64,000 nucleotides of DNA from an uncultured Flavobacteriaceae bacterium (GTDB lineage: Bacteria > Bacteroidota > Bacteroidia > Flavobacteriales > Flavobacteriaceae). The stretch is from NCBI GenBank assembly GCA_947488345.1, contig CANKZQ010000003.1, positions 186,001-250,000 of the forward strand, written 5' to 3'. Below the pieces are notes generated by a model that was not told where the DNA came from, did not search any database, and worked only from the letters and a program-made list of their open reading frames with translations. The position numbers were made by a program, and so were the translations under genes. The first letter of the stretch is position 1. Every line of letters starts with the position of its first letter. This document shows positions 1 through 64,000 of this stretch, piece after piece.

Positions 1-1024
1 CAATCCTAAAAGAATATATACTGCAGGATTTTCTGGTGGCGCTCGATTAGCTTCGACAATAGCCGTTTTGACCAAACAAATTCAAGGTGTTATCGCTTGT
101 GGTGCTGGGTTTTCATCATATCAAATTGGTTTTCCTGATGCCATGGATTTTTCATATGCAGCCATTGTAGGAGATGAAGATATGAATTTACTTGAAATGC
201 ATAAGGCTAGAAACTATATATCTAAGTTTAAAGTTTCTAATGAATTATTCGTCTATGAAATGAATCATAAATGGCCTACCCAAGAGCAAGTTTTAATAGC
301 GTTCGATTGGTTAGAATTAGAAGCTTATCGAAAAGGGCTAGTTCCGACAGATAAAACTAAAATTGAAACCACTTATATCGACTACCACACAAGAGCGAAA
401 AAGCTAGAGGAAAATGAGAAGCTGTTATATGCTATTGACGACTATCAAAGAATTATTAAAAACTTTGATCCTTATTTTGAGTTAGATAGTATAACCACCA
501 CCATAGATCGACTACATAAAAATAAGTCTGTAAGAAAAGAGAAAAAAGAATTAAAGTCCATTTTTGACAGAGAAGACAATCTCAGAAACATGTTCGTAAT
601 GAGATTTAGAAAAGATCTTATTACTAAGAACATAAATTTTAAATGGTGGAAATCGGAAATTAAAAAACTCAAAAAAGAAGAAACATCAGCGACATTTAAT
701 AAGAAAAAAATGTTGAAACGACTACTTTACAGTGTCTTTGCAATAGCTATTGAAACTGTAAATGTTGGTCCTAAAGTTTCCACCATAGAACAGAAAATTT
801 TTTGTTATGATATTTGCATTCTTGTGTACCCCAAATATCCATTACCCTATTTTAAGCAAATAGAAAATTTTCTTGGTATCAATGAGAAATCCAAAGCTTT
901 AGATTATTTAGAAAGGCTAATTGACAATGGATACACAAATATGAATGCTTTGAAAACTAACGTGATCTTTCAAAGTCTAAAAAACGACGAGCGGTTTATT
1001 GAATTGACCAAAGACAAATTTTAA
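1..1024 (+). CDS. Alpha/beta-hydrolase-fold protein with C-terminal extension (5' end outside window)
   Basis: The reading frame is already open at base 2, so the protein starts before the window and the TTG at 68 is only an internal codon. The first visible residues hold a GFSGG nucleophile elbow (Ser codon at 32-34). A GDEDMN acidic segment follows, then NHKWP (His codon at 266-268). This order of Ser, Asp and His fits an esterase or dienelactone-hydrolase-like alpha/beta hydrolase. The last 200 or so residues are charged and helical (many Lys and Glu) with no recognised domain; they may be a TPR-like tail. The substrate is unknown. The stop overlaps the stop of the convergent MFS gene by four bases. 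Family assignment is good; function is not resolved. Confidence 0.7.
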   Translation, partial: NPKRIYTAGFSGGARLASTIAVLTKQIQGVIACGAGFSSYQIGFPDAMDFSYAAIVGDEDMNLLEMHKARNYISKFKVSNELFVYEMNHKWPTQEQVLIAFDWLELEAYRKGLVPTDKTKIETTYIDYHTRAKKLEENEKLLYAIDDYQRIIKNFDPYFELDSITTTIDRLHKNKSVRKEKKELKSIFDREDNLRNMFVMRFRKDLITKNINFKWWKSEIKKLKKEETSATFNKKKMLKRLLYSVFAIAIETVNVGPKVSTIEQKIFCYDICILVYPKYPLPYFKQIENFLGINEKSKALDYLERLIDNGYTNMNALKTNVIFQSLKNDERFIELTKDKF

Positions 1025-2223
1025 TTAGCAACCTTCTTTTTTAATATATAAGCCAATATCACCGCAATTACACTCAATACAACCATGACATACCAATTCG
1101 TCTCAAAACCGAATCTATCAATGACTTCGAGACTTATTTTTCCACTAAACGTTGTGGCAATGGCGAATGCTGTTGTATAAGCAGCCATGTATGCCCCCTC
1201 TTTTCCTTTGATGGCTCTCGTCATTGCGAACCTATTCGTGTAAGGAAAGGCCAACATTTCGGCTACCGTAATCAAAATCATCCCAATAACAAGTATACCT
1301 ATCCAATTCGTTAAATTTAACACCAAGAAACTGAGTCCAAACAATCCTAACGAAAAAGCAATAATTTGAATTTTATTCCTTGATGATTCTTCTAGCTTAT
1401 GTATCAATGGCATTTCTGTTAAAAAGATGATACCTCCATTTAGTGATATCAACAACCCTATTTGAAGTTCACTTAATGCATATATATTTTTATAAAACAA
1501 GGGTAATGTCACAATAAATTGCCAAAATACAAATGCCATTAAAAAAACAATTCCTAAGAAAAGTATATAGGGCCTATCTTTAAAAATGGATGTTCTTTTG
1601 TCTTCCGTTTCTACAAGTTCCTTCCTCTCAAAAGGCTTATTTTTCAACAAAAATCGAAACAGAGCAATCGCAACTATACAAGTAACACCATCTATCCAAA
1701 ACAACCCATTAAAACCAATAGTAGCAATAATCAATCCGCCAATAGCTGGCCCAAAGGAAACACCCAAATTAATAGCCAATCGTAAAAGCGTAAGTGATCT
1801 CGTTTGGTTTTCGGGTTTACTGTAGGCATTCAGTGACACAAAAAGTGCAGGTCTAAAGGCATCAGCAACAATCATTGTAATAAAAATACCAACTATAAAA
1901 CCTTCAAAAGTAGTGATATACTGCAAACCAATAAATAAGAAACCTGTATATAACAGACTCCAAAACATCACCATATAATAACCAACTCTATCGGTTAATT
2001 TGCCTCCTAGTATAGAACCAACTGTAGAACCTAGACTATAGCTTGCCATAATCCATCCCACACTAGAAAGGGATAATTCTAAATAATCTCCAAGATAAAT
2101 AGATAGAAATGGCACTATCATCGTGCCAGCCCGATTTATAAAAGTAACGAACGCCAACCACCATATATCCGTTGACAATCCAGCGAATGAATCTTTATAT
2201 AAGTTTAAGGTTTTTTTTACCAT
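1021..2223 (-). CDS. MFS transporter, DHA1-like drug/metabolite exporter
   Basis: This 400-residue protein has about twelve hydrophobic segments, the usual size for the major facilitator superfamily. The loop between segments 2 and 3 reads GGKLTDRVG, a form of the MFS motif A (GxxxDRxG), and ASYSLGSTVGSILGG resembles proton-driven DHA1 exporters. A cytoplasmic Lys/Glu-rich loop separates the two six-helix halves. Substrate cannot be told from sequence; drug or metabolite efflux is the family expectation. It is a single-gene unit, convergent with the hydrolase. Its regulation looks unusual: an intrinsic terminator ends about 11 bases before the ATG and a folded RNA segment lies further upstream, so expression may depend on readthrough. 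Confidence 0.85.
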   Translation of the reverse strand: MVKKTLNLYKDSFAGLSTDIWWLAFVTFINRAGTMIVPFLSIYLGDYLELSLSSVGWIMASYSLGSTVGSILGGKLTDRVGYYMVMFWSLLYTGFLFIGLQYITTFEGFIVGIFITMIVADAFRPALFVSLNAYSKPENQTRSLTLLRLAINLGVSFGPAIGGLIIATIGFNGLFWIDGVTCIVAIALFRFLLKNKPFERKELVETEDKRTSIFKDRPYILFLGIVFLMAFVFWQFIVTLPLFYKNIYALSELQIGLLISLNGGIIFLTEMPLIHKLEESSRNKIQIIAFSLGLFGLSFLVLNLTNWIGILVIGMILITVAEMLAFPYTNRFAMTRAIKGKEGAYMAAYTTAFAIATTFSGKISLEVIDRFGFETNWYVMVVLSVIAVILAYILKKKVAN

Positions 2224-2233
2224 AGCATAAAAC

Positions 2234-2260
2234 TAAAAAACCCGGCTAAAAGCCGGGTTC
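2234..2260 (-). terminator. Intrinsic terminator just upstream of the MFS start codon (candidate attenuator)
   Basis: A perfect 9-base-pair GC-rich stem (2239-2247 with 2251-2259, loop of three) is followed on the minus strand by six T residues (2235-2240). The MFS ATG begins only about 11 bases further on. Minus-strand RNA made from the promoter at 2389-2396 must pass this hairpin to express the gene, as in attenuation or riboswitch control. Ending a separate small RNA is the alternative. Confidence 0.75.
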
Positions 2261-2301
2261 AATTTATATTGTTATTTTCTATTTCTATATAATCACAACA
2301 C

Positions 2302-2367
2302 ATGTATACCCGAACTCGTCGTTCTAAACGACAGCTTAATCTGGACAGTACAAATCGTGGTATACAT
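2302..2367 (-). promoter_or_regulatory. Candidate structured 5' leader (riboswitch-like) of the MFS gene
   Basis: A perfect 9-base-pair closing stem (2302-2310 with 2359-2367) encloses about 48 bases. Inside is a second perfect 6-base-pair hairpin (2318-2323 with 2327-2332, three-base loop). It lies between a consensus minus-strand promoter and a terminator next to the start codon. The 3' side of the closing stem contains CGGGT, which could pair with ACCCG in the left arm of the terminator, giving a possible switch. I compared it with the riboswitch classes I know (purine, TPP, SAM, guanidine, fluoride, preQ1, c-di-GMP) and saw no match. It is also not a tRNA. Confidence 0.5.
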
Positions 2368-2388
2368 TATTGTTTTATTTTAATACAT

Positions 2389-2396
2389 CAAACCTA
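2389..2396 (-). promoter_or_regulatory. Promoter -7 element for the MFS transcript
   Basis: TAGGTTTG on the minus strand matches the Bacteroidota -7 consensus TAnnTTTG. No clear TTG is found at -33. Transcription would start near 2380, about 15 bases before the folded leader. Confidence 0.6.
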
Positions 2397-2430
2397 CGAA
2401 ATTAATTTTATTAAAAACTATAGTATTCAC

Positions 2431-2438
2431 TATCTTTG
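2431..2438 (+). promoter_or_regulatory. Promoter -7 element for the DUF1684 gene
   Basis: TATCTTTG matches TAnnTTTG and ends 17 bases before the ATG at 2456, so the transcript would have a very short leader. It is divergent from the MFS promoter at 2389-2396. Confidence 0.55.
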
Positions 2439-2455
2439 ATATTTATTTTCTTTTT

Positions 2456-3061
2456 ATGGCGAAATATCTATGTATACTATTATTAATTCCTTTGATAGGT
2501 TGTGCGCAATCATCAGTAACGAGCTCATATATTCAGGAAATTAGAAAGCATCGTTATGAAGAAAATATCAAGTTTGCTGACAAGAACACAACGATTTTAA
2601 CAAAAAAAGATTTCAAAAAATTTTCTTCCTTAGATTTTTTCCCAATTGATTCTAACTATAGAATTCGAGCAACGTTTGAACTTCAAAAAGATCCAAAGGT
2701 ATTTCAGATGCAAACGACAACAGATCGAATTTCACTTTATAAAACATATGGAATTGCAACATTCAATTTAAATGGAAAAAGCTATGCATTGCGTGTATAT
2801 CAAGATCAAGAGCTCTTAGATAAACCGGAATATAAAGACTATCTTTTCGTTCCATTTGTCGATAAAACCTGTGGAGATGAATCTTATGGAGGCGGTAGAT
2901 ATTTAGACGTAAAACCACCTAAGGATGGCATGATTGAATTAGACTTCAACAAAGCGTACAATCCATATTGTGCCTACAACGATAAATATTCCTGTCCGAT
3001 TCCGCCAAGAGAAAATCATCTAACAGTTGCCATCAAAGCAGGAGTTAAAGCCTTCAAGTAA
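2456..3061 (+). CDS. DUF1684 lipoprotein
   Basis: The N-terminus is a lipoprotein signal (hydrophobic stretch ending LIGC, Cys about residue 16). The rest matches DUF1684: FFPIDSNYRIRATFE, then NGKSYALRVYQDQE, then VDKTCGDESYGGGRYLD, and the hallmark FNKAYNPYCAYN followed by CPIPPRENHL near the C-terminus. The family is widespread in Bacteroidota and actinobacteria and has no proven role. The protein is probably anchored to a membrane facing the periplasm. Its stop codon is directly followed, with no gap, by the ATG of the dehydratase gene, so the two are very likely cotranscribed. Recognition is firm; no function is claimed. Confidence 0.85.
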   Translation: MAKYLCILLLIPLIGCAQSSVTSSYIQEIRKHRYEENIKFADKNTTILTKKDFKKFSSLDFFPIDSNYRIRATFELQKDPKVFQMQTTTDRISLYKTYGIATFNLNGKSYALRVYQDQELLDKPEYKDYLFVPFVDKTCGDESYGGGRYLDVKPPKDGMIELDFNKAYNPYCAYNDKYSCPIPPRENHLTVAIKAGVKAFK

Positions 3062-4000
3062 ATGAATATAAAAGAAGACATTATTGAAAGTGCTCATAGA
3101 ATAGGGAGTTATACGCATAACACCCCAGTGCTCACCTCGAGTGCACTTAATCATATTACGGGAGCTGAACTTTTTTTTAAATGTGAAAACTTTCAAAAAA
3201 TGGGTGCTTTTAAAATGCGTGGTGCTACCAATGCTATCTTGCAATTGAGTGATGCTCAAAAAAGAAAAGGTGTTGTTACCCATTCATCAGGTAATTTTGC
3301 CCAAGCCTTAGCACTAGCAGCTAAAAGTCTAGGTATAAAAGCATACATTGTTATGCCTAGCAACGCTCCCGAAGTAAAGAAACGAGCGGTAAAGGGCTAT
3401 GGAGGTGAAATTACAGAATGTGCACCAACACTCGAAGCTCGAGAACTTACTGCTAAGAAAATTCAAGAAGAAAAAGGCGCTTCCTTTGTGCATCCTTTTA
3501 ATGATTTCAATGTTGTTTTAGGTAATGCTTCCGCTGGAAAGGAGCTTTTAGAAGTATATCCTGATCTCGACTATATTATTGTACCTGTCGGTGGTGGTGG
3601 TTTGATTTCTGGTACTGCCCTAAGTGCTTTGAGTTTCGCCCCTAATTGTAAAATAATTGGAGCGGAGCCTTTCGAAGTTGATGACGCTTATCGATCTTTA
3701 AAAGCTGGTGAAATTGTTCACAATAGTACTACAAATACAATTGCCGATGGTTTAAAAACTTCCTTAGGTGATATTACATTTAATATCATTAAGCATCATG
3801 TTTCTGAAATTATCAGAGTCACCGAAGAGGAAATATCTGAAGCTATGTTGCTTATTTTTGAGCGCATGAAAATAATTGTTGAACCTTCAAGCGCAACGGC
3901 ACTTGCCGCCGTATTAAAATCAAAATCGCAATTCACTAATAAGAAAATTGGCTTGATGTTATCAGGCGGAAATGTAGATGTACAAAAATTGCCATTTTAA
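3062..4000 (+). CDS. PLP-dependent threonine/serine dehydratase (serine racemase-like)
   Basis: A fold-type II pyridoxal-phosphate enzyme of 312 residues. The motif FQKMGAFKMRGA (about residues 46-57) carries the Schiff-base lysine, THSSGNFAQALA the substrate-binding loop, and VGGGGLISG (about 178-186) the phosphate-binding glycine loop. SGGNVD near the end also matches the family. It lacks the C-terminal ACT-like domain of biosynthetic IlvA, so it belongs with catabolic threonine dehydratase or serine racemase, which deaminate or racemise L-serine/L-threonine in the cytoplasm. Sequence alone does not separate the two activities. It starts on the base after the DUF1684 stop. Confidence 0.88.
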   Translation: MNIKEDIIESAHRIGSYTHNTPVLTSSALNHITGAELFFKCENFQKMGAFKMRGATNAILQLSDAQKRKGVVTHSSGNFAQALALAAKSLGIKAYIVMPSNAPEVKKRAVKGYGGEITECAPTLEARELTAKKIQEEKGASFVHPFNDFNVVLGNASAGKELLEVYPDLDYIIVPVGGGGLISGTALSALSFAPNCKIIGAEPFEVDDAYRSLKAGEIVHNSTTNTIADGLKTSLGDITFNIIKHHVSEIIRVTEEEISEAMLLIFERMKIIVEPSSATALAAVLKSKSQFTNKKIGLMLSGGNVDVQKLPF

Positions 4001-4015
4001 TAATTAATATATTTG
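3989..4015 (+). promoter_or_regulatory. Promoter for the secreted repeat protein
   Basis: TTG at 3989-3991 and TATATTTG at 4008-4015 are separated by 16 bases, close to the Bacteroidota TTG/TAnnTTTG arrangement. The predicted start site is about ten bases before the ATG at 4033. Confidence 0.5.
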
Positions 4016-4032
4016 TCAGCCAAATCTCAGCT

Positions 4033-6723
4033 ATGAAAAAAATATTACTTTCAATTTCGTGCCTTTTTTTGTTTCAAATAATTGGTGCCAATAATAATTA
4101 CTTTTTCCCTTCGACTCAAACAACCGTTAATGTTGTTGAGGTCACTGATACAACATTAGATAGAATATCTTATGCTAATACGAGTTATGATGAACCAACA
4201 AAACTAGTTTTTACAAACTTAACAACCATTAGTGGTAATATTAGTTTTTCGAATACAACCAATCTGGTTGCTGTTGAATTTCCCGTACTAGAAACAATTA
4301 CTGGCAACTTCGAATCTGGTGAATTTAATAGCCTATCATTCCATCAAAATGGCGACCTGGAAAACGTAGATTTTCCGCTATTAAAATCCATACAGGGATA
4401 CCTATATTTTCATCAAAATTTATCTTTAAAAACTATAAACTTGAATAGTCTTGAATCGGTATATAATTACGTGTATGCTGGAGGAAACACTTCCCTTGAA
4501 ATATTCGATATATGCAATCTTAAAGAAATACTTCCGCAAGACGAATTTGATGAGCCGTACTATTCTATTAGTAATAATACCGCACTAGTAGATACCGCAC
4601 AGCCATGTTGGGAATCAATAGTTCCTACTGATATTACTTTAGATAACAACTCACTAAATGAAAACGAAACAACGAATTCATTGATCGGAAATCTAACTGA
4701 GATTCCTTCGAATGAAAATGTCACTTTTTACTTTGATTTAAATGACGTTATCAATGATCAGGGAGAAGAATACTCAAATAATTCTTTTAAAATTGTAGGT
4801 AATCAGCTGCGCTCCAATTTCTCATTTGACTTTGAAGCTAAGAACGTATATCATATTAAAATTTGGGTGCGTAACAACTTTGGCGAGAAATTTGGAAAAG
4901 ATTTTACCATAAACATCTTGGACGTATCTAATGAAAATATTAATATTATAGAAATCGACGATAGCGTTCTTGACAATATATCCTATTTTAACACTAGTTT
5001 TGATGAACCTACAAAATTAATTTTCACAAACCTTATTTCGGTTAATGGTTCGGTGAATTTTTCTGAAACATCAAATTTAGTGGTCGTAGAGTTCCCTAAA
5101 TTAGTTACGATTGAAGGTAGTTTCTCCTTTTATCAAAACAATAGTATTGAAGATATTCAGGTTCCGATGTTAAATTCTACGGGAAGTCATGTGTATTTTG
5201 ATCGAAACTTATCTTTAAAAACCATCAATTTAATTGCGCTCGAAACCGTACATAACTATGTATATGCCAGAGGAAATACAGCTCTAGAAGCATTAGACAT
5301 ATGTAACCTAAAGCAAATTCTTCCAATGGACGAAGCTAACATCCCTTACTATTCTATTGGTGATAATACGTCCGCCGTAGACGCGATACAACCATGTTGG
5401 GGGACAAACCCTCCAACCGATATATCAATAGATGCTAATTCTATTCTCGAGAACCAAAATACCGATGCTTTGATTGGTAACTTAACTGGAAGTCCATCAA
5501 ATGAAAATCTCACATTTTATTTTGACTTGAATGATGTCATCAATGATCAAGGAGAAGAATATGCAAATGATTTCTTTAAAATTGTAGACAATCAATTAAT
5601 TGCCAACGCATCTTTTGATTTCGAAGCCACGAATGAATATCAAGTTAAAATATGGGTACGGAATAATTATGGAGAAAAATTAGGGAAGGATTTCATCATT
5701 AATATTGAAGATATACAAAATGAAACGACAAACATTATTGAAATAACAGATACAACTCTTGATGGAATTTCTTATTCCAATACAAGTTTTACAGGACCAA
5801 CAAGACTAGTATTCACCAATTTGACAACTATAAATGGAGATGTTTATTTCAATAACAACTTAAACATTCAGTCGATTGAATTTCCTCTACTAGAAACTAT
5901 CAACGGATATGTTTATTTTAGTAATAATCATTCCTTAGAGGTGGTAGATTTACCTGCATTAATTTCCATAAATGATTACATTTATGTTAGTCAAAACAAT
6001 TTGCTCTCTAATCTAAATATTTGTTCATTAAGTGAAATTGTTCAATCTCAATCGGGTATAGATCCATATTATTACATAAAAAATAACCCCGTATTGAACT
6101 ATGATAGTACCTGCTTAACAAACACAGTAATTACCTTAAATTATCTCGATAATATTACAGAAGAAGATGGCAAACTCTTGGCAGCTACATTTAGTTCGAA
6201 CGCTGGGGCAGATTTTACTATTAAGTACTTCTTCGTAGATGATGATGGAAATGAAATTACAAATGAAGATTTTGAAATTATCAATAACAAACTATTCTTG
6301 ACTAAAGACCTAACTTATTATATCGATAAGGAATTTGTACTAAAAGTTGGAGCTATTCGGTTTGAGAACACATCTGTTACCAAAGGACTACTTAAACAAA
6401 GAAAATTGAATAATGGATTGAATGAGAGGATTGAAGAAAAATTCAATGTGAGCATTTCTGGAACCACTTTGGGTATCGAAGATTCTGAGCTGTCAAATGC
6501 GTTACTCTTATACCCAAACCCGGCGTCAGAAACAATTTTTATAAAAAATGATAGCAATGACCTAATCGAAGAAGTTCAAGTTTTTGATGTTCTGGGTAAA
6601 TTACAAGAATATATCAGAATCGACAAAAATGGTATTCCTATTAGCCATCTGAATGCAGGTGTATACACGATCAGATTCAAAATTAACAATCGATTGTATT
6701 CAAAGAAATTTATAAAGAGTTAA
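4033..6723 (+). CDS. Modular secreted repeat protein with type IX secretion C-terminal signal
   Basis: The protein has 896 residues and a Sec signal peptide at 1-19. Its body is built from a repeated module. An LRR-like block with TKLVFTNLTTISG and 'VEFPxLETI' steps starts near residues 35, 306 and 569 and resembles receptor L-domain/leucine-rich folds. After the first two blocks comes a cadherin-like segment beginning PTDITLD or PTDISID. The C-terminal 80 residues (LLYPNPASETIFI... to the final FIKS) are a type A sorting domain of the type IX secretion system, so the protein is probably exported to the cell surface and anchored. No catalytic motif is seen; adhesion is a guess. It appears to be a single-gene unit. 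Confidence 0.8.
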   Translation: MKKILLSISCLFLFQIIGANNNYFFPSTQTTVNVVEVTDTTLDRISYANTSYDEPTKLVFTNLTTISGNISFSNTTNLVAVEFPVLETITGNFESGEFNSLSFHQNGDLENVDFPLLKSIQGYLYFHQNLSLKTINLNSLESVYNYVYAGGNTSLEIFDICNLKEILPQDEFDEPYYSISNNTALVDTAQPCWESIVPTDITLDNNSLNENETTNSLIGNLTEIPSNENVTFYFDLNDVINDQGEEYSNNSFKIVGNQLRSNFSFDFEAKNVYHIKIWVRNNFGEKFGKDFTINILDVSNENINIIEIDDSVLDNISYFNTSFDEPTKLIFTNLISVNGSVNFSETSNLVVVEFPKLVTIEGSFSFYQNNSIEDIQVPMLNSTGSHVYFDRNLSLKTINLIALETVHNYVYARGNTALEALDICNLKQILPMDEANIPYYSIGDNTSAVDAIQPCWGTNPPTDISIDANSILENQNTDALIGNLTGSPSNENLTFYFDLNDVINDQGEEYANDFFKIVDNQLIANASFDFEATNEYQVKIWVRNNYGEKLGKDFIINIEDIQNETTNIIEITDTTLDGISYSNTSFTGPTRLVFTNLTTINGDVYFNNNLNIQSIEFPLLETINGYVYFSNNHSLEVVDLPALISINDYIYVSQNNLLSNLNICSLSEIVQSQSGIDPYYYIKNNPVLNYDSTCLTNTVITLNYLDNITEEDGKLLAATFSSNAGADFTIKYFFVDDDGNEITNEDFEIINNKLFLTKDLTYYIDKEFVLKVGAIRFENTSVTKGLLKQRKLNNGLNERIEEKFNVSISGTTLGIEDSELSNALLLYPNPASETIFIKNDSNDLIEEVQVFDVLGKLQEYIRIDKNGIPISHLNAGVYTIRFKINNRLYSKKFIKS
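4138..6000 (+). repeat. In-gene repeat, two full modules of about 790-815 bases plus a partial third
   Basis: Corresponding points lie at 4138, 4951 and 5740 (start of the LRR-like block), and at 4751 and 5540 within the cadherin-like segment (789 bases, 263 codons). The resemblance is still visible at DNA level around 4751-4770 and 5540-5559. This points to fairly recent internal duplication. The third module lacks the cadherin-like segment. Confidence 0.75.
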
Positions 6724-6753
6724 ATTCAGCCCGAACGAAAATATACTATTTCT

Positions 6754-7359
6754 ATGAGTTGGATACAAACAATTAATTATGAGGATGCTGATCCTCAACT
6801 CAAAAAAATTTACAACCGCGTAAAAGGTCCGAACAATACGATCGATAATGTACTTTCAATACATAGCCTTCGTCCGCACTCTTTGCTTGGACATATGACC
6901 TTGTACAAAAGTGTCTTACATAATTCAAATAATACCTTACCCAAATGGTATTTAGAGTCTATTGGTATTTATGTGAGTTCTTTAAACACCTGTGATTATT
7001 GCATTCGACATCATTTTGAAGGACTCAAGAGACTCTTGAATGATGATACAAAAGCCCATAAGTTTATGGAAGCGGTGCACACCGAAACCCTTCATAATTA
7101 TTTCGATGAACGTTATTTTGAAGGTCTAAAATATGCGAAAGCGCTCACCTTAGCTATAGAAAGCATTACGCAGCGTGATATAGAAAAACTAAAGACAGCC
7201 GGTTTTTCGGAAGGTCAAATACTTGAAATCAATCAGGTAGCTAGTTATTTTAACTATGTAAATAGAATGGTACTTGGACTTGGAGTCACTACAAAAGGAG
7301 ATATATTAGGGCTTTCTCCAAATGAAAGTGACGACCCCTCTAACTGGGAGCACAAATAA
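6754..7359 (+). CDS. AhpD-like peroxidase-related protein (carboxymuconolactone decarboxylase family)
   Basis: This 201-residue protein carries the AhpD/CMD core. The redox motif is NTCDYCIRHHFEG, with CxxC followed by a His, near residue 75. It is preceded by the helix ending YLESIGIYVSSLN. The C-terminal part is the alpha-helical tail of the 'uncharacterised peroxidase-related' subfamily. Such proteins reduce peroxides using the CxxC pair, but the electron donor here is unknown. It lies 18 bases before rluF on the same strand and may be cotranscribed. Cytoplasmic; no signal peptide. Confidence 0.82.
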   Translation: MSWIQTINYEDADPQLKKIYNRVKGPNNTIDNVLSIHSLRPHSLLGHMTLYKSVLHNSNNTLPKWYLESIGIYVSSLNTCDYCIRHHFEGLKRLLNDDTKAHKFMEAVHTETLHNYFDERYFEGLKYAKALTLAIESITQRDIEKLKTAGFSEGQILEINQVASYFNYVNRMVLGLGVTTKGDILGLSPNESDDPSNWEHK

Positions 7360-7377
7360 AGTTTAAAAAGAAAACAA

Positions 7378-8109
7378 TTGAAAGAAAATCAACTTACACG
7401 TATTAATAAATACCTCAGCGAAGTCGGTTATTGCTCAAGAAGAGCGGCTGATAAATTGATCGAACAGAAGCGTGTTACCATAAATGGGAAAGTACCAGAA
7501 ATGGGAACCAAGATTAGTGCCAATGATGAAGTTCGTGTTGATGGTGAGTTAATATCGGCTCCAAAAGACGAGCCTGTATACATCGCTTTTAATAAACCCG
7601 TTGGTATTGTTTGTACAACCGACACAAGAGTTGAAAAAGACAATATCATTGATTTTATAAATTATCCAACAAGAATATTTCCTATTGGTCGATTGGATAA
7701 ACCTAGTGAAGGTTTAATTTTCTTAACCAATGATGGCGATATTGTCAATAAAATTCTTAGGGCCCGAAACAATCATGAAAAAGAATATATTGTTACTGTA
7801 GACAAACCGATAACCAAAAAATTTGTGGAACAAATGAGTAATGGCGTGCCTATTTTAGATACCATTACACGTAAGTGTTTTGTTGAACAAATTGGAGTCG
7901 TCAAATTCAGAATCATTTTAACTCAAGGTTTGAACAGACAAATACGAAGAATGTCGGAGCATCTTGGCTACCATGTGAGAGAATTAAAGCGTATACGAAT
8001 CATGAATGTTTCATTAGATATACCTATTGGTGAATGGCGTGATTTAACTGCAGAAGAATTGAAGGAAATTCATCGTTTAGTTGCCGATTCTTCTAAAACT
8101 TATCAATAA
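7378..8109 (+). CDS. rluF: 23S rRNA pseudouridine(2604) synthase
   Basis: An S4 RNA-binding domain ([21 protein letters not shown], about residues 8-28) is followed by an RsuA/RluB/E/F-type catalytic domain. The catalytic Asp is in [10 protein letters not shown] (about residue 104), with LTNDGD and the GLNRQIRRM motif further on. The length of 243 and the S4 layout fit RluF, which modifies U2604 of 23S rRNA. The best start is TTG at 7378: it gives the normal family N-terminus and no ATG or GTG suits better. RluE/RsuA paralogs are the alternative. Confidence 0.85.
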
Positions 8110-8168
8110 TTATCGATGTATATTCGCAACCATTTCTAAATTCATTCATCTCTTTAAAAAATACCAAA

Positions 8169-8576
8169 ATGAGAAAAATCGCATTTATTCTGTTATCTTT
8201 AGTTTTCGTCAATTGCTCAATAGACTCTGATTCACAACCTCCAACTCAAACGAGCGCGAAATGGAGTTTAATTCAAGCTATTGGCGGGGTGGCAGGTAGC
8301 AATATGGTTTATTCACAAAATCAAATTAATTGGACTTTTAATGAGGTCAATGCTACGTTGATAGTTGAGCATAATACGGCAGGAGTATCTGACGCTTTAG
8401 ATCCGGGCACTTACGACTACTCTATTCAAACCATAGCCAACGACGATTTTCTATTTATTGATGACGTTGAATACGGATCAATAGTCATTACCGGTAATAG
8501 ATTTATTATTAATCAAAATATTGCCTCTGACGGGTCTATTATCACTGACAAATTCGAGTATCGTTTTGCTAGGTAA
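8169..8576 (+). CDS. Small hypothetical lipoprotein
   Basis: The 135-residue product has a lipoprotein signal ending VNC (Cys about residue 16) and a Ser/Asp-rich linker. A beta-rich domain follows with repeated aromatic-polar strands, such as YSQNQINWTFNE and TYDYSIQTI. It resembles the small lipocalin-like or DUF-type lipoproteins common in flavobacteria, but I do not recognise a named family. Codon use matches the neighbours. It is convergent with crcB, with only 13 bases between the stops and no clear terminator there. Confidence 0.7.
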   Translation: MRKIAFILLSLVFVNCSIDSDSQPPTQTSAKWSLIQAIGGVAGSNMVYSQNQINWTFNEVNATLIVEHNTAGVSDALDPGTYDYSIQTIANDDFLFIDDVEYGSIVITGNRFIINQNIASDGSIITDKFEYRFAR

Positions 8577-8589
8577 GCAGTATTATCTA

Positions 8590-8967
8590 TCAGGCAAGTC
8601 TTACTAAAAACATTCCTAAAAACACAGCGGCAAAACCTAAAATAAAACTACCGATTGTGTACAAGAAAAAATTCATAAAGTCTCCTGATTTTAAAAACAT
8701 ATGATTCTCATAAGCAAAGGTGGAAAACGTAGTAAATCCACCGCAAAAACCCGTGGCCAATAAGAGTGTTTGGCTACTATTCAAGGTTTCATTTTTGGCA
8801 GCAAACCCCAAAATAATACCTATCAGTACACTTCCCAATACATTGGCCATAAAAGTACCGTAAGGAATTCCGGTAACCTCACTATTAAAATATTTTGACA
8901 AGACGTAACGTGCGATACTTCCAAAACCTCCACCAATAAAAACCAGTACCAATTGTTTCATTGTCAT
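8590..8967 (-). CDS. crcB: Fluoride channel CrcB/FluC
   Basis: A 125-residue protein with four hydrophobic segments, the normal Fluc size. Hallmarks are GGGFGSIARY near the start, TFMANVLGSVLIG (the conserved Asn of the pore), and GFCGGFTTFSTF (the phenylalanine-box and Na+ site region). Fluc proteins form dual-topology dimers in the inner membrane and let fluoride leave the cell. I see no fluoride riboswitch upstream; the gene instead follows the DoxX-family gene by seven bases, so it is probably cotranscribed with it and DUF1599. Confidence 0.92.
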   Translation of the reverse strand: MTMKQLVLVFIGGGFGSIARYVLSKYFNSEVTGIPYGTFMANVLGSVLIGIILGFAAKNETLNSSQTLLLATGFCGGFTTFSTFAYENHMFLKSGDFMNFFLYTIGSFILGFAAVFLGMFLVRLA

Positions 8968-8974
8968 CTAGAGT

Positions 8975-10075
8975 TTAATGAAGTATTACTTTTTTATAAT
9001 CAGCCGCGTTCCATTTGCCTACAATCGTTCCTTTATTAAGAGTAACAATACCAGGATTCGCTCTAATAATCGTTTTCAATGTAGTTTCATCACAGAACAA
9101 CAATTCTATATCTAAATCAAATTCCTTTTTCAAGCTTTCATAAGCACTTAGTGATGATGATGAAAACGCATACACATCAAATCCTTTTTCCTTAGCTTCG
9201 GTAATAATCCCTTTCATATTTGTCAAAGCTTCTTTATCTACTTTTTGTAAATTGTACATAACAACAAGCATCAATCTTTCTTTTTGCATTAACAAGTCGG
9301 TAAAATCTACGTCATCTTTCTCCATAGAAAAATCATGGATAGGTGGCTCATATCCTTTCTCGATCAATTTTGTCTTTCTATCTACAAAGGTTGCTCCTTC
9401 TATTTCCCATGGTTTTTCTTCAGTTGTATATTCGTTGTCCTCTCCATTTACCTTATAAATCCATGTATCTTTATAAACCGACTTTTTCGCATTCTCTGGG
9501 TAGATCATGCCTTCGGGTATATTTTTACCCACGGCATAGGCTCTAAAATCAATAATAGGTAAGTGCTCCAGCACATGATAGGTGATGAAAAGAAAAGCAA
9601 AAAGACTGGCAAAAGTCAAGCCCTTAGTTAGTTTTGCGCCAAAAATTGGCTTTATCATATCGACCTTTATCAATAACAAAGCAATCAGTATAATGAGTAT
9701 AATATTTTTATAAAAAGTTTCCCAAGGTGTTAAGGTAATAGCATCACCAAAACAACCACAATCCGTCACTTTATTATAATAGGCTGAATACCATGTCAAG
9801 AATAAAAAAACTAAGGTGAGTATCGCTAAGCTCCAAACTGTAAACTTTGGTTTAAAGCCGATAAGCAGCATGATTCCCAACATTATTTCGGCAATAATCA
9901 ATACAATAGAAAATGGTAAGGCAAACGGAATTAAAAATTCTAAGTTCAATACGTCTGCACCAAAATATTCCTGGAATTTATATGCAGAACCTAAAGGGTC
10001 TACGACCTTTACAAAACCGGAAAAAATAAAAGTAATGGCTACAAAGATTCTAGCGATCTGTACAACAAATTTCAT
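8975..10075 (-). CDS. BT_3928-type DoxX/MauE-family membrane protein
   Basis: The 366-residue protein begins with four or five membrane segments of the DoxX/MauE type (GFVKVVDPLGSAYKF near residue 20, then DCGCFGDAI near 104). A second hydrophobic hairpin follows. The C-terminal 120 residues are soluble and thioredoxin-like in pattern (LMLVVMYNL, later IRANPGIVTLNKGTIVGKW), though without a CxxC. The family is Bacteroidota-specific, usually next to DUF1599 as here, and its function is not proven. MauE-like members assist redox maturation, so a redox or quinone-linked role is possible. The gene is one base from the end of DUF1599. Confidence 0.82.
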   Translation of the reverse strand: MKFVVQIARIFVAITFIFSGFVKVVDPLGSAYKFQEYFGADVLNLEFLIPFALPFSIVLIIAEIMLGIMLLIGFKPKFTVWSLAILTLVFLFLTWYSAYYNKVTDCGCFGDAITLTPWETFYKNIILIILIALLLIKVDMIKPIFGAKLTKGLTFASLFAFLFITYHVLEHLPIIDFRAYAVGKNIPEGMIYPENAKKSVYKDTWIYKVNGEDNEYTTEEKPWEIEGATFVDRKTKLIEKGYEPPIHDFSMEKDDVDFTDLLMQKERLMLVVMYNLQKVDKEALTNMKGIITEAKEKGFDVYAFSSSSLSAYESLKKEFDLDIELLFCDETTLKTIIRANPGIVTLNKGTIVGKWNAADYKKVILH

Positions 10076-10076
10076 A

Positions 10077-10619
10077 TTATGAGTTTTCTTTCATTAAAAT
10101 TAAAGCAAATACGGCATAATTAATCATGTCTTGATAATTCGCGTCGATTCCTTCTGAGACCAAGGTCTTTCCTTTATTATCCTCAATTTGCTTCACTCGC
10201 AACAGCTTCTGCAAAATTAAATCCGTTAAGGAATTTACCCGCATATCGCGCCAAGCTTCTCCATAATCATGATTCTTATCCAACATCAATTTTTGAGTCA
10301 ATTCAATATGCTTATCGTATAATTCAGTTGCTTCTTGTACACTCAAATCTGGCTGTTCAACAACGCCTTTTTCTAACTGTATCAAAGCCATAAGTGAATA
10401 ATTAATAATGCCAATAAATTCTGGAATTTCATCCTCATCTACTTTACGCGTTTCATTCTCCTGCAACTGACGAATGCGCTGTGCTTTTATAAAAATTTGG
10501 TCTGTTAAAGAAGGTAAGCGTAAAATACGCCATGCGCTACCATAATCTTTCATTTTATTAATAAAAAGATCTCGACATTTAGCAATAATAGAATCATATT
10601 GCTCTGTAGTTTTTTGCAT
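10077..10619 (-). CDS. DUF1599 protein with two tandem half-domains
   Basis: The 180-residue protein consists of two copies of the same motif: KMKDYGSAWRILRLPSLTDQI near residue 22 and KNHDYGEAWRDMRVNSLTDLI near residue 115. Each is followed by a run of basic residues and a Glu-rich helix. DUF1599 belongs to a set of nucleotide-modification-associated proteins with a MazG-like helical build, but its activity is unknown. In Bacteroidota it commonly sits beside folP and the DoxX gene, as here. It is probably the first gene of a three-gene unit with the DoxX gene and crcB. Confidence 0.85.
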   Translation of the reverse strand: MQKTTEQYDSIIAKCRDLFINKMKDYGSAWRILRLPSLTDQIFIKAQRIRQLQENETRKVDEDEIPEFIGIINYSLMALIQLEKGVVEQPDLSVQEATELYDKHIELTQKLMLDKNHDYGEAWRDMRVNSLTDLILQKLLRVKQIEDNKGKTLVSEGIDANYQDMINYAVFALILMKENS

Positions 10620-10683
10620 TTAGTACATCTATTTTATTGAACGAATTTATAAAAAACAAACCACATATTCTTAGGTAAATGTG

Positions 10684-10691
10684 TATTTTTA
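10684..10691 (+). promoter_or_regulatory. Probable -7 element for the LOG-family gene
   Basis: TATTTTTA differs from TAnnTTTG only in the last base and lies 36 bases before the ATG at 10728. No clear TTG is seen at -33. Confidence 0.35.
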
Positions 10692-10727
10692 CCAGCATCC
10701 TATCAACTATTAAATCATTAGAAAAGA

Positions 10728-11312
10728 ATGAAAAGAGTCGCTGTTTTTTGTGGATCAAGTATTGGTTTTAACCCTATATATGCTGAAGAAGCTAAAAAAC
10801 TAGGTCACTTTTTGGCCAAACAGCACATTGGTCTTGTATACGGAGGTGGAAAAATTGGCATTATGGGCACGATTGCAGATGCAGTCATGGAAAGTCAGGG
10901 TGAAGTCATTGGGGTGATTCCTGATTTATTAAAGCATGAGGAAGTTGCTCACACCAAGATTACCAAAATGGTGGTGACCAGAAAAATGTCAAAACGAAAA
11001 GTCAAGATAAGCAAATTAGTAGATGGATATATTGCCTTGGCTGGAGGTTTTGGCACCTTAGATGAACTGTTCGAAGCACTTACTTTAGGACAACTAGGTA
11101 TTGAAGGAAAACCTGTAGGAATTTTGAATACAAATGGCTATTTTGATCACACCTTAAGACAATTGGATATCATGGTGAAAGAGGGATTTTTAAAACAATT
11201 AAATAGAGATATGCTATTTGTTAACGATTCTGTCGAAGAACTGATTAAAATGATGGACAATTACAAAGCTCCTAGGGTATCAAAGGTGGTGAATACAGTA
11301 GCGTCAAAATAA
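10728..11312 (+). CDS. LOG-family nucleotide 5'-monophosphate phosphoribohydrolase (TIGR00730)
   Basis: A 194-residue Rossmann-like enzyme. VAVFCGSSIG opens the protein, YGGGKIGIMG (about residues 39-48) binds the nucleotide, and LAGGFGTLDELFE (about 104-116) is the PGGxGTxxE catalytic motif with Ala for Pro. RKMSKRK supplies the conserved Arg/Lys. The LOG family removes ribose-5-phosphate from N6-modified AMP or from ordinary purine monophosphates. The bacterial role is usually nucleotide salvage or stress. Single gene, followed by an intrinsic terminator that overlaps the stop region. Confidence 0.88.
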   Translation: MKRVAVFCGSSIGFNPIYAEEAKKLGHFLAKQHIGLVYGGGKIGIMGTIADAVMESQGEVIGVIPDLLKHEEVAHTKITKMVVTRKMSKRKVKISKLVDGYIALAGGFGTLDELFEALTLGQLGIEGKPVGILNTNGYFDHTLRQLDIMVKEGFLKQLNRDMLFVNDSVEELIKMMDNYKAPRVSKVVNTVASK

Positions 11313-11315
11313 AAA

Positions 11316-11339
11316 AAAGGCTACTGAGTAGTAGCCTTT
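11316..11339. terminator. Bidirectional intrinsic terminator after the LOG-family gene
   Basis: A perfect 9-base-pair stem (11316-11324 with 11331-11339, six-base loop) begins three bases after the stop codon. Eight A residues on the left give a T-run on the minus strand, so it can act in both directions; only the plus-strand gene needs it. Confidence 0.8.
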
Positions 11340-11464
11340 AGTATTATATGTCGCTAAACATCATTCTCTCAAATAGGAGTTATGAGAAGAATACTCAAAT
11401 TTACAAAAAAAAAGATTAAATAGGTTGTTAATTATTTCACAAAAAAGCTCTTAAACAAGTAGTT

Positions 11465-12292
11465 ATGTCACATATCAATTGTAAAGGTACCCTTATTGAT
11501 TTGTCTAGTCCTAAAGTCATGGGCATCTTGAACATTACACCCGATTCTTTTTATGACGGGGGAAAATATAAAGATATAAGCATCGCGGTCTCTCAGGTAG
11601 AAAAAATGTTGCTCGAAGGTGCTACTTTTATTGATATCGGCGCCTATTCATCACGACCTAATGCATCTCACATCGGTGAAGATGAGGAATTACAAAGAAT
11701 ACTACCTATTGTCAAGACATTGGTCGAAGAATTTCCCGAAATTTTGATCTCGATTGATACTTTTCGAAGCAAGGTAGCCAAAGAATGCATAACTTCAGGA
11801 GCTTGTATGATCAATGATATTTCTGGTGGCAGCATGGACCCGATGTTATTTTCGACGGTCGCAGAATTGCAAGTACCTTATATTTTGATGCATATGCGTG
11901 GCACACCACAGAACATGCAAAACAACACACACTATGACAATCTTGTAAAGGATATTATCTTTTATTTTTCTGAAAAAGTACAGCAATTAAGAGCCTTACA
12001 AGTGAACGATATTATCTTAGATGTTGGCTTTGGCTTCGGAAAATCGCTTGAACAAAATTATGAATTGCTTCAAAACCTTCATTTATTTAAGGCATTAGAG
12101 CTACCCATTTTGGCCGGATTATCTAGAAAATCGATGCTCTATAAATTGTTAGATATAACACCTAAAGAAGCACTAAACGCCACAACTGTTGCTAATACCA
12201 TTGCCATATTTAATGGAGCTTCTATACTTCGCGTACATGATGTAAAAGAGGCTATAGAAACCATAAAAATTGTCGAAGCTTCTAGAAATTAA
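11465..12292 (+). CDS. folP: Dihydropteroate synthase
   Basis: A 275-residue TIM-barrel enzyme with both family signatures: MGILNITPDSFYDGG (about residues 18-32, pterin/phosphate site) and IDIGAYSSRPNA (about 57-68, the p-aminobenzoate loop targeted by sulfonamides). Later motifs NDISGG, DVGFGFGKS and AGLSRKSM follow in order. It joins p-aminobenzoate to dihydropterin pyrophosphate in folate synthesis, in the cytoplasm. The next gene, exbD-like, follows after 56 bases on the same strand. Confidence 0.95.
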   Translation: MSHINCKGTLIDLSSPKVMGILNITPDSFYDGGKYKDISIAVSQVEKMLLEGATFIDIGAYSSRPNASHIGEDEELQRILPIVKTLVEEFPEILISIDTFRSKVAKECITSGACMINDISGGSMDPMLFSTVAELQVPYILMHMRGTPQNMQNNTHYDNLVKDIIFYFSEKVQQLRALQVNDIILDVGFGFGKSLEQNYELLQNLHLFKALELPILAGLSRKSMLYKLLDITPKEALNATTVANTIAIFNGASILRVHDVKEAIETIKIVEASRN

Positions 12293-12348
12293 GTGGTACT
12301 CGGCATCGTTTTTGTGGATGTGTTAGCTCACCTTAAAACTTTTCTACT

Positions 12349-12948
12349 ATGAGCAATCGAAACACTCCCGAAATTAATGCAGGATCAATGGCAGATATTG
12401 CCTTTTTACTACTGATTTTCTTTTTGGTAACCACTACATTGGATAGTGAAATTGGTATTCAAAAAATGTTGTCGAAAGAAGATACTGGTATTTCTGAGGT
12501 CAACGATAAAAATGTGTTGGAAATAACGCTTAACGCTGATAATGAAATCCAACTTGAAGGCGAGCAGATTGTTCCTCTAAAGGCACTAAAACAATTCGTA
12601 ATTGATTTTATAGATAATGGTGCTTCCACAGACCAAAATGGAAACTCTTGTGATTGGTGTAATGGCAAAAAAGATGTCAATTCTTCTGACCATCCCGCCA
12701 AAGCAGTTGTTGCCTTAGAAAGTAGCAGAAGTACATCATACGGCATCTATATTGCAACCCATAACGAAATTAATAATGCTTACGCAGAACTACGTTCTAA
12801 ATTGGCAGTTTCTCTTTACGGAATGACATATAGAGAACTGATTGCCGATTACAAAAAAGATAAAAAGAATACAGTACTAAAGACAAAAATTGAAAACATT
12901 CATACTAAATACCCAGTACTAATATTTGATAATGAACCTATTAAATAA
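12349..12948 (+). CDS. exbD: ExbD/TolR-family biopolymer transport protein
   Basis: The 199-residue protein starts with a short cytoplasmic tail and a single membrane segment, GSMADIAFLLLIFFLVTT (about residues 13-30). The essential Asp of ExbD/TolR lies just before that helix. The periplasmic part contains a CDWC motif (about residues 101-104) followed by Lys/Asp and then KAVVALESSRSTSYGIY, a variant typical of Bacteroidota ExbD proteins. ExbD works with ExbB to pass proton-motive energy to TonB. Unusually for an ExbD gene, no exbB is adjacent; it lies between folP and dacA, so its partner must be elsewhere. Confidence 0.85.
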   Translation: MSNRNTPEINAGSMADIAFLLLIFFLVTTTLDSEIGIQKMLSKEDTGISEVNDKNVLEITLNADNEIQLEGEQIVPLKALKQFVIDFIDNGASTDQNGNSCDWCNGKKDVNSSDHPAKAVVALESSRSTSYGIYIATHNEINNAYAELRSKLAVSLYGMTYRELIADYKKDKKNTVLKTKIENIHTKYPVLIFDNEPIK

Positions 12949-12983
12949 GTTTTATAAGTATCTTAAAAACTAAAAATTGGTTC

Positions 12984-13015
12984 TTGCAAAAAACTATAAA
13001 TAATTAGTATTTTTA
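12984..13015 (+). promoter_or_regulatory. Promoter for dacA
   Basis: TTG at 12984-12986 and TATTTTTA at 13008-13015 with a 21-base spacer fit the Bacteroidota arrangement, apart from the last base of the -7. The TTG start codon lies 14 bases downstream, so the transcript is nearly leaderless. Confidence 0.55.
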
Positions 13016-13029
13016 CAAAAACCAAAAGC

Positions 13030-13815
13030 TTGGATGCACTCGATTTTTTAGACTTTCGAATTCTAGACGTTCTAGATATTGTGTTGGTTGCCCTACTCCT
13101 CTATTACGTATATCGTCTAATACGAGGTACGGTCGCCATTAATATTTTCTTAGGTATTGCCATTATTTATCTTATTTGGAAACTGACCGAAGTGTTACAA
13201 ATGGAACTCTTGAGTGATATTTTAGGAAAATTTCTCGGGGTAGGATTTATTGCAATGATCATTGTATTTCAGCAAGAAATTCGAAAATTCCTTCTCATGG
13301 TTGGTTCGACTAATTTTGCTTCTAAGAAAGGGTTTTTAAAAAATTTGAAGTTCTTAAAATCAGATGATAATAGTACAATAACTGATGTGGAAAGCATTGT
13401 GAATTCTTGTGTTGAGATGGGTAAAACTAAAACCGGGGCCTTGCTTGTAATAGAACGAAATAATAGTTTAGATTTTGTGAAGCATACGGGTGATAAAATG
13501 AACGCTGAGATCAACATCCCTCTTTTAAAAAGTATCTTTTATAAAAACAGTCCATTGCACGACGGAGCCATTATCATCGAAGATAATATTATTACCGCAA
13601 CTCGTGTGATTCTGCCTGTAGAAGACAAGCTCAATATTCCAGGAAGATTTGGTCTAAGACATCGCGCTGGGTTAAGTATCACCATGAAGTCTGATGCTGT
13701 TGCCCTCATCGTTTCAGAAGAAACAGGGCAATTATCATATGTAAAAAATGGAGAGTTTATCTTATTTGACGATACCGATCGACTTATTGAAATTATCAAA
13801 GAAGATCTAGCCTAG
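13030..13815 (+). CDS. dacA: Diadenylate cyclase, CdaA type
   Basis: Three membrane segments lie in the first 90 residues (ILDVLDIVLVALLLYYVY and two more). A DisA_N/DAC domain follows with both catalytic motifs: DGA (about residues 178-180, in SPLHDGAIII) and RHR (about 210-212, in GLRHRAGLS). The enzyme makes c-di-AMP from two ATP and is anchored to the inner membrane; c-di-AMP commonly controls potassium and osmotic balance. The start is TTG at 13030, which gives the usual family N-terminus; the ATG one base later is out of frame. CdbR/glmM partners known from Firmicutes are not adjacent. Confidence 0.92.
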   Translation: MDALDFLDFRILDVLDIVLVALLLYYVYRLIRGTVAINIFLGIAIIYLIWKLTEVLQMELLSDILGKFLGVGFIAMIIVFQQEIRKFLLMVGSTNFASKKGFLKNLKFLKSDDNSTITDVESIVNSCVEMGKTKTGALLVIERNNSLDFVKHTGDKMNAEINIPLLKSIFYKNSPLHDGAIIIEDNIITATRVILPVEDKLNIPGRFGLRHRAGLSITMKSDAVALIVSEETGQLSYVKNGEFILFDDTDRLIEIIKEDLA

Positions 13816-13817
13816 TA

Positions 13818-15587
13818 TTAGCTCGCCAAGGCGGTTGCAAATTGAATCTCGTATAATTTGCTATAATATCCTTTTTGTTTCAGCAACTCTTTATGTGTTC
13901 CTTGTTCTACAATTTCACCCTTTTCCATCACAATAATTCTATCCGCTTTCTTGATGGTCGCCAACCTATGCGCAATCACAATAGACGTTCTTCCCTTGGT
14001 AATTTTATTGGTGGCTTCCTGAATTAATTTCTCTGATTGTGAATCTATCGAGGACGTAGCTTCATCTAAAACTAAAATAGCCGGATCACTTACATACGCT
14101 CTTAAAAAAGAGATCAATTGACGTTGCCCAGCAGACAACATAACACCACGTTCTTTTACGTTATAATGGTACCCTTCGGGTAAACTCATAATAAAATCAT
14201 GTACGCCTATGATCTTGGCAGCTTCTTCAACCTGCTCCAAAGAAATAGCTGGGTCATTGAGGGTTATATTATTATAAATGGTATCAGAAAACAAAAACAC
14301 ATCTTGTAACACGACAGCAATATTAGCTCGTAATGAACTTAACTTATAGTCATCTACAGCAACAGAATCGATTAAAATATCACCACTATCAATGTCATAA
14401 AAGCGATTCAATAAATTAATAATAGTTGATTTTCCGGCTCCCGTAGCACCCACAACAGCAATTGTTTCTCCTTGTTTAACATCAAAAGAAACTCCTTTTA
14501 AAACCGGCTCATCTTTGATATAACTAAAATGAACGTTCTTGAATGTAATATTGCCTTCAACGGCTGCTACCACAAGCTCTCCATCATCTACCTCTTCTTC
14601 CTTCTCATCTAAAATTTTAAAAACTCTATCGGCCGCTACCATACCCATTTGAAGCGTATTGAACTTATCTGCTATTTGACGTAAGGGTCTAAATAACAAC
14701 TGGCACAGCATTATAAAGGCAATAATCTCACCAGGTGTTGCAGAAACACTATTCGAAAGCACACTCAAACCTCCATACCACACAATAAAACCAATGGCAA
14801 TCTGAGGAAATATTTCGGCGATTGGAAAAAAGATTGAATTATACCAAATTGCTTTTACCCATGCCTTTTTGTGCTTGTTATTAATGGATTTGAAGGCGTC
14901 ATACTCAATCTTTTCACGCGTAAACAACTGAACTATCTTCATACCAACGATACGCTCTTGCACAAAGGTGTTTAAGTTAGAAACTTCATTTCTCACGTCA
15001 TTAAAAGCAGCCTTCATTGCCTTTTGAAAAATCTTTGTTGCGTAAATTAATATGGGTAATACCGTAAATGCAATAAGCGCTAATTGCCAATTTTTAAATA
15101 ACATAAAGCCCATCACTACGAGCATGGTCAATAAATCACTTACAATCATAAAAAGACCCTGACCAAAAATACTGGCGATGGTTTCAATATCAGAAACTGA
15201 TCTCGTAACCAATTTCCCCACGGGTGTGGTGTTAAAATACTGCATTTTAAAACGCAACATATGTTCAAACAATTCTGAACGAATATCTTTTATTATATGT
15301 TGTCCCAACCAATTGGCAAAGTATATAAACAAGAACTGAAAAATCACCTTCAGGAACAACACGCCTAACATGATGGAAACCGTTGTTACTAAGGCCTCAG
15401 AATTTTCATCTCGAATGTAAACATCTATGATATCAATAAGTAATCCTGGATTTACAATGGCAAGAACGGCTCCTGCTATTACCGAAATCAAAGCAATTAA
15501 AAAGTTGATACGATATACCCGTATATAGCCCAATAAACGCTTGAACAATTTTATATCAAAAACTTTACCTGTTACTTTTTCAGACAT
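13818..15587 (-). CDS. ABC exporter, fused permease and ATPase (MsbA-like)
   Basis: The 589-residue half-transporter has six membrane segments in the first 320 residues. A nucleotide-binding domain follows with Walker A GATGAGKST (about 386-394), signature LSAGQRQLI (about 490), Walker B ILVLDEAT and the switch IAHRLAT. This is the homodimeric type IV exporter layout of MsbA and LmrA. The substrate could be lipid or drug and cannot be told from sequence. In the minus-strand order it follows truA by four bases and is probably cotranscribed. It is convergent with dacA with a two-base gap. Confidence 0.92.
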   Translation of the reverse strand: MSEKVTGKVFDIKLFKRLLGYIRVYRINFLIALISVIAGAVLAIVNPGLLIDIIDVYIRDENSEALVTTVSIMLGVLFLKVIFQFLFIYFANWLGQHIIKDIRSELFEHMLRFKMQYFNTTPVGKLVTRSVSDIETIASIFGQGLFMIVSDLLTMLVVMGFMLFKNWQLALIAFTVLPILIYATKIFQKAMKAAFNDVRNEVSNLNTFVQERIVGMKIVQLFTREKIEYDAFKSINNKHKKAWVKAIWYNSIFFPIAEIFPQIAIGFIVWYGGLSVLSNSVSATPGEIIAFIMLCQLLFRPLRQIADKFNTLQMGMVAADRVFKILDEKEEEVDDGELVVAAVEGNITFKNVHFSYIKDEPVLKGVSFDVKQGETIAVVGATGAGKSTIINLLNRFYDIDSGDILIDSVAVDDYKLSSLRANIAVVLQDVFLFSDTIYNNITLNDPAISLEQVEEAAKIIGVHDFIMSLPEGYHYNVKERGVMLSAGQRQLISFLRAYVSDPAILVLDEATSSIDSQSEKLIQEATNKITKGRTSIVIAHRLATIKKADRIIVMEKGEIVEQGTHKELLKQKGYYSKLYEIQFATALAS

Positions 15588-15591
15588 TTAA

Positions 15592-16344
15592 TTATCTATT
15601 TTTTACTATCGTTGTTGGATACGCCACTTTCGCTAAAAACAATCCTTGTGCAGGTACCGAAACACCAGCTTTTGTTCTATCCTGACTTTCTATAATAGTC
15701 ACAACATCTTCTTTCGACTTTTTACCCAGCCCAACTTCCACTAAAGTACCAACAATTGCCCGTACCATATTACGCAAAAAACGATCAGCAGTAATGTGAA
15801 ACACCAATGAACTACCATCCAACCGCCAAACCGCTTTTGTTATCTTACAATTATAGGTTTTGACATCAGTTTTAGACTTCGAAAAGCATTTAAAATTACT
15901 ATAATTTAACAACAATTGCGCTGATTCATTCATTTTTTCAATATCTAATTGCTGCTGATAAACTTGCCAGGTAGTATCGATCAAAAAAGGATTCCTGCCC
16001 AGCCATATTCTATACTCGTAGCTTCTACTCACAGCATCGAACCTTGTATGCGCCTCATCCTCTGTTAAAAAAATAGCAATGATGACTATATCCTGAGGTA
16101 AAAAAGCATTCATTCTGTTCATTAATTCGGTCACATCTATATGGGTATCAACATCGAAATGCGCAAACATTTGACTCGCATGAACTCCTGCATCAGTTCT
16201 ACCGGCACCCATAATAGATACTTCTTTTCTAAGTAAGGTAGAGAGTGCTTTTTGAATAACTTCTTGTACCGAACTAGCATTTGGCTGAATTTGCCAACCA
16301 TGATAATTTTTACCGTTGTAAGAAAGTTCAATAAAGTATCTCAA
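15592..16344 (-). CDS. truA: tRNA pseudouridine(38-40) synthase
   Basis: A 250-residue TruA. The opening YFIELSYNGKNYHGWQ and the catalytic motif GAGRTDAGVHA (Asp about residue 51) are diagnostic. FHITADRFLRNMVRAIVG near the C-terminus is the second family block. The enzyme converts uridines 38-40 in the anticodon stem of many tRNAs. A consensus -7 element, TATCTTTG, lies about 25 bases upstream (minus strand), so it is probably the first gene of a two-gene unit with the ABC exporter. Confidence 0.94.
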   Translation of the reverse strand: MRYFIELSYNGKNYHGWQIQPNASSVQEVIQKALSTLLRKEVSIMGAGRTDAGVHASQMFAHFDVDTHIDVTELMNRMNAFLPQDIVIIAIFLTEDEAHTRFDAVSRSYEYRIWLGRNPFLIDTTWQVYQQQLDIEKMNESAQLLLNYSNFKCFSKSKTDVKTYNCKITKAVWRLDGSSLVFHITADRFLRNMVRAIVGTLVEVGLGKKSKEDVVTIIESQDRTKAGVSVPAQGLFLAKVAYPTTIVKNR

Positions 16345-16366
16345 GAAGTGCTATTTTTACGGACTA

Positions 16367-16374
16367 CAAAGATA
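16367..16374 (-). promoter_or_regulatory. Promoter -7 element for truA
   Basis: TATCTTTG on the minus strand matches TAnnTTTG, 22 bases before the truA ATG. Its position between divergent genes means it overlaps the 5' region of the phosphodiesterase gene. Confidence 0.5.
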
Positions 16375-16390
16375 AATTAAAAAGTTAAGT

Positions 16391-16888
16391 TTGGTACGTA
16401 TTTTATTGCTGTCGGACACACATAGTTATATTGATAATCAAATTTTGAAATTTGTCAAGCAAGCAGATGAAGTATGGCATGCTGGTGACATTGGTGACCT
16501 TAAGGTGAGTGATGCTATTAAAGCTCTAAAACCGTTTAGAGCTGTCTATGGAAATATTGATAATGCCAGTATTCGAGCAGAATTTCCACTGGATAATGAG
16601 TTTATCGTTGAGAAGGTCTCTGTTTATATGACCCATATAGGAGGTTATCCATATAAATACAATCAACGGACAAGAGAGAAATTGCATAGAAACCCACCAG
16701 ATATTTTTATTTCGGGACATTCACATATTTTGAAAGTAATGCCCGATAAAAAACTAAACTTGCTACATATGAACCCTGGAGCGGCAGGCAAACACGGGTT
16801 TCATAGTATTCGCACTATGCTGCGATTCGTTATCGACCAAAAAGAAATTAAGGAGTTGGAGGTTATTGAAATCGGCAAACGAGGTTAA
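16391..16888 (+). CDS. YfcE/MJ0936-family metallophosphoesterase
   Basis: This 165-residue protein contains the five calcineurin-like metal-binding motifs in order: LLSDTHS (Asp, His), WHAGDIGD (Asp), VYGNIDN (Asn), MTHIGG (His) and SGHSHI (two His). Proteins of this size hydrolyse phosphodiesters in vitro with Mn2+, and the natural substrate is usually unknown. The start is TTG at 16391; the ORF has no better ATG before the first metal motif. Its end overlaps the end of the convergent sensor kinase gene by four bases. Confidence 0.87.
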   Translation: MVRILLLSDTHSYIDNQILKFVKQADEVWHAGDIGDLKVSDAIKALKPFRAVYGNIDNASIRAEFPLDNEFIVEKVSVYMTHIGGYPYKYNQRTREKLHRNPPDIFISGHSHILKVMPDKKLNLLHMNPGAAGKHGFHSIRTMLRFVIDQKEIKELEVIEIGKRG

Positions 16889-18723
16889 GCTCTTGGTACT
16901 ATGGGTACTAAAATAAAGATACTCGTACCATTATTCTTAGAAGAAACAATATTAAATACACCTTTCATCACGGTGATACGGGCATCGATATGACTCAGCC
17001 CTAAACCACCTTTTGTTTTTGCTTTTTTTGCATCAAAACCAATACCATCATCATTCATTCGAATGCTCAACATATTATTCTCTCGGTGCGCTAACATAAT
17101 CGTGGCATTTTTCGCTTTACTATGTTTTAAAATATTATTCACCAGTTCTTCGATAATACTGTGAATCTTAATTTCAAAATCTTGCTCGTACCGTTTCACA
17201 CCGTCATCATCACTGAATAAAGAAATTTCTGAATTCGAGTATTTTTGACACATATCATGTACGGCGAAGGCCAATCCAAATTTTAATAAAACGGAGGAAA
17301 TCAGTTCATGTGACAAATCTCTAATTTTTACTGAAGCTTCGTTTACAATAGTTTGCGCTTTGGTGATTTCTTGAGGATAGCCTGTTTTCAGTTGGGCTTT
17401 GGTTGCTTGTAAATGCAGGTTGGCCGACGATAAGAGGGCACTGACGCTATCGTGTAAGATCTCTGCAATCGATTTCCGTTCTTTTTCTTTAGCATCGATA
17501 GTAGCATTAATGATTTTAATTTGGGCATCACTGGCCAATTTGTCTACTTCGCGCTCTTGTTTTAAACGGTAGTTTCGATAAAAGATATAGCCTACCACCA
17601 ACATCGAAATAAAGGCAAAAATGGTGGCATATGAAAAGAACTGCGCACGCTGACGTTTCGATTTTTCTTTTTCAGCATTACTTGCCGCTTCAGCTACGTT
17701 GTATTTAGCTTCTATTTCAGAAATATTCTTTGCTGCACTTACTTCTGACAAACTATCCGTTAAATTAGTGGCTTGTTCTAAATACCTAAAGGCCTTTTCA
17801 AAATCCTTTAATTCATCATTTACATAAGCTAGGTTATAGAGTAAACTTTCTCTTATTCTTAAGATTCTAATTTTTTTGGCATCAAAGTTTTTTATAGCCT
17901 CATAGGCCTCTAAATAATTGTTTCTAACCGTTAAGAAATCTTTCTTTTTATAAAGTATACTGCTCAAATTAATTAATCCGATAGCAGCCCCTAATGTGTC
18001 TTTCTGTAATTTCTTAATGTCTATAGATTTATTAATATATTCTTCGGCCAATTCAAGATCATCATCATCATTTGCAATATTGCTCAGGTTATTATAGGCC
18101 CTAGAAATTGTCTTACCATTAATGTTATTAACTTTTTGAAGGTTAATTACGTTTTTATAATACGAAACTGCCGAATCTATTTGCTTAGCCATCTTAAATG
18201 TCAATCCAATGGCCAAATTTGACTTAAGCAATTCTAATGTATCTTTTACCTTACTTGAGGTGTAAAATGCCTTTTTATAATAGTCAATAGATCTTGTGTA
18301 GTCCTTAGAATCTCTAAAAATTTCTCCTAAATAATTAGAATATTTGATTTTTAATTGAGGTAAATTTAATGACTCTAAATCGTCCAACCCTTCTAATAAC
18401 AACTCCATCGCCTTTTCTTCATTCTGAATATTATAGTATGCTTCACCCTTTTTCAAATTGACAAATAGTCTATTTTCATCAACTGAAATATATTCCTCAT
18501 AATTTTCTAAATCTGTCAATTTTGAGAGAGCCAAAACATAGTCCTTTTCAGCAATAACCTTATTAATTGTGACCAGTTTTCCCTCAATATGTTTTGCTAA
18601 CTGTTCGCTTTGTCCGTTTAGTTTAAAAACGCCACTTAGAAGTAAAAATAAACAACAAAGCGTCAATAAGGGTTGATTATTCATATAGGGATTTTTAAGC
18701 GTGAGAAAATTAGATAATTTCAT
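16885..18723 (-). CDS. TPR-containing sensor histidine kinase (HisKA_3/NarX-LiaS type)
   Basis: A signal sequence leads to a periplasmic region of TPR-like repeats (about residues 40-350, for example LLKSNLAIGLTFKMAKQ). One membrane helix then leads through a coiled coil to the kinase core. The phospho-acceptor His is in IAEILHDSVSALL. The ATPase domain shows the N-box EELVNNILKHSKA and GIGFDAKKAKTKGGLGL. The start at 18723 gives a basic n-region and overlaps the regulator gene by 14 bases; 18684 (MNNQPLL) is an alternative start. It is the natural partner of the regulator upstream. The TPR region suggests sensing through a bound protein or peptide. Confidence 0.88.
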   Translation of the reverse strand: MKLSNFLTLKNPYMNNQPLLTLCCLFLLLSGVFKLNGQSEQLAKHIEGKLVTINKVIAEKDYVLALSKLTDLENYEEYISVDENRLFVNLKKGEAYYNIQNEEKAMELLLEGLDDLESLNLPQLKIKYSNYLGEIFRDSKDYTRSIDYYKKAFYTSSKVKDTLELLKSNLAIGLTFKMAKQIDSAVSYYKNVINLQKVNNINGKTISRAYNNLSNIANDDDDLELAEEYINKSIDIKKLQKDTLGAAIGLINLSSILYKKKDFLTVRNNYLEAYEAIKNFDAKKIRILRIRESLLYNLAYVNDELKDFEKAFRYLEQATNLTDSLSEVSAAKNISEIEAKYNVAEAASNAEKEKSKRQRAQFFSYATIFAFISMLVVGYIFYRNYRLKQEREVDKLASDAQIKIINATIDAKEKERKSIAEILHDSVSALLSSANLHLQATKAQLKTGYPQEITKAQTIVNEASVKIRDLSHELISSVLLKFGLAFAVHDMCQKYSNSEISLFSDDDGVKRYEQDFEIKIHSIIEELVNNILKHSKAKNATIMLAHRENNMLSIRMNDDGIGFDAKKAKTKGGLGLSHIDARITVMKGVFNIVSSKNNGTSIFILVPIVPRA

Positions 18724-19387
18724 TACGCATAGCAAAAATTGCCAAGCCAACACTATTTTTTACATTGGTTTTTTTAATCAAATTCTTACGGTGAGTCTCT
18801 ACGGTACTATCACTAATATGTAAGGTCTCACTAATTTCTTTGGTAGTATATTGTTGTGCAATCAATTTTAAAATTTGATATTCTCGACGGGTCAACGAAC
18901 TAATTAGAACTCCTTCAATATTATTATCATCGGCCGATTTTAAGGGTTTACTCATTAAGGTCTTCATCATCTTCTCTTTGATCTCGTCGCTAAAGTACTG
19001 TTCGTCATTATAGACCTTACGGATAGCCTTGACAATATGTTCTCCAGCCGATTTTTTAGGTACAAACCCCTTAGCCCCCATCCCGAGCACTTCTTTGACT
19101 AATTTAATGTCATCATAACTCGATAAAATCACCACTTGAGGTACATCATCATAATTGGCAAACTCTTTTAACACCCCAATACCATCTAACTTGGGCATAT
19201 TGATATCCAACACCAACACATCGGAACTGTGTTCACTAAACCAATCGATTACCTGGCTCCCATCTAAAGAGTAGCCCACCACTTCAATATCTTCTTCTAA
19301 ATCCAATACCGCCATCACTCCATCAATCAAAATCTGATGGTCATCTGCAATATGCACCGTAATCTTATTATCAATCAATTCTTCCAT
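18710..19387 (-). CDS. LuxR/NarL-family response regulator
   Basis: A 225-residue regulator. Its receiver domain has the acidic pair HIADDHQ (about residues 12-18), the phosphorylation site VLDINMPKLDG and the switch Lys in FVPKKSAG. The C-terminal LuxR helix-turn-helix is LTRREYQILKLIAQQYTTKE followed by DSTVETHRKNLIKK. It is phosphorylated by the overlapping kinase gene and binds DNA as a dimer. Candidate targets in sight are the 21-base repeats at 20072-20127 and the inverted repeat at 19984-20017, upstream of the exported-protein gene; that link is inference. Confidence 0.93.
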   Translation of the reverse strand: MEELIDNKITVHIADDHQILIDGVMAVLDLEEDIEVVGYSLDGSQVIDWFSEHSSDVLVLDINMPKLDGIGVLKEFANYDDVPQVVILSSYDDIKLVKEVLGMGAKGFVPKKSAGEHIVKAIRKVYNDEQYFSDEIKEKMMKTLMSKPLKSADDNNIEGVLISSLTRREYQILKLIAQQYTTKEISETLHISDSTVETHRKNLIKKTNVKNSVGLAIFAMRNEII

Positions 19388-19464
19388 AAAATTCTATACA
19401 CAAAGGGTTCTACGTGTATTAACACTAAAGTACTACATATATTGTATAAAATATTGGTAAAAAT

Positions 19465-19495
19465 TAAAAAATCCGAAACAATGTTGTCTCGGATT
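19465..19495 (-). terminator. Intrinsic terminator of the small exported-protein gene
   Basis: A 7-base-pair stem (19470-19476 with 19489-19495) is followed on the minus strand by a run of T residues. It lies 54 bases after the stop of the 19549-19938 gene and separates that gene from the two-component genes. Confidence 0.65.
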
Positions 19496-19548
19496 CTGAA
19501 TAATTATTAAATTTCGATTAAGTTCCCTCAATTAACGTTCAAAGCTTA

Positions 19549-19938
19549 CTATGGCTTTTCATCGATTAATACAGGTCTTTTCGCTATTATTCTTGATGTA
19601 GCCATCATATCGTCACCAGAAGCTACATCATAACTTGTTTCGAAATAGTGATCAAAACTTAAGGCTCTCATCTCTTCAAGTTCTAATGTATGTGAAACAG
19701 TAGTTCCCGACGTACCGTTTTCGATTAAAAATATTTTGAATTCACCATCTATAACTGAAGACGATACCGTAGTATTCGCATCAGTAGTAAAGGTTACTGA
19801 CTTGGCGTCATTATCTACAACCACATATGATTGTAATAGAGTTCCATCAATGTCTTTTAAAATTGTTTTGTTACTAGTATCGTTGGCAAATGAAGCCAAT
19901 AACAATACAGCGCACACAGCTAGTAGAGCTTTTCTCAT
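19549..19938 (-). CDS. Small exported protein of unknown function
   Basis: 129 residues with a clear Sec signal peptide (MRKALLAVCAVLLLASFA). The mature part is short, Thr/Ser/Asp-rich and beta-prone (SVTFTTDANTT, IFLIENG), with no cysteine after the signal region and no motif I recognise. It has its own strong promoter with a TTG/N21/TACTTTTG layout and a terminator, so it is a single-gene unit. Its upstream region is far richer in repeats than that of any other gene here, which suggests tight regulation, possibly by the neighbouring two-component pair. Confidence 0.7.
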   Translation of the reverse strand: MRKALLAVCAVLLLASFANDTSNKTILKDIDGTLLQSYVVVDNDAKSVTFTTDANTTVSSSVIDGEFKIFLIENGTSGTTVSHTLELEEMRALSFDHYFETSYDVASGDDMMATSRIIAKRPVLIDEKP

Positions 19939-19983
19939 GATTTAGGGGATTTAGGAGTTATTAAAATTCGAGTTATTTAGTAA

Positions 19984-20017
19984 ACTTTTGATTCACCAAA
20001 TTCTACGAATCAAAAGT
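19984..20017. repeat. Perfect 11-bp inverted repeat overlapping the -7 element
   Basis: The arms ACTTTTGATTC (19984-19994) and GAATCAAAAGT (20007-20017) are exact complements separated by 12 bases. The right arm covers most of the -7 element of the promoter at 20011-20042. It could be a dimer operator or fold into a hairpin at the very 5' end of the transcript. Confidence 0.65.
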
Positions 20018-20042
20018 ACTAGGTAAGGTGTGCACAAAACAA
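20011..20042 (-). promoter_or_regulatory. Promoter of the small exported-protein gene
   Basis: On the minus strand, TTG (20040-20042), a 21-base spacer and TACTTTTG (20011-20018) match the Bacteroidota consensus. The transcript leader would be about 65-70 bases long and would begin inside or just after the inverted repeat. Confidence 0.7.
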
Positions 20043-20071
20043 TAGCGAAAACGGGTGTTTTTAAAAATCCC

Positions 20072-20127
20072 TGAAAACCACTAGTTACTACCCAGAAACC
20101 ACTAGTTTTGACTTTCTTACCACTACA
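20072..20127. promoter_or_regulatory. Three direct repeats of CCACTA at exact 21-bp spacing
   Basis: CCACTA begins at 20078, 20099 and 20120. The first two copies share the longer core AAACCACTAGTT (20075-20086 and 20096-20107); the third is weaker. Spacing of 21 bases places all copies on one face of the helix. The array lies about 35-85 bases upstream of the -33 element of the exported-protein promoter, the usual place for activator sites. Confidence 0.6.
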
Positions 20128-20140
20128 AATAAAGGTAAAA

Positions 20141-20186
20141 ATTGTTAATAAGTTGTGTTTTTTGTTGATAAATATTGTTAATAAGT
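20141..20186. repeat. AT-rich repeats resembling DnaA boxes
   Basis: ATTGTTAATAAGT occurs at 20141-20153 and 20174-20186, with a related TTGTTGATAAAT at 20162-20173. The cores TGTTGATAA and TGTTAATAA are one and two changes from the DnaA box TGTGGATAA. An AT-rich stretch follows (20187-20275). The match is suggestive only. Confidence 0.4.
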
Positions 20187-20253
20187 ATGTAATATACTGA
20201 TTATGAAGTTTTTACATTTTATCAAAATCATCGAAAAAAAAACTGCTAAAAAT

Positions 20254-20282
20254 TGTAGATACTCAATAAATTGCTAACTTAG
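20254..20282 (+). promoter_or_regulatory. Promoter of the candidate structured RNA
   Basis: TTG at 20254-20256, an 18-base spacer and TAACTTAG at 20275-20282 (one mismatch to TAnnTTTG) point to transcription starting near 20288. Confidence 0.45.
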
Positions 20283-20283
20283 C

Positions 20284-20558
20284 ACCTGAGAATAGGAAAC
20301 TCCTATTATAGTAAGGAGAGAAGCTCTATTGAAATGTTAAGTTTTCTTAACTGTTTTACTTCTCCCCTTTCTCCCCTTCCTTTCTCCCCTTATTACTAAG
20401 GAGTGTATTATAAATGTTTAGCGACGATTAATACTCCAAATGTATTGCAAAACCGAGTATCAGTCAATAGAGAGACTGGGTATTTTTGAAAATCATGGGA
20501 AACCGTGAGTTTTGCAGAAATTTTAAAAGACCTTGATAACTCAAGGTCTTTTTGCTTT
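20284..20558 (+). ncRNA. Candidate structured non-coding RNA, unassigned
   Basis: About 270 bases between a promoter-like signal and a strong plus-strand terminator, with no convincing gene on either strand. Local stems are dense: 20291-20297/20301-20307 (7 bp), 20336-20341/20346-20351 (6 bp, TTTT loop), and 20313-20323/20359-20369 (10 of 11 pairs, enclosing the previous stem). Others are 20400-20410/20429-20437 with a two-base bulge, 20466-ish CAGTC/GACTG, and a GAAA tetraloop hairpin around 20494-20507. A pyrimidine tract holds TCTCCCCTT three times (20361, 20370, 20383). It lacks the conserved blocks of tmRNA, RNase P and SRP RNA. 6S RNA cannot be excluded by eye. Confidence 0.55.
20525..20558 (+). 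terminator. Intrinsic terminator of the candidate RNA
   Basis: A 10-base-pair stem (20525-20534 with 20543-20552, eight-base loop) is followed by a T-rich tail. No plus-strand protein gene precedes it for more than 3.6 kb, so it must end a non-coding transcript. Confidence 0.8.
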
Positions 20559-20587
20559 TTTATACCTATACCTACTTCTTTAAAAAC

Positions 20588-20616
20588 AAAAAAAGCTGCT
20601 TTAAAAAAGCAGCTTT
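20588..20616 (-). terminator. Intrinsic terminator of the DUF4293 gene
   Basis: A 10-base-pair stem (20592-20601 with 20607-20616) is followed on the minus strand by seven T residues. It starts 28 bases after the DUF4293 stop codon. Confidence 0.8.
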
Positions 20617-20643
20617 CACACAAATATAACTAAGATGTTAGAA

Positions 20644-21075
20644 CTATCTCAACCTATCTACAGATTTTACGAGGTTTTCATCTTTATGTATCGCTTTATT
20701 TGCTAAAACCAACAATAAAACAACAACAAAGGGTATAAAAACTCCAATACCCTTCTCAGAGATTTTAGTCTCTCCAGGTAGCATTAGTAAATAATATATC
20801 AATACTCCTAATAAAATAAGGTTTATCAAAATATTTAATCTATTCAGCACAAACTGCAACTTTCGATTTTTAAACAAAAAAATCGTAATCAATGACAGCA
20901 CTGCTGAACCTATAAAAGAAAACGGCACTACCATTAGTATAGTATGTTCTGATGAAAGTAAATCTAACGCATATATAATCGTTTCATTTTCCTTCCACAA
21001 TGAGAACGCAAATATCAAACCGCCAGCTAAAACGCAGGCAAGTATTAAATATAATGTTTGAATTCTTTGGATCAT
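20644..21075 (-). CDS. DUF4293 four-helix membrane protein
   Basis: 143 residues with four hydrophobic segments. The opening MIQRIQTLYLILA is the family hallmark, followed by an extracytoplasmic loop (LWKENETII) and a conserved Arg/Asn segment between helices 2 and 3. DUF4293 is specific to Bacteroidota, and its gene regularly lies divergent from rho, as here. Its function is unknown. A TACTTTTG -7 element lies about 20 bases upstream and a good terminator lies downstream, so it is a single-gene unit. Confidence 0.88.
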   Translation of the reverse strand: MIQRIQTLYLILACVLAGGLIFAFSLWKENETIIYALDLLSSEHTILMVVPFSFIGSAVLSLITIFLFKNRKLQFVLNRLNILINLILLGVLIYYLLMLPGETKISEKGIGVFIPFVVVLLLVLANKAIHKDENLVKSVDRLR

Positions 21076-21093
21076 TATTTTCTTTTAAGAATG

Positions 21094-21101
21094 CAAAAGT
21101 A
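21094..21101 (-). promoter_or_regulatory. Promoter -7 element for the DUF4293 gene
   Basis: TACTTTTG on the minus strand, 18 bases before the ATG. The -33 element is degenerate. Confidence 0.5.
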
Positions 21102-21139
21102 CATTAATCTTTTTAACAGATAAAGTTTATATATTAAAA

Positions 21140-21147
21140 TAAATTTG
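21140..21147 (+). promoter_or_regulatory. Promoter -7 element for rho
   Basis: TAAATTTG matches TAnnTTTG. It lies 132 bases before the rho ATG, so rho mRNA would have a leader of about 125 bases, long for this group and compatible with autoregulation. Confidence 0.45.
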
Positions 21148-21279
21148 TATAATTGCACTGTATTATAAGTATAACTTCTATATAATACGTCTTAAACAAC
21201 TCAAATCTAATAGTTTATTTAATCCTTGTCAAAAACCATAAAAGGATAATTCTTATTAACTAATATCATTAACATTCGA

Positions 21280-22926
21280 ATGTTTGAAATCGAAGCACTA
21301 AAAGAAAAAAAGCTTCCTGAGTTACAGGAAATTGCTGAAAAAATTGGCGTACCTAAATATCGTCAATTAAAAAAACTAGATCTAGTATATCAAATACTAG
21401 ACGTACAGGCTACCAAGCCAATTGAAAGAGAACAAAAACCACGTTCTAAACCGCGTCCTCAACGAAAGAGAATTGCAAAACCCCACGCAGAATCAAAAGC
21501 AACTCCTGAGGTAAAAGCGCCTACAGAGGTAAAAGCTCCTGTTGAAAAACAAAAAGACACGAAGGTTGCTGCGACAACTGAGCCTATTGAAACACCAAAA
21601 CCTCAGCAAAAAAATCAACCTAAAGAAAGACAACATACTCCTGAGAAAAAACAAGCTCAAGATAAAAAAGAAGGACCGACTCATCCGCAAAAAAGAGAGA
21701 ACAGAGATCAAAAAGACAAAAGACAACATCCTCAACAGAACAAGCAGCGTAACGGCGAAAGAGGTAACAATGCTAAGCGTCACGGAAAGTATCGTGATCC
21801 TGACTTTGAATTCGACGGAATTATAGAAAGTGAAGGTGTATTAGAAATCATGCAAGATGGGTATGGCTTTTTACGCTCATCTGATTATAATTATTTATCA
21901 TCACCTGATGATATTTATGTCTCTCAATCTCAAATAAAATTATTCGGATTGAAAACTGGTGATACCGTTCGCGGTATTGTAAGACCTCCAAAAGAGGGTG
22001 AAAAATACTTTCCATTAATTCGAGTGTCTTTGATCAATGGGTTGAATCCGAGTATTGTGAGAGATCGTGTAGCGTTTGAGCATTTAACACCACTTTTTCC
22101 GAATGAAAAATTCAATTTAGCAGAAAAAGGAAGTTCTACTTCTACGAGAATTATCGATTTGTTTTCTCCTATAGGAAAAGGACAAAGAGGTATGATTGTA
22201 TCGCAGCCAAAAACGGGTAAAACAATGTTATTAAAAGACATTGCCAATGCCATTGCCGCTAATCATCCTGAAGTATATCAAATTGTATTATTGATTGATG
22301 AAAGACCTGAAGAGGTTACAGATATGCAACGTAATGTAAAAGGTGAAGTAGTTGCTTCTACGTTTGACGAACCTGCAGAGAAGCATGTACGTGTCGCTAA
22401 TATTGTATTAGAAAAAGCGAAACGCTTAGTAGAATGCGGTCATGATGTTGTGGTATTGTTAGATTCTATTACACGTTTAGCAAGAGCTTATAATACAGTG
22501 GCTCCTGCATCGGGTAAGATTTTATCAGGTGGTATTGATGCCAATGCTTTGCATAAACCAAAACGTTTCTTTGGAGCAGCTCGTAAAATTGAAAATGGTG
22601 GTTCTTTAACCATTATTGCTACTGCCTTAACGGATACAGGTTCTAAAATGGACGAAGTGATCTTCGAAGAATTTAAAGGAACTGGTAATATGGAACTTCA
22701 ATTAGATAGAAATATCGCGAATAGAAGAATTTACCCAGCTGTAGATCTTGTAAAATCAAGTACGCGTAGAGATGATTTATTACTCGACGCCAAAACGGTA
22801 CAGCGCATGTGGGTAATGCGTAAATATTTAGCCGATATGAATCCAATCGAAGCGATGGAATTTATCAGCGAAAAAATTAAGTTCTCGAAAAATAATGAAG
22901 AATTTATTATTTCGATGAACGGATAG
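21280..22926 (+). CDS. rho: Transcription termination factor Rho
   Basis: A 548-residue Rho. The Rho_N helical domain ([19 protein letters not shown]) occupies residues 1-45. A low-complexity Lys/Pro/Gln/Arg-rich insert fills about 48-175. The cold-shock-type RNA-binding domain ([15 protein letters not shown]) lies at about 186-260. The RecA-like ATPase has P-loop QPKTGKT (about 309-315), Walker [14 protein letters not shown] and the Q/R-loop region. The insert makes it about 130 residues longer than E. coli Rho; such inserts are common in Bacteroidota and can change termination or phase behaviour. Single gene with its own terminator. Confidence 0.97.
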
Positions 22927-22957
22927 TATTTAAATTAGACTAATTCAAATTACTGAG

Positions 22958-22989
22958 AGTCAAACACATTGCGTGTTTGGCTTTCTTTT
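22958..22989 (+). terminator. Intrinsic terminator of rho
   Basis: A stem of ten pairs including one G-T pair (22958-22967 with 22973-22982, five-base loop) is followed by a T-rich tail. Confidence 0.75.
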
Positions 22990-23000
22990 TTTAAAAAAGT

Positions 23001-23032
23001 TTGCTTTTTACTATTAAATATACGTACCTTTG
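23001..23032 (+). promoter_or_regulatory. Promoter of the initiator tRNA gene
   Basis: TTG (23001-23003), a 21-base spacer and TACCTTTG (23025-23032) form the best consensus promoter in the window; the tRNA begins 11 bases later. Confidence 0.75.
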
Positions 23033-23042
23033 CCGTCCACAT

Positions 23043-23115
<73 letters not shown>

Positions 23116-23122
23116 CAAAGAT

Positions 23123-23150
23123 AACCAGAAGCAATGCTTCTGGTTTTTTT
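23123..23150 (+). terminator. Intrinsic terminator of tRNA-fMet
   Basis: A perfect 10-base-pair stem (23123-23132 with 23136-23145, three-base loop) runs into seven T residues. Confidence 0.8.
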
Positions 23151-23273
23151 ATGGACTAAACTTGCCGAACTTGTTTGAGTAAGTGAAGGAAATAAAAAAT
23201 ACAGCTGTGCGAAGCGCTTCTGATTCTCTTTGTACAAGCTCCCCTATTTGGTCCAACGAGCAGAGCGAGATAA

Positions 23274-23321
23274 TCCAGTTCCCACTACTACAAACCAGAT
23301 ACCAATGTATCTGGTTTTTTT
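23274..23321 (+). pseudogene. Remnant copy of the tRNA-fMet 3' end and its terminator
   Basis: TCCAGTTCCCACTAC at 23274-23288 matches the tRNA 3' end at 23102-23116 with one change, 172 bases away. It is followed, as in the original, by an 11-base-pair hairpin (23292-23302 with 23307-23317) and a T-run, then the same ATGGA. The two hairpins differ at matched positions on both arms. No anticodon or D arm survives, so it is not a working tRNA. The bases between (23151-23273) show no gene. Confidence 0.6.
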
Positions 23322-23404
23322 ATGGATGAAGCTTTAAAGTCCAAAAGAAACATCCTATAATTCCCCAATATTTTTTAAATTACCATTGCTAAAAACAAAC
23401 AACA

Positions 23405-24730
23405 ATGGTACTAATAGGTGACAAAGAATATTACAAAGGAATTGGTCAAATACCTTATGAAGGAAAAACTTCAGATAATCCCCTAGCATTTAAATATTAC
23501 AATGCTGATCAGGTTGTCGCTGGGAAAACAATGCGCGAACATTTTAAATTTGCCATTGCCTATTGGCATACCTTCTGTGGACAAGGATCGGATCCTTTCG
23601 GACCAGGTACGCAAAAATTTCCTTGGGATGTGTCTTCAGATCCGCTGCAAGCAGCGAAAGATAAAGCCGATGCTGCCTTTGAATTTATAAGTAAAATGGG
23701 CTTCGACTACTTCTGTTTTCATGACTTTGACTTAATACAAGAAGCACCCACATTTGCTGAATCTGAGAAACGCTTAGCGACTATTGTCGACTATATAAAA
23801 CAGAAAAAAGCGGCTTCGGGTATTAAATTGCTATGGGGAACAGCCAACTGTTTTTCGAATCCTCGTTATATGAACGGCGCAGCGACAAACCCTGATTTTA
23901 ACGTACTCGCTCGAGCTGGGGGTCAAATAAAATTAGCGTTGGATGCTACCATGGCCTTAGACGGAGAGAACTATGTTTTCTGGGGAGGTCGTGAAGGTTA
24001 TATGTCTTTATTAAATACCGATATGAATCGAGAATTAGAGCATATGGCACAATTTTTAACTGTGGCGAGAGATTATGCACGAGGCCAAGGTTTTAAAGGC
24101 ACTTTCTTTATTGAGCCCAAACCAATGGAACCTATGAAACATCAATATGATTTTGATGCGGCTACTGCCATCGGTTTTTTGAAAGAACATGGCTTAGACA
24201 AAGATTTTAAACTAAATATTGAAGTAAATCATGCGACACTCGCGCAACATACCATGCAGCACGAACTTACGGTAGCTGCCAATGCCGGAATGCTCGGGAG
24301 TATTGACGCAAACCGTGGGGACTATCAAAATGGGTGGGACACTGATCAATTTCCAATCAACATTCGAGAGACCACTGAAGCAATGCTCGTTTTTTTAAAC
24401 GCTGGTGGCTTACAAGGGGGCGGGATTAATTTTGACGCCAAAATAAGGAGAAATTCTACCGATATTGACGATGTTTTTCATGCGCATATTGGAGGAGCTG
24501 ACACCTTCGCAAGAGCCCTATTAATTGCTGGCAACATTATAAACTCATCTCCCTATCAAAAACTAAGAAAAGAACGATATAGTTCTTTTGATTCAGGTAA
24601 AGGAAAAGATTTTGAAAACGGTACGTTAGACCTTACTGATTTGTATAACATAGCTCTTGAGAACGGTGAATTACAACTTCGAAGCGGTAAGCAAGAATTA
24701 TTTGAAAATATTATTAATCAATATATCTAG
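23405..24730 (+). CDS. xylA: Xylose isomerase
   Basis: A 441-residue class II xylose isomerase. The N-terminal block ([26 protein letters not shown]), the catalytic His in FCFHDFDL (about residue 106) and the metal-site motifs [17 protein letters not shown] and [13 protein letters not shown] are present. GGADTFAR lies near the C-terminus. The enzyme converts D-xylose to D-xylulose, and glucose to fructose more slowly, with Mg2+, Mn2+ or Co2+. No xylulokinase, xylose transporter or xylanase gene is adjacent, so the kinase must lie elsewhere. Flanked by the fMet region and a shared terminator. Confidence 0.97.
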
Positions 24731-24773
24731 GAACTATTACTGTTGAAATATACTCTACTCTTGAATATCCAAC

Positions 24774-24806
24774 AAAAAAGGCGCTGCAGTTTGCAGCGCC
24801 TTTTTT
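24774..24806. terminator. Bidirectional terminator between xylA and the alpha-glucan operon
   Basis: A perfect 15-base-pair stem (24774-24788 with 24792-24806) has six A residues at its left end and six T residues at its right end, so it serves both convergent transcripts. Confidence 0.9.
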
Positions 24807-24807
24807 A

Positions 24808-26247
24808 CTAGTCTTTTATATATATCTGATACTGCCAAGCATCAAGTTCAATTGCTTTGGCATCTTCCAACGCTTCCGATTCACCCGACAAGTAATTGGT
24901 ATAGTTACCAGAAATATTGGTCTTAACTTTTTTAGATTCACCAGAAAAATTACCAATGAAAATAACCGAAGCATCACCTCTACTTCTTTCAAATGAAAAA
25001 ACAGCATCGTTATTTGAGGCAATTCTTTTATAGGCTCCAACATGTTTGCCCACTCCAAGGGCTTCGTTGTTATTTTTCAATGCCCCTAGTTTTTTTAAGA
25101 GTTCAAAATAGGCACCTTTTGATTTAGGAATAGAGTCTTTTTCAAAGAATTTCAATCGATGATCTAGATCATATTCTTGTCCGCTATACACCAATGGCAT
25201 GCCCGGCAGCATATAGATCAAGGCGGTAAATATTTTTTTGTTATTAGGCATACGTTCGCCGAGTGTACCTGCCCATGAATTCTCATCATGATTGGTAATA
25301 AAATTCATATTAATCTCATGAGCTTCAAGAATACTATCCTGTTTCGCGATATAGGCATCTAAGTCTTTGATGCTAGATGTTCCTTTGGCAATTCTATTCA
25401 ATAAATGATGTCCTTCCCAAGCGTAATGCATATCAAAACCGTTCTCCATTAAGTCAGCTTGTTCTGCCTCGGCCAACATAAAAACGGGCTTCACCGTCTT
25501 CATTTCCTTTATAGCTTCATCAAAAAAAGCTGGAGGTACTTGATGCGCTACATCCATTCGAAACCCATCAATATCAACCTCTTCTACCCAATACTTCATA
25601 TCGGCAATCATAGTTTTGCGCATCTCTTGATTGTCATAGTTAAGGTCGGCAGTATCCGTCCACCCCCAAGATTCACCTGTACTCGGATTCGCAGGATCTA
25701 TAATTTCTCCTTTTTCATTTTGCGTATAGAATTCAGGATGCGCAGTAATCCATGGGTGGTCCCAACCTGTATGATTGGGCACCCAATCAATAATCACATA
25801 TATATCGTTCTCATGTGCCGTATTGACCAAGGTTTTAAAATCTTGTAACGTACCAAATTCAGGGTTTATCGCCTTATAATCAGATACAGAATAATAGCTT
25901 CCTAAATACTTTTTACGTTCTTCTTCATCTTCAATTTCACTGGTAAAGGTATCACCCGTTGCCTTTCTTTTAATTTTAGAAATAGGATTGATAGGCATGA
26001 CCCAAATGACTTTAACACCCAATTCTTTCAATACTGGAATGTCGTTCGTAAACGCAGCAAAAGTACCTTCTGGCGAGTATTGGCGAATATTTGCTTCGTA
26101 AATTACCGAACCCGCTATTGTTTGATCGGATACGGGAGCAATATTCGTTTGTTCTCTTTCCTCCTTTTTTATATCTTTTTGCTCTTCCTTACATGCCGCC
26201 AACATCAAAATAGCAGTACCAATAATTAGTATTTTTTTCATGTTCAT
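24808..26247 (-). CDS. GH13 alpha-amylase-family lipoprotein
   Basis: 479 residues with a lipoprotein signal ending LAAC (Cys about 19). All four GH13 regions are seen: IIDWVPNHTG (I), GFRMDVAH with the nucleophile Asp (II), MLAEAEQ with the acid/base Glu (III) and FITNHDEN (IV). A short C-terminal beta domain follows. The small size and lipid anchor suggest a periplasmic or surface enzyme trimming alpha-glucan oligosaccharides. It is the last gene of the minus-strand operon and begins directly after the preceding stop; ATG at 26241 is an alternative start. Confidence 0.92.
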   Translation of the reverse strand: MNMKKILIIGTAILMLAACKEEQKDIKKEEREQTNIAPVSDQTIAGSVIYEANIRQYSPEGTFAAFTNDIPVLKELGVKVIWVMPINPISKIKRKATGDTFTSEIEDEEERKKYLGSYYSVSDYKAINPEFGTLQDFKTLVNTAHENDIYVIIDWVPNHTGWDHPWITAHPEFYTQNEKGEIIDPANPSTGESWGWTDTADLNYDNQEMRKTMIADMKYWVEEVDIDGFRMDVAHQVPPAFFDEAIKEMKTVKPVFMLAEAEQADLMENGFDMHYAWEGHHLLNRIAKGTSSIKDLDAYIAKQDSILEAHEINMNFITNHDENSWAGTLGERMPNNKKIFTALIYMLPGMPLVYSGQEYDLDHRLKFFEKDSIPKSKGAYFELLKKLGALKNNNEALGVGKHVGAYKRIASNNDAVFSFERSRGDASVIFIGNFSGESKKVKTNISGNYTNYLSGESEALEDAKAIELDAWQYQIYIKD

Positions 26248-27903
26248 TTATTTTCTCTCTAATAAAACAATTTCTGAGGGAGAATCTATGCGTACTTTGC
26301 CACCCTTCACTGTCGCGCTCACATCAGCATAAGCATCATGTAACTCAATTCCATCTTCGAACTTTGAGCTCACGTCAATTACTTTTTCTCCTTTCGTCAT
26401 ATTCAAGCCGACAACCACGGTATCCGTAAAATCATCTTTAGAAAAGACTCTAGAGAAAATATACCCCTCGTCTTCCGTTATTTTTTCATGTCTACCCGCA
26501 CCAATTGCCGGATGGCTTGATCTAAACTTCCCTAATTTCTGCCAATGCGCTAATATTTTTTTCGTTTCATCATTATTTTGAGCGGCCTCCCAATCCATAA
26601 AAGAACGTAACGTAGCATCTCCTTCAGTACCTTCAACGATCAATGTTCGGGCCAATTCATCACCATAATACACTTGTGATGCTCCTGGTGCTAACAACAA
26701 TCGCGTAGCTGTTTCATAAGGTTTCTCTCTGGCTTTATCAAATGGTTGCCCATCATCATGAGAAGTGAGGTAATTCAAAGTACTATGTCCTTTCAAGCCA
26801 TTGTTTAAAATGCTATCATACTCTGCATAGGTTTCTTCTAAAGAACGGCCATTATCATATTTTAAATTGAAATTGATCAAGGCGTCAAAGCTGTCCGTAA
26901 AATAATCGACTACCTTATCTCCGAAATCATAATTTCTCCCACTTTGCACGTGGTAATTATATACTTCTCCCACCAAGTAAAAATGCGTATCATCTAGCAC
27001 TTCATCGACATTGCTCTTCTTCCATTCCGCGAAAGCGTAATCACATTCTTTACGAAACTCTTGCCATACAGACTCTTCGGTGTGCTTAACGGTATCTACA
27101 CGATATCCATCAATACCAAATTCAGAAATATAGTCGGTTAGCCATTTCATGATATAGAACCTTGGGGCTCTCGGATAGCCGGTTCTTTTGAAAAAAGTCT
27201 CTAATTCGGCTACTTCTGACTCATACCTCCCTTCTGACTTCCATTTTTCTACCAACTGTGGTGGCAATTCAACGCCCTCATCACTTTCTGTTTTGATATC
27301 TGGAAGATTCTTAACAAGCGTACATGCCGTAGTATTCGCATAGTTATCATAGGTACATTGTGGTTCTGTACGTACCCATTCAGCGGGCCATACGGTATCA
27401 ATATCAGTTACGGGCCCAGTATGATTGATTACGGCATCTAATAAAATTCTTATCCCATTTTTATGGGCGGTTTCCACCAAATTTTTCAAATCTTCTTTTG
27501 TGCCAAAGTTTGGATCTAAGGTAGTCCAATCGCTTGTCCAATACCCATGAAAACCGTAGGTCACTCCAGTGCCTTCATCAGTGCCATCATGTATCTGTTC
27601 TACAATAGGTGTCATCCAGATTGCATTGATTCCTAAATCGGTAAAATAACCTTCGTTAATCTTTTGCGTGATCCCTTTAATATCACCTCCTTTGAAACCT
27701 CTTAATGTGGCAGTTTCTTTGGTTCTATTAAAGTTTGTATCATTCGAAGTATCTCCATTATTGAATCTATCGGTTAACAAAAAATAGATGTTTGCCGCTT
27801 TCCATGTAAAGGGTGCTTTAGGCTTTTCTTTTATTGGTTCTTTTTGTTGAGAACATCCAAGTGTGATAATGAACACACATAGTACGAGTAAGATATTTTT
27901 CAT
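26248..27903 (-). CDS. GH13 alpha-amylase-family lipoprotein (SusG/cyclomaltodextrinase-like)
   Basis: 551 residues with a lipoprotein signal ending TLGC (Cys about 17). GH13 regions in order are LLDAVINHTG, DGYRVDTVKH (nucleophile Asp), LVGEVYNYHV (acid/base Glu) and LTSHDDGQP. An insert of about 60 residues between regions I and II, with several charged residues and two Cys, probably forms domain B. The C-terminal end is a small beta domain. Expected to cut alpha-1,4 links in starch-type polymers outside the inner membrane. Ten bases separate it from the esterase gene. Confidence 0.92.
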   Translation of the reverse strand: MKNILLVLCVFIITLGCSQQKEPIKEKPKAPFTWKAANIYFLLTDRFNNGDTSNDTNFNRTKETATLRGFKGGDIKGITQKINEGYFTDLGINAIWMTPIVEQIHDGTDEGTGVTYGFHGYWTSDWTTLDPNFGTKEDLKNLVETAHKNGIRILLDAVINHTGPVTDIDTVWPAEWVRTEPQCTYDNYANTTACTLVKNLPDIKTESDEGVELPPQLVEKWKSEGRYESEVAELETFFKRTGYPRAPRFYIMKWLTDYISEFGIDGYRVDTVKHTEESVWQEFRKECDYAFAEWKKSNVDEVLDDTHFYLVGEVYNYHVQSGRNYDFGDKVVDYFTDSFDALINFNLKYDNGRSLEETYAEYDSILNNGLKGHSTLNYLTSHDDGQPFDKAREKPYETATRLLLAPGASQVYYGDELARTLIVEGTEGDATLRSFMDWEAAQNNDETKKILAHWQKLGKFRSSHPAIGAGRHEKITEDEGYIFSRVFSKDDFTDTVVVGLNMTKGEKVIDVSSKFEDGIELHDAYADVSATVKGGKVRIDSPSEIVLLERK

Positions 27904-27913
27904 TAGTTTTAAT

Positions 27914-28903
27914 TTATTTTTTAAGTAAAAAAGTCAATGGGATATCGAATCTTCTATTCCATGAATTTTCAGAATGATCGGCCCCTTCAAATTCAAGGTT
28001 CATATAATTTTGACTGTTATATCCCTTTTTATCGAATATGCGATCTACATCAGTGAGATACTTCGGGTAAAAAGCATCCAACGTTTCTGTACCATAGTCA
28101 AAATAAAATTTATGATCGGAGGGCGATGGTAGATTTGCTTCCATATAGGCCAAAATTGACTTTGCAACCGGGTTTTTGTAGGTCGTAGGATTCATTCCTG
28201 ACCAATGTGTTGAAACACAGGCAGCACCGGCAAACACTTCTGGATATTCGCACAGGGCATACATCGACATTAATCCGCCCATACTAGAGCCCCCGATAAA
28301 GGTATCTTCACGCGCCGATTTTGTTGCGTAGGTACTATCGATATAAGGTTTCAATTCTTCAACGAGAAATTGTAAATATTCGTCTCCTTTAAAAGTATCC
28401 ATGGTGACTACAACCTCTTGTTTCTTCCCATTTTCTAAGAGCGAATCTTTTACCTTTTCGGAAAGGTAATCGAATGCCTTTTCGGGAAATAAATCGAAAA
28501 ATCTAATTTTCGGAATATTATGAATTCCGACCAAAATAAGCTCATGAATGCTGTCTTTCTCTAGCAATTCTGTAATCCATTCATCTGCTTTCCATTCCTG
28601 ATTATTCCATGTAGTATTTGCATCAAATAAGTTTTGACCATCATGCATATACAACACCTTATATTTTTTTTGATTCGAATAGCCATCGGGCAACCAAACA
28701 TCTATGGGCCTTGGTGTGATATATTTCGAAGGAAAGCTATCAATACGCTTTAATTCACCGCTCGCTAATGTCACTTCCGAAACCGTTGTTGGTTGAATCA
28801 TATTCGTTACGATTGCCTTCTTCGTTACCTGTTCTTTTTCTTGTTTTTTACAGGCGATTATGGTGAGTACCATTATAAATGACAATAGCGTTTTTTTACA
28901 CAT
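27914..28903 (-). CDS. Putative esterase lipoprotein (Esterase_D/CE1-like)
   Basis: 329 residues with a lipoprotein signal ending IIAC (Cys about 18). The alpha/beta-hydrolase core shows VLYMHDGQNLFD, then the nucleophile elbow GGSSMGGLMS (Ser about 207) and a C-terminal GADHSENSW carrying the catalytic His. This is the esterase-D/enterochelin-esterase-like group, which includes carbohydrate acyl esterases and, in some starch loci, accessory CE1 enzymes. Here it sits between a GH65 and a GH13 gene, so removal of acyl groups from glucans is a reasonable inference. Confidence 0.85.
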   Translation of the reverse strand: MCKKTLLSFIMVLTIIACKKQEKEQVTKKAIVTNMIQPTTVSEVTLASGELKRIDSFPSKYITPRPIDVWLPDGYSNQKKYKVLYMHDGQNLFDANTTWNNQEWKADEWITELLEKDSIHELILVGIHNIPKIRFFDLFPEKAFDYLSEKVKDSLLENGKKQEVVVTMDTFKGDEYLQFLVEELKPYIDSTYATKSAREDTFIGGSSMGGLMSMYALCEYPEVFAGAACVSTHWSGMNPTTYKNPVAKSILAYMEANLPSPSDHKFYFDYGTETLDAFYPKYLTDVDRIFDKKGYNSQNYMNLEFEGADHSENSWNRRFDIPLTFLLKK

Positions 28904-28924
28904 ACAAAATTATTTTACTATGAA

Positions 28925-31231
28925 TTACACTGTCACCAACGTGTTTGGTGCTATCGTAATTTTACGTTTATTAATCCAAATATCTAATTCCTGATTACCT
29001 TCTAGTTCAAAATGCGTTTCATTTTGATTCACATTTACTTTTATGATCTGATTCCTAAAATTAATTTTAAACGAATATGCTTTCCATTGTTTAGGAATTT
29101 TAGGTTCGAATGACAAGGTATTTTCTTTAACTCTCATACCTCCAAAACCTTCAACAATACTCATCCATGTACCTGCCATCGACGTAATGTGTAGCCCTTC
29201 CTCTACTTCATGATTATAGTCATCTAGATCCAATCTAGACGTTTGTAAATAGAAGGTATAGGCCTGCTCCATTCTATCTAGTTTTGCGGCTTGAATGCTA
29301 TGAACACAAGGTGACAATGAACTTTCATGAACGGTCAGTGGTTCGTAAAAATCAAAATGTCTTTCTAATTCTTCTAAACTAAATTGGTCTTCGAAAAAAT
29401 AGAATCCTTGAAGGGTATCTGCTTGCTTGATATATGGTGAGCGCAATATACGATCCCAGGACCATTTTTGATTTATCGGGCGTTGCGATGCTTCAAGGTT
29501 CGCTACAGAAACTAATTCTTTATCCAAGAACCCATCTTGCTGCAGATATACCTTATGTGTATCTGAATATGGAAAGTACATGTTATCAGCAACTTGTTGC
29601 CATTCCTGCAGCTCCTCGTCAGATAGGTTAACCTTAGTCATGATTCTGCTATAATCATCGCTATATTCAGCTTTTACTTTGTCAATATTTTCAATGGCAT
29701 ATCGAATACACCATTGTGCTATATAATTCGTGTAAAAGTTATTGTTTACATTGTTTTCATATTCATTCGGACCCGTTACACCTAAGATAACAAACTGCTT
29801 CTTTGCTTCAGAATACGTAGCGCGTTGATGCCAAAAACGTGCTATCCCTATGAGTACTTCCAGTCCCTTTTCGGGAATATAACTATAATCTCCTGTAAAG
29901 CGATGATAGTTATAAATGGCAAAAGAAATTGCGCCATTTCTGTGAATTTCTTCGAAAGTAATTTCCCACTCATTATGGCATTCTTCTCCGTTCATGGTCA
30001 CCATTGGATACAATGCGGCTCCGTTACTAAACCCTAACTTTTCGGCGTTTTCGATCGCTTTGTCTAAATGATTATACCGATACGCTAATAAATTTCGTGC
30101 TACTTTTTGATCTTTTGTAGCCATGTAAAACGGAATACAATAGGCTTCAGTGTCCCAATAAGTGCTGCCTCCGTATTTCTCACCAGTAAACCCTTTTGGT
30201 CCAATATTCAATCGGGCATCCTTCCCTAAATAGGTATGATTCAACTGCATAATATTGAAACGAATTCCTTGCTGTGCCTTTAAATCACCCTCAATGGTAA
30301 TATCGGCCATGTCCCAGATCTTAGCCCATGCTCCTCTTTGTCCTTCGAGCATTGTGGCAAATCCAAGTTCTTTGGCGGTTGCTAAATTACGTTGGGCAAC
30401 TGCTCTCAAATCAGACTTGTCATGATTACGATCTACGGTATAACCTCCATATTTTTGAATAGAATAAGTCGTTCCTTTTTTTACCTCTTGTTCGTAAGAA
30501 AAAGAGATGAAAGTGGCAGTTTCATTTTTTTGTGGATGCACATTTATTTTAGTGTCATCTAAAAAGAGTTCAGATTCCATATAGGTACAGGTATGAAAAT
30601 CTGTCTTCATTGTTTTGGATCTGATGAATGCTTGGTGACCATCATTACTCACCTCTAGTGTTTCCCAAAACTGATCATCCCAATTGGTATCTTCATTGGT
30701 AATACCGCCATCTAAATATGGTTCAAAAGTGATCTTGGCATCTCTATTTAATAATGTTATAGCATAATTGATAGCACCGAGTTCATCGTATTCTAAACTT
30801 AAAAAACGTTTTGTTTCTACTTTAATTTGTACATCATTTTGAAGCGTTGCGATAAAGCTTCTTGATAACCAACCTTCTTGCATATTCAATTCTCGTCGAA
30901 ATTGACTCACATTCTTAGCAGTGTATAAATCTAAACTTTCATCATCGATGTTGATGTTGATGCCAATCCAATTTGGTGCATTTAATACTTTTGCGAAATA
31001 TTCTGGATATCCATTTTTCCACCAACCCACTCTGGTTTTATCAGGATAATACACTCCTGCGATATAGCTCCCTTGGAAAGTGGGACCTGAATAGTGTTCT
31101 TCAAAATTTGCACGGTGCCCCATAGCACCGTTTCCTATACTAAAAAGGCTCTCTGACGAACGCACACGGTTGGTGTCGAAACCTTCTTCTATAATTGACC
31201 AATCATCTGGTTGTATATAATCTTGATTCAT
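28925..31231 (-). CDS. GH65 glycoside phosphorylase, probable maltose phosphorylase
   Basis: 768 residues, the usual GH65 length, with no signal peptide. The N-terminal domain shows ESLFSIGNGAMGHR. The catalytic domain has KYGGSTYWDTEAYC and VTGPNEYENNVNNN, whose Glu (about residue 489) is the general acid. NQKWSWDRI and the C-terminal beta sandwich follow. Maltose phosphorylase splits maltose with phosphate into glucose and beta-D-glucose-1-phosphate, the substrate of PgmB encoded next to it. Trehalose or kojibiose phosphorylase is the alternative, but pgmB and GH13 neighbours favour maltose. Confidence 0.92.
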   Translation of the reverse strand: MNQDYIQPDDWSIIEEGFDTNRVRSSESLFSIGNGAMGHRANFEEHYSGPTFQGSYIAGVYYPDKTRVGWWKNGYPEYFAKVLNAPNWIGININIDDESLDLYTAKNVSQFRRELNMQEGWLSRSFIATLQNDVQIKVETKRFLSLEYDELGAINYAITLLNRDAKITFEPYLDGGITNEDTNWDDQFWETLEVSNDGHQAFIRSKTMKTDFHTCTYMESELFLDDTKINVHPQKNETATFISFSYEQEVKKGTTYSIQKYGGYTVDRNHDKSDLRAVAQRNLATAKELGFATMLEGQRGAWAKIWDMADITIEGDLKAQQGIRFNIMQLNHTYLGKDARLNIGPKGFTGEKYGGSTYWDTEAYCIPFYMATKDQKVARNLLAYRYNHLDKAIENAEKLGFSNGAALYPMVTMNGEECHNEWEITFEEIHRNGAISFAIYNYHRFTGDYSYIPEKGLEVLIGIARFWHQRATYSEAKKQFVILGVTGPNEYENNVNNNFYTNYIAQWCIRYAIENIDKVKAEYSDDYSRIMTKVNLSDEELQEWQQVADNMYFPYSDTHKVYLQQDGFLDKELVSVANLEASQRPINQKWSWDRILRSPYIKQADTLQGFYFFEDQFSLEELERHFDFYEPLTVHESSLSPCVHSIQAAKLDRMEQAYTFYLQTSRLDLDDYNHEVEEGLHITSMAGTWMSIVEGFGGMRVKENTLSFEPKIPKQWKAYSFKINFRNQIIKVNVNQNETHFELEGNQELDIWINKRKITIAPNTLVTV

Positions 31232-31264
31232 TATTATCTTATTGTCACGGTTAAAATTAGCGAC

Positions 31265-31924
31265 TTATTTTTTATTTATTAATTCTTCTATAAATTGCGT
31301 TGAAATCTCGGTAAAATCATTAAAAACATAATCGGCTTCGTGTAAAATTTCTGCATCTCCAATACCTATGGAAATCATATCTGCAACATTAGCTGCTTCT
31401 ACACCCGCCACAGAATCTTCGAATACGACACATTTGTCAGCCGCTATGTTTAAAGATTTTGCGGCCATCAAAAACACTTCGGGATCGGGTTTCGCATTAG
31501 ACACATCATTTCCATCTACGATCGCATCAAATTTATCTCTGAGCGCAACTTTTTCTAATATTATGCGTGCGTTCTTACTTGCTGAACCTAGAGAAATTGG
31601 TTGATTTTTTTCTATCAAACAATCTAATATTCTAGAAACATCAGGTAAAATCTCATCTTGGCCCATCCCATCGATATAACTCAAATAATCTTCATTCTTC
31701 ATGCCCATCAATTGAGCAAATTGTTCTTCGGAAATCGACTTTTTACCCCAAGCTAAAATTTTTTGAAGTGACCGTACACGGCTTACTCCTTTTAATTGCT
31801 CATTTTGAACTTCTGTAAAATCGACACCAATGGTGTTTGCCAACTTGCGCCATGCCAAAAAGTGATATTTCGCAGTGTCGACGATTACGCCGTCTAGGTC
31901 AAATATAAATCCTTTTTTATTCAT
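31265..31924 (-). CDS. pgmB: Beta-phosphoglucomutase
   Basis: A 219-residue HAD-family mutase. The catalytic pair is in FDLDGVIVDT (Asp9 and Asp11), the cap domain has LKGVSRVRSL, and later HAD motifs are LGSASKNA (Ser/Thr) and VFEDSVAGVEAA (Asp pair). It converts beta-D-glucose-1-phosphate to glucose-6-phosphate through beta-glucose-1,6-bisphosphate, in the cytoplasm. It overlaps the MFS gene upstream by eight bases and lies 33 bases before GH65, the classical maltose phosphorylase pairing. Confidence 0.94.
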   Translation of the reverse strand: MNKKGFIFDLDGVIVDTAKYHFLAWRKLANTIGVDFTEVQNEQLKGVSRVRSLQKILAWGKKSISEEQFAQLMGMKNEDYLSYIDGMGQDEILPDVSRILDCLIEKNQPISLGSASKNARIILEKVALRDKFDAIVDGNDVSNAKPDPEVFLMAAKSLNIAADKCVVFEDSVAGVEAANVADMISIGIGDAEILHEADYVFNDFTEISTQFIEELINKK

Positions 31925-33299
31925 TCATTTCTATTTCTGGTTGATAACTTATTGCATTCTTATTGGTAATTAGAAAATTACTTAATCCGGCAAGAATTAA
32001 ACTAATACCGGCCACAGTCATAGCATTAATTGCTTCCTCTCCAAACATCCCAGCTACAAAATTGATACCTCCTAAGGCAGCTATAATTTGCGGAATTACG
32101 ATGAACATATTAAATATACCCATAATTACTCCCATCTTTTTTGGATCTACCGAACTCGATAGCATTGCATATGGCATCGATAAAATACTACCCCAAGCGA
32201 AACCAATTAATACAAAGCAAAATTTCAAATTTTCTGGGTTAGCGTAATACATCGCCAGAAATCCGATACCTCCCAATATTAAGGAAAGCATGTGCACGAA
32301 TTTTCTGTTGATTCTTCTTCTCGATGTATAAAATGTCAAAACTAGTGCAAAAACCATTGAAGACAAGCCATAAACTCCCATGGCAGAACCGACCAAATTT
32401 GAAGATTCCTGGAAGGCAGTGTTTGCCATATTATATGTTGCCAGTTCTGCTGCATTTTGCATGTCATATGCAGATTCTACCGGAGCGGGTGTTTTATACA
32501 CGTGTTCTGTAAGGGCCGGATTTGCCAAACTCCACATGGTAAAAAAGGCAAACCATGAAAAAAACTGAATTAGCCCTAGTTTTTTCATAGTTAACGGCAT
32601 GTTTCCGATATTATTTAAGATATCAGGAATAAACTGATTTTTCTTTGCTTTTTCTCTGGCAAATTCCTCCATATCTTCTGGCGGATATTCTGAAGTCGTG
32701 AAAACTGTATATAATATACTCACTAAGAAAACAAATGCTCCGATGGCAAAAGCTACTTTAACCGACATTGGAACCACACCCGATGCCGCCGAATTACTGA
32801 CCCCCATTTGTGATACCATCCATGGCAAATTACTCGCCACCCAAGTACCGATACCGATTATGAGTGTTTGCACCACAAAGCCGTAAGATCGTTGCGCGTC
32901 AGATAATTTATCTGCAACCAGTGCTCTAAAGGGTTCCATAGATATATTAATAGATGCATCGAGCACCCAAAGAAATCCTGCTGCCACCCAAAGTGCCGGA
33001 GAATGTGGAACGAAAAATAAGGCCAAGGAGCTTAGTACTGCTCCTATTAAAAAATAAGGTCGACGCCTCCCCCATTTTTTGCTCCATGTTCGATCACTCA
33101 TATAGCCAATAATAGGCTGAACCAACAGACCTGTTAATGGAGCTGCAATCCATAGCAATGGAATTGCATCCTTATCAGCTCCTAATGTTTGAAATATGCG
33201 TGACATAAATCCACCTTGTAAGGCAAACCCAAATTGTATACCTAAAAATCCGAAACTCATATTCCATATCTGCCAAAAATTCAGTTTCTTTTTTTCCAT
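31917..33299 (-). CDS. SLC45-like MFS sugar carrier, probable maltose transporter
   Basis: 460 residues with twelve hydrophobic segments. QLGA-type motif GYMSDRTWSKKWGRRRPYF (between helices 2 and 3) is typical of the SLC45/sucrose-maltose carrier branch of the MFS, and FGFLGIQFGFALQGG opens the protein. Such carriers move disaccharides into the cytoplasm with protons. As the first gene of the six-gene operon with pgmB and GH65 it most likely brings in maltose or short maltodextrins. It is clearly related to the carrier at 51429-52745. Confidence 0.9.
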   Translation of the reverse strand: MEKKKLNFWQIWNMSFGFLGIQFGFALQGGFMSRIFQTLGADKDAIPLLWIAAPLTGLLVQPIIGYMSDRTWSKKWGRRRPYFLIGAVLSSLALFFVPHSPALWVAAGFLWVLDASINISMEPFRALVADKLSDAQRSYGFVVQTLIIGIGTWVASNLPWMVSQMGVSNSAASGVVPMSVKVAFAIGAFVFLVSILYTVFTTSEYPPEDMEEFAREKAKKNQFIPDILNNIGNMPLTMKKLGLIQFFSWFAFFTMWSLANPALTEHVYKTPAPVESAYDMQNAAELATYNMANTAFQESSNLVGSAMGVYGLSSMVFALVLTFYTSRRRINRKFVHMLSLILGGIGFLAMYYANPENLKFCFVLIGFAWGSILSMPYAMLSSSVDPKKMGVIMGIFNMFIVIPQIIAALGGINFVAGMFGEEAINAMTVAGISLILAGLSNFLITNKNAISYQPEIEMNE

Positions 33300-33542
33300 A
33301 AAGCGATTGCATATTTAAGAGATAACTAAATTATACTTATTGAATAGAATTACGAGGTTATCCAATTCTTTTTTTCAACACGAAATCGGTATAGTGTCCC
33401 TTTTCGGAATTTTGACGTTGCGAATCAATAGATATAGACCTACTTTTACTGTAGAAGTGAGGGCATATTTTGAATGTAGGATTATACATTTCTTTTGAAT
33501 CAGAATTTTTCAATTGTCCGTCAAATACAAACATCTGAAATT

Positions 33543-36074
33543 ATGAAAAAACTAGTACTCCTACTTTTATGTATCTCTAGCAATCTTATTGCACAGCAGC
33601 AAAACGTTACGTTTACTGTTGAACCCGTTAGTTTTGATGAGGATGATGAGATTACCATTACGGTGTCAAACATCAACCTATCAACATGGGGCGTAACCGA
33701 CGTGTATCTATGGGCTTGGTATTATAATACTAATGATGTTTTTGTAGGGGATTCTCCAACAAATGGAACATGGCAAAATTCAAATGAGGCACAAAAATTA
33801 ACGGATAATGGGGATGATACGTACTCGATAAAACTAACACCCACCACTTTTTATAATGCCACAGGGATCGGAAGAATTGGTTTTTTAGTCAAGGCCAAAA
33901 ATGGCGACGGTGATAAAAAATCACAAGACAATTTAGTCGAAGTTGGAACCACCACTGCTCCAGACATTCCAACAGTAACGGAGGCTCCAGTGCCCGCAGG
34001 AATGCTTGACGGACTCAATTTTGATCAAAGTGACAATACGAAAGCCACGCTTGTTTTGTACGCACCAAACAAAGACTTCGTAAATTTGATTGGTAACTTT
34101 AATAACTGGCAACGTGATGATACTAACTATTTGTTAAAAAAAGATAGTGCTAGAGATCGTTTTTGGATAGAACTAACTGGATTAACACCGCAAACCAACT
34201 ATACATATCAATATTTAGTTGACGGTACTATCAAGATAGCGGATCCTTATTCTACCACTGTATTGAGTGAATCTAATGATCAATTTATCAATCCAACGAC
34301 TTATCCCAATTTGCCAGCTTACCCAACAGGTAGTACAAATCATGCAGTCACATTATTGAGAACTGGTGATGCGGCCTATAATTGGGAAACCACTAATTTT
34401 CAACCTCCGGCGAAGACCGATTTAGTCATTTATGAGTTACTTATTAGAGACTTTGATGCTTTGCACAGCTTTGACGCTGTAAAAAATAGATTAGATTATT
34501 TGCAAGATTTAGGGATTAATGCAATTGAATTGATGCCTGTAAGCGAATTTGACGGTAATGAGTCTTGGGGTTATAATCCGTCTTTTCATATGGCTCTTGA
34601 TAAATATTATGGCACCCCGACAGCCTTTAAACAGCTCATTGATGAGTGTCATAAAAGAGGTATTGCCGTCATTTTAGATGTGGTATACAATCATGCCTCT
34701 GGGCAACATCCTTTTTATAGATTGTGGAATACTGACGGTGGAGGATACAATGGACAAGCGAGTGCAGACAGTCCGTTTTTCAATCAAACAGCCACGCACT
34801 CGTATAGTGTTTTTAACGACTTTAATCATAGCAGGCAAGCCACACAAGATTATGTGAAACGCACGGTTCAATACTGGATAGATGAATATAAGATAGATGG
34901 TTTTAGATGGGATCTCACCAAAGGATTTACACAAAATTGCACAAGTAATGATGAGGCCTGTACGAATGCTTTTCAGGGAGACCGAGTGGGTATTCTTAAA
35001 GAATATGCAGACTATCAATGGACTTCTGATCCCGACTTTTATGTCATTTTTGAACATTTAGGAACAAATACTGAAGAAACAGAATGGGTTAATTATCGAT
35101 TGTCTGAAGGAAAAGGTATTATGGTTTGGGGAAATCATAACTACAATTATAACGAAGCCACCATGGGATATACAGACACTAATTTTTCTAGTGTCTCTTA
35201 TAAAAACAGAGGGTGGACAGTACCGGCCAATATAAGTTATATGGAAAGTCATGATGAAGAACGTCTTATGTTTAAAAACAAGTCTTTCGGCAATTCGAGT
35301 GGCAGTTATTCTGTTAGAAATGAAGCAACTGCTTTAGACAGACAAGAGCTTGCCGGAGCTTTCTACTTTACCATTCCCGGACCAAAGATGATTTGGCAGT
35401 TTGGCGAACTCGGGTATGATATTAGCATCGATCAAAATGGCAGAACCGGCAACAAACCCATTTTATGGAATTACTTTACGGAATCAGATAGAAAAGATCT
35501 GTATGACTCCTGGTCAAAACTTATCAAACTGAAAAAGCAAGAACCTATCTTCAAAACTGATAATTTCACGCTGGATGTTGCCAACGCAAATGGCCTTAAA
35601 AAAATTCATTTAACAGATGATGCAGCCAGTCCAAGTATTAAGCACATTACTGTTATTGGAAATTTTGGTGTTACAACGCAGAGCATTGATCCAGATTTTC
35701 AGCAACAAGGTACCTGGTATGATTTTTCAAATAACAATCAAGCGATAAATGTTACGAATACAAATGCCAATATCAGTTTAGAACCTGGCGAGTTTAAAGT
35801 CTTTACCACTTCTCAGGTAACATTATCTACAAATGACGACTTCTTACAGAATATTGTCTCATTGAGTCCAAATCCCGTAAAGAACACATTCAATTTGAAC
35901 ACCGCGGCATCAAAAGTTTCTGTTTATGACGTAACCGGACGATTGGCAAAAGTATTTCAAGGGAATTTTGTAGAAAATAGTTCTTATGATATTTCTGAAT
36001 TGAGTACCGCCATATATATCGTGAAAATTGAAGCTGATTTAGGTACGTTAACCAAGAAAATTATAAAACAATAA
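33543..36074 (+). CDS. Secreted GH13 alpha-amylase/pullulanase with type IX sorting domain
   Basis: The chosen ATG at 33543 gives a signal peptide (MKKLVLLLLCISSNLIAQ); the frame is open from 33495 but those residues do not fit. After about 120 residues of beta-rich N-terminal domain comes an E-set/CBM48-type domain (VNLIGNFNNWQR). The GH13 barrel follows: ILDVVYNHASG, DGFRWDLTKGF, YVIFEHLG and ISYMESHDEE. The C-terminal 80 residues (LSPNPVKNTFNL...) are a type A sorting domain of the type IX system. It probably attacks starch, glycogen or pullulan at the cell surface and feeds the operon on the opposite strand. Confidence 0.93.
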   Translation: MKKLVLLLLCISSNLIAQQQNVTFTVEPVSFDEDDEITITVSNINLSTWGVTDVYLWAWYYNTNDVFVGDSPTNGTWQNSNEAQKLTDNGDDTYSIKLTPTTFYNATGIGRIGFLVKAKNGDGDKKSQDNLVEVGTTTAPDIPTVTEAPVPAGMLDGLNFDQSDNTKATLVLYAPNKDFVNLIGNFNNWQRDDTNYLLKKDSARDRFWIELTGLTPQTNYTYQYLVDGTIKIADPYSTTVLSESNDQFINPTTYPNLPAYPTGSTNHAVTLLRTGDAAYNWETTNFQPPAKTDLVIYELLIRDFDALHSFDAVKNRLDYLQDLGINAIELMPVSEFDGNESWGYNPSFHMALDKYYGTPTAFKQLIDECHKRGIAVILDVVYNHASGQHPFYRLWNTDGGGYNGQASADSPFFNQTATHSYSVFNDFNHSRQATQDYVKRTVQYWIDEYKIDGFRWDLTKGFTQNCTSNDEACTNAFQGDRVGILKEYADYQWTSDPDFYVIFEHLGTNTEETEWVNYRLSEGKGIMVWGNHNYNYNEATMGYTDTNFSSVSYKNRGWTVPANISYMESHDEERLMFKNKSFGNSSGSYSVRNEATALDRQELAGAFYFTIPGPKMIWQFGELGYDISIDQNGRTGNKPILWNYFTESDRKDLYDSWSKLIKLKKQEPIFKTDNFTLDVANANGLKKIHLTDDAASPSIKHITVIGNFGVTTQSIDPDFQQQGTWYDFSNNNQAINVTNTNANISLEPGEFKVFTTSQVTLSTNDDFLQNIVSLSPNPVKNTFNLNTAASKVSVYDVTGRLAKVFQGNFVENSSYDISELSTAIYIVKIEADLGTLTKKIIKQ

Positions 36075-36105
36075 GTAAGATCGATAGTACTATTCGTCTA
36101 GCTTA

Positions 36106-37140
36106 TTAGGTTAATTTTCTCGTAGATTCTCTAATTTTTAATTTGGTAGAAATTACTTTCTTTTGAAATTGAAATTCTTCTTCCTTGCTTTCTATACGAT
36201 CAATGAGTAATTCAACCGCTTGTTTGCCCATTTCGTAGCCATGTTGTACTAATGCTGTTAACGGAGGCGAAGTGTGCTTAGAAATTAAACCATCCGTAAA
36301 AGTTATAATACTTATATCACTTGGCACTTCAAGTCCTTTATTTTTAGCAACCTGCATCGCTGTACTCGCATAAATTTCTCCATTAATTGCAAGAACACCA
36401 TCTGGATAATTATCTTCATTTTCAAATAATACCTCTATTTGAGACTTCATATCCTTTTCTTCATCAATCTCGACTATGAGGCGCTCATCAACGACAATAT
36501 TATGTTTATGTAGTGCTTTTATATAGCCTTTGGTTCTAAGCAATCCTATAGTAACAAAATCGGGGTTGGTTATCAAGGCTATTTTTTTACACCCAGTTTC
36601 TATGAGGTATTCTGTGGCCTTCAAAGCCCCCAATTCATCATCAATCGTTACCTTATCACAATTAATACGCTCAGCAACACTGTCGAATAATACTAACGGA
36701 ATCTTTTCTTCTAATAATTTGTCAATATGACTAAAATCGCCCCTTTTCTCTGTACCATTAGATAAGGATAATAAGATACCATCTACACTACCTTCAATGA
36801 GAGTGTCTATACTTAACTTTTCTTTTTCATAGGTCGTATTCGAAATACAAACCATCACATTGTAGCCGCGTTCATTCGCATACTCATCGATACCTCTAAG
36901 CACCGTAGAAAAAAAGTAGTGTACGATTGCTGGAAACACAACTCCAATTGTCAATGTTTTTTGACTTCTTAACTTTAAGGCTAGACTGTTAGGTTTATAA
37001 TTATGAAATTTGGCAAAAGCTTTAATTCTTTCGCGGGTTTCAACACTAATCTCATTACTATCTTTTAGGGCCTTAGATACCGTTGAGATGGAAACTCCCA
37101 ATTCTTTCGCAATATCCTTGATGGTTAACTTAGATTTCAT
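36106..37140 (-). CDS. LacI-family transcriptional regulator
   Basis: 344 residues. The N-terminal helix-turn-helix is KLTIKDIAKELGVSISTVSKA with the hinge helix segment NSLALKLRS near residue 58. A periplasmic-binding-protein-like sensor domain follows (TIGVVFPAIVHYFF, then DGVLAINGEIYAST). It is convergent with the amylase gene and faces away from the glucan operon, which it most likely controls in response to maltose or a related sugar. No classical CG-centred LacI operator was evident in the region 33300-33542. Confidence 0.92.
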   Translation of the reverse strand: MKSKLTIKDIAKELGVSISTVSKALKDSNEISVETRERIKAFAKFHNYKPNSLALKLRSQKTLTIGVVFPAIVHYFFSTVLRGIDEYANERGYNVMVCISNTTYEKEKLSIDTLIEGSVDGILLSLSNGTEKRGDFSHIDKLLEEKIPLVLFDSVAERINCDKVTIDDELGALKATEYLIETGCKKIALITNPDFVTIGLLRTKGYIKALHKHNIVVDERLIVEIDEEKDMKSQIEVLFENEDNYPDGVLAINGEIYASTAMQVAKNKGLEVPSDISIITFTDGLISKHTSPPLTALVQHGYEMGKQAVELLIDRIESKEEEFQFQKKVISTKLKIRESTRKLT

Positions 37141-37227
37141 AATTAGTTATGAGTGTAAACTTTGATTCAAATTACACTACCAAAGTACAAAAGATTACAA
37201 CGCATCTTAAAATTTATGTAACATAAT

Positions 37228-38670
37228 TTATAAAGACCAGCCTTTTCTATATTCCCTTTTTACAAATTGGTTAGCTTTTTCGAAATTTGTAATTTTCATA
37301 TTTATACCATCCCATAATAATTTTTTTCTACCGGGATACTGATGACCACCACGAGATCCTGATTCTCGAAGCATATAACTTCTAATCGCCAAATTACCCA
37401 TTAAGATAGACTCTGTTAAAGGTCCTGCGAAATCAAAAGATGATGTCAACGCTTTATGTTTACTTTTACCAAAGCCTTCTTTGCACGCCTCTACCCATGA
37501 TGCCTGATGGCCATGCTCGGGTAATGCATTTTTTCGTTCTTTCAAATCAGCCACTAAGATAGTACCGTCATTAAAATAAATTTTCGGATTTGCACCATAA
37601 GTACCACAGGTCATGATACCTTTTTCTCCTATCATGATCACACCATTCGCGCTGTTCTCATCACCGATTGGGTGATCTGCAGGAATAAGATCTGGATGAA
37701 ACGGACGCAAACCACCATCTGTCCATGTCATTGTTAATTCAGTAGGATTCTTCTTTGTTGCTGGAAATTTCAATTGTGTTCTAGAAGAAGAAGGACATGA
37801 CTCAGGTAAATATTCTGGCGTCCAATTTTTAGTGAAAATAGCTCCTACACTACTTTCAACTTCTGTAGGATATCCCAACCCTAGTACTCTAAATGGCGGA
37901 TCTATTAAATGACATCCCATATCCCCTAAAGCACCGGTACCAAAATTCCACCAACCTCTCCAAGCGAAAGGGTGATACAATGGATGGTAATCTACCATTT
38001 GTGCTGGTCCGACCCAAGAATCCCAATCCAACCCATCTTTCATTTTAGGCTTATCGGTGGGTGTCGCTATACCTTGTGGCCATACGGGTCTGTTTGTCCA
38101 TACATGCGCTGTACTCACTTTTCCTATTTTACCTTCATCGAACCATGTTATCATTTGTTGTACACCAGGACCGGAAGCGCCTTGATTACCCATCTGACTT
38201 ACAGATTTATATTTTCTAGCAGCTTCGGTCAATACGCGAGCTTCATGAATACTATGTGTTAGCGGTTTTTGAACATAGACATGCTTCCCTAATTTCATTG
38301 CTGCCATAGCGGCAACCGCATGCGTATGATCTGGTGTAGAAATCGTAACCGCGTCTATATCTTTTACTTGATCTAGCATTTTTCGAAAATCCTTAAACTT
38401 TTTCGCCTTAGGAAACTTTTTAAACGCTCTAGATGCCATCCCCCAATCAACATCACAAATGGCGGTTATATTAGAAGCGCCTTTATTCCAGGCATTCACG
38501 GCATCTCCATACCCTTTGCCTCCACCACCAATCACTCCAATATTTAATTGATCGCTTGGCGGAATATATCCTTGCCCTAACACATGCCTTGGAACAATAC
38601 TTATTCCTGCAAAAGCTACGGCAGATTTTTTAATAAATGAACGTCTACTTGGTTTGTAATTTGCACTCAT
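37228..38670 (-). CDS. Gfo/Idh/MocA oxidoreductase with Tat signal
   Basis: 480 residues. The start carries a twin-arginine signal, RRSFIKKSAVAFAG, so the folded cofactor-bound enzyme is exported. The Rossmann fold reads IGVIGGGGKGYGDAV, the catalytic Lys is in YVQKPLTHSI (about residue 135), and GALGDMGCHLIDPPF holds the conserved Asp and His. The family oxidises or reduces sugars with tightly bound NAD(P). It is the last gene of the minus-strand operon led by a GMC dehydrogenase, which fits a redox step on keto-sugars in the periplasm. Confidence 0.9.
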   Translation of the reverse strand: MSANYKPSRRSFIKKSAVAFAGISIVPRHVLGQGYIPPSDQLNIGVIGGGGKGYGDAVNAWNKGASNITAICDVDWGMASRAFKKFPKAKKFKDFRKMLDQVKDIDAVTISTPDHTHAVAAMAAMKLGKHVYVQKPLTHSIHEARVLTEAARKYKSVSQMGNQGASGPGVQQMITWFDEGKIGKVSTAHVWTNRPVWPQGIATPTDKPKMKDGLDWDSWVGPAQMVDYHPLYHPFAWRGWWNFGTGALGDMGCHLIDPPFRVLGLGYPTEVESSVGAIFTKNWTPEYLPESCPSSSRTQLKFPATKKNPTELTMTWTDGGLRPFHPDLIPADHPIGDENSANGVIMIGEKGIMTCGTYGANPKIYFNDGTILVADLKERKNALPEHGHQASWVEACKEGFGKSKHKALTSSFDFAGPLTESILMGNLAIRSYMLRESGSRGGHQYPGRKKLLWDGINMKITNFEKANQFVKREYRKGWSL

Positions 38671-38679
38671 ATCTAGTTA

Positions 38680-39603
38680 TTAAAAATTTGAACTCATTTT
38701 ATACGCGTTTAATACGGCTTCCTCTCCTTTTTTACCATCGATAGCATTACCGTGTTCCATTCCGAGAATTCCTTTAAAGCCTTTAGAATGGATATATTTA
38801 AATACATTTTTATAATTTATCTCACCGGTTGTTGGTTCTTTTCTTCCCGGATTATCACCGATTTGAAAATAAGCAATCTCATCCCAGCATTTTTCGATGT
38901 TCGGAATCAGATTTCCTTCTTGAATTTGCTGATGATAAATATCGAATAAAATTTTGCACGCTGGTGAGTTGACCGCCTTACAGATTTGATATGCCTGTGG
39001 CGATTCTGTTAAAAACAACCCCGGATGGTCTCTAAAATTCAAGGGCTCTAATACCATGGTAAGTTTATGCGGCTCCAAAATCGCGGAGGCCTGTTTTAAT
39101 GTTTCAACCACATGCGCTGTTTGATAAGCCATATTTTGATTTAAATCGAGATGTCCGGGCACAACGGTCATCCATTTTGCTTTGACTCTTTTAGCGACCT
39201 CAACAGCGTTTTTGATATCATTTAAAAATTCTTTTCTTTTTTCAAGGTTTCCACTTGCAAGATTAGGCGTTAACCAATGAATCTTATGCGCAACAAAAAC
39301 ACCCATTTCGATACCTTTATCTTGCATTCTTTTTGCCATTTTTAGCTGCAAGTCGACGGGGCGATTGCGCATTTCATTATCTTCAAAAGCTTTAAAACCT
39401 TGACTTGCTATAAAATCTAATTGGTCTAAAATGTCATTTCCTCCTAAATGCTTAAACATACCCTCATGTGGAGCGAAATTTAATTTAAATTCTAAACTAC
39501 TTGAGACATTTACTGTTTCTTGCACTGTTGAAAACATTTTCGTGGTTACTGTTGCTGCAGCACCTGCAGCCACCGTTTTCTTTATAAAATTTCTTCGCTT
39601 CAT
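38680..39603 (-). CDS. TIM-barrel sugar isomerase-like protein (hydroxypyruvate isomerase-like) with Tat signal
   Basis: 307 residues with an N-terminal MKRRNFIKKTVAAGAAATV, a twin-arginine-type signal. The AP-endonuclease-2/xylose-isomerase-like barrel shows LNFAPHEGMF, ELRN-like acidic positions, MVLEPLNFRDHPG (Glu), ILFDIYHQQIQEG (Asp, His) and GMEHGNA at the end (Glu). Those four acidic/His sites bind one divalent metal in this family. It follows the DUF1080 gene by seven bases. Possible roles are epimerisation or beta-elimination of keto-sugars, by analogy with DgpB-type relatives; the substrate is unknown. Confidence 0.85.
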   Translation of the reverse strand: MKRRNFIKKTVAAGAAATVTTKMFSTVQETVNVSSSLEFKLNFAPHEGMFKHLGGNDILDQLDFIASQGFKAFEDNEMRNRPVDLQLKMAKRMQDKGIEMGVFVAHKIHWLTPNLASGNLEKRKEFLNDIKNAVEVAKRVKAKWMTVVPGHLDLNQNMAYQTAHVVETLKQASAILEPHKLTMVLEPLNFRDHPGLFLTESPQAYQICKAVNSPACKILFDIYHQQIQEGNLIPNIEKCWDEIAYFQIGDNPGRKEPTTGEINYKNVFKYIHSKGFKGILGMEHGNAIDGKKGEEAVLNAYKMSSNF

Positions 39604-39610
39604 CTAAGAA

Positions 39611-40429
39611 TTATTTAATGTCTTTTAATTCTAACAACGCTATATTTTTAAACTCTACAGGATGACTCTCACTTTGCAATGCAATATATCCAGAACTCAA
39701 CGGTTTTCCTACTTTTGATTGCCATTCTTCTGTCTCGGTTAAAAATTCACCTCCATATACCGCTTTAGAATAACGTATCACCTCTTTTCCATTGATCATA
39801 TGTGAAATCAGTGAATCGTTCAGCACAAGGAGTTCAACGTTTACCCAATCTTCGTTATAAACTGTCTCTGACGTCGAATTTATACAATGGTCGGTCACTA
39901 ATGAATCTTTCATAACCACATGCGTTCCTGGCGTACATAGATTTCCTGAAGGTCTTTCGAACCCTTCTTCAAGTCCTCCTAAGAATTGAGCTTCTAAGCA
40001 AATTGGAAAAGCTTGATTCAACTCCATAGTTTCAGGTGCTTGAGCGTGGAGCATCACTCCACTGTTTTTGGTGGCCCAACCTTCACCTCCTGTTATTTGC
40101 TCACCTACAAATCGGTATTGCAACTTTAAGCGATAATTGGTAAATGGTTTTTTATAGAATAAGTGTCCAAAAGCATTATCAAACGTTTCATAACCATCAT
40201 AGGATACTTTAATGATGCTATCTTCTACGCTAAAAGTATTGTGAATATTTGTATGCAATGGATGCCCATTGATCTTAACAATCCAATCATCCAGATCTTT
40301 ACCATTAAACAGTTGAACCCATTCTTCTGAAATGGGTTCAACTTCTTTTTTATTGACATTTTCGTGCTGCTTACAATGCATCATTACTGAAGCAATCGCA
40401 ATAAGCATACACATATTAAAATATCTCAT
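39611..40429 (-). CDS. DUF1080 (3-keto-disaccharide hydrolase family) lipoprotein
   Basis: 272 residues with a lipoprotein signal ending MMHC (Cys about 19). The DUF1080 jelly-roll begins at WVQLFNGKDLDDW, with KNSGVMLH and SGYIALQSESHPVEFKNI closing it. This concanavalin-like fold is now named for cleaving 3-keto-disaccharides and related 3-keto-glycosides. In this operon it sits between a GMC dehydrogenase plus small subunit and the isomerase/oxidoreductase pair, the expected place for splitting the oxidised glycoside. Periplasmic or outer-membrane facing. Confidence 0.88.
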   Translation of the reverse strand: MRYFNMCMLIAIASVMMHCKQHENVNKKEVEPISEEWVQLFNGKDLDDWIVKINGHPLHTNIHNTFSVEDSIIKVSYDGYETFDNAFGHLFYKKPFTNYRLKLQYRFVGEQITGGEGWATKNSGVMLHAQAPETMELNQAFPICLEAQFLGGLEEGFERPSGNLCTPGTHVVMKDSLVTDHCINSTSETVYNEDWVNVELLVLNDSLISHMINGKEVIRYSKAVYGGEFLTETEEWQSKVGKPLSSGYIALQSESHPVEFKNIALLELKDIK

Positions 40430-40446
40430 GACATGTTTTAAACTCT

Positions 40447-41043
40447 TTATAATGACCAGGCTCTACCTCCCCATTTACCAGTTGCTTCTTCTACAGAAAT
40501 ACATCCTTTTTGTTCACCAGGAACGGGATCATATGCCAATACTTCTTTTCCAACTTTTTCACTCGTCTTATAGGCCCAAATCGAGCTTCCGCGTAAATTC
40601 ATAAGTGTTGCAAATACAGGGTCTTCGCTTTCGCCATAACTTTTCATTTCTTCTTTACTCGCTTTTAAGTACTTCGATAACAGCGCATCATAGTCTTCGG
40701 TTGAAACCTCTGCAACTGGTTTCCCCAGGGCGTTGATTACAGCTCCAATTCCTGCTCTATATTCTGCCTGATCTTCCTTAGTACTTACCTTTGCGGATAC
40801 CAAATCGAGAAATTCTGTTACGTTCACATCACTCGCTCCAGGTAAATCACCAGATTTTGGCAAAATTAAATCCGTCAAACTTTTAACCACGGTCGCTTCA
40901 TCAGCAGTAAAGAATAATGGCACCCATGGCGCTACTTTTTCTGCATCGTTTTTACAACTTTGAAGCATTCCGATAATGGTTGGTGTGGCTACCATAAAAC
41001 CCATTGATAACCCTAACCCTTTTAGTGCTTTTCTTCTATCCAT
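40447..41043 (-). CDS. Gluconate 2-dehydrogenase subunit 3 family protein (small subunit)
   Basis: 198 residues. It starts MDRRKALKGLGL, a twin-arginine motif, followed by a hydrophobic segment and a lipobox-like LQSC. The remainder fits the gluconate 2-dehydrogenase gamma/subunit 3 family (EATVVKSLTDLILP, PGASDVNVTEFLD, then WAYKTSEKVG). Small subunits of this type carry the export signal for the signal-less GMC partner and help it fold. It lies three bases after the GMC gene, so the pair should form a complex exported through Tat. Confidence 0.9.
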   Translation of the reverse strand: MDRRKALKGLGLSMGFMVATPTIIGMLQSCKNDAEKVAPWVPLFFTADEATVVKSLTDLILPKSGDLPGASDVNVTEFLDLVSAKVSTKEDQAEYRAGIGAVINALGKPVAEVSTEDYDALLSKYLKASKEEMKSYGESEDPVFATLMNLRGSSIWAYKTSEKVGKEVLAYDPVPGEQKGCISVEEATGKWGGRAWSL

Positions 41044-41046
41044 AAC

Positions 41047-42750
41047 TTAAGCTTGTTTCATTTTTTCAAATTGTTTTGCTGCATGATCAGCTGCTCTCGC
41101 CGTCAATGCCATATAGGTAATCGAAGGATTTGTACATCCTGCAGAAGTCATACAAGCGCCATCAGTTACATATACATTCGGTACCGTATGAATTTGATTG
41201 TGCTCATTTAACACCGACGTTTTTGGATCTCGTCCCATACGAGCTGTACCCATTTCATGTATTCCAATTCCCGGTGCCTCAACACGATCAATGGTTTCAA
41301 TATCTGTAAAACCACCTTTTTCTAACATATCAACTGCTTCAGAGATCATGTCTTTACGCATTTCGTATTCGTTTTCTTTCCATTCGGCGTCAAAGGTAAT
41401 CGTAGGCAAGCCCCATTCATCTAATTTTTCATAATCTAAGGTCATTTTATTATCGTGATACGGTAAACATTCTCCAAATCCAAAAAGGGTAATACTCCAA
41501 CTTCCTGGTTCTAAAATACTCTTAGTTAATTGTTCTCCGTACCCAGCTTCAGCGACAAGTTCAGAAATATCACCTCTGCCTGCACCTCCTTGATAACCAT
41601 ACCCTCTGATAAATTCTTTCTTCTCAGTTGCTTTATCTCCTAAATTTCTAAATCTAGGTAAGTACAATCCCCCTGGACGTCTACCTTTATAGTATCTGTC
41701 TTTAAATTCATTTGTTTTCCCTGTTGCTCCAGCACCTAAATGGTGGTCCATAATATTATGACCAAGTTCCCCTGAGTCATTTCCTAAACCATTAGGAAAT
41801 CTTTCAGACTTCGATTGCAACAAAATGGAAGCCGTAGGAATTGCTGATGCACAACAAAATATAATCTTTGCATTAAATACTAACTTCTCTTTTGTTTCGG
41901 CATCAATAACTTTAACTCCTGTAGCCAATTTTTGAGTATCATCGTAGATAATTTCATGCACAATAGAGTTCGGCCTTAAGGTCATATTTTTCGTGCGCTC
42001 AGCAGCAGGTAAGGTTGATGAATTACTACTAAAATAACCTCCAAAAGGACAGCCACGAATACATCGGTTTCTAAATTGACATTTACCTCTACCTTCAAAT
42101 TGTTTATCACCTGTGGTAATGTGTGCAATTCTTCCAACGGTTAGTACGCGGTCAGTATAATTCTTTAGCATACTCTCCTTTAAGTGCGTTTCTACACAGT
42201 TCATTTCTATTGGAGGTAAGAATTTACCATCTGGTAAATGAGGTAAGCCCATAGCTTCTCCGCTTAAACCAATATATTCTTCCACTTTATCATACCAAGG
42301 CGCAATATCTTTATAGCGAATGGGCCAATCGACACCATGACCATCTTTTTTATTAGCTTCAAAATCTAAATCACTCAAGCGATAACAGTGCCTTCCCCAC
42401 ATAATTGAGCGCCCACCTACATGGTAACCTCTCATCCAATCAAAGCGTTTTGTTTCATTATAAGGATGCTTCAAATCATTCACGAACCAATGTCTACTTG
42501 TGGCCCTTGTTGTATATCCTGTTCTAGCTTGTTTCTCTTGTGTAGCTTTCTCGTCTTGTGTAGTTTGACCTCTCAACTCAAGATCCCAAGGATCATCATT
42601 CATTGTTGGATAATCCTCTATATGCTTGACCATTCGTCCTCTTTCTAGAACTAATGTCTTGAGACCTTTTTCGCAAAGTTCTTTTGCGGCCCATCCTCCA
42701 CTAATTCCAGTACCGATGACTATCGCATCATATGCTTGTTCTGTATTCAT
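41047..42750 (-). CDS. GMC-family FAD oxidoreductase, probable glucoside 3-dehydrogenase large subunit
   Basis: 567 residues without a signal peptide. The FAD-binding fold is AIVIGTGISGGWAAKEL near the N-terminus with LERG. The GMC C-terminal region carries GIHEMGTARMGRDP, VTDGACMT and NPSITYMALTARAA (catalytic His/Asn region). A Cx5Cx3C cluster (KCQFRNRCIRGCP, about residues 220-235) may bind a 3Fe-4S centre, as proposed for bacterial FAD glucose dehydrogenases. With the small subunit it probably oxidises a sugar C3 hydroxyl and passes electrons to a cytochrome or quinone. First gene of a five-gene operon. Confidence 0.9.
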   Translation of the reverse strand: MNTEQAYDAIVIGTGISGGWAAKELCEKGLKTLVLERGRMVKHIEDYPTMNDDPWDLELRGQTTQDEKATQEKQARTGYTTRATSRHWFVNDLKHPYNETKRFDWMRGYHVGGRSIMWGRHCYRLSDLDFEANKKDGHGVDWPIRYKDIAPWYDKVEEYIGLSGEAMGLPHLPDGKFLPPIEMNCVETHLKESMLKNYTDRVLTVGRIAHITTGDKQFEGRGKCQFRNRCIRGCPFGGYFSSNSSTLPAAERTKNMTLRPNSIVHEIIYDDTQKLATGVKVIDAETKEKLVFNAKIIFCCASAIPTASILLQSKSERFPNGLGNDSGELGHNIMDHHLGAGATGKTNEFKDRYYKGRRPGGLYLPRFRNLGDKATEKKEFIRGYGYQGGAGRGDISELVAEAGYGEQLTKSILEPGSWSITLFGFGECLPYHDNKMTLDYEKLDEWGLPTITFDAEWKENEYEMRKDMISEAVDMLEKGGFTDIETIDRVEAPGIGIHEMGTARMGRDPKTSVLNEHNQIHTVPNVYVTDGACMTSAGCTNPSITYMALTARAADHAAKQFEKMKQA

Positions 42751-42997
42751 TGGGTATTTTGTATTAAATTATTCTGTTTTAATCTTTCATTTAATCCATA
42801 AATTTATAATATTTACATCATATTTCTATGTTAAAATTAAAATTTATCACCTTTTATAATGGATTTATTAAATAGTGATTTAAGCGAACGGCAGTGTTTA
42901 TCACAACGAAAACGATGTAGTATATTTTTTAGTGAACCCATTTAATTTCTCTAAAAGTAAAACTAACTTTAAAAAAAAATTAAATTTTTAAATTTCA

Positions 42998-43993
42998 ATG
43001 AAGACTAACACCAATATTAGTACCCGAATCTTAGTTCTATTACTAACCGTTTCAACATTCATAATAGCATGTAAAGAAGTAAAAAAAAGTGAAGAAAAAA
43101 TGAAGCCCGCTAACGAAACTACAGCACCTTTTTTTAAACTATCCTTAGCACAATGGTCATTCCATAAAGCGATTCGAGATGATAAAACACTATCAAATTT
43201 AGATTTCGCTAAGAAAGCCAAAGAGTTAGGGTTTGAAGGTATTGAATATGTGAGCCAATTATATCCTTTAGAAGAAGGAAATGAACAAGCAAGCTTAGAT
43301 AGTCTTGTCATCGAACTTAAAAAGAGAAGTGATGAATATGGCGTTCAAAATGTGTTGATTATGATAGACCATGAAGGTGATTTGTCGGTAAGTGATAAAG
43401 CTGAACGAGATGAAGCTATTCGAAGACATTCTATGTGGGTTGATGCGGCGGCAACTTTAGGTTGTTCTTCGGTTCGCGTGAACTTGTTCGGTGGTGATGC
43501 CGAAAAAGATCCAAAAGTATGGCATGATAATTCTGTAGACGGTATGGGACGTCTAGCTGAATATGCAGCGACAAAAAACATCAATGTTATTGTTGAAAAT
43601 CATGGCGGGCTATCATCTGATGCCGCGAAAGTTGTTGAAGTCATGAAAGCAATTAACTTACCAAATTGTGGCACCCTACCTGATTTTGGTAACTTCTGCG
43701 TAAAAAGAGACAGTGGTGAGCGATGGGGCGGTAATTGTATCGAACAGTATGATATTTATAAAGGCACTAAAGAATTGATGCCGTTCGCGAAAGGTGTGAG
43801 TGCTAAATCACATAATTTCGATGCTGATGGAAATGAAACAGAGATCGATTATGTAAAAATGTTACAAATCGTAAAAGATGCCGGTTTTTCAGGATTTATC
43901 GGCGTTGAATATGAAGGAGATGTGCTAGGAGAAAAAGAAGGTGTTTTAGCTACGAAAAACTTGTTATTAAGTGCATCTAAAAAATTAAACTAA
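42998..43993 (+). CDS. TIM-barrel sugar isomerase/epimerase-like lipoprotein
   Basis: 331 residues with a lipoprotein signal ending IIAC (Cys about 25). The barrel shows LSLAQWSFHKAIRD, LGFEGIEYVSQLY, VIVENHGG (Glu), LPDFGNFC (Asp), KSHNFDADG (His) and IGVEYEGD (Glu), the metal-binding set of the xylose-isomerase-like fold. This N-terminus with 'LAQWS' and the Lys-Ser-His ending are features of the subgroup found with GMC and DUF1080 genes. It is divergent from the GMC operon and starts a three-gene plus-strand unit. Periplasmic; substrate unknown. Confidence 0.87.
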   Translation: MKTNTNISTRILVLLLTVSTFIIACKEVKKSEEKMKPANETTAPFFKLSLAQWSFHKAIRDDKTLSNLDFAKKAKELGFEGIEYVSQLYPLEEGNEQASLDSLVIELKKRSDEYGVQNVLIMIDHEGDLSVSDKAERDEAIRRHSMWVDAAATLGCSSVRVNLFGGDAEKDPKVWHDNSVDGMGRLAEYAATKNINVIVENHGGLSSDAAKVVEVMKAINLPNCGTLPDFGNFCVKRDSGERWGGNCIEQYDIYKGTKELMPFAKGVSAKSHNFDADGNETEIDYVKMLQIVKDAGFSGFIGVEYEGDVLGEKEGVLATKNLLLSASKKLN

Positions 43994-44010
43994 CCCTAAC
44001 TACTTAACTG

Positions 44011-45240
44011 ATGAAAAAATCAACACAATTTCAATTATCCTTTATGATGTTTCTCGAATTTTTTATTTGGGGAGGCTGGTTTGTGACAATGGGATCTTTT
44101 TTGGGCAATAACCTAAGTGCTAGTGGTGCAGAAACCGCGATGGCCTATTCTACTCAATCATGGGGCGCCATTATTGCTCCTTTTATCATTGGATTGATTG
44201 CCGATCGCTTTTTTAATGCGGAAAAAATATTGGGTGTACTTCACCTAGTAGGTGCGGGCCTCATGTATTTAATGTCACAAACAACTGAGTTTAGTACCTT
44301 TTACCCTTATGTCTTGGGCTATATGATTACCTACATGCCAACATTAGCATTGGTTAATTCTGTATCATTTAACCAAATGAATGATCCGGCAAAGCAATTT
44401 CCTTTTGTGCGTGTATTCGGAACCATTGGTTGGATACTTGCAGGACTCATCATTAGTTTTGTTTTTAAATGGGATTCTATTGAAAATATAGGAAAAGGAA
44501 TGTTATCAAATACTTTTTTAATGGTGGCAATAGCCTCTGCCATCCTTGGTGTATTTAGTTTTACACTACCTAAAACACCTCCAAGCGTTGCCAAAGGTGA
44601 AAAAGTAGGGATCTCTGATATTTTAGGCCTCGATGCTTTGAAGTTGTTGAAAGACAGAAACTTTTTAATCTTTTTCTTGTCCTCCGTATTGATTTGTATA
44701 CCATTGGCTTTTTATTATCAGAATATTAGTCCATTCTTAACCGAATATAAAGTTGAAAACTCTACAGCATGGGCCTCAGTAGGTCAAATGTCTGAAGTGC
44801 TCTTTATGCTTTTATTGCCATTTTTCTTCAAGAAATATGGATTTAAGAAAACTATTTTAGTGGGTATGTTAGCCTGGGGAATTAGATATCTATTATTTGC
44901 ATATGGAAATGGAGGTGATTTATTTTTTATGCTTGTTGTGGGTATTGCTTTACACGGTATATGTTATGATTTCTTCTTTGTTTCAGGGCAAATATATACC
45001 GATTCTAAAGCGGGAGAAAAAGTAAAAAGTGCCGCTCAAGGACTTATAACGTTAGCGACCTATGGGGTAGGTATGCTTGTTGGGTTTTGGGTAGCTGGAC
45101 AAATCGTAGATAAAAATTTAATCGATGAAGGCTTACATAGCTGGCAAGATATATGGGTATTTCCAGCGATTTTTGCCGCTGCCGTACTCGTAATATTTGC
45201 AGTACTCTTTAAAGATGAAAAAATAGAATATAAAGAATAA
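44011..45240 (+). CDS. MFS permease, nucleoside:H+ symporter-like (NHS)
   Basis: 409 residues with twelve hydrophobic segments. The opening LSFMMFLEFFIWGGWFVTMG and the block GQIYTDSKAGEKVKSAAQGL near helix 10 are typical of the NupG/XapB nucleoside:proton symporter branch. In Bacteroidota, relatives of this branch often lie in glycoside loci next to isomerase and Gfo/Idh/MocA genes, so the true cargo may be a sugar or keto-sugar rather than a nucleoside. Inner membrane. It follows the isomerase gene after 17 bases. Confidence 0.87.
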   Translation: MKKSTQFQLSFMMFLEFFIWGGWFVTMGSFLGNNLSASGAETAMAYSTQSWGAIIAPFIIGLIADRFFNAEKILGVLHLVGAGLMYLMSQTTEFSTFYPYVLGYMITYMPTLALVNSVSFNQMNDPAKQFPFVRVFGTIGWILAGLIISFVFKWDSIENIGKGMLSNTFLMVAIASAILGVFSFTLPKTPPSVAKGEKVGISDILGLDALKLLKDRNFLIFFLSSVLICIPLAFYYQNISPFLTEYKVENSTAWASVGQMSEVLFMLLLPFFFKKYGFKKTILVGMLAWGIRYLLFAYGNGGDLFFMLVVGIALHGICYDFFFVSGQIYTDSKAGEKVKSAAQGLITLATYGVGMLVGFWVAGQIVDKNLIDEGLHSWQDIWVFPAIFAAAVLVIFAVLFKDEKIEYKE

Positions 45241-45252
45241 TAAGATATAGAA

Positions 45253-46389
45253 ATGCCAAAAAAAATTAGACTCGGAATTTTAGGTGGTGGTGGAGACTCG
45301 TTAATAGGAGTATTACATCGCGTCGCGTCGCATATCAACGATAACTATCAAATAACAGGCGCTGTTTTTAATCCAGATTTTGAACAGAACATGAACTTTG
45401 CAAAAGAGATCGATGTGCCGACCAATCGAATTTACAAAGACTTTGACACGTTTGTTGAAGAAGAAATGAAATTGCCCAAGGAAGAACGTATTCAAGTTTG
45501 TTCTATTTTGACACCCAACTTTTTGCACTTTCCTATGGCCAAAAAGTTATTGGACAATGGATTTCATGTGATCTGTGAAAAACCAATGACCACGACTTAT
45601 GAAGAAGCCAAAATACTGCAAGAAGCGCATCAAAAGGCTGGAACCGTTTTTGCTGTAACGCATACCTATACAGGATATCCAATGGTGCGTCAAATGCGAG
45701 AAATGATCAAAGAAGGTGCTCTTGGAAAAATCCATAAAGTAGATGCCCGCTATTATCAAGGTTGGATTAATGAAATCATTCACGACAAAGAAAAACGCTC
45801 TACAGTTTGGAGATTAGATCCTGCGAAAGCAGGAATTAGCTCCTGTATTGGTGATATTGGCGTTCATGCATTTAATTTGATTGAATATACCACAGGACTA
45901 CAAATCAAATCTATTTTATGTGATTTTAATTATCTCTATGAAGACAATAAAATGGATGTCGATGGTACCACGTTGATTAGAATGGGCGAACATGTTAAAG
46001 GTGTTATTCGTGCAAGTCAAGTTGCTACAGGTGAAGAAAATGGATTAGCCATTGCTATTTATGGAGAAAAAGGATCCTTTAGATGGGAGCAAGAACGTCC
46101 GAACTTCTTATATAAAATGAGCGATACAGCACCTACGCAAGTTTATAAACCAGGGCATGCTTATAATTCAAAATTATCGTTAGATGGTACCAAATTACCT
46201 GCTGGACATCCAGAAGGAATTTTTGATTCGATGGCTAATATATACTTAGGTGTTGCACGCGCCATACGCGGTGAAGACTACAACGATGGTGAATTTCCAA
46301 CCATTGTCGATGGCGTTAGAGGACTCAATTTTATAGAGAGTACAGTAGCTTCTCACAAGGCTGGTAATACTTGGGTCGAACTAGACTAA
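45253..46389 (+). CDS. Gfo/Idh/MocA oxidoreductase, cytoplasmic
   Basis: 378 residues without an export signal. The dinucleotide fold begins IRLGILGGGGDSLIG, the catalytic Lys is in VICEKPMTTTYEEA (about residue 110), and SSCIGDIGVHAFNL holds the conserved Asp/His. The C-terminal beta-sheet domain ends with FPTIVDGVRGLNFIES. The long loop after the EKP motif (PMVRQMREMIKEGALGKI) matches the sugar-oxidising members of the family. With the permease gene 12 bases upstream it probably acts on an imported (keto-)sugar using NAD(P). It ends just before a terminator shared with the second GMC gene. Confidence 0.92.
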   Translation: MPKKIRLGILGGGGDSLIGVLHRVASHINDNYQITGAVFNPDFEQNMNFAKEIDVPTNRIYKDFDTFVEEEMKLPKEERIQVCSILTPNFLHFPMAKKLLDNGFHVICEKPMTTTYEEAKILQEAHQKAGTVFAVTHTYTGYPMVRQMREMIKEGALGKIHKVDARYYQGWINEIIHDKEKRSTVWRLDPAKAGISSCIGDIGVHAFNLIEYTTGLQIKSILCDFNYLYEDNKMDVDGTTLIRMGEHVKGVIRASQVATGEENGLAIAIYGEKGSFRWEQERPNFLYKMSDTAPTQVYKPGHAYNSKLSLDGTKLPAGHPEGIFDSMANIYLGVARAIRGEDYNDGEFPTIVDGVRGLNFIESTVASHKAGNTWVELD

Positions 46390-46407
46390 CCAGATTATTC
46401 AATATAT

Positions 46408-46445
46408 AAAAAAGGCATATTTTTTTAAGAAAATGTGCCTTTTTT
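46408..46445. terminator. Bidirectional terminator between the Gfo/Idh gene and the second GMC gene
   Basis: A stem of ten base pairs (46408-46417 with 46436-46445) has A- and T-runs at its ends. Its right half lies inside the last codons of the GMC gene. Confidence 0.7.
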
Positions 46446-48128
46446 AAATTCTGTAGCTGCATGATTCGCGGCTCTTGCTGTAAATGCCATATAGGTCAAA
46501 GATGGATTTACACAACTCGAAGATGACATAAAGGCGCCATCGGTTACATAGACGTTTGGCACAGCATGAATTTGATTGTTTCTATTTACGACTGAAGTCT
46601 TTGGATCGTGCCCCATTCTTGCACCTCCCATCTCGTGAATACCTAATCCAGGACCATGCGTCTCCTCATAGGCCTGTACATTTTTGAAACCAGCCGCCTC
46701 AAACATCGCAACTATCTCCTTCTTGATATCGGCCCGCATATTATATTCATTTTCTTTCAGCTCAACATCAAAAGCTAATTGAGGTAAACCCCATTGATCT
46801 GTTTTATCAGGACTTAAGGTAACTCTATTATCATCATAAGGTAAAAATTCTCCAAAACCAGTAACTCCAATTTGCCATCCGCCAGGTTTTAAAACAGCAT
46901 CTCTTAACTTCTCGCCATATCCCATTTCAGCAATCGATTCTGACCAATCATGTCGACTTGCTCCTCCTTGATATCCGAAACCTCTCACATACCCCTCTTT
47001 TTTTGTTTGTTCATCTAAATTGACAAAACGAGGAATATAAAATCCGTTGGGTCTTCTCCCTTTCGTATAGCGTTCTAAATGCCCCTCTACTTTCGCAAAG
47101 GCACCCAATTTGTAATGATGATCCATGATACCACGACCTAGTGCATCTGAATCATTTCCCAAACCATTCGGAAATCGTTCAGATTTCGATTGCAATAAGA
47201 TACCTACCGAGGCCATCGCTGATGCGCACAAGAAAACAATTGTTCCTTTAAAGGTTATTTTTTCTTTTGTTTTAGCATCTATAATGCGCACACCTGTGGC
47301 TTTTTTTTCTGTATCATCATATACCACTTCATATACTATTGAATTTGGTCGCAAGGTCATATTACCAGTACGCTCCGCAGCTGGCAACGTCGATGAATTA
47401 CTGCTAAAATAGGCTCCATAAGGACAGCCTCTCCAACATCTATTTCTGTATTGACAGGGCCCTCTACCTTCCTTATCGGAAGTATTACCTGTAATATGTG
47501 CTACTCTCCCGATAGTTAACACACGTTCATCGTCAAATTTGTCAGCCATTGCTTTTTTCAGGTCTTCTTCTGGGCAATGTAATTCCATAGGAGGCAAAAA
47601 TTTTCCATCAGGCAATTGTGTTAATCCTAAAGACTCTCCGCTCACTCCAATATATTCTTCAACTTTATCATACCACGGTGCTATATCTTTATATCGTAAA
47701 GGCCAGTCTACACCGATATTTTCCTTTTTATTCGCTTCAAAATCAAGATCACTCCAGCGATAACTCTGTCTTCCCCAAGTCAATGAACGTCCTCCAACTT
47801 GATAACCTCGGATCCAATCAAAGCGCTTGGTTTCGACATAAGGATGCTCCAAGTCATTGACAAAAAAATGTTTACAATCTTCTTTCGGCGCCCACCCTAG
47901 TCTCTTCTGTACATGATACTTCTCTAAATCTTCTTTTGACAATTCTCCCCGTAAAGGATAATCCCATGGATCATCATTCATGGTTTTATAATCTGTGACG
48001 TGCTCAACCATAGGCCCTCTTTCCAATACAAGTGTTTTCAATCCCTTCTCGCAAAGCTCTTTGGCGGCCCAACCTCCGCTTATTCCAGTACCTACAACGA
48101 TTGCGTCATATTCTATTTCTTGACCCAT
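46425..48128 (-). CDS. GMC-family FAD oxidoreductase, second copy without a small subunit
   Basis: 567 residues, the same length as the GMC protein at 41047-42750 and closely similar along all of it. Shared elements include AIVVGTGISGGWAAKEL, MNDDPWD, GRQSYRWSDLDFEANKKE, the Cx5Cx3C cluster (PCQYRNRCWRGCP) and the C-terminal GIHEMGGARMGHDP and NPSLTYMAFTARAA. It has no signal peptide and no small-subunit gene beside it, so it may share the subunit at 40447-41043 or act in the cytoplasm. It is divergent from an isomerase-like gene, with palindromes in the promoter between them. Confidence 0.9.
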   Translation of the reverse strand: MGQEIEYDAIVVGTGISGGWAAKELCEKGLKTLVLERGPMVEHVTDYKTMNDDPWDYPLRGELSKEDLEKYHVQKRLGWAPKEDCKHFFVNDLEHPYVETKRFDWIRGYQVGGRSLTWGRQSYRWSDLDFEANKKENIGVDWPLRYKDIAPWYDKVEEYIGVSGESLGLTQLPDGKFLPPMELHCPEEDLKKAMADKFDDERVLTIGRVAHITGNTSDKEGRGPCQYRNRCWRGCPYGAYFSSNSSTLPAAERTGNMTLRPNSIVYEVVYDDTEKKATGVRIIDAKTKEKITFKGTIVFLCASAMASVGILLQSKSERFPNGLGNDSDALGRGIMDHHYKLGAFAKVEGHLERYTKGRRPNGFYIPRFVNLDEQTKKEGYVRGFGYQGGASRHDWSESIAEMGYGEKLRDAVLKPGGWQIGVTGFGEFLPYDDNRVTLSPDKTDQWGLPQLAFDVELKENEYNMRADIKKEIVAMFEAAGFKNVQAYEETHGPGLGIHEMGGARMGHDPKTSVVNRNNQIHAVPNVYVTDGAFMSSSSCVNPSLTYMAFTARAANHAATEFKKGTFS

Positions 48129-48203
48129 GATATATTTTTTTAATTCTTATGTTCTTTCTATCTTTAGAGTCCTACATGAGGATGCAGTTGACAGTGAATT
48201 TGT

Positions 48204-48238
48204 TCCTATAAATATAGGATTAAATTCTTAAAAAGAAT
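48204..48238. promoter_or_regulatory. Two tandem palindromes within the promoter (candidate operators)
   Basis: A 16-base perfect palindrome TCCTATA-AA-TATAGGA (48204-48219) covers the -7 element. A second, ATTCTT-AAA-AAGAAT (48224-48238), fills the spacer between -33 and -7. Their centres are about 20 bases apart, near two helical turns. This is a typical site for a dimeric repressor. Confidence 0.5.
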
Positions 48239-48241
48239 CAA
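48209..48241 (-). promoter_or_regulatory. Promoter of the second GMC gene
   Basis: On the minus strand TTG (48239-48241), a 22-base spacer and TATATTTA (48209-48216, one mismatch) fit the Bacteroidota promoter layout. Confidence 0.5.
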
Positions 48242-48271
48242 TAGAAATTTAACGACATAATATGTTATAGT

Positions 48272-49324
48272 ATGAAAACTATTAAAGGACCAGCCGTATT
48301 TTTGGCGCAATTTATGGATGATAAAGCCCCTTTCAATTCACTAAGTGGGCTTTGCAAATGGGCAAGCGATCTGGGATATAAAGGTATTCAAATACCTACA
48401 TGGGAATCAAGATTAATTGATTTAGATCTTGCTGCCGAAAGTAAAGTTTATTGTGATGAACTAAAAGGTAAAATTAATTCTTACGGATTAGAAATTACAG
48501 AGCTTTCTACACATCTCCAAGGACAATTAGTCGCTGTAAATCCAGCCTACGACTTAATGTTTGACAATTTTGCTCCAGACAATTGTAAAGGAAATCCGAA
48601 GGCACGTACAGAATGGGCTGTACAAACCGTAAAAAATGCCGCGACTGCGAGTAAGCATTTAGGATTGAATGTACATGCAACTTTTTCTGGTGCCTTACTT
48701 TGGCATACTTGGCATCCTTGGCCACAACGGCCTCCTGGTCTTGTAGAAATGGGATTCGAGGAACTTGCCAAAAGATGGTTACCCATTTTAAATCATTTCG
48801 ATGAACAAGGTGTCGATGTATGTTATGAAGTACATCCAGGTGAGGATATCCATGACGGAGATACTTTTGAACGTTTTTTAAAGGCCACAGGCAATCATAA
48901 ACGTGTCAATATTTTATACGATCCATCTCATTTTGTATTACAGCAATTAGACTATATTGAGTATATCGATCATTATCATGAGTTTATCAAATCTTTTCAC
49001 GTAAAGGATTCAGAATTCAATCCTACTGGAAAAAAAGGTGCTTTTGGAGGTTATAATGATTGGGGTGATAGAGCTGGTAGATATCGCTCACCTGGTGACG
49101 GACAGATTGACTTTAAAACCATTTTTTCAAAATTGACGCAATATGGCTGTGACCTCTGGGCAGTAATGGAATGGGAATGCTGTATCAAAAGCCCTGAACA
49201 AGGAGCCCGTGAAGGTGCACAATTCATTCAAAATCATATTATAGAAGCTACCGAAAAAGCTTTCGATGATTTCGCTGGCGCGGAAGTAGACAAAGAACAA
49301 TTAAAAAAAATATTAGGTATTTAA
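48272..49324 (+). CDS. TIM-barrel sugar isomerase/epimerase-like protein, cytoplasmic
   Basis: 350 residues, no signal peptide. The AP-endonuclease-2-like barrel shows GPAVFLAQFMDDKAPF, then a substrate loop with WHTWHPWPQRPPG, CYEVHPGEDIHDG (Glu), ILYDPSHFVLQQ (Asp, His), SFHVKDSEF (His) and AVMEWECC (Glu). These are the metal ligands of the family. It is a different subgroup from the proteins at 38680 and 42998. It starts a four-gene plus-strand unit with two DUF1080 genes and a NUDIX gene. Confidence 0.88.
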   Translation: MKTIKGPAVFLAQFMDDKAPFNSLSGLCKWASDLGYKGIQIPTWESRLIDLDLAAESKVYCDELKGKINSYGLEITELSTHLQGQLVAVNPAYDLMFDNFAPDNCKGNPKARTEWAVQTVKNAATASKHLGLNVHATFSGALLWHTWHPWPQRPPGLVEMGFEELAKRWLPILNHFDEQGVDVCYEVHPGEDIHDGDTFERFLKATGNHKRVNILYDPSHFVLQQLDYIEYIDHYHEFIKSFHVKDSEFNPTGKKGAFGGYNDWGDRAGRYRSPGDGQIDFKTIFSKLTQYGCDLWAVMEWECCIKSPEQGAREGAQFIQNHIIEATEKAFDDFAGAEVDKEQLKKILGI

Positions 49325-49334
49325 AAAACGAACC

Positions 49335-50081
49335 ATGAAAAAAATAACACTTATTCTATGCTCACTGTTAATTCTTGCGGCCTGCAAGAAAGATAAAAAG
49401 GATACAGCCTCGACTGGAGAAATTGAAAGTACTACGGAGGAAAGTGCTCAAAAAGAAGCTGAATGGATAGCGCTTTACGATGGCAGCTCATTAGATAATT
49501 GGCGTGGTTATTTAGCGGATAGTATTTATAAAGAATGGACGATCGAAGATGACGGTTCTATGGCTTTTACCCCAGGTGACAAAGGAGGCAAAAATATCAT
49601 CTCAAAACAAAAGTTTACCAATTTTGTATTGTCTTTAGAATGGAAAATATCTGAAGGTGGTAATAGCGGTATCTTTTGGGGCGTTCATGAAGATGAAAAG
49701 TTTCCTGAGGCCTATCAAACGGGTGCTGAAATTCAGGTACTTGATAATGCCTTACATGCAGATGCTAAAGTTGCTAATGGCACACATAAAGCTGGATCGT
49801 TATATGATATGATTGCCTGCCCCGATGAACACATAAAGCCAGCGGGAGAATGGAATCTGTGTGTTCTGGAAATCAATCATGAAATGAATGTTGGTAAAGT
49901 ATCAATGAATGGCACCGAAGTAATGACCTTTCCTGTGCATGGAGAAGCATGGGATAAGATGGTTGCAAATTCTAAATTCAAAGATTGGGAAGGTTTTGCG
50001 GAGTATCGCACTGGACATATCGGATTACAAGATCATTCTGATAAGGTATGGTATAAAAATATTAAAATTAAAGAGTTGTAA
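49335..50081 (+). CDS. DUF1080 (3-keto-disaccharide hydrolase family) lipoprotein
   Basis: 248 residues with a lipoprotein signal ending LAAC (Cys about 17) and a Lys/Glu/Ser-rich linker. The domain opens WIALYDGSSLDNWRGY and holds FVLSLEWKISEGGNSGIFWG, EIQVLDNALHAD and GHIGLQDHSDKVWYKNIKI, the standard DUF1080 block order. Expected to split 3-keto-glycosides in the periplasm or at the surface. Its stop codon shares one base with the ATG of the next DUF1080 gene, so the two are translationally coupled. Confidence 0.9.
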   Translation: MKKITLILCSLLILAACKKDKKDTASTGEIESTTEESAQKEAEWIALYDGSSLDNWRGYLADSIYKEWTIEDDGSMAFTPGDKGGKNIISKQKFTNFVLSLEWKISEGGNSGIFWGVHEDEKFPEAYQTGAEIQVLDNALHADAKVANGTHKAGSLYDMIACPDEHIKPAGEWNLCVLEINHEMNVGKVSMNGTEVMTFPVHGEAWDKMVANSKFKDWEGFAEYRTGHIGLQDHSDKVWYKNIKIKEL

Positions 50082-50839
50082 TGATGAGAAAAAGACAGCT
50101 TCTAACGATCGTTTTATTTTGCGCAACGGTTAGTTTGGTTCATGCTCAAAAAAAAGACTATACCAAACCAGCAACAACGGAAGTTCATGAGCCTATTCCT
50201 GCCAAGGTAACAACTGGTAAACATAATGCTGCGCCATCTGATGCCATTGTGTTGTTTGACGGTACCAATTTAAATCAGTGGGTCAGCACGCGTGATTCGT
50301 TAGCGGCAAAATGGACGCTTAATAAGGATGGGAGTATGACGGTAAAAAATGGGACAGGCGACATTCAAACGAAACAAGAATTTGGTGATATCCAATTACA
50401 TATTGAATGGAGAAATCCGGCTGCACCAAGAGCTAACGGACAAAATAGGGCCAATAGTGGTGTGTTTTTTCAAGGGTTATACGAAGTTCAGGTACTTGAT
50501 AATTATGACAATACAACCTATGCTAACGGACAGGCAGGTTCTATCTACAAGCAACATATCCCCTTGGTGAATGCCTCCAAACCTTCTGGAGAATGGCAAA
50601 CATATGATATCATATATCATGCGCCAACGTTTGACAGCATTGGTCGTAAAACAAAATCAGCAACAGTTACTGTACTGCATAATGGGGTGCTCATACAAGA
50701 CCATGTTGTTATTTATGGAACCACCGAATATATTGGAGTCCCTAAAAACAATCCGCATGGCAAAGGGCCTTTAAAATTACAAGATCATAATGACAATAGT
50801 GGGGTTAGTTATCGCAATATTTGGGTGCGAGAATTATAA
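50081..50839 (+). CDS. DUF1080 (3-keto-disaccharide hydrolase family) exported protein
   Basis: 252 residues with an ordinary Sec signal peptide ending VHAQ, not a lipobox, so it is probably soluble in the periplasm. The domain runs IVLFDGTNLNQWVS, DIQLHIEWRNP, NSGVFFQGLYEVQVLDNYDN and GPLKLQDHNDNSGVSYRNIWV. Compared with its coupled neighbour it has a longer loop before VFFQG and a different strand order of acidic residues, suggesting another substrate. The start is one of two adjacent ATG codons overlapping the previous stop. Confidence 0.9.
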   Translation: MMRKRQLLTIVLFCATVSLVHAQKKDYTKPATTEVHEPIPAKVTTGKHNAAPSDAIVLFDGTNLNQWVSTRDSLAAKWTLNKDGSMTVKNGTGDIQTKQEFGDIQLHIEWRNPAAPRANGQNRANSGVFFQGLYEVQVLDNYDNTTYANGQAGSIYKQHIPLVNASKPSGEWQTYDIIYHAPTFDSIGRKTKSATVTVLHNGVLIQDHVVIYGTTEYIGVPKNNPHGKGPLKLQDHNDNSGVSYRNIWVREL

Positions 50840-50845
50840 GAACAT

Positions 50846-51427
50846 ATGAAGAACGAAAACATAAAAAACTTAACCACCGAGGTGCTATCAAATAACTGGT
50901 ATACACTAAAGAAATTAACCTACGATTATTTAACAAAAGAGGGCGTTTGGACACAGCATCACCGTGAAGCATATGACAGAGGAAATGGTGCTACCATTTT
51001 GCTGTATAATAAAAAGCAACAAACGGTGATACTTACGAAACAGTTCAGGGCTCCTACCTATATTAATGGAAATGAAACAGGAATGCTCATTGAGACCTGC
51101 GCCGGGCTTTTAGACGAGGACAATCCAGAAGATTGTATCAAAAAAGAAACACAGGAAGAAACGGGCTATAAACTATCGCATGTTACCAAAGTGTTCGAAT
51201 CGTATATGTCACCTGGTTCAGTTACTGAAATTCTGCATTTTTTCATTGCTGAGTATGAAGATCATATGAAAACAAGCGATGGTGGTGGCTTGGAAGATGA
51301 ACAAGAAGAAATTGAAGTCTTAGAACTCTATATAGATAGAGCACTTGACATGATAAAAAGTGGTGACATCAAAGATGGTAAGACGATCATGTTACTGCAA
51401 CATATTCGACTTGAAGGTATTCTCTAA
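50846..51427 (+). CDS. NUDIX hydrolase, NudK-like (GDP-mannose pyrophosphatase type)
   Basis: 193 residues. The NUDIX box is GLLDEDNPEDCIKKETQEETG (about residues 92-112), with the REUxEE core present as KETQEE. The seventh position is Asn where NudK relatives have Glu. The preceding VILTKQFRAPTYING and the following SPGSVTEILHFFIAEYED match the NudK branch, which hydrolyses GDP-mannose or similar sugar nucleotides. It lies six bases after a DUF1080 gene, so it is probably part of the glycoside unit, though such genes may also be housekeeping. Confidence 0.88.
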   Translation: MKNENIKNLTTEVLSNNWYTLKKLTYDYLTKEGVWTQHHREAYDRGNGATILLYNKKQQTVILTKQFRAPTYINGNETGMLIETCAGLLDEDNPEDCIKKETQEETGYKLSHVTKVFESYMSPGSVTEILHFFIAEYEDHMKTSDGGGLEDEQEEIEVLELYIDRALDMIKSGDIKDGKTIMLLQHIRLEGIL

Positions 51428-51428
51428 C

Positions 51429-52745
51429 CTATTTTATCTCAACTTCATTTGCTGTTTTCACATTTAATCGATACGCTAAGAGACCAGCAATAGTAAAAAA
51501 TACTCCTGCAAATAACATGGCATTTATCGCATTCCCGCCAAGTATATATTTATAGATCGGTCCAAAAGTTAAGGTTTGAATGAACATTGGAATTACAATC
51601 ATCATATTCAAAATTCCCATATAGACACCTCTTCTATCTTGCGGTACAATCTTAGATACCATAGTATATGGTATCCCCATCATAGCTGCCCACCCGATAC
51701 CAAATAAAACCATCGGTATGAGCACCATAGTTGGATCTGTAATATATGGTATTGCAAATAATGCTATGGCAGTGCCAACCAAGCTAAGTGCATAGATTTT
51801 TTTGCCACCAAAACGAAGGGTTAAAGGTACTAAGGCAAGAGCTACTATCATTGTCACGGTATTATAAGTCAAACTCATTTTTGCCGCTTGTGACGCCGCT
51901 TCAGATGTTGAGTATCCTAGGGTTAATTTAAAAAGTGGTGTTGTAAACTGCCAATAAATAAACAAAGCATACCATTGAAAGAGATATACTGCACCAATTT
52001 TCCACATGAACTTTGGCATATCTTTTATTGCTTCGGCAATTTCTGTAAAAGGTTTTAACATTCGCTTACTCAAAGACAATCCTTTAATTTTATTTATTTC
52101 ATCTAACTCTTCATCAGAAGGTGGTATTTCAGGCGTTTTAAAAACAGAATATAAAATTGTAGTTAAAGATAGAAATGCGCCAATATAAAAGGAATAGTAG
52201 AGCCATTGTGGAATGGTTCCAGTTTCTTCGACAGATTCTCCTCCAAACCAGTATTGAAATAACACAATAGATCCATTAGCCAAAAGAATACCAGCGCCGA
52301 CAAACAAACTTTGCATTTGATACCCCAAACTCAATTGTTTTTCGGGTAGTTTATCTCCAACAAAAGCTCTGTAGGGTTCCATAGCCATATTGTTTCCAAC
52401 ATCTAATATCCATAATAATCCAACAGCAAACCAAAGAACGGGACTATGTGGAAATACGAATAGGCATAAACTTCCCAATAATGCTCCAATTAAAAAATAA
52501 GGTTTACGTCTCCCCCATCGTGATGACCAAGTTTTGTCTGACATCGCACCAATTATAGGTTGTACGATTAGGCCAGTCACCGGACCTGCAATATTCAATA
52601 TTGGCAGCATATCTTCTGGTGCACCCAAATATAAAAAGATAGGATTAATGGCCGTTTGCTGCAAACCAAAACTATATTGAATTCCGAGAAATCCAACATT
52701 CATATTAAAAATTTGCCAAAAGGATAATCGTGGTTTCGTTTGCAT
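51429..52745 (-). CDS. SLC45-like MFS sugar carrier
   Basis: 438 residues and twelve hydrophobic segments. It opens FWQIFNMNVGFLGIQYSFGL and has the loop AMSDKTWSSRWGRRKPYF, the same SLC45-type signature as the carrier at 31917-33299, to which it is clearly related. The likely cargo is a disaccharide or a released sugar. It is the last gene of the right-hand operon, 32 bases after the haloperoxidase-type gene, and abuts the convergent NUDIX gene with one base between. Confidence 0.9.
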   Translation of the reverse strand: MQTKPRLSFWQIFNMNVGFLGIQYSFGLQQTAINPIFLYLGAPEDMLPILNIAGPVTGLIVQPIIGAMSDKTWSSRWGRRKPYFLIGALLGSLCLFVFPHSPVLWFAVGLLWILDVGNNMAMEPYRAFVGDKLPEKQLSLGYQMQSLFVGAGILLANGSIVLFQYWFGGESVEETGTIPQWLYYSFYIGAFLSLTTILYSVFKTPEIPPSDEELDEINKIKGLSLSKRMLKPFTEIAEAIKDMPKFMWKIGAVYLFQWYALFIYWQFTTPLFKLTLGYSTSEAASQAAKMSLTYNTVTMIVALALVPLTLRFGGKKIYALSLVGTAIALFAIPYITDPTMVLIPMVLFGIGWAAMMGIPYTMVSKIVPQDRRGVYMGILNMMIVIPMFIQTLTFGPIYKYILGGNAINAMLFAGVFFTIAGLLAYRLNVKTANEVEIK

Positions 52746-52777
52746 AGGGTTTATTTTTATCTTAAAAAATTACATGA

Positions 52778-54115
52778 CTATTTTAATGTCTTTAAATTAC
52801 TACTAATAAAATCACCGACCTTCTGTCCTTGAGATACGCCGGCATCAATGGCCATCATATAGTGAATTCCACCATACAAGCGTGAAATTGCAGCTTCTTC
52901 AGATGCGTGAATAAAAGATTTAAAACTTCTTACAGGTAAGCCATATTCGAGCTCCGTCGTATCATCAAAAGCAAAATCATCTCCATAAAGATTTGTCAAG
53001 GTAACCGCAGCAGCTCTTGAAATCACTGAATGCCCACTGGTATACTCAGGAAACGGTGGCGTCTGTAATAACGGCACCCATTCTTCGTCAATATATTGGT
53101 TTATCAACGTTTCTGGTCGCACCACAAGACTCCGCCATTTTTCATCCCAACAACTAATGAAAGCATCAAAAAGAGCGATACTCACATTGGTGTAGGCGTT
53201 TATTGTTTCATCATAGGTACTCTTATTTTCTGTTGTGGCTATGTTTGTAATTCCAATCCAATGCCCACCAGGTGTAATTTTCTTGGTAGCAAACATGGCG
53301 TGTCCTTTATGATGAGACACATAGGGGTTGCAATCCCAAAAACTGGCAATTTCCTTACTTTCCTCATCTTCTCCTCTTCCTTTCGCGTATACTTCCATTA
53401 GTTGTTTTTGAAATTCACTTCCTTTGGTAAGGTCAAACTCTAAGGGCGCAACAGGAGGAAACTGATCGGCCGATTTTAAGACCAAGGTTCTTATCTTATT
53501 CCAATGTGGTTCGATACCATCCATATAATCTGGAGGTGTTGGTTTCCAATATTTATCCTCTTCTTGAATTGTATATTTAGGATAGGTTCTTGTTTGATCG
53601 TACAAATCACCTTTTGACCATTTCAAAATATGCTGTGCAACTTCATTACCATAAGTCTTAGAAGCATTTAATACTCGCTTTGGCAATCCACTTTTTTGCA
53701 AACTATCGTAGGTTTTCTCTTGAAATTCGGTAATTCTATCTTCAGAAAAGATTAATTGTTTTCCCACTACAGTGAAGGCGTGAAATGAAGCCAGATGCAA
53801 ATCAATATCCTCATCAGTAGGTTCAGGCACCGCTTCGAAACCCGATAGCTGCCCAACTAAACTATTGTATTTCTCTGGATATGCTTTCTGTATCACAGCA
53901 TAGGAAGCCACACTTGGATACATGTAAACCCTTGAAGCTACTGGTGGTGAAAAAATATCGTATACGATCACATCGGTTAGCTTTTTCATGGCAGCTTGAA
54001 ACAATGCTGGATCTTTTAACTGATCTTTATAAGCCGTATTCTCTTTACAACTGCTTAACAGCAGCAGTATACCGATCACTGCACTAAAACAAACTCTTTT
54101 CATTATTCTTCTCAT
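52778..54115 (-). CDS. Vanadium-dependent haloperoxidase/PAP2-family lipoprotein
   Basis: 445 residues with a lipoprotein signal ending LSSC. The vanadate/phosphate-binding residues are in three motifs: KWRSLVVRP (about 326-334), YTSGHS (His about 361) and SRLYGGIHYMMAID (His about 418). Vanadium chloroperoxidase-type enzymes and PAP2 acid phosphatases share these, and it is not possible to tell the two apart from motifs alone. Homologues are common beside ASPIC/UnbV-VCBS genes in marine Bacteroidota. The gene overlaps the VCBS gene upstream by four bases. Periplasmic or outer-membrane facing. Confidence 0.87.
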   Translation of the reverse strand: MRRIMKRVCFSAVIGILLLLSSCKENTAYKDQLKDPALFQAAMKKLTDVIVYDIFSPPVASRVYMYPSVASYAVIQKAYPEKYNSLVGQLSGFEAVPEPTDEDIDLHLASFHAFTVVGKQLIFSEDRITEFQEKTYDSLQKSGLPKRVLNASKTYGNEVAQHILKWSKGDLYDQTRTYPKYTIQEEDKYWKPTPPDYMDGIEPHWNKIRTLVLKSADQFPPVAPLEFDLTKGSEFQKQLMEVYAKGRGEDEESKEIASFWDCNPYVSHHKGHAMFATKKITPGGHWIGITNIATTENKSTYDETINAYTNVSIALFDAFISCWDEKWRSLVVRPETLINQYIDEEWVPLLQTPPFPEYTSGHSVISRAAAVTLTNLYGDDFAFDDTTELEYGLPVRSFKSFIHASEEAAISRLYGGIHYMMAIDAGVSQGQKVGDFISSNLKTLK

Positions 54116-57100
54116 TTTCTATTGTTTTTATCCTCTAATTTAAATGTGTATGATTTATCGTCATTAGCAATGACCAAATACTGATCATTGTTCAATTTTA
54201 CCAGTTGTCGGGCATTTAATCTTTCTGGTATTGGTAGCTTCTTATAAAATTGAATAGTTCCTTTACTGAACTCTAAAACACCACCTGAATTACCACTACT
54301 TTCACCCAACTCTGTCGTGTAGTCTAAATAATTTCCTACGAAAAACAGTTGAGTTTGATCTTCGCTCTGTTCAATATGAAAATCTTCAATAGTACTCATC
54401 TGAGCTTCTTTAGGCAAGGCGATCGCTTTGGTGTCTTCACCTATATTTAAGTATAGCATCGATCGCAATTCAACTATTTTTCTTACTTCTAAGATATCTT
54501 CTTCTTGTTTTCCGGTAAGGTCTTTAATATTTTTAATGGTGGCAAACTTCTCATAACTCAAAAACTTCTTTTTCAACGATGGCAACTGACCAACTAGTTT
54601 ATCTTTAGAAGCAAAAGGCACATTGTTACCGAAAAAATCATAAAATATAATGGGGTCTACATTTCCATTCTTGTCATAATCATCAAGATATAATTTAACA
54701 GGAAACTCTTTCGAAGCTTTCCATTTAAAATTAAGTCCGGCATTACCAGCAATGATATCTTTTTGACCGTTGTTATCGATATCTATGACGTCAACGGTAT
54801 TCCACATACCATGAGAATTTTCTAAACCATATTTTTTTGTGTCATTGACGAATGTCGAATCTCCTTGGTTGATCAGCACTGTAATTGGCATCCAGTCACC
54901 TACCACGACTAAGTCTAATAAGTTATCATTATTAATATCGGCCCATTGACTATCTGTAACCATACCAAGTCGACTCTTTTTAACGATATTAAATTGACCA
55001 GCGCCGTTACTTTTTAAAATGTAACTAAAGGGTGATAATCCATAGCCACCTGGCATTGATCTATTTCCGATAAAGAGATCGTCAGATCCGTTGTTATCAA
55101 AATCTCCTGCTGAAACACTTCCACCATTCGTTCTCACTAAAGGTGCTTTTAAGCGCGTAAAATTAGCGTTCCCATCATTGATATATATTCTATCTTCAAG
55201 ATGACCTCCGCCTTCAACCTTTTCATTTCCGCCGCTCATTACATACAAATCTAAATCGCCATCATTCTCAATATCAAAAGCTGTCACATCCACATCTTCG
55301 TAGAGAATATCTTTATTAAAATCACTTTCTTTATTGATTTTATAGGTACCATCTTTTTGCTGAATGTAAAATGAAGGAGATTGATATCTCGCACCACCAA
55401 TGTAGAGATCCTTTAAGCCGTCTCCATTAAAATCAGCGGCCACTGAAGCGGGGCCTTCTCTTGATAGTTTCTCTGGCATCAATGGCTCTCTCTCATAGTC
55501 TAAAAAACTATTTTCAAGATGTCGAAACGGAAAAACTGTTAGACTTTCATTCTTCCCTGTAATTCCAATTTTAGTTATCTCTTTCAAGTCATTACCTCTA
55601 TGAATAACATGATGTTCATTGACAGTTAAGGCGGTGTTTAATTGTTCTTTACCATCTAGCCAAATCAATTTTAAAGAGTCAATTTTCGTAGCACTTCCCA
55701 ATCCGAAATGCACTTTATGTGAAGATGACGATTGGAAGCCTTTTGTGACGATCAATTCTTTGAAGAACACTTTGTTATCTACATACAACATTAATTTTGT
55801 ACCGTTCGGGTTTTTGAGAACAGTATCACCTTTTATTGTAAACGACACAAAGCTATTCTCTTCTTTCGAATTGCTTTTATTTTCTAAAATACTTGCTTTT
55901 TGGTTGATATTGTTGATGACCAAGTCTAAATCTCCATCATTATCTAAGTCACTATAAGCCGCACCATTAGAATAGGAAGGTTTTAAGCCAGATTTTTTTG
56001 AATACCTGTCAAATTCTAAGTTTCCTTTATTACGAAAAACCACATTTGGGATATTGATAGTGGGCATTTCATCTATTAATTGACGTTTTAGTTTCGCTTG
56101 TTTTGTTTGATCATATTTCGCAAAATTAATATTGCTGATGTAATTGATATAATTCAAATCATTGGGCCGTTTATAAATCCCATTCGTCACATAAATATCA
56201 TTAAAACCATCATTGTCATAGTCTTGAATTAGGGTTGACCAACTCCAATCGGTTGCATGTGTTTCAGTCATCAGCGCAACATCTGTAAAAGAAGAAAAAT
56301 CCTTGTTTAATTGAAACGTGTTTCTTGCATATTGCGTTTGAAATCCGAAGTTTTTCTTAATCGCACTTACTTTATCCGAATCTTCACCTCCAGATTTAAG
56401 AAAAACCTCATGGTCAAAAGGCATCATGTCGAGGGTGAAAATATCCTGTTGTTGATCGTTATTGACATCTGCAATATCGACACCCATAGTAAATCTTGCG
56501 TTATGGCTTAAGTAATCTGCACTCGATTCTTTAAAGGTTTTATTACCCTGATTGATATATAAATAATCATTTTCATGAAAATCATTTCCAACATAGATAT
56601 CAAGAAAACCGTCATTATTGATATCAGCAGTCGTAATTGCCAATCCGTAACCCAAGGCGCTATTATAAATACCTGATGCCTCCGTAACATTCACAAATTT
56701 TGCTTGACCTTCACTCAGTTTATTCTCATAAAATCGATCACCCGATAAACCATCCGCGGTTGCTCTTTTTCTTATATCTCCATAGCTTCTAGGTGTATGC
56801 ACTGCGTGATTCATCAAATACATATCGACATCACCATCATTGTCATAATCTAAAAATGACGCTTGCGTCGAAAAACCTGAAAAATCTATTCCGTAGGATT
56901 TAGAAGATTCTGTAAAGCTATTATTTCCTTGATTTATATATAAGAGATTGTGTGCTTTTAGACTTTTATAATTTCCAACTTTTGAAACGTAGATATCTAA
57001 AAGACCATCATTATTCACATCTTCCATGGTGACACCCGTAGACCATGTACTATCTGTCTGAATTGCCGCTTCTACTGTGATGTCTTTAAACTTTAGATTA

Positions 57101-57387
57101 CCTAAGTTGAGATATAACTTATCGGAAGTCTGATTTGCTGTCAAATAAATATCATCCAAGCCGTCATTGTTTATATCGCCAATTGCCACACCACCACCGT
57201 TGTAATAGTATAGATATTCAATAATGTTAAGATCATCTTGATAATACAAATCGTTCGAAAAATCGAGTCCTGTTATTTCCGAGTCAACAGATTCAAAAAA
57301 GATAGGTGCTCTTTCAACTACAATTTCTTCCTTTTGGGCACACCCAAATAGCAACAGAACGATCACAATACCAACTACATATCTCAT
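54112..57387 (-). CDS. ASPIC/UnbV-VCBS repeat lipoprotein 1
   Basis: 1091 residues with a lipoprotein signal ending LFGC (Cys about 16). Two blades-rich regions of FG-GAP/VCBS repeats carry many Ca2+-binding DxNxDGxxD loops, such as GDINNDGLDD and DYDNDGDVD. Between them, near residues 515-590, is the ASPIC/UnbV domain (NPNGTKLMLY, TKGFQSSSSHKVHFGLG, LIWLDGKEQ). The fold should be one or two beta-propellers at the cell surface, as in integrin-alpha-like proteins. Function is unproven; binding of a polymer or partner protein is likely. Closely related to the proteins at 57384 and 61260. Confidence 0.9.
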   Translation of the reverse strand: MRYVVGIVIVLLLFGCAQKEEIVVERAPIFFESVDSEITGLDFSNDLYYQDDLNIIEYLYYYNGGGVAIGDINNDGLDDIYLTANQTSDKLYLNLGNLKFKDITVEAAIQTDSTWSTGVTMEDVNNDGLLDIYVSKVGNYKSLKAHNLLYINQGNNSFTESSKSYGIDFSGFSTQASFLDYDNDGDVDMYLMNHAVHTPRSYGDIRKRATADGLSGDRFYENKLSEGQAKFVNVTEASGIYNSALGYGLAITTADINNDGFLDIYVGNDFHENDYLYINQGNKTFKESSADYLSHNARFTMGVDIADVNNDQQQDIFTLDMMPFDHEVFLKSGGEDSDKVSAIKKNFGFQTQYARNTFQLNKDFSSFTDVALMTETHATDWSWSTLIQDYDNDGFNDIYVTNGIYKRPNDLNYINYISNINFAKYDQTKQAKLKRQLIDEMPTINIPNVVFRNKGNLEFDRYSKKSGLKPSYSNGAAYSDLDNDGDLDLVINNINQKASILENKSNSKEENSFVSFTIKGDTVLKNPNGTKLMLYVDNKVFFKELIVTKGFQSSSSHKVHFGLGSATKIDSLKLIWLDGKEQLNTALTVNEHHVIHRGNDLKEITKIGITGKNESLTVFPFRHLENSFLDYEREPLMPEKLSREGPASVAADFNGDGLKDLYIGGARYQSPSFYIQQKDGTYKINKESDFNKDILYEDVDVTAFDIENDGDLDLYVMSGGNEKVEGGGHLEDRIYINDGNANFTRLKAPLVRTNGGSVSAGDFDNNGSDDLFIGNRSMPGGYGLSPFSYILKSNGAGQFNIVKKSRLGMVTDSQWADINNDNLLDLVVVGDWMPITVLINQGDSTFVNDTKKYGLENSHGMWNTVDVIDIDNNGQKDIIAGNAGLNFKWKASKEFPVKLYLDDYDKNGNVDPIIFYDFFGNNVPFASKDKLVGQLPSLKKKFLSYEKFATIKNIKDLTGKQEEDILEVRKIVELRSMLYLNIGEDTKAIALPKEAQMSTIEDFHIEQSEDQTQLFFVGNYLDYTTELGESSGNSGGVLEFSKGTIQFYKKLPIPERLNARQLVKLNNDQYLVIANDDKSYTFKLEDKNNRK

Positions 57388-60300
57388 TTCTTTTTGTATT
57401 TAAATATTGCCAGCGAATCACTGTTTCTCGCCACTATGAGCTGATCGTTATGTATAATCATATCTCTCACCTCGCCTTTTACTGAAAAGCCATTTCCATC
57501 TTTGCGAGCTTTAAATTTTAGGTCTCCCATATTTTCTAGATACACCCCATAACTGGCATCATATCGACCTACCTCTGGCTTTACGTTGTACAAATTACCT
57601 CCCATGACAATGTCTTGATCTCCATCATTATCAAAATCATTCGTTGTAATGGCATAGATATTCGAAATCTGGGCTTCTACAGGTAACAATTGAACGTTAA
57701 ACTTAAAATCACCTTCATTTATCAAGATAAGGGAAGACAGCGTTGTTGTTTGTAATAGATTGGCTTCTTTTAATTCATCTTCGGTAAAAATATTACGAAT
57801 ACTGGCATTCTTAAATGACTCATAATCTGGAAACCTCTTTTTCAGGCCTTTCATCTGATCTATGAGATTATGTCGCAGTGCGTATGGATAATCTTTACCA
57901 TCATTTGCTCTAAATGCTAATACCGGATCGATAAAACCATTCTTATCAAAATCTTTTGAAAATAAGGTTATTGGCTGTTCTTTACTTGCTTTAAATCGAC
58001 TATTTTGTCCGTGATTACCCACAATAAAATCTAGATCTCCATCATTGTCTAAATCAGCTTTATGGATGGTGTTCCACCAGCCTTTGAGGTTGGAAGTTTC
58101 ACTTTCTTTTTTGACAAACTTCCCTTGGTCATTTACAAATATTTCAATTCCCATAAACTCACCCACCACCATGAGATCTTCATCTCCATCGCCGTCTAAA
58201 TCGGTAAACAAGGCATCGGTAATCATGCCAATACCTTCTAATTCTGAGGCCAGATCTTTTGTCACATCGGTAAAGTTGCCTTTCCCATCATTCTGCAATA
58301 TAAATCCCGAGCACGGGGTTCCATATTTTAACGGAATAATACGTTCTCCTACAAACAAATCTAAATCGCCGTCATTATCAATATCTGACGAGATGACTGT
58401 AGACGTGCTATGCACAGCGGTTTTAGTTGGTAATTTTTGATCCGATAAGGTTAAATTTCCTTTTCCATCATTGAAGTATAATCGATCTATAAAATCAGTA
58501 GAGTACTGTGAAAACTCAACACCTCCGCTACACACATATACGTCTAAATCTCCATCATTATCTGCATCAAATAGTAGACTGGCAGCATCCTCAGAATTGA
58601 CATTCTTATCAAAATCTGTGGTTTTTGAATTCAGCAAGGTATGTGTTGCATCTCCAAACAACACACTTGGTGCATTTCCTTTAGAGCCGCCGATAAATAC
58701 ATCTGAAATGCCATCGTTATTCAAATCACCCATCGACACTTTGGGGCCTTCTGTACTGCACATATGATGTAATAATCTGTCTCGATGAAAATCAACAAAA
58801 TTATTCTCTTTATGTTCGAAGTCGATAGCTTCATTTGCCATTGTGAACAAAGTAGTATTACTAACTTCTTGTATCTCCTCGATCCTTTTCGCCTCACTTT
58901 CACGCAATGTGAGCGTTTGATTGGTCTTCACATTTTTTAATGCTGTCACTTTCCCTGAAGGCCACGTAACTGTTATCGAAATTGAATCCTTCGTCTTCAA
59001 TCCGAAATTGGGCCTTGGGTCTACACTTGATTGAAACCCACGCGTTGGTTGATTTTCTATGGTATAATTTTCTGTATCAATCGTTATTTTTGAACCAATC
59101 GCATTCGTGTTTTCCTTTTCTCCCTTCAGTACAAATTTAATATAGCTCCCTTCGCCAGCATCCATAGTTGTGTTCTTATAGACAAAAGATTTCATATTTA
59201 AATTATTCACAACTAAATCTAAGTCGCCATCATTATCTAAATCTCCATACGCAGCACCATTTGAGAAGCTTTCTGTTTGTAAACCAGAGTCATTAAAGTT
59301 TTCAAAGTTTAACCCGCCCAAGTTTTTATAGGCATGGTTTTTTAATTTATTTGAAGGAATAATTTCTATCAGTCTTTTATAGTCAACCGCATTCTTTGAA
59401 GTGATTGATTTTAATACTTCTTCATTAGAAACGTATTGCAGATAATCTTGATTTGTTAAATCTCTATAGATTCCATTAGAAATAAACAGGTCTTTATTAC
59501 CGTCATTATCCATATCAAAAATAAGCGCTCCCCAGCTCCAATCAGAAGCTTCTACCCCGCTTAATCTACCAATTTCACTAAACGAGTTATTTGTATTGTT
59601 GAGTTGAAAGGTATTTCGTGTAAATTGATGATGATATCCACTATTAACCTTTAGCTTGTACTTATTCCAATCTTCGAAGGTAGTCACCGTTTTGAGGCGT
59701 TCATATTCTGAAGGAAGCATTTCGGTAATAAAGATATCATTATAACCATCGTTGTTAATATCTGCCATATCAGCACCCATAGATGCTCCACTTGTTGCCG
59801 TGATTTGATCTTCTAACTGCTCAGCAAATGTACCGTTCTGATTATTTATGTAGAGATAGTCTCTTTCGAAAAAATCGTTAGAAACATAAATATCTTCCCA
59901 ACCATCGTTATTAACATCACCCACCGTTACTCCTAAACCAAAACCCACGACACTACCGTAAATACCTGCCTTTTCACTCACATCGACAAACTTTCCGTCT
60001 ATATTCTCCATCAATTTATCTCCGCCTAAGAGATCTCGTTTTGGTCGTTCATTTCTTCTTAAATCAAAACTTCCAATGGCTTGGTATGAATTATTAAGAA
60101 TATAAGCGTCTAAATCGCCATCTTTATCATAATCGAAAAAAGAGGCATGTGTAGAGAAGCCTTTATCACCGAGATTGTAATCGGCTGCCATCTCAGTAAA
60201 CGTTAAATCTCCATTATTAATAAAGAGCTCATTTTGCTTATTCTCTCCCTTAAGGTCACCTGAGTTGCACACATAAATATCTAAATAACCATCGGCATTG

Positions 60301-60686
60301 ATATCAACCATAGTCACACCTGTAGACCATGGTCTCGTTCCGACCACTTTGGCCGCTATACTAATATCTTCGAATTGAAAATTACCTTTATTTAAATATA
60401 GTTTATTCTCATTCTGATTCGATGTAAAATAAATATCTGGCAAGCCATCATTATTTATGTCTCCAATGGCAACACCTCCACCGTTGTAAAAATTACGGTA
60501 TTTATATACATTAAAATCGTTGTCATAGGTCAAGTTGTTCGAAAAATCGATTCCGGTAATCGATGCATCCAGTAACTCAAATGTTTTTGCCGTAGGCGGT
60601 GCATCCACAGTTGTACATGACCATACTAACAGCGCGCATAAGCCTCCTATTAATTTCGTATAATTCATTCCTATTTCTTTCATCAT
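57384..60686 (-). CDS. ASPIC/UnbV-VCBS repeat lipoprotein 2
   Basis: 1100 residues with a lipoprotein signal ending VWSC. It shows the same plan as its neighbours: N-terminal VCBS propeller (IGDINNDGLPDIYF, DYDKDGDLDAYI), a central ASPIC/UnbV segment (TRGFQSSVDPRPNFGL, VTWPSGKVT) and a C-terminal propeller (DADNDGDLDVYVC, DNDGDLDFIVGNHG). The start at 60686 forms the ATGA overlap with the stop of the small lipoprotein gene; ATG at 60668 is an alternative. Translational coupling within the operon suggests fixed ratios with its partners. Confidence 0.9.
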   Translation of the reverse strand: MMKEIGMNYTKLIGGLCALLVWSCTTVDAPPTAKTFELLDASITGIDFSNNLTYDNDFNVYKYRNFYNGGGVAIGDINNDGLPDIYFTSNQNENKLYLNKGNFQFEDISIAAKVVGTRPWSTGVTMVDINADGYLDIYVCNSGDLKGENKQNELFINNGDLTFTEMAADYNLGDKGFSTHASFFDYDKDGDLDAYILNNSYQAIGSFDLRRNERPKRDLLGGDKLMENIDGKFVDVSEKAGIYGSVVGFGLGVTVGDVNNDGWEDIYVSNDFFERDYLYINNQNGTFAEQLEDQITATSGASMGADMADINNDGYNDIFITEMLPSEYERLKTVTTFEDWNKYKLKVNSGYHHQFTRNTFQLNNTNNSFSEIGRLSGVEASDWSWGALIFDMDNDGNKDLFISNGIYRDLTNQDYLQYVSNEEVLKSITSKNAVDYKRLIEIIPSNKLKNHAYKNLGGLNFENFNDSGLQTESFSNGAAYGDLDNDGDLDLVVNNLNMKSFVYKNTTMDAGEGSYIKFVLKGEKENTNAIGSKITIDTENYTIENQPTRGFQSSVDPRPNFGLKTKDSISITVTWPSGKVTALKNVKTNQTLTLRESEAKRIEEIQEVSNTTLFTMANEAIDFEHKENNFVDFHRDRLLHHMCSTEGPKVSMGDLNNDGISDVFIGGSKGNAPSVLFGDATHTLLNSKTTDFDKNVNSEDAASLLFDADNDGDLDVYVCSGGVEFSQYSTDFIDRLYFNDGKGNLTLSDQKLPTKTAVHSTSTVISSDIDNDGDLDLFVGERIIPLKYGTPCSGFILQNDGKGNFTDVTKDLASELEGIGMITDALFTDLDGDGDEDLMVVGEFMGIEIFVNDQGKFVKKESETSNLKGWWNTIHKADLDNDGDLDFIVGNHGQNSRFKASKEQPITLFSKDFDKNGFIDPVLAFRANDGKDYPYALRHNLIDQMKGLKKRFPDYESFKNASIRNIFTEDELKEANLLQTTTLSSLILINEGDFKFNVQLLPVEAQISNIYAITTNDFDNDGDQDIVMGGNLYNVKPEVGRYDASYGVYLENMGDLKFKARKDGNGFSVKGEVRDMIIHNDQLIVARNSDSLAIFKYKKK

Positions 60687-61294
60687 TTTGACTTATCAAG
60701 TAGATATCTTAAATCATCAATTCGAACATCTACTTCTCTACTATCTTTTAAAGGTTCTATTACGATACGTCGATTTCCGTCAACCTTCACATGTATTTCT
60801 CCTTTCGTTTTTTTGGCTGGTACAATTATAAAATCGTTTCCGGGAAACCAAGATTTCAGGCTATCTTTTACTTCTGGAACTAATTTGTCTGATTGTAATG
60901 ACTTATTCCATAGCGACCATCCCACATAATGGAACCTCATATCCATTCCGGTCATTATCTTTTGCTTATTAAAGATACCATAAAAGAGCATCGTTATCGC
61001 ATTTCTCGTCGTATCCCCTTCCTTTATTGGAAGCTTATATTCTACAAATTTATTGGAGGATCCTTGGTTGATTATCTTCTGATTATTTAGTTTCCAACAT
61101 TGATCAAAAAATAATTTTCTAGTCTGTCCAAATTTCATCCCGAAAATAAGAGAATCATTCACAATATTCTTATCCATTTCACGCTCCACAAGTCTAGTAT
61201 ACTCAGATTTTTCACAACTGACTTGCGTCATAAAAAGAAGCGCTATCAAAATCTTAACACTACTTTTTAATCCTATAGAAACCTGTATTTTCAT
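60683..61294 (-). CDS. Small lipoprotein of unknown function in the ASPIC/UnbV operon
   Basis: 203 residues with a signal of about 27 residues ending QVSC, read as a lipobox. The mature part has DSLIFGMKFGQTRKLFFDQCW, a Lys/Asp-rich middle, FHYVGWSLW and a C-terminal VRIDDLRYLL. I recognise no family. It overlaps the ASPIC/UnbV gene before it (35 bases) and the one after it (four bases), so it is part of the operon and translated with it. The FGQT...Cys arrangement recalls periplasmic chaperone-like or folding factors, but this is only a visual impression. Confidence 0.75.
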   Translation of the reverse strand: MKIQVSIGLKSSVKILIALLFMTQVSCEKSEYTRLVEREMDKNIVNDSLIFGMKFGQTRKLFFDQCWKLNNQKIINQGSSNKFVEYKLPIKEGDTTRNAITMLFYGIFNKQKIMTGMDMRFHYVGWSLWNKSLQSDKLVPEVKDSLKSWFPGNDFIIVPAKKTKGEIHVKVDGNRRIVIEPLKDSREVDVRIDDLRYLLDKSK

Positions 61295-64000
61295 TATTTA
61301 TCGCCGTAATTAATAGTTTATTATTGTTATGCTTAATCCATTTCATTTTTCTTATTTGTCCACCTATACCGAGTGAAAAAACATCTGTTTGTTTCGTTTC
61401 AGCGCTATGCGGCCCATAAATACCCCAACCTAGGGAGCCGTCATACGGTCCAAATTTGGGCTTTACCAAATATTGATTTCCGCCAAAGAATACATCAAGA
61501 TGACCATCATCGTTTATATCTTCAGTCGTTATCGCATAGATCGGTGCATACTGTACCTCATCTGGTAAAATCTGAGCTGTAAATGTATTATTTTCATTAA
61601 AAAAAATGACACTATTTAACATCTTTAAATCAACAGTATAGGCTTGATTTAAGATGTCTTCTGAAAAAATAGAACTCATCGTTGCTTTTGCATAGTCTTT
61701 ATAGTAAAGTAGCTTCTTTTTTAGTGAAGGTAATTGCGATATGAGTTCATCTTTATCAATGATTGGATAATATCCATCTGTCCCTTTTTTACATATGATT
61801 TGTTCTTTAAAACCATTTCCGTCAAAATCATGTACATACATTCTCATGTTTTCCGAAAGAAAATTGTTTCTACCGATGTTTCCTGCGATCATATCTTGAT
61901 CTCCATCATTATCGATGTCAACGACTTTCAGCGAAGACCACAACCCCACTGTATCATCTAGGTTATATGAGCTCGATGCATCAATGAATTTTGCTTGCTT
62001 ATTTATAAATACCTTCAGCGACATCCATTCTCCTGCAACTATAAGATCTTGCCAACCATCTTTATTTATATCTACCCAAGAAGCACCAGTAATCATTCCT
62101 ATGTTTTCAAAAACGTTTATTGTTGCGGGCGTAAAGTTACCTTTTCCATCATTTTCTAATAGATAACCCGATCCTGGTTGCCCATAGATATTGGTCTTAT
62201 AACGTTCACCAACGAATAAATCTATATCCCCATCGTTATCATAATCGACAGGTTTTACAACTGAGGTACTTATCGTTTTCGAAAATTTTGGTGAGTCATT
62301 AGATTTGACAAAGGTATTCTCTCTATTTTCATAATACGTATCATTTAGATCAATTGAATATTGAGAATACGCACGGCCTCCATGGCATACATATAAATCT
62401 AGATCACCATCATTATCGCCATCGAAAAAAACCGCATCAGTATCTTCTGCATTTATCTCATTTATAAAAGGAGAAAGTAGCTCATTATGGGTATTTCCAT
62501 TTGACATGTATAGTCTTCCGGATTGATTTTTCGCTCCACCGAGGAAAAAATCAACGATTCCATCGTTATTTATATCATTTGCAGCAAGGGCTGGTCCTTC
62601 ATTGCTATACATTTGTGTCAATAAGCGTTCTTTATTAAAATCGATGTAATTATTCTCTTTATGCTGAAATTTGAATGGAGGATTTGTTTCTTCTATTAGA
62701 AGTTTTTCAGCATAATTTTCGAATTTTATCTGCTTATTATCACTTCCTTTTTCTTTAACGATAGTATATGTTTTGTTAGAAGAAAGTTGCGTTTTAATTG
62801 TTGTTGTCCCATCGGGCCAGGTAATATATATGGAGTCTATAACCTGTGCATTTCCAACACCAAAATGGATCTTATTAGTTACACTACTTTGAAATCCTCT
62901 TGAATTATAATTCTCTGCATATGCCTTCTTTTGATCACCGTATGTTATAATTGCTTTGGCAGTCACTGGACTCTTTTCAGCATCGACTAAGTTCAATGAA
63001 ACACTCCTATGAGTTAATGTGTCTGTTCTATTCTCATAAACAAACGAAGGCATATTAACGTTGTTCACGACAATATCTAAATCTCCATCATTATCTAAAT
63101 CTGCATAAGCGGCACCATTGCTAAAACTTGGTTGATCTAAGCCCCAAGGTCTATTTTCATTCTTAAAATTAAAGTTTCCTTGATTGTGAAAAGCAGCATT
63201 AGATACAGCTTTCGAAGGCATTGCATCTATGAGTTTTTTCAACACTTCTTTTTCACTACTATTGATTCTATTTCTTATAGATTCATCATTCGCTTCATAT
63301 GTAAGATAATCTCTATCTAATAGATCTTTGTAGATTCCATTTGTGATATATATATCCTTCAAACCATCATTATCCATATCAAATAGTAAGGCGCTCCAGC
63401 TCCATTCTGTGGCCGACACATCTGCTTGTCTACCTAATTCGATAAATGTGCCATCTCCTAAATTTCGCTGTAATGTATTTCTTGAAAATTGATTGTAGTA
63501 GCCCTGTTTTTTCGCTAATTGTTGTTTATCCCAAGATTCGAAAACTGTCTTTGTCTTTTGTCTTTCATCTGTTTGAGGCAACATTTCGGTCACCATTAAA
63601 TCTGTGCGCAGATCGTTGTCAAGATCTGCTAAATCTGCTCCCATTGCTCCCATAGAGGTAGATGTAAAAAACTCTTCTAATTGTTCGTTAAAAGCTCCTT
63701 TAGTATTATTGATATAGAGATAATCTCGTTCGAAAAAGTCATTAGAAATAAATATATCTGTATAGTTATCATCATTAAAATCGCCTAAGGTAATCCCCAA
63801 TCCAAAACCAATCTTACTAGAGTAGATCCCAACTTCTTGGCTCACATCGATAAACCTTCCATCATCATTTCTCATAAATCTGTTACCGCTACCCGAGGAG
63901 TCTGGAATCTCTCGTTGATCTTTAATCAAATCAAAAGCTCCTACAGATCGAATAGAATTGTTCAAAATATAGGCGTCTAAATCCCCATCTTTATCATAAT
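61260..64000 (-). CDS. ASPIC/UnbV-VCBS repeat protein 3 (5' end outside window)
   Basis: The frame stays open to the right edge and reads DKDGDLDAYILNNS across the last 35 bases, so the start lies beyond the window. The visible 910 or so residues show the same order as its two neighbours: a VCBS propeller, an ASPIC/UnbV segment near the middle (SRGFQSSVTNKIHFGVG, ITWPDGTTT) and a C-terminal propeller (DGDNDGDLDLYVC, DIDNDGDQDMIAGN). The expected missing part is a lipoprotein signal and about 180 residues. It overlaps the small lipoprotein gene by 35 bases. Confidence 0.9.
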   Translation of the reverse strand, partial: YDKDGDLDAYILNNSIRSVGAFDLIKDQREIPDSSGSGNRFMRNDDGRFIDVSQEVGIYSSKIGFGLGITLGDFNDDNYTDIFISNDFFERDYLYINNTKGAFNEQLEEFFTSTSMGAMGADLADLDNDLRTDLMVTEMLPQTDERQKTKTVFESWDKQQLAKKQGYYNQFSRNTLQRNLGDGTFIELGRQADVSATEWSWSALLFDMDNDGLKDIYITNGIYKDLLDRDYLTYEANDESIRNRINSSEKEVLKKLIDAMPSKAVSNAAFHNQGNFNFKNENRPWGLDQPSFSNGAAYADLDNDGDLDIVVNNVNMPSFVYENRTDTLTHRSVSLNLVDAEKSPVTAKAIITYGDQKKAYAENYNSRGFQSSVTNKIHFGVGNAQVIDSIYITWPDGTTTIKTQLSSNKTYTIVKEKGSDNKQIKFENYAEKLLIEETNPPFKFQHKENNYIDFNKERLLTQMYSNEGPALAANDINNDGIVDFFLGGAKNQSGRLYMSNGNTHNELLSPFINEINAEDTDAVFFDGDNDGDLDLYVCHGGRAYSQYSIDLNDTYYENRENTFVKSNDSPKFSKTISTSVVKPVDYDNDGDIDLFVGERYKTNIYGQPGSGYLLENDGKGNFTPATINVFENIGMITGASWVDINKDGWQDLIVAGEWMSLKVFINKQAKFIDASSSYNLDDTVGLWSSLKVVDIDNDGDQDMIAGNIGRNNFLSENMRMYVHDFDGNGFKEQIICKKGTDGYYPIIDKDELISQLPSLKKKLLYYKDYAKATMSSIFSEDILNQAYTVDLKMLNSVIFFNENNTFTAQILPDEVQYAPIYAITTEDINDDGHLDVFFGGNQYLVKPKFGPYDGSLGWGIYGPHSAETKQTDVFSLGIGGQIRKMKWIKHNNNKLLITAINNENTGFYRIKK

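Follow-up and report, generated by a model that had tools for sequence, protein, structure and literature searches.

In the GacS/GacA-RsmY/RsmZ system the response regulator GacA, which is of the LuxR type, drives RNAs with many repeated GGA motifs. For Flavobacteriia, few descriptions of regulatory RNA circuits exist to our knowledge. Two other systems, as far as the excerpts of their descriptions go, each show one half of the design that is proposed below (PMC8216469, PMC8687705). RosA of B. subtilis is portrayed as a stand-alone G-rich sponge which pairs with C-rich regions of RoxS and FsrA (PMC8216469), and the CJnc180/CJnc190 pair of Campylobacter jejuni combines a trans-acting sRNA directed at a G-rich site with an opposing RNA from the opposite strand (PMC8687705). 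For Flavobacterium psychrophilum, the excerpted report on Rfp18 presents a structured sRNA that is widely conserved in its genus (PMC9723704).

The locus considered here lies in a window of 64,000 nucleotides (the whole stretch of DNA that was analysed), in which a reading of the sequence alone, hereafter the sequence-only reading, had suspected an unassigned structured non-coding RNA on the plus strand. This suspected gene is very probably a real gene, and we have little doubt that it is a structured sRNA gene present throughout the genus Aureibaculum. Its transcript would start at about 20285-20290 and measure approximately 270 nt in the window genome, and would be shorter where the species lacks the 3' module (Table 1). 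The landmarks of the sequence-only reading were recovered: the plus-strand terminator is there, the promoter-like signal placed some 240 bases upstream corresponds to -33 and -7 elements about 240-270 bases 5' of that terminator, and the last credible plus-strand protein gene stops at 16888, in line with the roughly 3.6 kb said to be free of such genes. The long stem of 10 out of 11 pairs enclosing a TTTT-loop hairpin is helix P2 with its inner hairpin GTTAAG-TTTT-CTTAAC at 20336-20351, and the GAAA tetraloop hairpin was found at 20493-20508. The predicted fold of the plus strand between 20285 and 20560 has an energy of -73.8 kcal/mol, which none of 200 dinucleotide shuffles equals (mean -53, z -5.1).

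Table 1. Features of the sRNA locus and of the neighbouring genes, in window coordinates.
Feature	Positions	Strand	Basis and details
C-rich sRNA transcript (predicted)	20283-20552	+	R1 matches in 17/17 genomes of the genus, and covariation; core 20283-20437 modelled as R1
sRNA promoter (predicted)	20253-20282	+	-33 TTG at 20253-20255, 19 nt spacing, -7 TAACTTAG at 20275-20282
Intrinsic terminator and T-rich tail	20525-20561	+	Hairpin 20525-20552, 12 pairs, then T-rich tail
TGTTRATAA direct repeats	20143-20184	+	5' of the sRNA promoter
Helix P1	20288-20386	+	GAGAAUAGGAA at 20288-20298 with UUCCUUUCUC at 20377-20386
Helix P2	20313-20369	+	AAGGAGAGAAG at 20313-20323 with CTTCTCCCCTT at 20359-20369, one A.C mismatch
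C-rich stretches	20359-20394	+	CUUCUCCCC at 20359-20367, UUUCUCCCC at 20368-20376, UUUCUCCCCUUAUU at 20381-20394
Hairpin P3	20400-20437	+	GGAGU...ACUCC, near-invariant loop TAAATGTTTAGCGACGA at 20411-20427
G-rich hairpin unit	20307-20382	-	R2 match, 60.7 bits, E 4.8e-10; tandem-array family
Promoter/regulator module into the sRNA gene (predicted)	20437-20515	-	TTTCAAAAATACCC-N7-CTATTG (20491-20465), N20, TACATTTG (20444-20437)
Promoter module of the 129-aa gene (predicted)	20006-20107	-	Motif 20066-20040, N21, TACTTTTG
129-aa protein	19549-19938	-	Start resembles a signal peptide by eye; Pfam at E 0.001 gave no match
LuxR-type response regulator	18710-19387	-	Response_reg (REC) and GerE; proposed regulator of the module
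TPR histidine kinase	16885-18753	-	TPR, HisKA_3, HATPase_c; start codon uncertain

A search of the whole window with Rfam 15 gave a sole match at gathering score, a tRNA (tRNA-Met) at 23043-23115, and the same search of 20000-20800 at E up to 10 gave 33 matches, all below gathering score and none to 6S, tmRNA, RNase P, SRP or Flavo-1, in agreement with the sequence-only reading, which saw by eye no match to tmRNA, RNase P or SRP. With no gathering-score match, no tRNA or tmRNA and no conserved ORF at the locus, the description as an unassigned structured non-coding RNA is supported, and no Rfam family matched seven related loci. The best sub-threshold candidate, BTnc231 (minus strand, 20523-20638; 28.3 bits where the gathering score is 80.4), spans the terminators, outside the conserved core, and was rejected. 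A small protein was also rejected, as the ATG ORFs over the C-rich part vary in start, frame and length (21 aa in the window, 27 in G001, 35 in G016, 14 in G010 and none in G005). No description of this RNA appeared among the titles and abstract openings listed for open-licence papers, which speaks only weakly for its absence from the literature.

The sequence-only reading had named two comparative checks, conservation among relatives and covariation, and both turned out positive. A DNA search of 60 genomes gave matches in 21, namely all 17 Aureibaculum genomes (A. luteum, A. flavum and MAGs) and, weakly (E 0.0006-0.008), four others. The model R1 of the sRNA core, built from the 14 copies of alignment A1, finds the sRNA in the 17 genomes at E 7.8e-5 or better, where 12 genomes supplied model sequences and match by construction; of the five outside the model G002, G004 and G009 are near-copies of members, and the more distant G003 and G014 gave E values of 2.5e-5 and 7.8e-5. 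Among 14 genomes from outside the genus, five had R1 matches at an E threshold of 1, the best at 0.009. These fall in nine places: six are G-rich arrays read on the reverse strand, in G064, G291 and G184, and three are isolated and weak. R1 was also run at E 0.01, under the stricter filters used for all family-wide searches, against 397 family genomes (which may or may not include F. psychrophilum), and found four: three of Aureibaculum and, weakly, the array of G064. The locus resembles Rfp18 in being a structured flavobacterial sRNA with wide conservation in its genus, a likeness of description, as the excerpt on Rfp18 gives no sequence (PMC9723704). The end of a DUF4293 gene comes after the sRNA in 14 of 18 copies examined; for G001, G015, G014 and the second G001 copy the examined stretch did not show it.

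The proposed promoter was judged by comparison between genomes because E. coli-type promoter-like sites are not enriched in this region (29 against 28.6 expected between 16.5 and 23.5 kb). The Bacteroidota promoter consensus is TTG-N19/20-TAnnTTTG, which the -33 TTG and the -7 TAACTTAG resemble. The box adjoining the start is of the TAnnTT type in all 14 aligned copies (12 TAnnTTAG, one TATCTTTA and one TATATTGC), partly by construction since the script set the start by means of such a box. A TTG lies exactly 19 nt 5' of the box in eight of the 14 copies, and the other six are without any TTG at 14-24 nt before it. Terminator-like sites are enriched in the same 16.5-23.5 kb (12 against 3.5 expected), and a terminator-like hairpin with a T-run follows the core on the plus strand in 18/18 copies (14/14 in another count). 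Further upstream, the TGTTRATAA repeats are spaced by about 20 nt and precede the sRNA start by roughly 110 and 131 bases, with at least one copy in 11 of the 14 aligned loci; these are possibly the site of a separate regulator.

Three helices make up the core. Across the family the 5' arm GAGAAnAGGAA of P1 pairs with UUCCUUUUCUC, and in 17 of 18 minimum-energy folds this arm has its partner downstream, in a register that is not constant. Double-sided changes occur in seven of nine counted pairs of P1, in three of six of P2 and in none of P3, the stem of which hardly varies, so that P1, P2 and P3 together have them in 10 of 20 pairs (17 cells); the shuffled mean is 4.0 pairs with 0/500 shuffles as high, and slid-register controls gave 3-4 pairs. 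These shuffles leave relatedness in and the structure was predicted from alignment A1 itself, and the covariation is hence strong support for the sRNA structure, though not independent. The fold z-score favours the plus over the minus strand in 10 of 11 tested cores (out of 18 collected), some of them by small margins. The stretch UUUCUCCCCUUAUU is conserved with small changes in all 14 copies of A1, and CUCCCC is the C-rich motif of the sRNA stretches.

The second component is a family of tandem arrays of a G-rich unit complementary to the sRNA, seen in 15 of the 17 Aureibaculum genomes; G001 and G005, both incomplete and outside the search with R2, showed none. R2, the model of this unit, was built partly from arrays later counted, which match by construction, and without the minus-strand unit of the window; among 397 family genomes it finds six, in 3 of 237 genera. 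The array lies between what we take to be DUF4870- and mnmE-like genes on one side and a miaE-like gene on the other. In the window genome its units stand where contig C4 ends and where C2 begins, and the assembly break probably falls inside the array. The array RNA, repeated AGGGGAGAAAGGAGAGAAG...CUUYUCUCCUU, is read as G-rich because of the pairing counts in its stem and of the promoter positions. In 462 cells of 42 distinct units (from 53, with four skipped by the arm patterns of the script and duplicates counted once), the G-rich reading has 34 G.U and seven mismatched cells and the C-rich reading no G.U and 41 mismatches. The G-rich reading of the stem in alignment A2 has 16 G.U and one unpaired out of 220 cells with no double-sided changes, so that the support here is G.U usage and not covariation. 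Of the 15 Aureibaculum genomes with an array, 14 have a CTATTG-N20-TAnnTTTG promoter ahead of it, pointing in the G-rich direction, as do 3/3 genomes of other genera; the one array where it was not seen, in G015, begins at a contig end. On these same grounds the arrays as C-rich RNA, or as a multi-copy sRNA, were dropped.

The complementarity of sRNA and array arises by descent, the two being inverted copies of a single sequence. In this genome CUUCUCCCCUUUCUCCCCUU of the sRNA would form 13 and 6 pairs with an array unit around one mismatch, and the genome thus encodes a predicted G-rich partner RNA for the C-rich stretches. In a matrix of sRNA-array duplexes the cognate array was best in one (G010) of the 11 rows that have one, which gives no support for co-evolution.

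The strand opposite the sRNA carries a unit of the array family. R2 matches the strand opposite the core at 9 of 12 relatives' loci, above 50 bits at L004 and L005 only, and the remaining matches of 25-37 bits are in the range in which R2 weakly matches the wrong strand of arrays (25-35 bits), the array hairpin being partly self-complementary. The predicted promoters converge, at 20253-20282 on the plus and at 20491-20437 on the minus strand; the antisense promoter was found inside the sRNA locus in 7 of 17 genomes (G000, G001, G002, G004, G005, G013 and G015), and the 10 genomes without it still keep the core and the plus-strand terminator. Beyond the sequence-only reading, 20437-20515 would thus double as a regulator site and an opposite-strand promoter, in a locus that carries an antisense unit of the array family. 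This 3' module folds as a three-way junction of the plus-strand RNA, a functional reading which was demoted to a lesser possibility because the module is absent in 10 of 17 genomes and is explained as a minus-strand promoter. In G097, of another genus, a hairpin AAAAAGGAGAG...CUCUCCUUUUUU stands after a response regulator gene (L181) and has no R2 match; it is perhaps distantly related to the G-rich unit.

The motif TTTNAAAANYACCCN7CTATTG was found with at most one mismatch in all 17 genomes, and the reversed pattern, as a control, in none. In this genome there are four perfect sites and a fifth place with one mismatch. Of the perfect sites, one precedes the 129-aa gene that adjoins the response regulator, one is on the minus strand of the sRNA gene, one precedes the array and one a gene whose 131-aa product is secreted-like. 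The first ORF of at least 50 aa after the motif is the response regulator, recognised by sequence, in G003, G010 and G014, and the motif also precedes unrelated-looking genes in other genomes. From the positions of these sites we infer that the response regulator acts on the motif. Genes for secreted-like proteins of 115-133 aa follow the motif in L033/L133 (G000), L125 (G015) and L126 (G005), with the start codon approximately 440-590 nt 3' of it.

Taken as a circuit, the C-rich sRNA would be antagonised by G-rich RNAs driven by the response regulator, in the manner of RosA/RoxS and CJnc180/190, a proposal on which we stand evenly divided. The locus would encode an Aureibaculum-specific, trans-acting sRNA which offers its CUCCCC stretches to G-rich RNA for base-pairing. 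A cis antagonist, the G-rich hairpin RNA, would in some members of the genus come off the opposite strand, and a trans antagonist would be the tandem-array RNA from between the DUF4870/mnmE and miaE genes. Both would be transcribed from motif-bearing promoters, the motif standing also before the neighbouring LuxR-type regulator or the gene beside it. When the kinase and regulator are active, array and antisense RNA would rise and pair with the sRNA in the cell, and the targets of the sRNA would be relieved; this direction of control is the predicted one. In this reading regulator, antagonist RNA and sRNA appear to close into a circuit made up of one small locus and one array, a circuit that culturable marine strains would make testable.

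RosA, as excerpted, offers the likeness of a separate G-rich antagonist of a C-rich sRNA under its own transcriptional control, a likeness of design (PMC8216469). RosA is however under CcpA, and here there would be a multi-unit array together with a cis copy, with a motif that is linked by position to a two-component system (PMC8216469). The window locus would share with CJnc180/190 the antagonist RNA from the opposite strand of the sRNA's own gene, but that pair belongs to an unrelated lineage and a second, tandem-array source of antagonist is not apparent in the excerpted description (PMC8687705). The likeness to GacS/GacA-RsmY/RsmZ lies in a LuxR-type regulator proposed to drive a GGA-repeat RNA; in contrast to it, CsrA was not found here, the GGA motifs are in and before the stem, and the binding of the regulator is putative. 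The CsrA family (PF02599) was not found in G000, which is about 95% complete, and is present in 3 of 14 control genomes; the Hfq family was not found in the window genome.

Several observations count against the circuit. Arrays occur without the sRNA, the cognate array is best in 1/11 rows, the antisense promoter is present in 7/17 genomes and the -33 element is missing in 6/14 copies. The lower raw energy of the minus strand in 14/15 cores, the partial self-complementarity of the array hairpin and the lack of a conserved mRNA target among the loci read also count against it.

The chief rival, which we hold to be unlikely but worth serious weight, makes the array RNA itself the effector, a regulator-driven GGA-repeat decoy in the style of RsmY/RsmZ/CsrB, with the C-rich sRNA as a later antagonist in Aureibaculum; the target of the decoy would be an RNA-binding protein or the 16S rRNA tail. 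In two further genera, g45 (G064, G291) and g165 (G184), arrays with the same promoter type occupy the place of the sRNA directly after DUF4293 (L041, L116 and L117), and an R1 search found no convincing C-rich sRNA in these genomes, so that the array must have some role besides titrating the sRNA. In addition AGGGGAGAAAGGAGAGAAG is nearly invariant across the three genera, the regulator is of the LuxR type like GacA, and AGAAAGGAG could pair with the 16S tail, which we take to end in CCUCCUUUCU. Against this reading, CsrA was not found in G000, the AAGGAG part lies within an 11-bp stem and not in a loop, and flavobacterial ribosomes sequester the anti-SD, according to an excerpt of the report concerned (PMC9976891).

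The distribution bears on the origin of the sRNA as well. Among 30 DUF4293 loci from 30 genera the motif was found only at those of the window and of G064, and the DUF4293 loci of G097, G018 and G019 have a response regulator gene and no array. In the simplest history, we infer, the array came first and one remaining unit later gave rise, on its opposite strand, to the Aureibaculum sRNA; the three-genus distribution would then make it possible to trace how an sRNA gene emerged opposite an older RNA. A wider suggestion, which we put forward as doubtful, is that a two-component system of Bacteroidota signals via RNA, its LuxR-type regulator driving GGA-rich hairpin arrays which titrate a protein or the 16S tail, and that in Aureibaculum the antisense strand of one unit became an independent sRNA gene which neutralises the array. 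If this were true, the antisense strand of a regulatory RNA would have given birth to an sRNA, in a lineage in which Hfq and CsrA were both looked for and not found.

It is improbable, to a greater degree than the decoy, that mRNAs are the main targets of the sRNA, bound by its C-rich stretches as by those of the C-rich sRNAs of Firmicutes, with the arrays functionally unrelated. The conservation of UUUCUCCCCUUAUU is in agreement with such a role, and so is a candidate partner RNA in G000 (contig C5, L036:1490-1660) and G004 (L164), a short RNA or leader that has sequences resembling a promoter and a terminator and whose AGUAAUAAGGGGAG is a perfect 14-nt match, complementary to CUCCCCUUAUUACU of the sRNA. 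However, no target site conserved in the genus emerged among the loci read, and the array is the one complementary partner seen in 15/17 genomes. The seed complement AATAAGGGGAG occurs in 43 places in 16 of 17 genomes, of which 30 were read as loci and 13 lie outside this reading; the 30 comprise 10 sRNA loci, 12 that overlap long ORFs on one strand, three with a palindromic repeat and five elsewhere (L153, L155, L164, L168 and L170). The recurring loci L152, L165, L167 and L173 resemble, on the other strand, a coding start MIKKLPLL (checked in L165 and L173), and L170 is a 5'-leader-like site with one occurrence; a conserved mRNA target through AATAAGGGGAG was accordingly rejected for the loci read. 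A palindromic repeat CCTCCCCTT..AAATAAGGGGAGG after a AACCCCTCCGTCC-type stretch, in L154, L161 and L171 (G003, G016 and G001), looks like a mobile or repeat element.

That the minus-strand RNA alone is functional, with the plus-strand features as by-products, is very hard to believe: its raw folding energy is the lower one in 14 of 15 cores and the P2 mismatch of the window, A.C on the plus strand, becomes G.U on the minus, but the core and plus-strand terminator are kept in the 10/17 genomes without the antisense promoter, P1 covaries with most of its length outside the G-rich unit, and the plus-strand loop is also found, in a different context, in the second sRNA gene described below.

The loop of P3, UAARUGUUUAGCGACRA, is the most constant part of the sRNA and was found within two mismatches at the sRNA locus in 16 of 17 Aureibaculum genomes; G014 has no such loop at the locus among those listed, yet R1 finds the gene there. 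The same loop recurs in a second gene, sRNA-B, with another stem and 5' part, in seven genomes (L053, L054, L056, L066, L072, L074 and L058, the last partly masked). Shared by two sRNA genes in which the stems differ, the loop offers a concrete bait with which to look for an RNA-binding partner, and the P3 hairpin with its fixed loop may be a docking module. The loop as a base-pairing seed was rejected, as perfect TAARTGTTTAGCGACRA matches on either strand of the 17 genomes are confined to the genes of the window-type sRNA (sRNA-A) and sRNA-B with one exception, on contig C28 of G001, which by eye looks like a coding repeat.

The copies of sRNA-B have a box TATCTTAG or TATATTAG, in most cases CAGUCUACUU at the 5' side, the loop AUAAGUGUUUAGCGACAA and a different stem, and in the four loci examined they adjoin what is presumably a murI-like gene. 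In G001 a window-type sRNA (L023) adjoins a gene like that flanking sRNA-B in L074, which we take to be carbonic-anhydrase-like. Around position 1501 of L079 (G013, contig C41) the loop, with one mismatch, stands between a TATATTTG box and a terminator-like hairpin, and this may be a third small RNA gene of the loop-bearing kind.
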